In this document: positions 1 to 35,070 of the stretch, one piece after another
Layout of the letters: every line of letters begins with the position of its first letter
Position numbering within the stretch: the first letter of the stretch is position 1
Source of the DNA: Sulfurovum sp.
GTDB lineage: Bacteria > Campylobacterota > Campylobacteria > Campylobacterales > Sulfurovaceae
Assembly (NCBI GenBank): GCA_027065815.1
Contig: JAMONL010000160.1
Span: 1 to 35,070 of the forward strand
Direction of reading: 5' to 3'
Length of the DNA stretch: 35,070 bases
Position numbers and translations under genes: made by a program
The notes under the pieces: model-generated
Seen by the model: only the letters and a program-made list of their open reading frames with translations
What the model was told of the DNA's origin: nothing
Databases searched by the model: none

Positions 1-1
1 A

Positions 2-787
2 CATTTGCTCACAGCAACACAGATAGAGACCGGTACCCCGTCACACTCACTCATAGAGGAGTGTATGCTTTTGGCGAACCAGGCTTCGGCCAAACGTTTT
101 ACCGGTGAAGGTGACAGTATCTTCAGAATTCATGAACCACCGCAGCTTACACGTACGGAACAGCTGCTTTCCGAACTGGCTGCCGTAGGACTGTTTGTCG
201 AAGAGTATGAAGACAGCCCATCACTCATACGTGCCATTCAAAAAGAGGCAGAGAAAATGGGCTTGGCGGCAGAAGTAGATTCAATGATCATCAAATCCCT
301 TCGTCAGGCACAATATTCTGCACACAATGTGGGACACTTTGGTCTGGGATTTACTCACTACAGCCACTTCACCTCACCGATCCGAAGATATTCCGACCTT
401 ATCCTGCACCGTCTCATCAAAGCACAACTTAATGATGACAAAGAGGAGATGGAATACCTTTTAAGAAACATTGAACCTCTCTGTGCAAGGGTTTCCGACC
501 TGGAACGTGAAGCCACAAAATGTGAATGGGATTTCAGAGACCGAAAATTTGCACGCTGGGCAGAAACACAAAAAGGCATGTTCTTCGAAGCAGAGATCAT
601 CGAAGCAGGAGAGAGTGCCAAAGCGGTACTTAAAGGTGACATCAAAGGCGTGGTGGTACATCTTAAAGGAGATGATGTCATGTTATTTGATAAAATACGT
701 GTCATGATCACCGAAGTGAATATTGCCCAGGCAGTCATCATGGCAGAACTGGTCAATAAACTTTCAAAAGAAGAGATGGAGTTGTAG
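2..787 (+). CDS. rnr: RNase R/VacB-family 3'-5' exoribonuclease, C-terminal part (5' truncated by window edge)
   Basis: Frame open from the window start to TAG 785-787. Contains RNB-domain-like 'SLRQAQYSAHNVGHFGLGFTHYSHFTSPIRRYSDLILHRLI' followed by an S1-like segment. Confidence 0.88.
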   Translation, partial: HLLTATQIETGTPSHSLIEECMLLANQASAKRFTGEGDSIFRIHEPPQLTRTEQLLSELAAVGLFVEEYEDSPSLIRAIQKEAEKMGLAAEVDSMIIKSLRQAQYSAHNVGHFGLGFTHYSHFTSPIRRYSDLILHRLIKAQLNDDKEEMEYLLRNIEPLCARVSDLEREATKCEWDFRDRKFARWAETQKGMFFEAEIIEAGESAKAVLKGDIKGVVVHLKGDDVMLFDKIRVMITEVNIAQAVIMAELVNKLSKEEMEL

Positions 788-1764
788 TGTATCAAAGAGA
801 TTTTGATCAGCGTTTGAAACAGAGTTTTCCCAAAGCCGTTCTTTTTTATGGTCTGAATGACTATCTTGTTGACCATTATATGGATATCTACAAGATCCAG
901 CTCGATGCAAAAGAGAGTATGCTGACACTCTATTATGATGAATGGGATTTTGAGCAGGCAAAAAGTTACCTTGCCCAAACTTCACTCTTTGGCGGTACCA
1001 ACCTGCTCATTGTCAAAGGTGACAAGAAGATCCCTAAAAAAGAGTTGGACCAACTGATAGTCCTTGCCAATAAAAATACCGACAACTACTTTCTCTATGG
1101 TTTTGATGAAGCAAAAACATCAGCCAAAAGTCTTCAAAGCTCATTTACTGATAAGAAGGGCGGTGTGTGGGTACGGTTCTTTGAACCCAATATCCGTGAT
1201 GGGATGGCCATTTTACAGCAGAAAGCCATGAAGATCGGACTTGACATTGACCATTATGCATTGCAGCACCTAATGCTTCTCCTCAATAACAACATGGCGC
1301 TTTGTTCCAATGAGCTGGATAAACTAGCAATTCTCGGTATCAAGGTCACCTCCAAAGATGTAGACCGGCTGGTCTACTCGACCGCACCTTTGGCAACAGA
1401 GCAGCTACTTATCGATCTTTTTAATAAAAAACCAATTACAGCAACGATCACCAAACTGCTTGATCTGGGGGAAGATGAATTCGATCTTCTGCGTTCTACA
1501 CAATATTTCATTAATCAAGTCTTTCTCTTTCATGCCTACATTAAACTGCATGGCCATGTAGACTCAGCAGCGATACTTGGCTACAAACTTCCTAAACAGA
1601 TAGAAGATAAAAAAGCACAGCTTGCATTGAAAGTAAAATCTGCCTCACTCTTAAAAATATTTGAACATCTTTTAGAGGGTGAATTAGAAATGAAAAAAGC
1701 ACCCCCGACACAAAGGGAAGTATTGTTATATAGTATGCTGATAAAGATACAGTCTTACCTGTAA
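787..1764 (+). CDS. holA: DNA polymerase III delta subunit (HolA-like)
   Basis: 325 aa; GTG start overlaps the preceding TAG by 1 nt. Overall HolA-like pattern (VLFYGLNDYLVDHYMDIY..., ...TLFGGTNLLIVKGDKKIPKKELDQL..., C-terminal helical domain) as in epsilonproteobacterial HolA. Confidence 0.7.
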   Translation: MYQRDFDQRLKQSFPKAVLFYGLNDYLVDHYMDIYKIQLDAKESMLTLYYDEWDFEQAKSYLAQTSLFGGTNLLIVKGDKKIPKKELDQLIVLANKNTDNYFLYGFDEAKTSAKSLQSSFTDKKGGVWVRFFEPNIRDGMAILQQKAMKIGLDIDHYALQHLMLLLNNNMALCSNELDKLAILGIKVTSKDVDRLVYSTAPLATEQLLIDLFNKKPITATITKLLDLGEDEFDLLRSTQYFINQVFLFHAYIKLHGHVDSAAILGYKLPKQIEDKKAQLALKVKSASLLKIFEHLLEGELEMKKAPPTQREVLLYSMLIKIQSYL

Positions 1765-1863
1765 ATATATGGTGTATACATTACTGAAAGCTATTAGCTC
1801 GTTGAATGTAACTTAAGCCTATTTCGATAAAATAAATACAATTTTAAGTAAGGGAAGCATGTA

Positions 1864-2424
1864 ATGTCAACAAAAAATGTAAATAGTCTAAACAATGTAG
1901 ATCAGATAAGAGATCTTATTTTCGGTTCACAGATCAAGGATTTTGAAGAGAGATTCAATCAGATCAACAAAACGATGAATAGTATGAAAGAAGCTTTAAA
2001 CAGCAAGATGGATGAATCATATGAGAAGCTCAGCAAAGAGACTGAACGTGCTTTGGAGATTCTAGAGAAAAAGATAGACAATCTTGAACTTTCCACACAA
2101 AAAGAGCGTACTAAACTCAAAGAACTGATCGATACAACAGATGAATCAATTCAAGCACAGCTGCACAGCCAAAAAGACGAATTCTCTACAAAGCTGAAAG
2201 TACTCAAAGAAAATGTTTCAGATGAAAACAAAAAAGTACTTGCACAGGTTAAGGTAATGAAAGCCGAAATCGAAACAGCACTGAATGAAGGCCTTGATAC
2301 ACTTGGTGATGACAAACTTTCCAGAGATGCAATGGCACAGATGCTTCTGGATGTTGCTATGAAGATGCAGGGAACCGATGTCAATACCGTATTATCCCAA
2401 GGTATAAGCACTGAAGAAAAGTAA
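1864..2424 (+). CDS. Coiled-coil protein of unknown function; first gene of the OmpA/small-GTPase operon
   Basis: 186 aa, ATG, SD-like AAGGGAAG upstream. Heptad-rich K/E/L composition; conserved-looking C-terminus 'LSRDAMAQMLLDVAMKMQG'. Confidence 0.75.
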   Translation: MSTKNVNSLNNVDQIRDLIFGSQIKDFEERFNQINKTMNSMKEALNSKMDESYEKLSKETERALEILEKKIDNLELSTQKERTKLKELIDTTDESIQAQLHSQKDEFSTKLKVLKENVSDENKKVLAQVKVMKAEIETALNEGLDTLGDDKLSRDAMAQMLLDVAMKMQGTDVNTVLSQGISTEEK

Positions 2425-4357
2425 TTCACAGCTTGAAGAGCTTAAAAGACTTCTTCTTGAGCCTGAGCTTGAACAGCTAAAAAAACTCTCATCAGCATTA
2501 GAAAAACTTGATCTCCGTTTTGAAGACAAAGAGGATGTTATCAAGAGGATCACCCCTCTTTTAGATACGATCCTGCTTCAGAACCTTGAAAACAAGAATG
2601 CCCGGACGGTAGAAATACTGGCGGAGCATCTTGCCCGGATCATAGAACATGCTTCCCAAATACACTTGCCTGAACTCAGTGACTCTCTGCAAAAGGTGAT
2701 TGCTCCGGCTATCTCCAAAGAGATCGCAAACAATCAAGACGTGATGATCGACGCACTTTATCCCATTATGGGCGGAATGATCTCAAAATATGTCACGCAG
2801 TCCATCAAAGAGCTGATGGAACAGATCAACCGGAAGATCGAGAATGGCCTTTCCACAGAGCGCTTCAAACGCAAGCTAAAAGCTAAATTTACCGGTGTCA
2901 GTGAAACAGAACTACTTATGGAAGAGAGCAGTGATGCAGTGATCTCAGCACTGTTCGTGATCCATAAAGATACAGGACTGCTTATCTCTTCGGCAAGTAT
3001 GGCAAAACGTGAAATTGATGATCCTCAAATGGTTGCTTCCATGGCAAGTGCCATTAAGGACTTCATCAATGACTGGATCAATAAACATCAGGAAAACAAG
3101 GAAGAGATACAGATACTCAGTTATGGAAATGCGACACTCTATATAGAAAGTGCCGGTTCGGTCTATGTCATCGCTTTTCTTGACAGTGAGCCTGACTATG
3201 AGCTTCGCTCAGAGATCAACCGCTTTTTTGCATCGATCGTCAAGCAATATGCTTTGTATTTTCAAAATTTTGACGGGGATGATAGTGCTCCTGAAGTTTC
3301 AGAGATTTCTCAAAAAATGCAAGATTATCTTCTTTTACAGACAGACTTTGACAGATCCAGTACATCTGTCCAAAAGCATAATCCTGCAAAACTCATTTTT
3401 CTTGCATTAGGTGTACTGCTACTGGGATATGGAGGCTATATTGCAAATGAATGGTACAAGATCCGTATACTTGAAACCCAGATAAAACAAAAAACTGCAC
3501 AAGAGATCACACTGAATGCTCATGACAACACAATTGAACTTAACGGATATGTTGATACCCTGAAGCATATCCCCGAAGTGATTGATCTGATTGGAGAAAA
3601 AACAGGAAAGCCCGTTATTAATCATCTGATACTCAGTACCAAGGGGCAGGAGTATTTGTTCGCAAAACAACAAAAGAATATCCAAGACGACGAACAGAAG
3701 CTAACATTACTGCAAAAACAATTTTCTGAGACTACAAAACCAGTCCTGGAATCTATAGCAGAGTTACAAAAGAAGATCGTCTTGCTTGAAGCAAAAGAAA
3801 CAGAGATTCACCACATCTTGCATATTAAAGATGAAATTGCTTCAAAACTCTTTACAGCAATGAAAAATAATCCTTTTTACAACAGGCAGGAGCAGGCATT
3901 GGACTTTGCCAAACTACACCTTTTTTCAGTACAGCAAGTTGACTATAATCCCAAAGAGATCAATGCTGTGAAAAAAACCTTTGAACACTATCTGTCAGTA
4001 TTACTGCCGTATAGAGCCTATCTAAAAAAGATCATTATCGAAGGTCACAGTGACAGCAGTGGTACAGCTGCGAACAATATGGTGCTTACACAGAAGAGAG
4101 CTGATGTAGTCAAAACATACCTTTTAAAACAACCGTTCGTTCAAAAAGCACATATAGAAAACCTGCTTGAATCTGTAGGAAGTGCCAGTAAAGAGATTAT
4201 ACTGGTGAATGATCAAGAGGATCACAACGCATCAAGAAGGATTATGATACGGTTTGAACTTGATCCGGATATGGTGTATGAAACTATGCAGAAAGTGTTT
4301 AATATCCAACAGAAAGACGATATAATCAATAGAAACGGTAGCAAGGAAAAACTATGA
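2411..4357 (+). CDS. Membrane protein: N-terminal helical region, Roadblock/LC7-like domain, transmembrane helix, BON-like segment, coiled coil, C-terminal OmpA/MotB peptidoglycan-binding domain
   Basis: The supplied ORF begins at TTG 2666, but the frame is open back to TAA 2405-2407 and the upstream codons read as protein (KKSNSQLEELKRLLLEPELEQLKKL...). Proposed start is CTG 2411 with AAGG 8 nt upstream. TM 'KLIFLALGVLLLGYGGYIA'; OmpA motif 'IIIEGHSDSSGTAANNMVLTQKRADVVKTYLL'. Confidence 0.8.
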   Translation: MKKSNSQLEELKRLLLEPELEQLKKLSSALEKLDLRFEDKEDVIKRITPLLDTILLQNLENKNARTVEILAEHLARIIEHASQIHLPELSDSLQKVIAPAISKEIANNQDVMIDALYPIMGGMISKYVTQSIKELMEQINRKIENGLSTERFKRKLKAKFTGVSETELLMEESSDAVISALFVIHKDTGLLISSASMAKREIDDPQMVASMASAIKDFINDWINKHQENKEEIQILSYGNATLYIESAGSVYVIAFLDSEPDYELRSEINRFFASIVKQYALYFQNFDGDDSAPEVSEISQKMQDYLLLQTDFDRSSTSVQKHNPAKLIFLALGVLLLGYGGYIANEWYKIRILETQIKQKTAQEITLNAHDNTIELNGYVDTLKHIPEVIDLIGEKTGKPVINHLILSTKGQEYLFAKQQKNIQDDEQKLTLLQKQFSETTKPVLESIAELQKKIVLLEAKETEIHHILHIKDEIASKLFTAMKNNPFYNRQEQALDFAKLHLFSVQQVDYNPKEINAVKKTFEHYLSVLLPYRAYLKKIIIEGHSDSSGTAANNMVLTQKRADVVKTYLLKQPFVQKAHIENLLESVGSASKEIILVNDQEDHNASRRIMIRFELDPDMVYETMQKVFNIQQKDDIINRNGSKEKL

Positions 4358-4440
4358 AACAGACACAATTGATACTGAATGCAATCCTCTCGAAAGATAT
4401 TTCTACAAAAGAATCTACAGTACCCAAAAGGATACAATAG
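4354..4440 (+). CDS. 28-aa micro-ORF (MKQTQLILNAILSKDISTKESTVPKRIQ), ATGA overlap with the OmpA gene stop and in frame with the following GTPase
   Basis: ATG at 4354 overlaps TGA 4355-4357; SD-like AAGGA 7-8 nt upstream; TAG 4438-4440; same frame as ATG 4444. Confidence 0.45.
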   Translation: MKQTQLILNAILSKDISTKESTVPKRIQ

Positions 4441-4443
4441 ATA

Positions 4444-4947
4444 ATGATATCAAAAAAAATAATTTTGATCGGAGATTTCGCAACGGGGAAAACAAGTTTT
4501 ATCCGTCGCTATGTAGATAACCAATTCAGCGATACCTACTTGAGCACGATCGGCGTAAAGATATCAAGAAAAAATATTGCACTGGAACATGAAACCGTTC
4601 AGGGACTGATCTGGGATATAGAAGGTGGTACAGAAATAAAACCGGTCAATACTACTTATCTGACTGGGGCACACGGCTGTATTATTGTTGCAGATATCAC
4701 AAGAGAAGAGACCATTGAACATATTGCTAACTATTTAAAAACCATTGGAGACATCATACCTTCAGCACCTGTTATTCTTGTACTGAACAAACGTGACATG
4801 CTTGAAAATATTACTGCAAAAAATATCCTTGAACAGGTCAAACAACAGTATGGCCAAACGGTAAATGATATTTATCTGGGTTCAGCAAAAAGTGGTAGCG
4901 GTGTTGAAGAGGTATTCTACACTTTAGCACACTCTATGCTTACTTAG
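4444..4947 (+). CDS. Rab/Ras-like small GTPase
   Basis: G1 'GDFATGKTS'; switch I 'YLSTIGVKIS' (Rab-like TIGV); G3 'WDIEGG'; G4 'NKRD'; G5-like 'GSAKSG'; 167 aa single-domain size. Confidence 0.9.
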   Translation: MISKKIILIGDFATGKTSFIRRYVDNQFSDTYLSTIGVKISRKNIALEHETVQGLIWDIEGGTEIKPVNTTYLTGAHGCIIVADITREETIEHIANYLKTIGDIIPSAPVILVLNKRDMLENITAKNILEQVKQQYGQTVNDIYLGSAKSGSGVEEVFYTLAHSMLT

Positions 4948-4958
4948 AAAGGAGTTGT

Positions 4959-6152
4959 ATGCATATACAAGAAATTTTAAATGCGATCAATGCAAATCAT
5001 CTCTATGAATACATGGTCATAGATGAAAATTTACAGATCATTGAATATTCTGATATGGTCTTTCATTTATGTGAGACCAGTATTATAAATTATGCTGATA
5101 TGAGTCTTACTCAGGTCGTTCCTGAGCTCTACGGTATGGAAGCTGAAATAGAAAAAATATTTCAAAAAGAAAGAGAAGTACTCACGCTTCCCTATATTGT
5201 TAAGAATACGGATCAATATGTGCATATCCATATCCATCCCGGACGAACGAGCAAAGAAAAGAAAGATCACTGCGAAACATTGATCATACTGTTTGAAAAT
5301 ATCACACAACAGGCAAATATACAGCAAAAACTGATTCAGGAACGCAATGAAAAATCTCTACTTTTAAAAGAAATCTCTGAAAAAAATATGCAGCTGAAAC
5401 GCTTTAATGAAGAAATGCAAGTAATGGTAGATAGCGAAATAAAGAAAAGTCGTGAGAATCAGAAAATAATGGAGATACAGTCACGCCATGCCCAAATTGG
5501 CGAAATGATAGGAATGGTCACCCATCAGTGGAAACAGCCGCTCAATGTGATCAACCTGATCATGAATGTACTAAAAATAAAACTGAAAAAAGATCCTATT
5601 GAAATAGATATGTTCTACGAAACACTCGATAAAGTAATAATGCAAGTCAAACATTTAAATCAAACAGTGGTGGATTTCCAGAATTTCTTCAATCCTATGA
5701 AGGAAAGGGTGCAGTTTAACCTCTTTGAGCATATAGAGAGTGTACTGAGACTGCTTGAATCCGAATACCAATACAAGTATATCGGTATTATGATAGAAGG
5801 AGACAGGAATATCTTCGCATATGGCTACCCCAATGAATTCAAGCAGATACTTCTTTCCCTCTTGAAAAATGCCAAAGATGCATTTGAAGAAAACCCTCAT
5901 GAAAATATGCAAATCACTATTGCTATTTCCATAGATAGTGGACATGCTTGTGTACAGATCAAAGACAATGCAGGAGGTATTCCTGTCAATATGCTCGATA
6001 CACTGTTCGATCTTTATGTCACAAGTAAAAAAGAGGGGTCGGGATTGGGGCTGAATATCGCCAAAAGTATGGTTGAAAATATGCAGGGTAGTTTGACTGC
6101 ACAAAACCTTGAAGATGGTGCAGAATTTTCCCTCTTCCTTCCTTTTCATTAA
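4959..6152 (+). CDS. PAS-domain sensor histidine kinase, no predicted transmembrane helix
   Basis: H-box 'GEMIGMVTHQWKQPLNVINL'; N-box 'LLSLLKNAKDAFEE'; G-boxes 'IKDNAGGIP', 'GSGLGLNIAKSMVE'; N-terminal PAS-like region; AAAGGAG SD. Confidence 0.9.
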   Translation: MHIQEILNAINANHLYEYMVIDENLQIIEYSDMVFHLCETSIINYADMSLTQVVPELYGMEAEIEKIFQKEREVLTLPYIVKNTDQYVHIHIHPGRTSKEKKDHCETLIILFENITQQANIQQKLIQERNEKSLLLKEISEKNMQLKRFNEEMQVMVDSEIKKSRENQKIMEIQSRHAQIGEMIGMVTHQWKQPLNVINLIMNVLKIKLKKDPIEIDMFYETLDKVIMQVKHLNQTVVDFQNFFNPMKERVQFNLFEHIESVLRLLESEYQYKYIGIMIEGDRNIFAYGYPNEFKQILLSLLKNAKDAFEENPHENMQITIAISIDSGHACVQIKDNAGGIPVNMLDTLFDLYVTSKKEGSGLGLNIAKSMVENMQGSLTAQNLEDGAEFSLFLPFH

Positions 6153-6288
6153 GCATATATTTAGAATCAAACTTCAGTGAGAACAAAGACATCTTAGGGT
6201 AAAATATCGCTTCCAAAATTCTTGCTCATTTTTGGACAGATAGGAAATATCTGCATTTATATGGGCTATTAAACCAAAAGGAAACAAT

Positions 6289-6711
6289 ATGACTTGTTAT
6301 GAAACACTGTTTGTAGTTAAACCTACACTGACAGACGAAGAGACTGCAGCACAGATCACTAAGATCAAAGATGTACTTGCAAAAGAAGGTGCAGAACTTG
6401 TTGCAACTGACGATATGGGAATGAGAAAACTTGCTTATCCTGTACAGAAAAATGACAGAGGATACTACACAGTACTTTTCTACAAAGGTGAAGGAACTGT
6501 GATCAACGAGCTTGAGAGAAATCTTAAGATCAACGAAGACGTCATTAAGTTTTTAACTGTAAAATATGTTAAAAATAAAGAGATCGCACAATTTGACAAA
6601 CTTGTTGCAGCAGCTACAAAAAAATCAGAAGCTCCGGCACCTGAAGCAAAAACAGCTGAACCAGAAGCGACACCTGCTCCAGAAGCAGCAGCTGAAACAA
6701 CAGAAGCATAA
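6289..6711 (+). CDS. rpsF: 30S ribosomal protein S6 with A/P/E-rich C-terminal tail
   Basis: 'MTCYETLFVVKPTLTDEE...' S6 fold sequence; located in the conserved rpsF-ssb-rpsR order. Confidence 0.97.
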   Translation: MTCYETLFVVKPTLTDEETAAQITKIKDVLAKEGAELVATDDMGMRKLAYPVQKNDRGYYTVLFYKGEGTVINELERNLKINEDVIKFLTVKYVKNKEIAQFDKLVAAATKKSEAPAPEAKTAEPEATPAPEAAAETTEA

Positions 6712-6738
6712 TTTAACGCGACTTACAGGAGCAACCCT

Positions 6739-7233
6739 ATGTACAATAAGATCATTTTAGCAGGAAACCTAACCAGAGATGTAGAAGTAAGATACACACA
6801 AGGTGGGAGTGCCATTGGAAACACGGCAATCGCAACTTCACGTAAATTCAAATCTGCAACAGGTGAACAGAAAGAAGAAGTTCTTTTCGTAGACCTTACC
6901 TTCTTTGGCAGAACTGCTGAGATCGCTAATCAGTATTTACGTAAGGGTAGCAAAGTTTTGGTAGATGGTAGATTGAAGCTTGACCAGTGGACAGCACAAG
7001 ATGGAAGCAAAAGATCTAAGCACTCTGTAACGGTTGAAAACCTGCAGATGCTTGGAAGCAAAGACGATTCACAGGGTTACAATGCTGCACCGGCCGGAGA
7101 CACATACTCTCAGCCTGCACAACAGCAAGGTTACTCTGCACCGTCTCAACCGGCTCCACAGGCTGCACCACAGCAAGCGGCACCAACTAACATCCCAGAA
7201 ATTGACATCAATGAAGATGAAATACCGTTTTAG
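6739..7233 (+). CDS. ssb: Single-stranded DNA-binding protein
   Basis: '[37 protein letters not shown]...' OB fold; Q/P/A linker; acidic C-terminal tip 'DINEDEIPF'. Confidence 0.97.
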
Positions 7234-7244
7234 GAGAACAGACC

Positions 7245-7508
7245 ATGGCAGAAAGAAGAAAATTTAAAAAGAGATTTTGTAAATATTGTGAGCAGAAAGT
7301 TGATTTTATCGACTATAAAGATCTAAATTCACTCAAATTCAGTTTGAGCGAAAGATTTAAGATCATGCCAAGAAGATTGACTGGTAACTGTAAAAGACAC
7401 CAGGAACTTGTAACAGTAGCGATCAAAAGAGCAAGACAAACAGCACTTATTCCGTATATCGTAGATAGAAAGAATGTTGTTGAGTCTCCATTTGAGAACT
7501 TGAGATAG
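7245..7508 (+). CDS. rpsR: 30S ribosomal protein S18
   Basis: '[63 protein letters not shown]'. Confidence 0.97.
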
Positions 7509-7518
7509 ATTTAACTTC

Positions 7519-7539
7519 GAGAGGCTTTTTAAGCTTCTC
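7519..7539. terminator. Hairpin after rpsR, possible terminator between convergent genes
   Basis: GAGAGGCTT-TTT-AAGCTTCTC, 9-bp stem with one G-T pair; lacks a clear following T-tract. Confidence 0.4.
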
Positions 7540-7546
7540 AGTTAGC

Positions 7547-7564
7547 GGTCGGCTGAAGCCGACC
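7547..7564. repeat. REP-like palindrome
   Basis: GGTCGGC-TGAA-GCCGACC: perfect 7-bp GC-rich stem with a tetraloop, 7 nt from the methyltransferase stop codon. Only one copy seen in this window. Confidence 0.5.
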
Positions 7565-7570
7565 CTACAC

Positions 7571-8275
7571 CTACTTTTTTAAACCCAGAAACCTTTTATC
7601 CGAATCTTCCAACCCATAAAGATTCACTTCATCATTGACCAGTAATTCCAAACCACTTAACTTAACAATTTCATCTACAGTATGGTAATACTGTTTTATC
7701 GTCTCTTGTGACTTTTTAAAACAAACACCCTCTTTTTCAAAAAGTGTGAATTCAGAGATATATTCACCATTTTCAAAGTCACTGTCCACAGTTAAAAATC
7801 GTTCATCGTCATCTACAATGAAAGAGCCTACAGCCACATTTTCAAAACCAAACAGAGTATTGATATCACAGAGGAAAATACCGCCCTCATTCAAATGCTC
7901 TTTCACACAGGAGAGAAAATTTGCCAACTGTTCTTTATTAAGATAGTTCAACATATCAAAGACTGCTGTTATCACGTCATAAGAGCCGTTTAGAGCACAG
8001 ATGTCTACACACTCCGCATCGTAGCCCTGCTCAAGTGTTTGTGCCACCATAAGTGGACTGAGATCAATTCCTTTGACTGTTGGAATATCCAAAGCACCCT
8101 GCATCTGGCGCAGGAAATCTCCTGAACCGCAACCAACATCCAGTAAGGTATCAAAGTCTTGAGAATTTAAAAAAAGGAGATAGTGGGCATAGAGACTTGG
8201 AGCAGCCTCTTTGACACCAAGAAGGTCTTCTACTTTGGCGTAGAGATCAAGAGAGTCGGAAGTATTATTCAGCAC
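7571..8275 (-). CDS. Class I SAM-dependent methyltransferase
   Basis: Motif I 'FDTLLDVGCGSGDFLRQM', 'VKGIDLSPLMVAQ', 'YDVITAVFDMLNYL'; start overlaps the hisG end. Confidence 0.85.
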   Translation of the reverse strand: MLNNTSDSLDLYAKVEDLLGVKEAAPSLYAHYLLFLNSQDFDTLLDVGCGSGDFLRQMQGALDIPTVKGIDLSPLMVAQTLEQGYDAECVDICALNGSYDVITAVFDMLNYLNKEQLANFLSCVKEHLNEGGIFLCDINTLFGFENVAVGSFIVDDDERFLTVDSDFENGEYISEFTLFEKEGVCFKKSQETIKQYYHTVDEIVKLSGLELLVNDEVNLYGLEDSDKRFLGLKK

Positions 8276-8888
8276 GACTTTCTACAACAGTTTTAATTTT
8301 TTCATACAGTGAGAGAATATCACCTTTTTTGGCATAAAAGCTGTTCTTGTTTGCAATGAGATGCGCCGAAGAGTCCATAATGTCTTCCGCCACTTTCAAA
8401 CCGTTCTCACGCATCGTGTTACCTGTTTCTACAATATCTACAATAGCATCTGCCAAACCGACCAAAGGAGCCAATTCTATTGAGCCGTACAATTTTACCA
8501 CTTCTACCCCAACTGCTTTTTGTGCAAAGTAGTTTTTGGTAATGTTGACCATCTTCGTTGCTACTTTAATGTTCGGGCGTGACCAGTCAAGCTCATCTTC
8601 ATTTTTTATCCCAATCGCCACTTTACATTTTCCAAGCTGCATATCGAGCAGTTGGATGATATCTAGCTCTTTTTCTGTGATAACGTCAAGTCCTACCACA
8701 CCAATGTCTGCTGCACCATGTTCCACATACGTCGGTACATCCTGATTACGTACATTTAAAAAACGAAAATCGCCCATATCCAAAATGAGTTCTCTTCCCT
8801 CGAACTTAAACTCTCCACCAAAGATCTCAGCAAAGATCTCCAAAGTCTGTTCTGCAATTCTTCCTTTTGGAAGTGCTACTGTTAACAT
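8265..8888 (-). CDS. hisG: ATP phosphoribosyltransferase, short (HisG-S) form
   Basis: 'MLTVALPKGRIAEQTLEIF', 'RNQDVPTYVEHGAADIGVVGLDVI', 'ADAIVDIVETGNTMRENGLKV'; 207 aa without the C-terminal regulatory domain. Confidence 0.95.
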   Translation of the reverse strand: MLTVALPKGRIAEQTLEIFAEIFGGEFKFEGRELILDMGDFRFLNVRNQDVPTYVEHGAADIGVVGLDVITEKELDIIQLLDMQLGKCKVAIGIKNEDELDWSRPNIKVATKMVNITKNYFAQKAVGVEVVKLYGSIELAPLVGLADAIVDIVETGNTMRENGLKVAEDIMDSSAHLIANKNSFYAKKGDILSLYEKIKTVVESRAE

Positions 8889-9520
8889 AATTCATTATCC
8901 TTTAACGATTCTAACTGTATCGCTTTTTGCAACCCATTGAAAACCAACAATTCATCAAGCACAGCTTCTTCAAAAAAACTTGAAAGAAACTGGCCGTCTC
9001 CCCCTGTAAAATAGAGTGTTTTACCCTTACTGTGTTTGTCTATGAGTGCTTTTATAGACGCGATTATACCATAGCTTATCTGCTCTTTTGTTGTGGTGGG
9101 AAGCTGAGTTAACGAGATGTTTTCTTTTAACTCAGTTTTCAATGCCGGAGAGATCTTTGCATAAGAAGCCAACATTGCTTTGAACCCGGGAAATATGTAT
9201 CCCCCTCTATATATACCCTCCTCCACAATATCTACGGTAATAGCAGAACCGGCATCCACAAAAACACCGTTTTTGCGGCTCAAACAGAGTGCACGTCTGT
9301 CTACACCCATTGTCTCATAATCACCTTCTATATGTACAAAAGAAGAGATATTTTTCCAAACCTTGATCTGTTCTATTTCAGAAGAGAGTTGATGTTTAAC
9401 AGAAATATAACAGAGTTTTTCATTTCTGTATTTTTCTATGGCTTCCTCATACGTAAGGTGCTCAACAGACTCTCCATTATAAATGTGAAAGTATGTATTG
9501 CCGATATCAGCCAGCAGCAT
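8882..9520 (-). CDS. coaX: Type III pantothenate kinase
   Basis: 'MLLADIGNTYFHIYNG', 'GVDRRALCLSRKNGVFVDAGSAITVDIV', 'GGYIFPGFKAMLASYAK', 'LYFTGGDGQFL'. Confidence 0.88.
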   Translation of the reverse strand: MLLADIGNTYFHIYNGESVEHLTYEEAIEKYRNEKLCYISVKHQLSSEIEQIKVWKNISSFVHIEGDYETMGVDRRALCLSRKNGVFVDAGSAITVDIVEEGIYRGGYIFPGFKAMLASYAKISPALKTELKENISLTQLPTTTKEQISYGIIASIKALIDKHSKGKTLYFTGGDGQFLSSFFEEAVLDELLVFNGLQKAIQLESLKDNELC

Positions 9521-9534
9521 ACATATTCCTTTTT

Positions 9535-9867
9535 TTAACGCTCCTCATGCCATACTTTCCAACCATGTTCTTCCAATAAAGCTTTTGCCTTGGAACAAAG
9601 AGGAGCTTTGATGATCATATATTTCTTAGAGATCCTGGAGTCAATATATTTTTCAAGTTTTTCATGTAAAAGCATAAGCTCCTGAGTCTCTTTACGAAGG
9701 ATCCTGCTCTTTTTCTCTATCTCCATCACTACAGCATAGTACCCTTTAAGATCAACACCAAGATAGAGTGCGATCTTTTTTCTGGAGCCGAGTTCTTTAG
9801 GTGTAATCTCTTTTAATGACTTAAAAACCAAATTTTTTTTCTGTAAATATTCTACCATTTCTTTCAT
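9535..9867 (-). CDS. Conserved hypothetical protein (about 110 aa)
   Basis: In a tight same-strand gene string between coaX and the Xer gene; K/E-rich; no domain recognised. Confidence 0.6.
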   Translation of the reverse strand: MKEMVEYLQKKNLVFKSLKEITPKELGSRKKIALYLGVDLKGYYAVVMEIEKKSRILRKETQELMLLHEKLEKYIDSRISKKYMIIKAPLCSKAKALLEEHGWKVWHEER

Positions 9868-9886
9868 ATGCTTATCATACCTAAAA

Positions 9887-10702
9887 TCAACTCAACGGAT
9901 GATAACTATGCATCGTTTCAGCAAGATTCTGTTTCTGAATATGGGTATAGATCTGTGTTGTCTCCAGAGAAGCATGTCCCAGCAGTTCCTGAACTACACG
10001 AAGATCCGCACCGCCGATAATGAGTGAAGAGGCAAAGGAGTGGCGTAACACATGCGGAGAGACCCCAAGGTATTTCTTTACGATCTTATAGGCAGAAATA
10101 CGGCTCAGTTGATCTCCTTTATAATTTAACCACAAATAAGAGCTTGCCATACTCTGCTCTTTCAAATAGGCATCCAAAGCTTCCGTTGCAATGGGCGCAA
10201 GCGGAACCACTCTCTCCTTTTCTCCTTTTGAAAAACGTATCTTCAGCCACCCTTCCAATATATCGGATCGCTGCACCGAAAGAGCCTCGGAAATACGGCA
10301 TCCGCTTGCATACAGAAAAAGGATCAGTGCATAGTCACGCAAACCGGCAATTTTACTTCTGTCTATTAGTTCAATGCCTTGCAGTATCTCTTCCGCACTT
10401 AAATATTTTGGTAAGTTCTTAGGTACTTTTGCCATAGGGATCTTGATCTTTTCATGGGTAAACTGCTGAATATGGCAAAAGTGAAAAAAAGTATTGATGG
10501 AAGAGAGTTTTCGGTTTAAGGTTCTTTTGTTGTCGAAACTTGCCAGAAAGTGAAGAATATCTGTCGTATCAAGCTTTGTAAGGGTTTTCTCGGTAAAATT
10601 TTCAAGCTGCTTCAAGTCTCCAAGATAAGAGGAGACAGTCAGAGCATCCAGTGCCTTGGTAACACTCAGATACTCTTCAAATGCAGTCAGAAGATCACTC
10701 AT
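9887..10702 (-). CDS. Tyrosine recombinase, XerC/XerD-like (271 aa)
   Basis: Catalytic set: R in 'YASGCRISEAL', K in 'RFSKGEKERVVPL', 'SPHVLRHSFAS', 'LLGHASLETTQIYTH'. Confidence 0.88.
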   Translation of the reverse strand: MSDLLTAFEEYLSVTKALDALTVSSYLGDLKQLENFTEKTLTKLDTTDILHFLASFDNKRTLNRKLSSINTFFHFCHIQQFTHEKIKIPMAKVPKNLPKYLSAEEILQGIELIDRSKIAGLRDYALILFLYASGCRISEALSVQRSDILEGWLKIRFSKGEKERVVPLAPIATEALDAYLKEQSMASSYLWLNYKGDQLSRISAYKIVKKYLGVSPHVLRHSFASSLIIGGADLRVVQELLGHASLETTQIYTHIQKQNLAETMHSYHPLS

Positions 10703-11723
10703 AGCCTAGTTTATTGAGATGGATGATCTTTCCATCTTTATAAAGTTTGTTCCCCGTAATGAATACCGGTGTTTTAACTTCACCGATGTCATAAATTTTA
10801 TACTTTGTCAGGTTGGAATTCAGTACGATCAGGGAACCCTGCTGATCTAAACCGTATACTCTTCCTCCCACTGCTGTTGCCGCAGAGAAATGTACAAATT
10901 TGAATTTCTTTTTTGCCTTTTCATTTAGTGCTTTGTCAAGTTTAATGACTTCTCCTTCTTTGGTAAAGAGATAAATAGCGCCATTTGCAATGGCTACATC
11001 AGAAATATTGGCACGCAGTTCATCCTGTCCCTCAGAACCGATAGCGATCAGCTTTTTAGGTGTTGCTGCGACCATCGTATTTCCTGTACGTGAAAGGTAG
11101 ATAACATTGTTGAATACATTCTCGGAACTCAAATAGATCACGGTTGCATTTTCAGGATCATTCTTGTCTATCACCACAAGTTTCCCGTCAAGCATTGGTA
11201 AAACCGCAAGGTTGTCAATGAACATCGGTGTCGCAGCTCTGGTATCGATGGCATAAGTGATCTCAGACTTATTCTCTACAATTTTTTTATCCTGGGATAC
11301 ACTGTAAAGACCGAAGGTATTGTCATTTAAAATATAAGCGACAATACCATTTTCAATAGCTGCCGAAACGATAGGCACTTTCATATCGACAGTTCTTAAA
11401 GCAGATCCGTTTGACTTTTTAATGATCTTTAATGATCCCTCAGGATTCGCAGCCAGAACATAATGGGAACTTTCACTTAAAAATCTATATCCCTGCCCGA
11501 GATTGATCTTGGAGATCCCTGCTTTTCCGAGATAGTGCCCACTTTTCAGTGTTGCACCGTCACGGCTCTGATCAACAATAGCATCACCATAGGATGTTGC
11601 TGCAGCTGAAGCAGAAAATGTCTGCTCCGGTTCAAAATATTTTTTAGAACTACATCCGGAAAAGATCAAAGCTGTACCAGTTAGTACAAGCAGCCATATC
11701 CCGGTGTGTAATGATCTTCTCAT
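10695..11723 (-). CDS. Lipoprotein with beta-propeller (BamB/PQQ-like) character
   Basis: Signal peptide with lipobox '...GTALIFSGC|SSKK'; repeated beta-rich segments; adjacent to a YfgM-like gene as in the E. coli yfgM-bamB pair. Confidence 0.6.
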   Translation of the reverse strand: MRRSLHTGIWLLVLTGTALIFSGCSSKKYFEPEQTFSASAAATSYGDAIVDQSRDGATLKSGHYLGKAGISKINLGQGYRFLSESSHYVLAANPEGSLKIIKKSNGSALRTVDMKVPIVSAAIENGIVAYILNDNTFGLYSVSQDKKIVENKSEITYAIDTRAATPMFIDNLAVLPMLDGKLVVIDKNDPENATVIYLSSENVFNNVIYLSRTGNTMVAATPKKLIAIGSEGQDELRANISDVAIANGAIYLFTKEGEVIKLDKALNEKAKKKFKFVHFSAATAVGGRVYGLDQQGSLIVLNSNLTKYKIYDIGEVKTPVFITGNKLYKDGKIIHLNKLGYE

Positions 11724-12301
11724 TATTTTGCCTTTATCATAGAATGTTCAAGAAGCTGTGTTAACATTTGAAGTGATGAACGTTCATCGATCAGCTCCAA
11801 CTTTGCTTTCGCACTTTTCGTATCTCCAGACTTGATAGCGAGGTATGCTTCTTCAAGCAGTGCCAACTCTTTGTAGAGTTGAGAATCAACAGGGTGTTCT
11901 GCAATCGTTGCAGCCGTATATTTACTGGCATCTGCAATGACTTCATTTTTACTTGATGTCAATGCCTTTAATGCATTCGTATCACGGTTTTTAGCTGCCA
12001 CAGAAAAAGTATAAAGTTCGAACAGTGCAGGATTTTTTGTTTTCAGTATCTTCAATGCTTCGGCATCATCAGGTTTTTCCTGAAGCGTTAAAAAAGCACT
12101 ATTCGCATCTTCTAGTCTACTCTGCTTCACACTTTCCATCACTGTTTGTGCGATAAAGAACAGTAATACAGCTGCCACTGCTCCCCAAATAACAAATTTA
12201 TATTTTTTATACAATGATTCCAGTTTAAAAGCACTCTCCAGTACTTTTTCATCACCACTTAATTCTGTTTTCACATACTTAACATCATCTTTAATGCTCA
12301 C
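11723..12301 (-). CDS. YfgM-like/TPR-type single-pass membrane protein
   Basis: Cytoplasmic N-terminus, TM 'FVIWGAVAAVLLFFIAQTV', helical periplasmic repeats; directly upstream of the BamB-like gene. Confidence 0.6.
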   Translation of the reverse strand: MSIKDDVKYVKTELSGDEKVLESAFKLESLYKKYKFVIWGAVAAVLLFFIAQTVMESVKQSRLEDANSAFLTLQEKPDDAEALKILKTKNPALFELYTFSVAAKNRDTNALKALTSSKNEVIADASKYTAATIAEHPVDSQLYKELALLEEAYLAIKSGDTKSAKAKLELIDERSSLQMLTQLLEHSMIKAK

Positions 12302-12359
12302 AAATATCTCCCACGATTTTTAATTACTCTAATTATACCCTTTAGAGTTAAAAATTTGG

Positions 12360-14582
12360 CTACAACTCTACTACAGTGATTCCCAGATTTCCCTGCATTC
12401 GGTAATACTTATGGATCTTCGGATGATGTTTCAAATAGTCGCCGACCAGTTTGGAAAGTACTCCTCCACCCGTACCATGAATGATCTGTACTTCAGAAAG
12501 GCCATTGACCAAGGCATCCGAAAGGAATTTATCTACCGTATCGATAGCTTCATCGGCATACATTCCGAGCAGTTTAACGGACACAGAAGCTCCGGATTTC
12601 TCGACATGTACTTTGACCTCTTTTTTCTTTTGAGGGACTTTAACCTTAGGCTCTTCCCCTCTTCGTTTAAGCTGAGAAAGCGGTACACGCATCTTAAGTC
12701 CATCTACGATGATCGTGGCATCTTTTCCTCTGAGAGAGAGCAGTTCTCCTTTATGGGAACGGTACTTGACCTTGTCCCCCTCTTTTAAAGGTATACTTTC
12801 TTCAAGTTTTACCTCTTTTTGTTTGAACTCTTTTCGCTGGTGTGCGACATTGAGCAGTCTCCGACCTTCTGTAGATTCTTTCACCTTGAGTACTTCTCTC
12901 GCTTTTTTTGTCGCTGCATTATAACGGTTCTCCAAAGTAGCAATGGCTTTTCTATGACTCTCCTGAAGTTTGTGTTCTTCATCCAAAAGTTTCTGCTTCT
13001 GTTTTTCTATAGTATTAAGTTCTTCATTCACTTTTGCGATCTTCAGTCGCATCTCACGCTCCAGTGTGGTAGAACGTTCTATGAGTTCATTGAGGTTCTC
13101 TTTATCCTCTCCGTACACCTCTTTAGCCCTGTTGACAATGGCAACAGGAACACCGTAACGCTGTGCTGTTTCGAAAGCATAAGACTTTCCTATACTTCCC
13201 TGTAAAAAGGTATAGGTCGGTATTCTCCGTTCTTCATCATAGAGCGCTGCAATGAGTTCTACCTCAGCATCAGAGGCCATCAGTGATGCCAGCCGTTTAT
13301 GGTGCGTGGTCACAATGAAAGTGATTCCTTTTTTACGCAGCTCGTCCAGCATCACCCTGAAGAGGCTTGCGGCTTCATCAGAATCCGTTCCAAGCTCTAT
13401 CTCATCCACACCGACAATGGCATCTTCTTTGTGAAAGAGTTTGGCAAACTCCTGCATACGTCCTGCAAAGGTAGAGATATCGTTTTTAACAGACTGCGGA
13501 TCGTCAATGACTGCTTCTATACTTTTATAATGTCCTACCTTGGTTTTTGAAACATCACACTTAAAAGGAAGTAGATATTTACTCATGTACACCGCGGAAA
13601 GTATCGATTTCAGTAACATGGTCTTACCACCGGCATTCACACCGGTCACCAGCATGATCTGCTTATCCATGTTGATGGTGACCGGTACAGGGTTCTCTAT
13701 AGCAGGGTGTGCAAAATCGTGCAGATTGATCGCCTTTTGCTTACTGGGCAGTATGAATTCATACTCTTTGGCTCTGGCAAAACCCACACGTGCCTGATAA
13801 TGGTCAAAACGGTCATACTCTTTGTTAATAAATACCAGGAAACGTTCCCACTTGAAGAAAAGTGCCGAGATCTCTTTGCAATATCTGTAGATGATCTCTT
13901 CTTTATTACTAAGCAGCGCAGATTCTTTCTCTTTCAGGTGTGAAATACTTTGAGGGATGATGTAAAAGAATCCACCTGAAGATCTGGCGACCACAGTCGC
14001 TTTGACTGCATGGTTAAAACCGCCGCGAACCAACAGTGTCTCCTCTCCACCGTTAAAATGTACCTGCGTATCTACCAAATAATCTCGCAGTCTGCTTGAA
14101 TGGGCAAGTTTGTACAACGTATCTTTAATATCAATTTTGTTTTGTTTGATCGCCCGTTCCAGTTTAAAAAGTTCAGGATCCCTTTCAGGGTTGATATCAC
14201 CTTCATCTGTAAAATAACCGACTATTTCCACTATCTCTTCAGGTATTTCAATCCCTTTTATCCAGGAAAGCAGCGGCTCAGAAAATCCCAGTGTATTCAG
14301 GGTATTGAAATAGGAGATCATACTGACAAAAGCATAGATCTCATCCAAAGAGAGTACACCCTGCTTTTTAATAAGGTTCAGTTCTCTATCAAGATTGGGG
14401 ATCTGCTTGGGTGAAGGAAACTCTATTTTTGAAAGTGCCTGGATATAACGGTGATGCTGGTTAATATCACCCATCATTGCGACAGGTTTTTCTCTTGCTA
14501 AGAACTGTTTGAATTGATGTATATACCCATCCAGATCCAGTTTTTGAATAATGGATTTTTCATTTGTCTGTTGTTGTGGCAC
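12360..14582 (-). CDS. mutS2: Endonuclease MutS2
   Basis: Walker A 'LVTGVNAGGKTMLLKSI', 'VGVDEIELGTDSDEAASLF', 'TTHHKRLASLMA', C-terminal Smr domain 'VDKFLSDALVNGLSEVQIIHGTGGGVLSKLVGDYLKHHP'. Start placed at GTG 14582 (AGGA 8 nt upstream) rather than the upstream TTG. Confidence 0.93.
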   Translation of the reverse strand: MPQQQTNEKSIIQKLDLDGYIHQFKQFLAREKPVAMMGDINQHHRYIQALSKIEFPSPKQIPNLDRELNLIKKQGVLSLDEIYAFVSMISYFNTLNTLGFSEPLLSWIKGIEIPEEIVEIVGYFTDEGDINPERDPELFKLERAIKQNKIDIKDTLYKLAHSSRLRDYLVDTQVHFNGGEETLLVRGGFNHAVKATVVARSSGGFFYIIPQSISHLKEKESALLSNKEEIIYRYCKEISALFFKWERFLVFINKEYDRFDHYQARVGFARAKEYEFILPSKQKAINLHDFAHPAIENPVPVTINMDKQIMLVTGVNAGGKTMLLKSILSAVYMSKYLLPFKCDVSKTKVGHYKSIEAVIDDPQSVKNDISTFAGRMQEFAKLFHKEDAIVGVDEIELGTDSDEAASLFRVMLDELRKKGITFIVTTHHKRLASLMASDAEVELIAALYDEERRIPTYTFLQGSIGKSYAFETAQRYGVPVAIVNRAKEVYGEDKENLNELIERSTTLEREMRLKIAKVNEELNTIEKQKQKLLDEEHKLQESHRKAIATLENRYNAATKKAREVLKVKESTEGRRLLNVAHQRKEFKQKEVKLEESIPLKEGDKVKYRSHKGELLSLRGKDATIIVDGLKMRVPLSQLKRRGEEPKVKVPQKKKEVKVHVEKSGASVSVKLLGMYADEAIDTVDKFLSDALVNGLSEVQIIHGTGGGVLSKLVGDYLKHHPKIHKYYRMQGNLGITVVEL

Positions 14583-14612
14583 GCAATGATTCCTCTTATT
14601 GTAAGTACCCAA

Positions 14613-14625
14613 ATTATACTATAAT
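14613..14625. promoter_or_regulatory. Palindromic back-to-back -10 elements for divergent mutS2 (-) and tesA-like (+) genes
   Basis: ATTATA-C-TATAAT: a consensus TATAAT on each strand, 22 nt from the + ATG (14647) and 31 nt from the - GTG (14582). Confidence 0.6.
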
Positions 14626-14646
14626 AACTCTACATAAGGAAGTAAT

Positions 14647-15261
14647 ATGAAATATATCATCATGGCGATACTTGTTGTATTGGCACTCCTGACCTTGACA
14701 AAAAAAGAGACAAAATACATGCAACTGACAAAAAACGATACGATCCTGGCATTTGGTGACAGTCTTACTTACGGTTTTGGTGTTATCACTTCGGAGAGCT
14801 ACCCTACACTGCTCTCAAAAATAACCGGACTCAAAGTCATCAATGCCGGTATCAATGGAGAAACTTCAGAAGAAGGATTGAAACGTCTGCCAAAATTCCT
14901 TGAAGACCCCTCTGTCAAATTAATGATACTTTGTTTTGGTGGAAATGATATTCTTCAAAGAAGATCCAAGGAAGTATTAAAACAAAATCTAAAAACCATG
15001 ATACAGATGGCAAAGAAAAAAAATATAGATGTACTGCTCATCTCTGTACCCAATATCAGCCTGTTCGGATTGTCTCCGCTTCCACTGTACGAAAAGGTGG
15101 CAGAAGAAGAGGATACTCCGCTGCTTTCCGGTATGCTGGCAGATATTTTAAGTCAACCCTCGCTTAAAAATGACCAGATCCATCCCAATGCCTCAGGGTA
15201 TAAAGAAATGGCAGAACGCATCCATGAAATGCTAAAAGAATATGGATGGACAGCTAATTAA
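14647..15261 (+). CDS. tesA: GDSL/SGNH-family arylesterase/acyl-CoA thioesterase, TesA-like
   Basis: Block I 'ILAFGDSLTYGFGV', 'INAGINGETSEEGLKRL', 'LMILCFGGNDILQ', C-terminal 'DQIHPNASGYKEMAERI'; N-terminal signal/TM. Confidence 0.88.
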   Translation: MKYIIMAILVVLALLTLTKKETKYMQLTKNDTILAFGDSLTYGFGVITSESYPTLLSKITGLKVINAGINGETSEEGLKRLPKFLEDPSVKLMILCFGGNDILQRRSKEVLKQNLKTMIQMAKKKNIDVLLISVPNISLFGLSPLPLYEKVAEEEDTPLLSGMLADILSQPSLKNDQIHPNASGYKEMAERIHEMLKEYGWTAN

Positions 15262-15266
15262 ATGGT

Positions 15267-16022
15267 CTATGCTTTCACCATCTTACGTCTCATATAAGCG
15301 ATCTTGGTCTGTAGCGGCAACTCTTTGGGGCAGTGGTCTTCACAGCCCATCAAAGACATACATCCAAAGACACCGTTGTCATCACCGATGAGTTCATAAA
15401 ACTCTGCATCTGTTCTCTCATCATGAGGATCAATGGCAAAACGTGCTGTTCTATTCAAACCTACTGCACCTACAAAATCTTCTCTCATGATCTTGGTGGA
15501 ACAGGAAGCAAGACAGATACCGCACTCAATACATCGGTCAAGGTCAAAGACTGCCTGTGCATCTTCCGGTTCGATCGGTTTTTCGATGGCCGCGATGTCT
15601 GTTTTTTCTTTGGTATGTATCCAGCTTTCCACCTTTTTACTCATGGCATTCATCCAGTTTCCGGTATCTACGGAAAGATCTTTGATATGTTTGAAAGTAG
15701 GAAGAGGCAAAAGTGTGATCTTACCGTCTTCAAACTCATTGGTACGTGTTTTACAAGCCAGTCTGGGCTTACCATTCACAACCATGGAACAGGATCCGCA
15801 GATCCCTGCACGACAGACAAAGTCAAAAGAGAGATGGTGATCCATGGTAGACCATATTTTAATAAGTGCGATATACAATGTCATTCCGGGAGTCTCTATC
15901 AGTTTGTAGGTTTGATACTCTGGTGTATCATTTTTATTTTGGGAGTTATATCTGAAAACAGTGATCTCGATCTCTCTATACCCTTCTGTATTTTCCTCTA
16001 CTTGAGTACTTTTATTAATCAT
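15267..16022 (-). CDS. frdB: Fumarate reductase iron-sulfur subunit
   Basis: 2Fe-2S '[21 protein letters not shown]'; '[13 protein letters not shown]'; '[17 protein letters not shown]'. Confidence 0.93.
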
Positions 16023-18000
16023 ATCCCACTCCTACTCTCTCATTTTTTCTTTTATAGTCTTTTGGCAGATCATAATCCATCAAAGCTTCCTGCATTGTAA
16101 AACGGTCTACCGAACCCAAAGTCTCTTTGATCTTTACGATCTCTTCTTCTCTTTTTTTACTAAGCGGATTTAAGACAATAGCACCTTTTTTCCCATATCC
16201 TCTAAAGGCCGGAGGCATTTCCATTTTAGAGATATCCAATGCCTCATAGCTGAGTGTCGGCATCGTGTCATTTGGATTGACCCAGGTTGCAATGGTTCTT
16301 TTCAGCCAATTAATATCATCTCTTTTGGTATAATCTTCACGGAAATGTGCTCCCCTGCTCTCAGTCCTGTCCAATGCACCCTTCGCAACACAAAGTGCAA
16401 GTTTAAGCATCTTTGTAACACGATAGGCTTCATTCAGTTCAGGGTTGTTACAGAGTGACTTATCTGTCACCGTGATCTCTTTGACCATTTTTAGCAGATC
16501 TTCAAGTTCATTGACTGCATCATTAAGATCTTTTCCGTTACGGAAAACGCCTACTTTTTCCTGCATAATAGTACGCATTCTGTCTTTAATATCGAAAATA
16601 TTTCTACCGCCGTCATAAGAGAGTATCTCTTGGAGATACTCCCGTTGTGCTTCAAGAAACTTCTCAATAGTGAAAGTATTGGTATTAAGGTGTGTATTGG
16701 CACAGTATTCTGCAAAATATTCACCTACGATCATCCCTGCGACCACCGCTTCAGAGACTGAGTTTCCACCCAATCTGTTGAATCCGTGCAGATCCCAACA
16801 GGCTGCTTCTCCTGAACAGAAAAGTCCTTTCAACGTAGGCGTCTCTCCTGTAGGTTTCACACGAATACCGCCCATAGAGTAATGCTGCATAGGTAAGACA
16901 GGCATCCAGCCTTTTTCCCCTTCATCTGCCGGATCGATCCCGTTGAATGTTTTTGAGATATCCTGGACATCATGCAGATTTTTTTCAATATGTTCACGTC
17001 CCAGAATGGAAATATCCAGCCAAAGGTGATCCCCGTACGGAGATTTCACACCTTTCCCTTTACGGATATGTTCTATCATTCTCCTGCTGACAACGTCACG
17101 GGATGCCAACTCTTTCTTCTCCGGTTCATAATCCGGCATAAAACGGTACCCATCCTTATCACGAAGCACACCTCCATCACCACGGCATCCCTCGGTAAGA
17201 AGAATACCTGAAGGAACGATCGGTGTAGGGTGGAACTGCACGGCTTCCATATTGCCCAGTTGAACAATACCTGTTTCAAGTGCAATGGCTATACCGATCC
17301 CCTTACAGATGATCGCATTAGTGGATTGCTTATAGATACGTCCGTATCCTCCTGTCGCGATCATCGTACCTCTGGCAACATAGGCTATAAGTTCACCTGA
17401 GATCAAATCTCTTGCTATAACTCCCGAACAGATACCACTCTCATGAATGATCGAGATCGCCTCTTTTTTATCGTGTATCTCCACATCTCTCTTCAACGCT
17501 TCATTCGCAACGGCATAAAGCATAGTATGTCCTGTGGCATCGGAGGTGTAACAGGTACGCCATTTTTTTGTACCTCCAAAATCTCTTGCATTGATAAGAC
17601 CATGCGCTTCATCTTTCTCTACGATCGTCTCTTTCTGCCCATTGATGATCACTTCTCTTGGACCTTTTCCGATCCGGTTCCAGGGCACACCCCAGGCCGC
17701 CAGTTCACGAATGGCTTTGGGTGCGGTGGTCACGAACATACGAGCAACGTCCTGGTCACACCCCCAGTCTGATCCTTTTACCGTATCGGCAAAGTGTATA
17801 TCTTCATTGTCTCCCTCACCTTTAATGGTATTTCCCAAACTTGCCTGCATCCCGCCCTGGGCTGCTGCTGAATGTGAACGTTTTACCGGAACCATGGAGA
17901 TCACAATGGTATCCAAGCCTTTGTCTCTGGCTGCAATAGCCGAACGCAGACCGGCCAATCCTCCCCCGACGATCAGGGCATCTGTATAGATTATCTTCAT
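16015..18000 (-). CDS. frdA: Fumarate reductase flavoprotein subunit
   Basis: '[18 protein letters not shown]', '[16 protein letters not shown]', '[24 protein letters not shown]', '[17 protein letters not shown]'. Confidence 0.96.
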
Positions 18001-18758
18001 TTTATTTTCTCCATAACATATCTGCTTCCATAGTCAGACTGATGGTCATATCCTATTTTCATATAACTTGCGAGTGAAACCAGACCAATAAACAAATAAA
18101 CAGCGATCAGTACTTTAATAATCAGCTTTGATCTCTTACGGTTCTTACGTGGATCTTTGCCATCGAACCATCCCCACTTGATGATCAGTCTGTATACCCC
18201 GACCCAGGCATGCATTACTACCGAGACAAGTAAAAGCAAATACATCGGCCACATCCAGTCCGAGAATATTCTGTCCGCGGATGCGTATGGTCCTATTTTC
18301 TCCGGTGAAGTCATCATCATATAGAGGTGGATGGAACCAAGAAAGAACATAGCGAACCCTGTGGTGATCTGAATGAACCAGAGGTTTGTATCCTGATGAT
18401 TTAAAAGTTCTCTGTGCGCGCGATAACGCTGATACTCTTTATAAGAAGCCGGAAATTTACGCATAGCAAGAAAAGCATGAAAAATGAACATAGAAAAGAT
18501 CACCATAGCCAACGCCGTGATGATCAAAGGTTCCCCTCCTTCGATAAAGGGTTCCCCTTCAAATAATTTTGTCAATCTGTACATGGCTTCTTTGCCAAAC
18601 AAGATTGAAGATTCAAATAGAATGTGGAAAGTAATGAAAAGTGCCAGAAAAAGCCCTGTTACACTTTGCAGGAAGTCCAGTTTTGCAGGTATTCTACTTT
18701 TTTTCCCAAAGTTATTTTTACCTGTTAAAAGTTCAACGGTATTATCTTTTTGAGACAT
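17997..18758 (-). CDS. frdC: Fumarate reductase cytochrome b subunit
   Basis: Multiple TMs with conserved His ('[15 protein letters not shown]', '[11 protein letters not shown]', '[19 protein letters not shown]'); C-A-B gene order as in Wolinella-type Frd. Confidence 0.92.
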
Positions 18759-18784
18759 TGTTATCCTTTTATTTGTGTTGTTGG

Positions 18785-18793
18785 ATTATAACA
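18785..18793 (-). promoter_or_regulatory. Extended -10 promoter element upstream of frdCAB
   Basis: Minus strand reads TGTTATAAT, a TGn + TATAAT extended -10. Confidence 0.5.
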
Positions 18794-18901
18794 AGATTTA
18801 ATTTTAAATGTACAAAAAGTGTCAAAAAAACGCTATTTCTCCAATATATATATTTTTTCTGATTTTTTAGCATGCTGTAAGCACTCTTTTACTCTTTAAT
18901 T

Positions 18902-18910
18902 TGATATAAT
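18902..18910 (+). promoter_or_regulatory. Extended -10 promoter element upstream of adk
   Basis: TGATATAAT (TGn + TATAAT) preceded by a T-rich tract, 22 nt before the adk ATG. Confidence 0.55.
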
Positions 18911-18932
18911 TAAAAATATCAAAGGAGTGGTA

Positions 18933-19505
18933 ATGCCAAAAAAACTAATTTTGCTTATTGGAGCACCAGGCTCAGGAAAATCAACTGATGCTAAAATGAT
19001 CGCAGAGAAACATTCAGGAAATATTACGAGTTATTCAACTGGAGATCTCATCAAAAAAGAGATTGAAAAGGGAACTGCTGTTGGAAATATTGCAAAAAGT
19101 TTTGTTAATAAGGGTAACCTTGTCCCTACCGGAATTGTTGTTGAATTAATCGTTGATGCGGTCAATAATGCTCCCACACCTGTTGTGTTGCTTGATGGAT
19201 TCCCGGGTAAAGAGAAACAGCTGCAGTACTTCTGTGATTATATTTTCAACAATGACAAGATTAATATTATATCTGTCCTTGAGATCAAAGTCAATGAGGC
19301 GCTAGCCAAAGAGCGCTGGTTGGCATCAGGAAGAAGTGAAGAAGTATTTGAACATGAGATGAAATCATACAAAGAATCACTTGCTGAAATTGAAGCACAT
19401 TATGCAAATCAAAATATATTGAAAGTGATCGATGGGGAGAGAGATCTCGATACTGTCATAGCAGATATTGATACCTACCTTCAAAATATCTGTACAAGCA
19501 TCTAA
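18933..19505 (+). CDS. adk: Adenylate kinase
   Basis: 'KLILLIGAPGSGKSTDAKMIAEKH', 'YSTGDLIKKEIEKGTAVG', 'VVLLDGFPGKEKQL'; ATG 18933 preceded by AAAGGAG. Confidence 0.92.
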   Translation: MPKKLILLIGAPGSGKSTDAKMIAEKHSGNITSYSTGDLIKKEIEKGTAVGNIAKSFVNKGNLVPTGIVVELIVDAVNNAPTPVVLLDGFPGKEKQLQYFCDYIFNNDKINIISVLEIKVNEALAKERWLASGRSEEVFEHEMKSYKESLAEIEAHYANQNILKVIDGERDLDTVIADIDTYLQNICTSI

Positions 19506-19523
19506 TATAATTAAGTACCTTAG

Positions 19524-19550
19524 AGATGGACGCAGATCATGCGTTTATCT
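19524..19550. terminator. Hairpin between convergent adk and murC
   Basis: AGATGGACGCA-GATCA-TGCGTTTATCT: 11-bp stem with two G-T pairs, followed on + by TATCAATTTT. Confidence 0.45.
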
Positions 19551-19558
19551 TATCAATT

Positions 19559-20881
19559 TTACGCTTCTCCACGTATCTGATAAGTGATATCCCCTGCACC
19601 GAAGGATGTCACAAGTCCCTGCTCATAGGTACGGATAACATGACCATCTTTATATACTTTCACAATACAGTCTTCTTTCGTGACCGAGTCTGCCATAAGC
19701 AGTTTATATCGGCTGAATGCTCCTTTAAGGTCTATCTCTATCGGAAGTTCACCCGCTGACCAGATAGGAAGAATGACAAGCTCATCAACCCCTTTAAAAC
19801 ACTCTACAAAAGCCATAAGGTTATCAATGGTTCTGGTATATTTATGCGGCTGCCAGATCACATTCAGGGTATTAAAATCACGTAGACTTTTATATGCCTG
19901 TAAAGATTCCATGGTCACTCTTATCTCCGTCGGATGATGACCGTAATCATCTATTACCACCATTGTTTCGTTATTTTGAACAATGTCAAAACGTTTTTTG
20001 ATCCCTTTGTAATTCAATAGATGGACGCGGATATCTTCCAGGTCTTCTCCAAGTTCCAGTGCAGCCAAAATGGCAAGTGCCGCATCCAAAGCAATATGAT
20101 TACCGAAGCCAAAAACATCAAAAGTACCCAGATCCAAAAGTTCAAACCTTGTATGGGGTTCCCCATGGATAAGAATAAATTCTATATTTTGGATATCTTT
20201 TGACGGATAGAGTTTAATACTTTCAAAATCCAAAGAAGCCAAAAATTCATCTTCTGCATTGATCACACGTGTTTTTGCCAGAGATAAAAAGTTTCTATAC
20301 GCATTGTAAAAACGTTCTTCATCATACTCGTAATACTCCATATGCTCCGGTTCAACATTGGTCACGATGGCAAGCGTCGGGTTTGAGTTAAGAAAACTTT
20401 CATCACTCTCATCTGCTTCAAAGACCACTCTGTCATTCGGATAATTACGGACATTCGATCCGAATTCTTTAGAGATCGCACCGATCAGAGCATTAGATTC
20501 AAGGATGATGGAAGCCAGCATTGCTGACGTTGTACTTTTACCATGGGCACCCCCGACCGCATAGACTTCCTTGTCTTTCAATATCGGTTTGAGTGCTTCT
20601 TTACGTGACAGTAAAGTGATACCCAGTTCTTTTGCCTTTTGATACTCAGGATTTGTAGGACGTACCGCTGCAGAGTAAACAACAATGTCTACACCTTCGA
20701 CAGCATCTTCATGATGAGGAATGGTGATCTTTGCGCCAAAACTGGTCGCCAGATCATTAGTGATCTCCGTCTGTTTAATGTCAGAACCGGAGATCCTGTG
20801 TCCGTCATTATGAAGAAATTTTGCCAAAGCAGAGAGCCCAATACCGCCGATACCGATAAAATGTATTTTTTTTGTCTCCAT
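19559..20881 (-). CDS. murC: UDP-N-acetylmuramate--L-alanine ligase
   Basis: 'HFIGIGGIGLSALAKFLHNDGHRISGSD', 'AVGGAHGKSTTSAML', 'VVIDDYGHHPTEIRVTMESL', 'WQPHKYTRTIDNL'. Confidence 0.96.
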   Translation of the reverse strand: METKKIHFIGIGGIGLSALAKFLHNDGHRISGSDIKQTEITNDLATSFGAKITIPHHEDAVEGVDIVVYSAAVRPTNPEYQKAKELGITLLSRKEALKPILKDKEVYAVGGAHGKSTTSAMLASIILESNALIGAISKEFGSNVRNYPNDRVVFEADESDESFLNSNPTLAIVTNVEPEHMEYYEYDEERFYNAYRNFLSLAKTRVINAEDEFLASLDFESIKLYPSKDIQNIEFILIHGEPHTRFELLDLGTFDVFGFGNHIALDAALAILAALELGEDLEDIRVHLLNYKGIKKRFDIVQNNETMVVIDDYGHHPTEIRVTMESLQAYKSLRDFNTLNVIWQPHKYTRTIDNLMAFVECFKGVDELVILPIWSAGELPIEIDLKGAFSRYKLLMADSVTKEDCIVKVYKDGHVIRTYEQGLVTSFGAGDITYQIRGEA

Positions 20882-20885
20882 GCTG

Positions 20886-21485
20886 TTACTTCTTATCTTC
20901 TTCTAACACTTTCAACGCCTCTTCTCCCTCTTTTACATATCTTGCAAACATGGTCAACAAAATATCATTGGGTTGAACAAAAGTTTGAATGAAAAAGGCC
21001 AAAGGATCATTTTCGTCAATATAGCTTACATCCACCATATTCTCAATAAAGTCATCAAAACTGTTCCCGGCCATCACTGCACAGGCATGGATCATCATGG
21101 CATCTTTAAGCACTTTGTGATCGATGGTGTGATGCAGCACAAGGAACATCTCTTTGGCTCCTTTTTTATCATTCTCGGAATAACGCTGGATCGCATGCTC
21201 GTAAATGGCTCTTGCAATCGCTCTCTCTTCAACATCGTTTGTCACATCAAAGTTTTTATGTTCAGCAAGATACTCTGCCAATTTATCAAAAGATGTGTTT
21301 ACAATGAAAGTAAAAATTTCATTGATCTCATCTTCAGGTGCTTCGATCACAAGCTGTGCATCCAAAAGCTGATATCCTTTGGCGATAGACTCTTCATTTT
21401 TACACTCTTCTTCCAGTCTTTTAATATTCGCTAAAAACTCTGGGTCTTTCTTCAACTCTTCTACATGTATTTCCGGCATTTCCAT
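20886..21485 (-). CDS. Conserved hypothetical helical protein
   Basis: 199 aa, acidic and helical, between murC and the dapC-like gene with overlapping or near-overlapping ends; no domain recognised. Confidence 0.65.
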   Translation of the reverse strand: MEMPEIHVEELKKDPEFLANIKRLEEECKNEESIAKGYQLLDAQLVIEAPEDEINEIFTFIVNTSFDKLAEYLAEHKNFDVTNDVEERAIARAIYEHAIQRYSENDKKGAKEMFLVLHHTIDHKVLKDAMMIHACAVMAGNSFDDFIENMVDVSYIDENDPLAFFIQTFVQPNDILLTMFARYVKEGEEALKVLEEDKK

Positions 21486-22612
21486 TATTTACTCTCCATT
21501 GCTGATTTTATGCGTTCCAACGCTTCTCTTGTCTTGTCTGCTTCATATACCAATGCCAGTCTGACATAGCCTTTTCCTTCACCTTCGCGTCCGAGGAATG
21601 AACCGGGGATCACCTTCAGATTATAGTTTTCATACAGTTTAACTGTAAAATTGATCTCATCAGCTACTTTTAGCCAAATGTAAAAGGTTGCCTCCGGCGC
21701 TTCCACCCCCAGCACTTCTTTCGCGATCTCAAAGTTCTTTTTATACTTCTCTCTGAAACCATTGACATGCTCCTGGTCTGCCCATGCTGTAGCTGCAGCT
21801 TCCTGTAAAGGCAGTGGCGATGCGCAGCCGACATAGGTTCTGTAGACCATGTAGTTTTTCAATATCTCCGCATCACCTGCAATAAAACCTGAACGCAGCC
21901 CCGGAGCAGAAGAACGTTTTGAGATGGAATTGATCACCAGTATATTTTTAAACTCTGTATTACCTGCTTCGATACTTGCATTCAAAAGTGACGGCAGGGG
22001 GTCATTCAGGTAGAGGTCGGCATAACACTCATCATTCATAAGTACAAAATCATGTTTCAATGCGAGTTCTACCCATTTTTTAAGATCATCCATTAGCATC
22101 ACGGAAGAGGTTGGATTGTTCGGTGAGTTCAAAATGACAAAGTCTGCTTTTTCCAAAGCTTCTTCATCCACTTCCGGCTGAAAATCATTGATTTCATTTA
22201 AATTCAGGTAAATTACTTCTGCTCTGCACGCTTTTGCAGCCCCTTCATAGATCTGGTAAAAAGGATTGGGGAAGACCATCACGGGATCTTTCACATCATG
22301 CAGTAAAAATTGCGGAAAGTTAAAAAGTACTTCTCTCGTTCCAAAAGTAGGGATTATCTGAGCATTGTCGAGGTGAAGGTCAAAACGTTTTTCAAGATAG
22401 GTCAACATACCTTCACGAAGTGATACTTCACCAGATGTTTTAGGGTATTTATTAAGCAGAGAAACATTCTGTTTTAATGCATCCAGTATAAATGCCGGTG
22501 TAGCAAACTGAGGCTCACCAATAGTTAAAGAAAGTGCCGAATATTTAGCATTTGGTACTATATTTTCAAGAAGTCTATTGAGTTTCTCAAAGGGATAGGT
22601 TTCAAAGTTCAT
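21485..22612 (-). CDS. dapC: Class I/II aminotransferase, probable succinyldiaminopimelate transaminase (DapC-like)
   Basis: 'SALSLTIGEPQFATP', 'NSPNNPTSSVM', 'NDECYADLY', PLP Lys region 'INSISKRSSAPGLRSGF'. Confidence 0.8.
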   Translation of the reverse strand: MNFETYPFEKLNRLLENIVPNAKYSALSLTIGEPQFATPAFILDALKQNVSLLNKYPKTSGEVSLREGMLTYLEKRFDLHLDNAQIIPTFGTREVLFNFPQFLLHDVKDPVMVFPNPFYQIYEGAAKACRAEVIYLNLNEINDFQPEVDEEALEKADFVILNSPNNPTSSVMLMDDLKKWVELALKHDFVLMNDECYADLYLNDPLPSLLNASIEAGNTEFKNILVINSISKRSSAPGLRSGFIAGDAEILKNYMVYRTYVGCASPLPLQEAAATAWADQEHVNGFREKYKKNFEIAKEVLGVEAPEATFYIWLKVADEINFTVKLYENYNLKVIPGSFLGREGEGKGYVRLALVYEADKTREALERIKSAMESK

Positions 22613-22672
22613 TGTTGCCCTAATTTTTAAAGAGATTATATCGAAGTTGGTGTTAAAAAAGGAAAGTATCTT

Positions 22673-24403
22673 TTAATATAGGGAAGTTTGACCCATATAT
22701 ACGGTGTTGCTGTTTCTCACAAGAAAAGCACCGCTATTAATATATTCACGTACTTTCTTCAATGAATTACGTGCCTGTGATTCATTGCTATATGGACCTA
22801 CAAATACTTTATATTTGTCTGTATATTCCGTATTACACTGCAAACCGAGTTTCTGTAGCTTTTCAAGATAACTTGGTGTTGGCTTTTTGACAAATGATCC
22901 CGTCTGTATATAATAATGGGTGTCTGATTTTCTCTGATACTTCTGTCTGTCTAAAGGAGATACAAGATCTTGTTGATCTGTAATAGTGGCTTTAGATACT
23001 CTTCCTCTACCTTTATAGGTCACCAGCCATTTCATAATATTGTTTTGCAGAGCAGATGCTCTCCAATTTCCTTTTTTGGTATTGACCAAAATAACAACCG
23101 TATATAGTCTACCGTTTTTACTTTTTACATATCCGCCGATATTCTTCACCCGCTTCAGTGTTCCTGTTTTCATCCAGGCACGATTTCTGACAACAGTACC
23201 TTTAAAACGTCTTTTGATGGTACCATCCACCCCTGCGATCGAGAGTGTATTCATCCAGCGTTGACCATATTTCAGATAAGCATGATCATACACCCCTGCC
23301 AAAACTTTTGCTGTGATCTTTGAAGTTCGGGAAAGTCCACAACCGTTATCGATATGCAGACTACCCCGTTTCAATGCCCCACGGCTTTTGAGAATGTATG
23401 TCACCGCCTGTCTCCCTTTCGAGAGTGTTGATGGGGCACCATACAGCTTCGCTCCAAGCAGAAGCATTAGATGTCTGGCATAAAGGTTGTTGGATTTTTT
23501 GGCCGTTTTGGAGATGATCTTCTCCAGAGGTTTGGAATAGTGCGTAAAAAGCTCTTTGGCATTCTTAGGGATTCTATTTAGACGGAAGCCGCCATTGACA
23601 ACAACACCACTCTTTTGCAAAGCATCTTTCAATGCATAATAGAAAGATTTATAGGGTTTGGTGATCACTTGACAGAGATTTCGCGTAGCACATTTCTTTG
23701 AAATAGGACCTCGCAAGAGTACAATTGGTGTCTCCTGACTTTTATCTACTTTGAATGACGGCCAGGAGTAACGTCCTCGACAGGGTTTGTTGACAGGTTT
23801 GAGATTATTCACGATCTTGTAACTGCCGTCAGGGGTCTTTTTACTTACACGATTCTGTTTAGGAGATACACAGATGGTACTGATACGTTCATTGAACATC
23901 ATGGCGTCCGGCATGGCATTGTAAGGACTGTATGTATGCTGGTCAAAACCGGAATTATTTTTACTCCCCACTTTAAAATAACTTCGATCGATCACAATAT
24001 TTCCGGTAATTCTCTTGATACCTTTGGCTTTGATATTTGCCACGATCCCGGCAAGATCTCTAGACGAAAGCGTGGGATCTCCAAAACCTTTGACAAGCAG
24101 ATCACCATGAAGTACCCCGCCCTTTACTTTGCCTCTCATATAAAACTTCGTAGGCCAGCGGTAGTTAAAACCGAGCTTCAAGATCGCAGCATAGGTAGAA
24201 AGTACTTTGATCACTGAAGCAGGAGTACGTGCCTTGTCAGCATTGAGTGAAGCGACTACCCGGTTACTGTTCCCTGCCTCTTTGATATAGATACTGATAT
24301 CTTTTTTGGGAATACCCGATTTCTTGATAGCAGCATTGATCCCTGCCGGAAGGGCATGGATCAAAGTGGAGAGTAGAAACAAGACCACTAATATTTTTTT
24401 CAC
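22673..24403 (-). CDS. dacB: D-alanyl-D-alanine carboxypeptidase/endopeptidase (PBP4/DacB, peptidase S13) with C-terminal SPOR domain
   Basis: SxxK 'TPASVIKVLS', SxN 'KSNNLYAR', KTG 'AWMKTGTLKRVKNIGGYV'; signal peptide; C-terminal 'HYYIQTGSFVKKPTPSYLEKLQKLG...YKVFVGPYSNESQARNSLKKV'. Confidence 0.9.
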   Translation of the reverse strand: MKKILVVLFLLSTLIHALPAGINAAIKKSGIPKKDISIYIKEAGNSNRVVASLNADKARTPASVIKVLSTYAAILKLGFNYRWPTKFYMRGKVKGGVLHGDLLVKGFGDPTLSSRDLAGIVANIKAKGIKRITGNIVIDRSYFKVGSKNNSGFDQHTYSPYNAMPDAMMFNERISTICVSPKQNRVSKKTPDGSYKIVNNLKPVNKPCRGRYSWPSFKVDKSQETPIVLLRGPISKKCATRNLCQVITKPYKSFYYALKDALQKSGVVVNGGFRLNRIPKNAKELFTHYSKPLEKIISKTAKKSNNLYARHLMLLLGAKLYGAPSTLSKGRQAVTYILKSRGALKRGSLHIDNGCGLSRTSKITAKVLAGVYDHAYLKYGQRWMNTLSIAGVDGTIKRRFKGTVVRNRAWMKTGTLKRVKNIGGYVKSKNGRLYTVVILVNTKKGNWRASALQNNIMKWLVTYKGRGRVSKATITDQQDLVSPLDRQKYQRKSDTHYYIQTGSFVKKPTPSYLEKLQKLGLQCNTEYTDKYKVFVGPYSNESQARNSLKKVREYINSGAFLVRNSNTVYMGQTSLY

Positions 24404-25557
24404 TTCATCTCCCTATAGGCTTTCAGGATTCTTTGCATCGCTTCTTCCAGCACTGCTCTGGATGTCCCTATATTCAATCGCATATACCCCTCTCCTGTTT
24501 TTCCAAAACTCATCCCGTCATTGAGACCCAATTTGGCTTTCGTAATGAAAAAGTCCACCAGCTCTGCATGTGTCATACCCATTTTTGAGCAATCCAGCCA
24601 AAGTAGATAGGTAGCTTCTGAAGAAAAAGCAGTGATCGGTATATTATTTGCATTTATAAATGCTTTTACAAAGGTAATATTCTCTGCCAAATGTACTTTC
24701 AGGGCTTCCAGCCAAATATCACCCTCTTCATAGGCAGACATCAAGGCTTCTATACCAAAAGGATTACCATTGGTAACACCCGACTTGTCCTGTCTGACGC
24801 TAAATCGTCTTCTCAGTCTGTCATCCGGAATAATAGCATAAGAGGTATTGAGTCCTGCTATATTGAATGTTTTGGAAGGTGCATTGAGGATCACACAATG
24901 GTCTTTCATTTTCTCAAAACTACCAAGAATATGATGGGTTTTCTCATACACAATATCTGCATGGATCTCATCTGATACGATCACCACATTGTTTTCAAGA
25001 CAAATATCGATCATTTTCTCCAGTTCTTCTTCATCCCATACACGCCCTGTAGGATTGTGAGGAGAACAGAGTAAAAAGATCTTTGATTTTTTTATCTTCT
25101 TTTCAAAGTCTTCAAAATCGATCTCGTATCTAGCATTTTTGTTACGCAGAACATTGTCATAGAGTTTTCTTTTTTTACGTTTGACAGAAGAAGCAAAAGG
25201 TGGATAGATAGGACTTTGTATCACGACTCCGTCTCCCTTTTGGGAATAGGCTTCAATGGCAAAATTCATCGAAGGGATCACACCGTAACAGGGTACGATC
25301 CATTCCTTTTTGATCTCCCAATCAAAACGTTTTTTCATCCATCCTCTTATAGCATCATAATAACGCGGAGGATAGACCGTATATCCATATATAGGATGTT
25401 TGGCTCGTTTTATCAGTGTCTTTTGGACACATTCAGGAGAAGCAAGATCCATATCAGCAACCCATAAAGGCATCAGATCATCAGTACCGAATTTTTTCAC
25501 GGCATCATCCAGTTTGGTCGTGTAGGTTCCCTGTCTGTCTACTGCTTTAAAGTCCAT
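24400..25557 (-). CDS. PatB/MalY-family PLP-dependent C-S lyase; candidate OvoB
   Basis: 'DLMPLWVADMDLASPECVQ', 'CSPHNPTGRVWDEEELEKM', 'SDEIHADIVY', PLP Lys 'NAPSKTFNIAGLNTSY'; 9 nt downstream of ovoA. Confidence 0.88.
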   Translation of the reverse strand: MDFKAVDRQGTYTTKLDDAVKKFGTDDLMPLWVADMDLASPECVQKTLIKRAKHPIYGYTVYPPRYYDAIRGWMKKRFDWEIKKEWIVPCYGVIPSMNFAIEAYSQKGDGVVIQSPIYPPFASSVKRKKRKLYDNVLRNKNARYEIDFEDFEKKIKKSKIFLLCSPHNPTGRVWDEEELEKMIDICLENNVVIVSDEIHADIVYEKTHHILGSFEKMKDHCVILNAPSKTFNIAGLNTSYAIIPDDRLRRRFSVRQDKSGVTNGNPFGIEALMSAYEEGDIWLEALKVHLAENITFVKAFINANNIPITAFSSEATYLLWLDCSKMGMTHAELVDFFITKAKLGLNDGMSFGKTGEGYMRLNIGTSRAVLEEAMQRILKAYREMK

Positions 25558-25566
25558 ATACTTTTC

Positions 25567-27666
25567 CTATTTCTTTTCCCACACACTCATTTGTGCAATG
25601 GTGTATTGGTGTTTTCTTGCTGTTTCTTGTATTACGAACGGTACATCCTGCGTGTCAAGGAGTGTAAAATCATCACCCAATATCTCTTCAAGTCCCTGCA
25701 ACGTCGTCACATTCTCTCCGTCACGTTTGTAACCGCCTATCCACTTCTCTTTGGCAGTAGACTCTTCCTGCCAGGTGTAAGGTGAGGTCAAAACGAGTAA
25801 ACCTTTTTCATTAAGCCGTGCAGACATACTGTCTAAAAACTTTTTAGGGTCATACAGCCTGTCTATTAGATTGCCGGCAAAGATCAGATCAAAATCTTTA
25901 AAAATAGGTTTCAAATTACAGGCATCTGCCTGCCAGAACACTACTTTATCCGCTTCCTCTTCCAGGTCAAGAGAGGAGAGTTTGACTTCATGGAATTTTT
26001 CAAGCTCTCCTTCTGTCGGCATCACGTAGCGCAATACCCCGCTCTCTTTGATCTTCTGTGCTTCCTGTATAAAGCGTGTAGAGAAATCCACCCCGATCAC
26101 TTCATCAAATTCACGTGCCAGTTCAAAAGTACTGCGCCCTATGGCACAGCCTATATCAAAGGCTTTTCTTTTCGGTCTGTCTTTCATGTATGTCAGTGCC
26201 AATTCCGCACATGCGGCAGGATAGTTCTCTACAGCAAGTCTGTTCTCGCCCCAGGAAAAATGGCAATACTGCGAAATAATGCTGTCTGTTGTATAGGGGT
26301 TGCTCATAATATTCTCTTCATAATAACTCTCTATATATCTGAAGCCAGCATGCTGATAAAAATGTTTTCTAAAACCGTAACGGCTGCTTTGTGTAGCCAG
26401 GTTTCCACAGCTCACCCAGGAACCACCATTAATAATATTATGTTTGCCATCAAAAGTAGGTACAGTAAAATCATCATATACAGGATGAACCTTGAATCCT
26501 TCAAAAGGATAAATAGGTGTACGGGACCACTGCCATACATTCCCTACCACATCAAAGAAATCTCCGAAAGAAAAACGGTCGACCGGCACAGAAGAGGTGA
26601 ATTTGTCCAAAGCGATATTTGCGTTTGTACTTCCCTTTTCCATCCAATCCAGATAGTTGGGAACCTTTACTGCTTCACGCAGTCTGACATATTCATCTTC
26701 TGTAGGCAGCACAATATTTGTACCCTCTTTTTGACTCTTCCATCGGCAAAATGCTTCTGCCTCCAAACAATTGACCTCAACCGGCCAGTTCAAAGGAAGA
26801 TCGATCTCTCTGCTGAGCGTACGCAAGCCATAGTCCGCTTCTGTTTCTCTCCAGAAAAGAGGACAGTGTGCCCGAGTGAAGCTTCTCCACGCATTCCCTT
26901 CATCACACCAATATTCACTTTTGTGATAACCGTCATCTTTGATAAAGTCAAGATATTCTCCGTTTGAAACCAGATATTTGGAAGCTCGGAATTTCGGCAT
27001 CTGTGCCTGATGTGTACCATATTCATTATCCCAGCCGAAGAGTACCGTATCTCTGTCCTTACCCAATATCACCCTGCCTGAAGATACATTAAGAAGTTCA
27101 TTCTTCGGTGCATCTCCATAAGCTTCACACTCAATCCAGTTTGTGTCTTCACGTATCATTTCAAAGGGTAATTGGCGTATCAGTACCGACGAAGTTTCAA
27201 GATGAATATTTTCATGTTCGATCCCCATCATGATCACCCACCATGGGGATTCCCAGCCAATAGGAAGTTCCAAGGGTAAAGTATCTATGAGGTCAGAGAC
27301 GAGTGCATAAACTTTGTCTCGGTAGTCCTGCGTCTCTTCTACAGTAGGCCAGTTGTAATGTTTTTCATTAAGATCATCCCAGGACATTTCATCCACGCCT
27401 ACCGCAAATATGGATTCCAAATGCGGATCTATACGGGTATCGATGATCTTTGCAAGTTTGAGTTTGTTGATAAAAAATGTGGCAGTATGTCCGTAGTAGA
27501 AGATAATGGGATGTCGAAGCGGATCGGCTTTTTGAAAGTAGGCTTTTTCATCTGCAACAAGATTGAAAAGAGATTCATAACGTTTGTAACAAAACTGAAA
27601 ATATGCTTTTATCTCCCGGCGTTTTTTTTCACTGTCAACACCGGAAAGTGTAGGTATCTTGATCAA
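25567..27666 (-). CDS. ovoA: OvoA-type 5-histidylcysteine sulfoxide synthase fused to a SAM methyltransferase
   Basis: HX3HXE motif 'HENIHLE', DinB-like N-terminus, FGE-sulfatase domain ('FGDFFDVVGNVWQWSRTPIYPFEGF', 'NIINGGSWVSCGNLATQSSRYGFRKHF...GFRY'), C-terminal methyltransferase 'FDIGCAIGRSTFELAREFDEVIGVDFS'; 699 aa. Confidence 0.92.
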   Translation of the reverse strand: MIKIPTLSGVDSEKKRREIKAYFQFCYKRYESLFNLVADEKAYFQKADPLRHPIIFYYGHTATFFINKLKLAKIIDTRIDPHLESIFAVGVDEMSWDDLNEKHYNWPTVEETQDYRDKVYALVSDLIDTLPLELPIGWESPWWVIMMGIEHENIHLETSSVLIRQLPFEMIREDTNWIECEAYGDAPKNELLNVSSGRVILGKDRDTVLFGWDNEYGTHQAQMPKFRASKYLVSNGEYLDFIKDDGYHKSEYWCDEGNAWRSFTRAHCPLFWRETEADYGLRTLSREIDLPLNWPVEVNCLEAEAFCRWKSQKEGTNIVLPTEDEYVRLREAVKVPNYLDWMEKGSTNANIALDKFTSSVPVDRFSFGDFFDVVGNVWQWSRTPIYPFEGFKVHPVYDDFTVPTFDGKHNIINGGSWVSCGNLATQSSRYGFRKHFYQHAGFRYIESYYEENIMSNPYTTDSIISQYCHFSWGENRLAVENYPAACAELALTYMKDRPKRKAFDIGCAIGRSTFELAREFDEVIGVDFSTRFIQEAQKIKESGVLRYVMPTEGELEKFHEVKLSSLDLEEEADKVVFWQADACNLKPIFKDFDLIFAGNLIDRLYDPKKFLDSMSARLNEKGLLVLTSPYTWQEESTAKEKWIGGYKRDGENVTTLQGLEEILGDDFTLLDTQDVPFVIQETARKHQYTIAQMSVWEKK

Positions 27667-27733
27667 ACTTCATTCCTTTAGAATTTATAGTGATGTAAGA
27701 TCCCGGATCAAGACTTAAAAAAGCGAACCATGA

Positions 27734-28072
27734 TCAAAAGTCTGCTTTTTCTTTACTGCTCTCTATCATAGAAATAATAATGGTATAGACATTGGCTACG
27801 ACAGCACCTATGACCAATCCTACTGCAAGTGTATGTGCTTCATAGAACTTCAATGCAAAAAAGGCCGGTATCAGGTGAAGGTCGGCTACTAACGATCCTG
27901 CCAAAAGTTCGGCAGAAAGTGTGTTTCTCACACCGATCTTCAGAATGGTCGATATCACATTCACTGAACCTGCCACAAAAAGAGCGACCAGTGCTTCATC
28001 ATATAAAAAAGCTGCTGATGTCGTCAATGACATCAGTGTAAAAAATATATAAAAAACTTTTCCCCATTGCAT
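27734..28072 (-). CDS. Small integral membrane protein of unknown function (possibly DUF6394)
   Basis: 112 aa, several hydrophobic helices, upstream of ovoA and downstream of secF on the same strand. Confidence 0.6.
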   Translation of the reverse strand: MQWGKVFYIFFTLMSLTTSAAFLYDEALVALFVAGSVNVISTILKIGVRNTLSAELLAGSLVADLHLIPAFFALKFYEAHTLAVGLVIGAVVANVYTIIISMIESSKEKADF

Positions 28073-28088
28073 ACAAACTCCTTAAAGG

Positions 28089-29060
28089 TTATATTGTACC
28101 ATTTTCATACATGGCGCGCATTTTTTCTTTCTCTTTTTCTCTCTTGAGTTTTGCTGCCTCTTTTTCTCTGAATCCAGAGACAGAGAAACCAAGCCACATA
28201 AGGATCGGTGATGCTACAAAGATCGAAGAATAAGTACCTACGATGATACCAACAAGTAATGTAAATCCAAACCCGTGAATGATCTCTCCACCAAACATCC
28301 ATAATGTAAATACAACAAAGAATGTTGTTAAAGAAGTGAGTGTCGTTCTTGAAAGCGTACGTGTGACCGACTCATCGATGATCGCTCCAAGGTCAGGGTT
28401 TTTAATGGTTCTGATCCCCTCTCGAATACGGTCAAAGACAATGATCGTATCGTTCAGTGAGTATCCCAATATCGTCAAAAGTGCTGCCAGGGTATCAAGA
28501 TTCACTTCTATGTTAAAAAGTACCACTGCTCCCATAGCGATGGTCACATCATGAACCAAAGCCATCACCGAAGCAACCGCAAAACGCCATTCAAATCGGA
28601 AGGAAACATAAATCAGAATACCAATGATCGCAAGAAGCAGAGACATAAGCCCTTTTTCACGCAATTCAGAACCAACCTTGGCGCCTACCATATCGACCCT
28701 ACGTATCTCAAACTTGCCTGTATCTGCCAAAAGTTCATGTACCGTATCGGAAACATCTTCACCCAAAGCCTGAGAACTTGTTTTAGTACGGATGACCACT
28801 TCTTTGTCAGAACCGAAGAAAGTAACTGTTGCAGATTCATAATGCTTGTCTTTTGAAATTGCTTCTCTGATCTTTTTGATCGGTGCTTTTCCCTCATATT
28901 GAACCTGCACCAGAGTACCGCCGGCAAAATCAATACCGTAGTTGAAGCCTTTTGTCAGGATCAGACCAAGAGAAAGAAGAACCAGTACGATCGATAAAAT
29001 ACCGAAACGTTTACTTTTAGCCATAAGGCTGAGAGGCTTTTTATACTTAAATACTTCCAT
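28089..29060 (-). CDS. secF: Protein translocase subunit SecF
   Basis: 'FNYGIDFAGGTLVQVQYEG', 'LAALLTILGYSLNDTIIVFDRIREGIR', 'SRTTLTSLTTFFVVFTLWMFGG'. Confidence 0.97.
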   Translation of the reverse strand: MEVFKYKKPLSLMAKSKRFGILSIVLVLLSLGLILTKGFNYGIDFAGGTLVQVQYEGKAPIKKIREAISKDKHYESATVTFFGSDKEVVIRTKTSSQALGEDVSDTVHELLADTGKFEIRRVDMVGAKVGSELREKGLMSLLLAIIGILIYVSFRFEWRFAVASVMALVHDVTIAMGAVVLFNIEVNLDTLAALLTILGYSLNDTIIVFDRIREGIRTIKNPDLGAIIDESVTRTLSRTTLTSLTTFFVVFTLWMFGGEIIHGFGFTLLVGIIVGTYSSIFVASPILMWLGFSVSGFREKEAAKLKREKEKEKMRAMYENGTI

Positions 29061-30640
29061 TATTTCGCTCCCTCTGTTTTAATACCAAACCAAAATTTCA
29101 GTTTTTTCTTGTCGATCTTTGGCAAGATCCACTGATAAATACCATGTGTTCCTACGATCGCTGTCAGCATAGATGCCAGAATACCGATACTCATGGTCAA
29201 GGCAAAACCTTTGATCGCACCGGTACCGTATACATACAGAACCACGGCAGCGATCAATGTCGTCACGTTGGCATCCAAGATCGCAGTAAAGGCATTATCA
29301 TACCCGTCTTCGATCGCTTTTGGTATGGATTTTCCTTCATGTAACAGTTCACGGATACGTTCGGTAATGATTACGTTGGCATCCACTGCCATACCGACCG
29401 TCAGGACGATACCTGCCATACCCGGCAGTGTCAATGTCGCACCGAAGAGTGACATGATCGCAAGAATAAGGAAAAGGTTACCTATAAGCGCTACATCTGC
29501 AATCATACCCGCTGCACCATAATAGACGATCATAAAAAAGACAACCAAAACAAAACCAAGTATGAGTGCCATAGAACTCGCTTTAATACTGTCTGCTCCA
29601 AGGCTTGGTCCGACCGATCTTTTCTCCATGATATATACAGGGGCAAGCAAGGCACCTGAACGCAAGGCGATCGCAAGGTCAGCAGCTTCTTCGATCTTGA
29701 AGTTACCGGAGATCTGCACATGTCCTCCACCGATCCTTTCACGGATATTCGGTGCAGAGTAGACTTTGTTATCCAAAACAACTGCCATACGTTTTCCTAC
29801 GGATTTAGCCGTAAAGTCACCAAATATCTTGGCACCCTGCCCGTTAAGTGAAAAGTTAATGACCGGTTGATTGTTTTTGTCAAACCCGACTTTTGCATCT
29901 GTCAACATAGATCCGTCAAGCACAGGAATCTGCTTAAGCAGATATCTCTCATTTGTATTTACATCAGGAAGGATCACATCACCGTAAGATCTGGCTTCGT
30001 TTTCATTCATCGTAGAGACTCTTGCCTGTCTGTCTTCATCGACAGCCATCAACTGCAAGTGTGCCGCACGGGCAATGAGTTCACGTATACGCTGTTCATC
30101 TGCCTGTGTTTTTATACCCGGAACCTCAACAAGGATCTTGTCTTCTCCCTGTTTTGCCACTGTAGGTTCAGCAAGACCAAACTCATTCAGTCTGTTTCGA
30201 ATGGTATCCACCGCCTGTGAAATAGCATTGGCTTTGGTACGTTCTACTTCTTCTTCCGTCATCTGAATGCTGAATTTCATATTGCTTTCATGGATGACTG
30301 TGCCTTTTAACTCTTTTTTAAGAAGTTCTTTGGCCTTGGCAACATCATCTTTGTCAAGCAGTTCAAATGTGATCTCTTTTTGATCAACAATACCCAAGTC
30401 ATCAAAAATGATCTCTTCATCATCAAAAACATATTTGATCGTTGCTGCCATAGATTTGATACGTGATGCAATGGCAACGTTACTCTTGATACCAAGTAAC
30501 ATATGAAGTCCACCCTGAAGATCAAGTCCCAACGTGATCTTTTTCCCACTGTCGCTTTGTGTCAAAGAAGGAATCGAAAAAACGATCCCGAAGATGAGCG
30601 CAAAAGCAAAAAGAATAATTCTGTAATTAAGCGTTTTCAT
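29060..30640 (-). CDS. secD: Protein translocase subunit SecD
   Basis: 'ITLGLDLQGGLHMLLGI', 'TIRNRLNEFGLAEPTVAKQGEDKILVEVPG', 'GMAVDANVIITERIRELL'; start at ATG 30640 (MKTLNYRIILFA). Confidence 0.97.
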   Translation of the reverse strand: MKTLNYRIILFAFALIFGIVFSIPSLTQSDSGKKITLGLDLQGGLHMLLGIKSNVAIASRIKSMAATIKYVFDDEEIIFDDLGIVDQKEITFELLDKDDVAKAKELLKKELKGTVIHESNMKFSIQMTEEEVERTKANAISQAVDTIRNRLNEFGLAEPTVAKQGEDKILVEVPGIKTQADEQRIRELIARAAHLQLMAVDEDRQARVSTMNENEARSYGDVILPDVNTNERYLLKQIPVLDGSMLTDAKVGFDKNNQPVINFSLNGQGAKIFGDFTAKSVGKRMAVVLDNKVYSAPNIRERIGGGHVQISGNFKIEEAADLAIALRSGALLAPVYIMEKRSVGPSLGADSIKASSMALILGFVLVVFFMIVYYGAAGMIADVALIGNLFLILAIMSLFGATLTLPGMAGIVLTVGMAVDANVIITERIRELLHEGKSIPKAIEDGYDNAFTAILDANVTTLIAAVVLYVYGTGAIKGFALTMSIGILASMLTAIVGTHGIYQWILPKIDKKKLKFWFGIKTEGAK

Positions 30641-30908
30641 TACCCAATTCAACCTTTTTTGCAACAAATGTTTTTTCCAACTTAACAATAGTGTCATCAT
30701 TTAATTTGATTTTGATAAAATCTTCTTCAACCTTTACAACTGTAGCATGAAGGCCTCCGCTAGTGATGATCTTGTCACCTTTTTCAAGCCCGGCAACCAT
30801 TGCTGCATGTGTTTTTTGCTGTTTTTGCTGCGGTCTGATAATTAAAAAATAAAAAATCGCGAATAAGAAGATGAGGGGTAAAAGTGAAACAATACCATTA
30901 CTGTCCAT
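30627..30908 (-). CDS. yajC: Preprotein translocase subunit YajC
   Basis: 'LLPLIFLFAIFYFLIIRPQQKQQKTHAAMVAGLEKGDKIITSGGLHATVVKVEED'; ATG 30908 with AAAGGA 6 nt upstream on the minus strand. Confidence 0.95.
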   Translation of the reverse strand: MDSNGIVSLLPLIFLFAIFYFLIIRPQQKQQKTHAAMVAGLEKGDKIITSGGLHATVVKVEEDFIKIKLNDDTIVKLEKTFVAKKVELGNENA

Positions 30909-30918
30909 GGGGAATCCT

Positions 30919-32208
30919 TTGAATAAAATTAGACAATATATTAGCACTTTTGAACTAACAAGAGGCTTTTTCATCGCACTTTTGGCTTCGCTATACATAT
31001 ATATGGAATATTTGGGGCAGCCAAATCCTTTGATCACAACTTTTTCTGGGCTTGCGTCTCTTTATCTGCTTATGCAATCTTCAAGGAAAACCTGGCTTCT
31101 TTCAGGATTTTTTATAGGTATCTTCTGGTTCTGGTGGATAGCCCTGAGTTTCAATCATTACGCAATGCCATGGGCCATTCCTCTCGTTATTGTTGCTATG
31201 GGACTAGTGTATGGATCCCTCTTCTGGTTCATCGCCTGGATCAGTGAAAAAACACAAAAACTCCCTGTTCCACATACTGAACTTCTTTCTTTAAGCATAA
31301 AAGCTATTGGTCTTTTACTTTTAAGCGTTGTACATCCTTTTGGTTTCGACTGGTTCAAACCTGAATTGATGTTTGTCAACAGCTATATCGGTATAGAGAA
31401 ATGGCAATTTGCGCTTGTTCTGACAGCCATCGTACTGTCCGTCTGGAGAGCTCAGTTTCTATTTATGTTTCTGCTTCTCCTGGCCTACCAGCCAAATTCA
31501 CATACGCGTGTCAGCATCCCGAAAGAGATAGAGATCACGACAACCCATACCAGCGTTGAGGATAAATGGAACAAAACATTGCACAATGCACAGTTCAAAG
31601 AAGTTCTCAATCTGATCGACAGCGCAATACAAAAGAAAAAAAGACTTATCATCCTGCCCGAATCGGTCTTTCCCGTTTTCCTGAATTACGACAAAACACT
31701 TATTGAAAAACTGCAAGAAAGGGCAAAACATATTTCGATCATCGCAGGCGGACTATACTGGGACGGAAAAACACCGCATAATTCTGCCTATATCTTTACC
31801 GACGGTGCGATCACCGTTGCCAATAAAGTACTGTTGGTACCTTTTGGAGAGAGTAATCCTCTCCCTGATTTTCTTTCTGACTGGGTCAACAAAGTATTTT
31901 ATGACGGAGCAGTAGATTACAAAGCCAGCCCAAATGTGACAGATTATGTCATAGACGGCATCACATACAGAAACGCCATCTGCTTTGAAGCGACCTCTGA
32001 AAAACTCTATGAAAAAGACAAAGAAGGAAAACGCCCAGAACACATGATAGTCCTTAGCAACAACGGCTGGTTCACACCTTCCATTGAACCTGTCTTACAA
32101 AGATTACTGCTACAATACTACAGTAAAAAATACGGAACGACTATTTATCACAGTATCAATATGTCAACATCCTACATCATTCAGGACGGTACGATTGAAA
32201 AACAGTAA
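30919..32208 (+). CDS. lnt: Apolipoprotein N-acyltransferase
   Basis: CN-hydrolase domain with catalytic residues in 'LIILPESVFPVF' (E), 'VANKVLLVPFGE' (K), 'NAICFEATSE' (C); N-terminal TMs. Start is TTG 30919 (GGGGA 5 nt upstream) or ATG 30907. Confidence 0.9.
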   Translation: MNKIRQYISTFELTRGFFIALLASLYIYMEYLGQPNPLITTFSGLASLYLLMQSSRKTWLLSGFFIGIFWFWWIALSFNHYAMPWAIPLVIVAMGLVYGSLFWFIAWISEKTQKLPVPHTELLSLSIKAIGLLLLSVVHPFGFDWFKPELMFVNSYIGIEKWQFALVLTAIVLSVWRAQFLFMFLLLLAYQPNSHTRVSIPKEIEITTTHTSVEDKWNKTLHNAQFKEVLNLIDSAIQKKKRLIILPESVFPVFLNYDKTLIEKLQERAKHISIIAGGLYWDGKTPHNSAYIFTDGAITVANKVLLVPFGESNPLPDFLSDWVNKVFYDGAVDYKASPNVTDYVIDGITYRNAICFEATSEKLYEKDKEGKRPEHMIVLSNNGWFTPSIEPVLQRLLLQYYSKKYGTTIYHSINMSTSYIIQDGTIEKQ

Positions 32209-32572
32209 ATTGACCAAATTCTGGGTAGCCCCGATCAAAGGCTACCAGTATATTTCAAAAATGCTGCCGGCAAACTGCCGTTACTATCCGACCTGTTCGG
32301 AGTATGCAGCATGGCAGTTTGAATTTAATGCACCTCATAAAGCACTGGCAGCAAGTACCCTGCGTATTTTACGCTGCAATCAGCTCTTTGACGGCGGTAT
32401 TGACTACCCTGTCGTCACATTTGACCCTCCAAAAATAAACTTTATATGCAAGATTAATCATTTTTGTGGCAAAATGAAAGTCATTTACTGGTTTGTTCCC
32501 AAAGATGCGAACCGTTCACTCTATTATATTGTAAAGGATTTTGATGCCATCAACGAATCAAGTGACGCTTAA
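32195..32572 (+). CDS. yidD: Membrane protein insertion efficiency factor YidD
   Basis: 'FWVAPIKGYQYISKMLPANCRYYPTCSEYAAWQFEFNAPHKALAASTLRILRCNQLFDGGIDYPV'; TTG 32195 with AGGA upstream, overlapping the lnt end. Confidence 0.9.
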   Translation: MKNSKLTKFWVAPIKGYQYISKMLPANCRYYPTCSEYAAWQFEFNAPHKALAASTLRILRCNQLFDGGIDYPVVTFDPPKINFICKINHFCGKMKVIYWFVPKDANRSLYYIVKDFDAINESSDA

Positions 32573-33572
32573 TGCTCCACTGGACATGCACCTCCACCTC
32601 AGAGACGGAGAGATGCTTGAAAATATTGCATCCTCAAGCGCGCGGACATTTTCCGGAGCGATCATTATGCCAAATCTTGTGCCTCCCGTCTCTTCCAAAG
32701 AAGAAGTAATCGCCTATAAAGCACGTATAAAAGAAGCCATAGGTGCTGAAGATTTTACACCCTATATGACACTCTTTTTCAAACCCACGTATGACAAAGC
32801 GTTCTTAAGCTCTGTGAGAGATGAGATCACCGCCATAAAACTCTACCCTGCGGGGATCACGACAAACTCCGAGGGCGGCGTAAGCGGCTTTAATGTAGAA
32901 GAGTTGAGACCGGCACTCGAGGCGATGGCAGAACTTGACATTCCTCTTTGTGTCCATGGAGAGACCAACGGTTTTGTGATGGACAGAGAGGCTGAATTTG
33001 TTTCTATTTATGAAAAGCTTGCGGGTGCTTTCCCCAAGCTAAAGATCATCATGGAGCACATCACGACCAAAGCTTCTGTAGCTGCTCTTGACAGATTTGA
33101 GAACCTCTATGCGACTATCACCATACACCACCTTTTGATCACTCTGGATGATGTTGCCGGAGGGATGCTGAAACCGCATCTTTTCTGTAAACCGATTGCA
33201 AAACGTCCTGAAGACAGAGATGCTTTACTGAAAGTCGCACTTGCCGCACATCCTAAAGTCATGTTTGGTTCAGACTCGGCACCGCATCCTAAACATGCCA
33301 AAGAAGCTTGTGGCTGTGCTGCCGGGGTCTTTACTGCGCCTGTTGCATTACAACTTTTGACTGAACTTTTTGAAGAGCATAATGCTCCATTAGACAAGCT
33401 CCAAGCCTTCGTCTCCGGAAATGCCCAAAAGATCTATAGCATCACACCTCTCAGCAAACAAGTTGTTTTAGAAAAGAAACCTTTTAAAATACCTTCTGAC
33501 TACAACGGTGTTGTACCGATGTATGCGGATGAAAAGATCGCTTATTCCATTAAGGAGGTCATCAATGGATAG
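32544..33572 (+). CDS. pyrC: Dihydroorotase
   Basis: 'LDMHLHLRDGEML', 'AIKLYPAGITTNSEGGV', 'PLCVHGE', 'MEHITTKASV', 'FGSDSAPHPKHAKE'. Confidence 0.96.
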   Translation: MPSTNQVTLNAPLDMHLHLRDGEMLENIASSSARTFSGAIIMPNLVPPVSSKEEVIAYKARIKEAIGAEDFTPYMTLFFKPTYDKAFLSSVRDEITAIKLYPAGITTNSEGGVSGFNVEELRPALEAMAELDIPLCVHGETNGFVMDREAEFVSIYEKLAGAFPKLKIIMEHITTKASVAALDRFENLYATITIHHLLITLDDVAGGMLKPHLFCKPIAKRPEDRDALLKVALAAHPKVMFGSDSAPHPKHAKEACGCAAGVFTAPVALQLLTELFEEHNAPLDKLQAFVSGNAQKIYSITPLSKQVVLEKKPFKIPSDYNGVVPMYADEKIAYSIKEVING

Positions 33573-34209
33573 TGGCTTACAGGAGTTTGAAAAAGGGCAC
33601 CTTGCTTTTCAGAAAATTAAATTCAATCAAAGTAAAAACCGTTTTAAAAAACTTGTGGATGAGGGGCAGAATCCCAAAGCACTTTTCATTGGCTGTTCCG
33701 ACTCCCGTGTCATGCCGGCGATGATCACAGGTTCCAAACCCGGAGACCTTTTCATTGTACGGAATATTGGTAATTTTGTGGCACCCTACAACCCCGATGC
33801 CGATTACCATGCTACAGCCTCTGCCATTGAATATGCCGTCAGTATTTTGGAAGTCTCCGATGTCATCGTCTGTGGACATTCTCACTGTGGTGCTATAGCC
33901 GCACTCTATAAAAACATACAGGAAACTCCAGAAAATATCCATACCATCAAATGGCTCGGACTTGGTGCGGAAGCCAAAAAGGTAGCCACACTAGCACATA
34001 AGCACGACAGTAAAGAGAGAATGTTGCGCTATACGGAAAAAATTTCTGTGGTCTATCAGCTTGATAACCTCCTCACCTACCCTGCGGTAAAAAGACGTCT
34101 TGAAGAGGGTACGCTCTATTTGCATGGATGGCATTACAACATAGAGAACGGTGAAATAGAGTATTATGATGATGAGAACTATGAGTTTAAACCACTCAGC
34201 GAAAAATAA
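33565..34209 (+). CDS. Beta-class carbonic anhydrase
   Basis: Zn ligands in 'FIGCSDSRVMPAMI' and 'VCGHSHCGAIAALY'; ATG 33565 preceded by AAGGAGG. Confidence 0.94.
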   Translation: MDSGLQEFEKGHLAFQKIKFNQSKNRFKKLVDEGQNPKALFIGCSDSRVMPAMITGSKPGDLFIVRNIGNFVAPYNPDADYHATASAIEYAVSILEVSDVIVCGHSHCGAIAALYKNIQETPENIHTIKWLGLGAEAKKVATLAHKHDSKERMLRYTEKISVVYQLDNLLTYPAVKRRLEEGTLYLHGWHYNIENGEIEYYDDENYEFKPLSEK

Positions 34210-34221
34210 CAGGAAATAAAA

Positions 34222-35070
34222 ATGATAGCCAACAGTATTGATGACCTGATAGGGAATACCCCTTTGATCAGAATAAATTCACTCTCTGATGAGACAGGAA
34301 CTACCATTTTAGGCAAGTGTGAATTTATGAACCCTACCTCATCTGTGAAAGACAGAATCGCTTTTAACATGATCAACGAAGCAATGAAATCGGGGAAGAT
34401 CAATAAAGATTCTGTGATCATTGAACCAACAAGCGGAAACACCGGTATCGGTCTTGCTGCCATCTGTGCATCGAGAGGATTAAAACTCCTTCTTACCATG
34501 CCGGAATCCATGAGTATAGAGAGACGAAAAATACTCACTTATCTGGGTGCGGAACTTATATTGACATCGGCAGCACAGGGAATGAACGGAGCCATAGAGA
34601 AAGCCGACAGTCTGGCACAGACCTTGGACAATGCCTTTGTACTGCAGCAATTCAAAAATCCTGATAATCCGGATATACACAGAAAAACAACCGCAATGGA
34701 GATTCTTAAAGATACAGACAATACTGTGGATATTTTTATTGCAGCTGTCGGCACGGGCGGTACGCTTACCGGTACTTCGGAAGTCTTGAAAGAGCACATT
34801 TCTTCACTAAAAGCCATTGCTGTTGAACCGGCAGATTCCAACATTTTAAGTGGGGGTACAGCCGGTCCACACAAGATCCAGGGAATCGGTGCAGGATTTA
34901 TACCGGATATTTTAAATACATCCATTTATGATGATGTGATCACCGTCAGCAATGAAGATGCTTACAAAATGGCACAAAAAGTAGCCAGGGAAGAAGGATT
35001 GCTGGTTGGGATATCTGCCGGTGCCAACCTTTATGCCGCATACCAAACAGCACAAAAACCGGAGAATAAA
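34222..35070 (+). CDS. cysK: Cysteine synthase (O-acetylserine sulfhydrylase), 3' truncated by window edge
   Basis: My reading of the open frame from ATG 34222 (absent from the ORF track because it has no stop): 'MIANSIDDLIGNTPLIRINSL', 'NPTSSVKDRIAFNMI', 'IEPTSGNTGIGLAAICA', 'AAVGTGGTLTGTSEVLKE'. Confidence 0.94.
   Translation, partial: MIANSIDDLIGNTPLIRINSLSDETGTTILGKCEFMNPTSSVKDRIAFNMINEAMKSGKINKDSVIIEPTSGNTGIGLAAICASRGLKLLLTMPESMSIERRKILTYLGAELILTSAAQGMNGAIEKADSLAQTLDNAFVLQQFKNPDNPDIHRKTTAMEILKDTDNTVDIFIAAVGTGGTLTGTSEVLKEHISSLKAIAVEPADSNILSGGTAGPHKIQGIGAGFIPDILNTSIYDDVITVSNEDAYKMAQKVAREEGLLVGISAGANLYAAYQTAQKPENK

Follow-up and report, generated by a model that had tools for sequence, protein, structure and literature searches.

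The window, a stretch of 35,070 nucleotides representing contig 160 of a Sulfurovum sp. assembly (2.1 Mb in 247 contigs, about 86% complete), carries four genes in tight succession on the + strand (1864-6152), an arrangement that the preliminary description had pointed out and that we could confirm. The first gene (1864-2424) encodes a coiled-coil protein of 186 residues without a transmembrane helix or a specific Pfam family, and a homolog occupies the same first position at all 23 loci compared. The second gene (2411-4357) encodes a 648-residue protein, counted from a CTG start, in which a predicted Roadblock/LC7-like core domain (residues 161-290; 2891-3280, + strand) is followed by a single transmembrane helix (LIFLALGVLLLGYGGYIAN, residues 328-346; 3392-3448, + strand) and a periplasmic OmpA domain (residues ~522-613; 3974-4249, + strand). 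The helix coincides with a hydropathy peak, in agreement with the one membrane segment proposed earlier at about 3389-3451. The proposed peptidoglycan-binding character of the OmpA domain is likewise borne out by a match to PF00691 (E 1e-9), by NCBIfam OmpA-type models and by a GHSD motif. No Pfam family convincingly covers the N-terminal half of this protein. The third gene (4444-4947, + strand) encodes a Rab-like small GTPase of 167 residues. The fourth (4959-6152, + strand) encodes a cytosolic PAS-type histidine kinase of 397 residues without a transmembrane helix (HATPase_c, E 5.2e-18), the putative output module. An RNB-domain protein fragment and an open reading frame without a Pfam match lie 5' of these genes, and the frames 3' of them look by eye like rpsF, ssb and rpsR. 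The nearest relative found is a locus from another Sulfurovum metagenome-assembled genome (L007), with an OmpA protein that is 90% identical.

Start of the OmpA gene and a remnant reading frame

The OmpA gene probably starts at the CTG codon at 2411-2413, which lies within the 3' end of the coiled-coil gene. No ATG, GTG or TTG lies 5' of the conserved N-terminus, which would be lost if translation began at TTG 2666, the standard start that follows. The window and seven relatives (L007, L008, L018, L019, L069, L071 and L072) share a CTG at this position, and a purine-rich, Shine-Dalgarno-like stretch is visible by eye a few bases 5' of it. ATG takes its place in several relatives that do not belong to this group (L020-L022, L073 and L074).

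A micro-ORF (4354-4440, + strand) sits between the OmpA and GTPase genes and had been counted as a member of the gene run, a claim that did not hold. In L007, a 1-base deletion breaks its frame; L008 has a direct overlap between the GTPase frame and the 3' end of the OmpA gene. When the first 16 residues of the micro-ORF were compared with 1694 open reading frames, the five best matches were the starts of output proteins of relatives; these scored 46-56, while none of 20 shuffled peptides exceeded 44. Because of these matches we regard it as a remnant and not a gene, likely a fossil of an earlier output gene; the matches and the broken frame in L007 also led us to reject a functional peptide. 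Such a remnant is consistent with outputs having been swapped over time, hinting at past exchange.

Gene order, output proteins and the Rup family

The profile of the N-terminal domain of the OmpA protein matched 17 of 397 Campylobacterota genomes, and the GTPase profile gave full-length, adjacent matches in exactly the same 17. These carriers belong to four families, and their distribution is patchy even inside the genus. Were the genomes independent, an identical set would arise by chance with a probability of about 1e-29 (one over the number of ways of choosing 17 of 397), a figure that relatedness weakens. Among 72,556 plasmid records, the domain was present in four (Nostoc, Mesorhizobium and two Rhizobium) and the GTPase in the same four; no relatives were found in viral contigs. 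The order coiled coil-OmpA-GTPase is kept at 23 of 23 loci from Campylobacterota, Nostoc and rhizobia. Thirteen of these loci supplied the training set of the coiled-coil profile; nine more, all Campylobacterota loci fetched later, had no part in it. Gene order and spacing are thus conserved far beyond chance. The strict co-occurrence and the fixed order support the earlier suggestion that the GTPase is a likely partner of the OmpA protein.

Four further matches were left out of these counts. L025 had only a weak OmpA-protein match, with GTPase and coiled coil absent. The GTPase-profile matches L079 (G234 C70) and L080 (G210 C149) are not Rup proteins; they are Ras-like domains in open reading frames of 968 and 783 residues, apart from any Rup module. 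L078 (G314 contig C6) was set aside as lying on a contig of eukaryotic appearance: the Rab-like match has in-frame TAG/TAA codons and is surrounded by cysteine-rich repeat frames, which suggests contamination by a eukaryote whose stop codons are reassigned, possibly a ciliate.

The fourth position of the module is exchangeable. It holds a histidine kinase in the window, L007, L008 and Nostoc, a GGDEF protein at 14 of 23 loci and a class III cyclase on three rhizobial plasmids; it is cut by a contig end at one of the 23 loci and was not found at one. In the rhizobial copies (L027, L028 and L029), the gene 3' of the GTPase encodes a class III adenylate/guanylate cyclase. The histidine-kinase output of the preliminary description therefore needs qualifying: a PAS kinase is indeed present here, but it is one among several outputs that can replace each other. 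This wide variation in output type, and the fact that no response regulator gene was seen adjacent to the kinase in the window, would fit genes that are co-inherited as an operon while the kinase stays outside GTPase control and works in a separate pathway from the OmpA protein. We consider that very unlikely, given that very different outputs occupy the same position directly 3' of the GTPase gene and that most of them have a PAS-like N-terminal region in common.

The GTPase itself matches PF00071 (Ras, E 3.5e-31), and its best 60 matches in the PDB are all of the Rab/Ypt/Sec4 type, which places it closer to Rab/Ras than to MglA as judged by these matches. Its length lies inside the 150-240 residue range of Group 1 Rup proteins, which among bacterial GTPases are described as the nearest to eukaryotic Rab/Ras (PMC4316618). 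The Group 1 Rup system was described bioinformatically by Wuichet & Sogaard-Andersen in 2014 (PMC4316618), with Rup proteins reported in epsilon-Proteobacteria among other taxa and with diguanylate cyclase/phosphodiesterase (DGC/PDE) or histidine kinase proteins as typical outputs. The components given in that paper, namely a coiled coil, a conserved domain-TM-OmpA protein, a Rup GTPase without the G3 Gln and an output module with a conserved N-terminal Gln, recur at our locus. It is therefore well supported that this locus belongs to the Group 1 Rup signaling cassettes and that the module was already known, whereas the preliminary description had gone no further than calling the family of the OmpA protein probably not new. 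The paper reports no experimental characterization of Rup systems. Our literature search, which left subscription journals mostly outside its reach, found neither experimental work on Group 1 Rup nor later work linking Rup to OmpA or Roadblock proteins.

Predicted fold of the N-terminal domain

We obtained two AlphaFold2 models of the N-terminal domain, each from three sequences. Model 1 (2678-3322) reached a pLDDT of 47.4 and a pTM of 0.40, and model 2 (2861-3283) a pLDDT of 59.8 and a pTM of 0.52. In both, the predicted order is H-E-E-H-E-E-E-H, which fits the Roadblock topology of helix, two strands, helix, three strands and helix, at pLDDT values of about 47 and 60. In Foldseek searches of 350,542 PDB chains, the 18 best matches to model 1 were Myxococcus xanthus MglB (E 2.2e-5 to 3.1e-4, identity 20-25%), led by 6hjm (E 2.2e-5, identity 23%). 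All of the best 50 matches listed for this model were Roadblock-family proteins or chains of Rag, Ragulator, EGO and dynein complexes carrying them. For model 2, the best 50 listed comprised LAMTOR, Rag, MglB, and Asgard and Streptomyces Roadblock chains, together with one longin, CopZ1; for Roadblock chains, the TM-score normalized by target length reached 0.73 at best. Low-confidence models can mislead, yet a result this uniform across a library of this size would not be expected from a random fold. The models thus place a Roadblock-like core at 2891-3280, close to the cytosolic segment at about 2915-3265 for which the preliminary description had proposed a Roadblock/LC7 fold and suggested structure prediction; fold order and Foldseek matches agree with it in these low-confidence models (pLDDT 47.4 and 59.8).

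Evidence at the level of sequence is weak, and it points in the same direction. With hhalign, the domain profile aligned in register over 79-88 columns with seven Roadblock sequences at a probability of 4-5%, and none of 100 column-shuffled profiles reached its score. Alignment to two Roadblock proteins alone gave nothing useful (probabilities over all runs, 1-5%). In a comparison with M. xanthus MglB, the window domain outscored all 300 shuffles, the MglB sequence used being a residue-for-residue match, in full, to the 6h5b chain; most other members, taken singly, had no clear resemblance to MglB. A sequence-profile search of the PDB with the domain returned no Roadblock match. The invariant residues cluster on helix 2, and this helix, the stretch most conserved across phyla, reads M..AI..F..D. 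Stand-alone Robl_LC7 proteins were seen in two of 101 Campylobacterota genomes sampled (L030 in G003 and L031 in G086).

Could the domain instead adopt another profilin-like fold, such as a longin or GAF/PAS-like one, and serve mainly in dimerization or ligand sensing? The low pLDDT, the single longin within the best 50 Foldseek matches, a weak Pfam Fuz_longin match in one of 13 members and the failure of all 13 to match Robl_LC7 (PF03259) would be compatible with this. The predicted helix ahead of strand 1, followed by strand-strand-helix-three strands-helix, however, fits Roadblock proteins, which also provide nearly all of the top Foldseek matches, and we regard another fold as unlikely. 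A Roadblock fold is supported by prediction and is, in our assessment, highly probable for the N-terminal domain of the OmpA protein.

A proposed wall-to-cytosol switch and its relation to known systems

The G3 catalytic Gln is absent from 13 of 13 aligned GTPases, the window motif being WDIEGG, and the G3 Asp is retained. The GTPase is without a catalytic Gln of its own, and therefore residues must be contributed or moved into place by a partner. One candidate is the near-invariant Gln of the output proteins, which PMC4316618 proposes as assisting GTP hydrolysis. Here, Gln127 in the N-terminal region of the kinase (5337-5339, + strand) falls in the column of this Gln and is likely the residue noted for Group 1 Rup partners in that paper. 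The column holds Gln in 16 of 21 aligned outputs, Lys in L022, and a Gln only nearby in four short outputs.

The explanation that we favor, as somewhat the better bet, is that a wall-anchored Roadblock-type domain recruits and controls the Rab-like GTPase, which in turn switches the output. The OmpA domain would be fixed to peptidoglycan and the single helix would span the inner membrane, so that the Roadblock/LC7-type domain, which is probably a dimer, would face the cytoplasm. By analogy with MglB-MglA and Ragulator-Rag, this domain may recruit the GTPase and determine where it sits or which nucleotide it carries, and the GTP state could then switch the output protein, here the cytosolic histidine kinase. 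We infer that the two proteins may bind each other, that the domain might act as a GAP, a GEF or a scaffold, and that the GTPase state could depend on the state of the cell wall and be coupled to the kinase.

A serious competitor, to which we give a little less than even chances, makes the Roadblock-like domain a mere membrane platform of the Ragulator type and assigns stimulation of GTP hydrolysis to the conserved Gln of the output. The missing G3 Gln, the aligned output Gln and the presence of Ragulator/LAMTOR chains among the Foldseek matches are all consistent with such a division of labor, which also matches the 2014 proposal (PMC4316618). Against it stand the Lys of L022 and the four short outputs in which Gln lies only nearby.

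In PMC4316618, the N-terminal domain of Group 1 Rup systems is called unknown and has no MglB link, with no coupling between Rup and MglB (0 of 71); here the domain is predicted to be Roadblock-like. A probable new insight is thus that this previously unexplained domain is Roadblock-like, which is probably at odds with what was expected in 2014, namely that partners of this kind are missing from Rup GTPases. Whether Group 1 Rup systems do, after all, rely on a Roadblock partner, concealed within a membrane protein that is anchored to peptidoglycan, we judge to be evenly poised. If so, they would share the logic of MglA/MglB and Rag/Ragulator, the missing regulator would get a name, and a wall-to-cytosol GTPase switch would become directly testable with two small proteins. 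The class III cyclase of the rhizobial copies adds to the two outputs given as typical in PMC4316618.

The module resembles the MglA/MglB systems of Myxococcus and Thermus in pairing a Ras-like GTPase with a putative Roadblock-fold protein, the best Foldseek matches including MglB. MglB, however, is soluble and stands alone, whereas the domain here is fused to a transmembrane helix and an OmpA domain, and the GTPase is Rab-like (best PDB matches Rab1/Sec4) with a retained G3 Asp, which sets it apart from the MglA family. A stand-alone MglB was likewise not seen in the genome of the window, in which no separate Robl_LC7 (PF03259) gene was found, an absence that is not firm because this genome is only about 86% complete. 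Actinobacterial conservons (CvnA-D) also combine a histidine kinase, a Roadblock protein and a small GTPase in one operon, but they have no OmpA anchor, their GTPase is of the MglA family, their kinase is membrane-bound and their fourth protein is different. Ragulator/LAMTOR with the Rag GTPases offers the likeness of a membrane-anchored Roadblock platform for Ras-like GTPases; it is a eukaryotic, heteromeric, lysosomal complex, and the resemblance is limited to fold and layout. Roadblock domains act as regulators of small GTPases both in human cells and in the motility of bacteria, and, if the proposed switch is correct, the module would be a bacterial counterpart of the membrane-anchored Ragulator, passing the state of the cell wall to exchangeable histidine kinase, c-di-GMP or cyclic nucleotide outputs.
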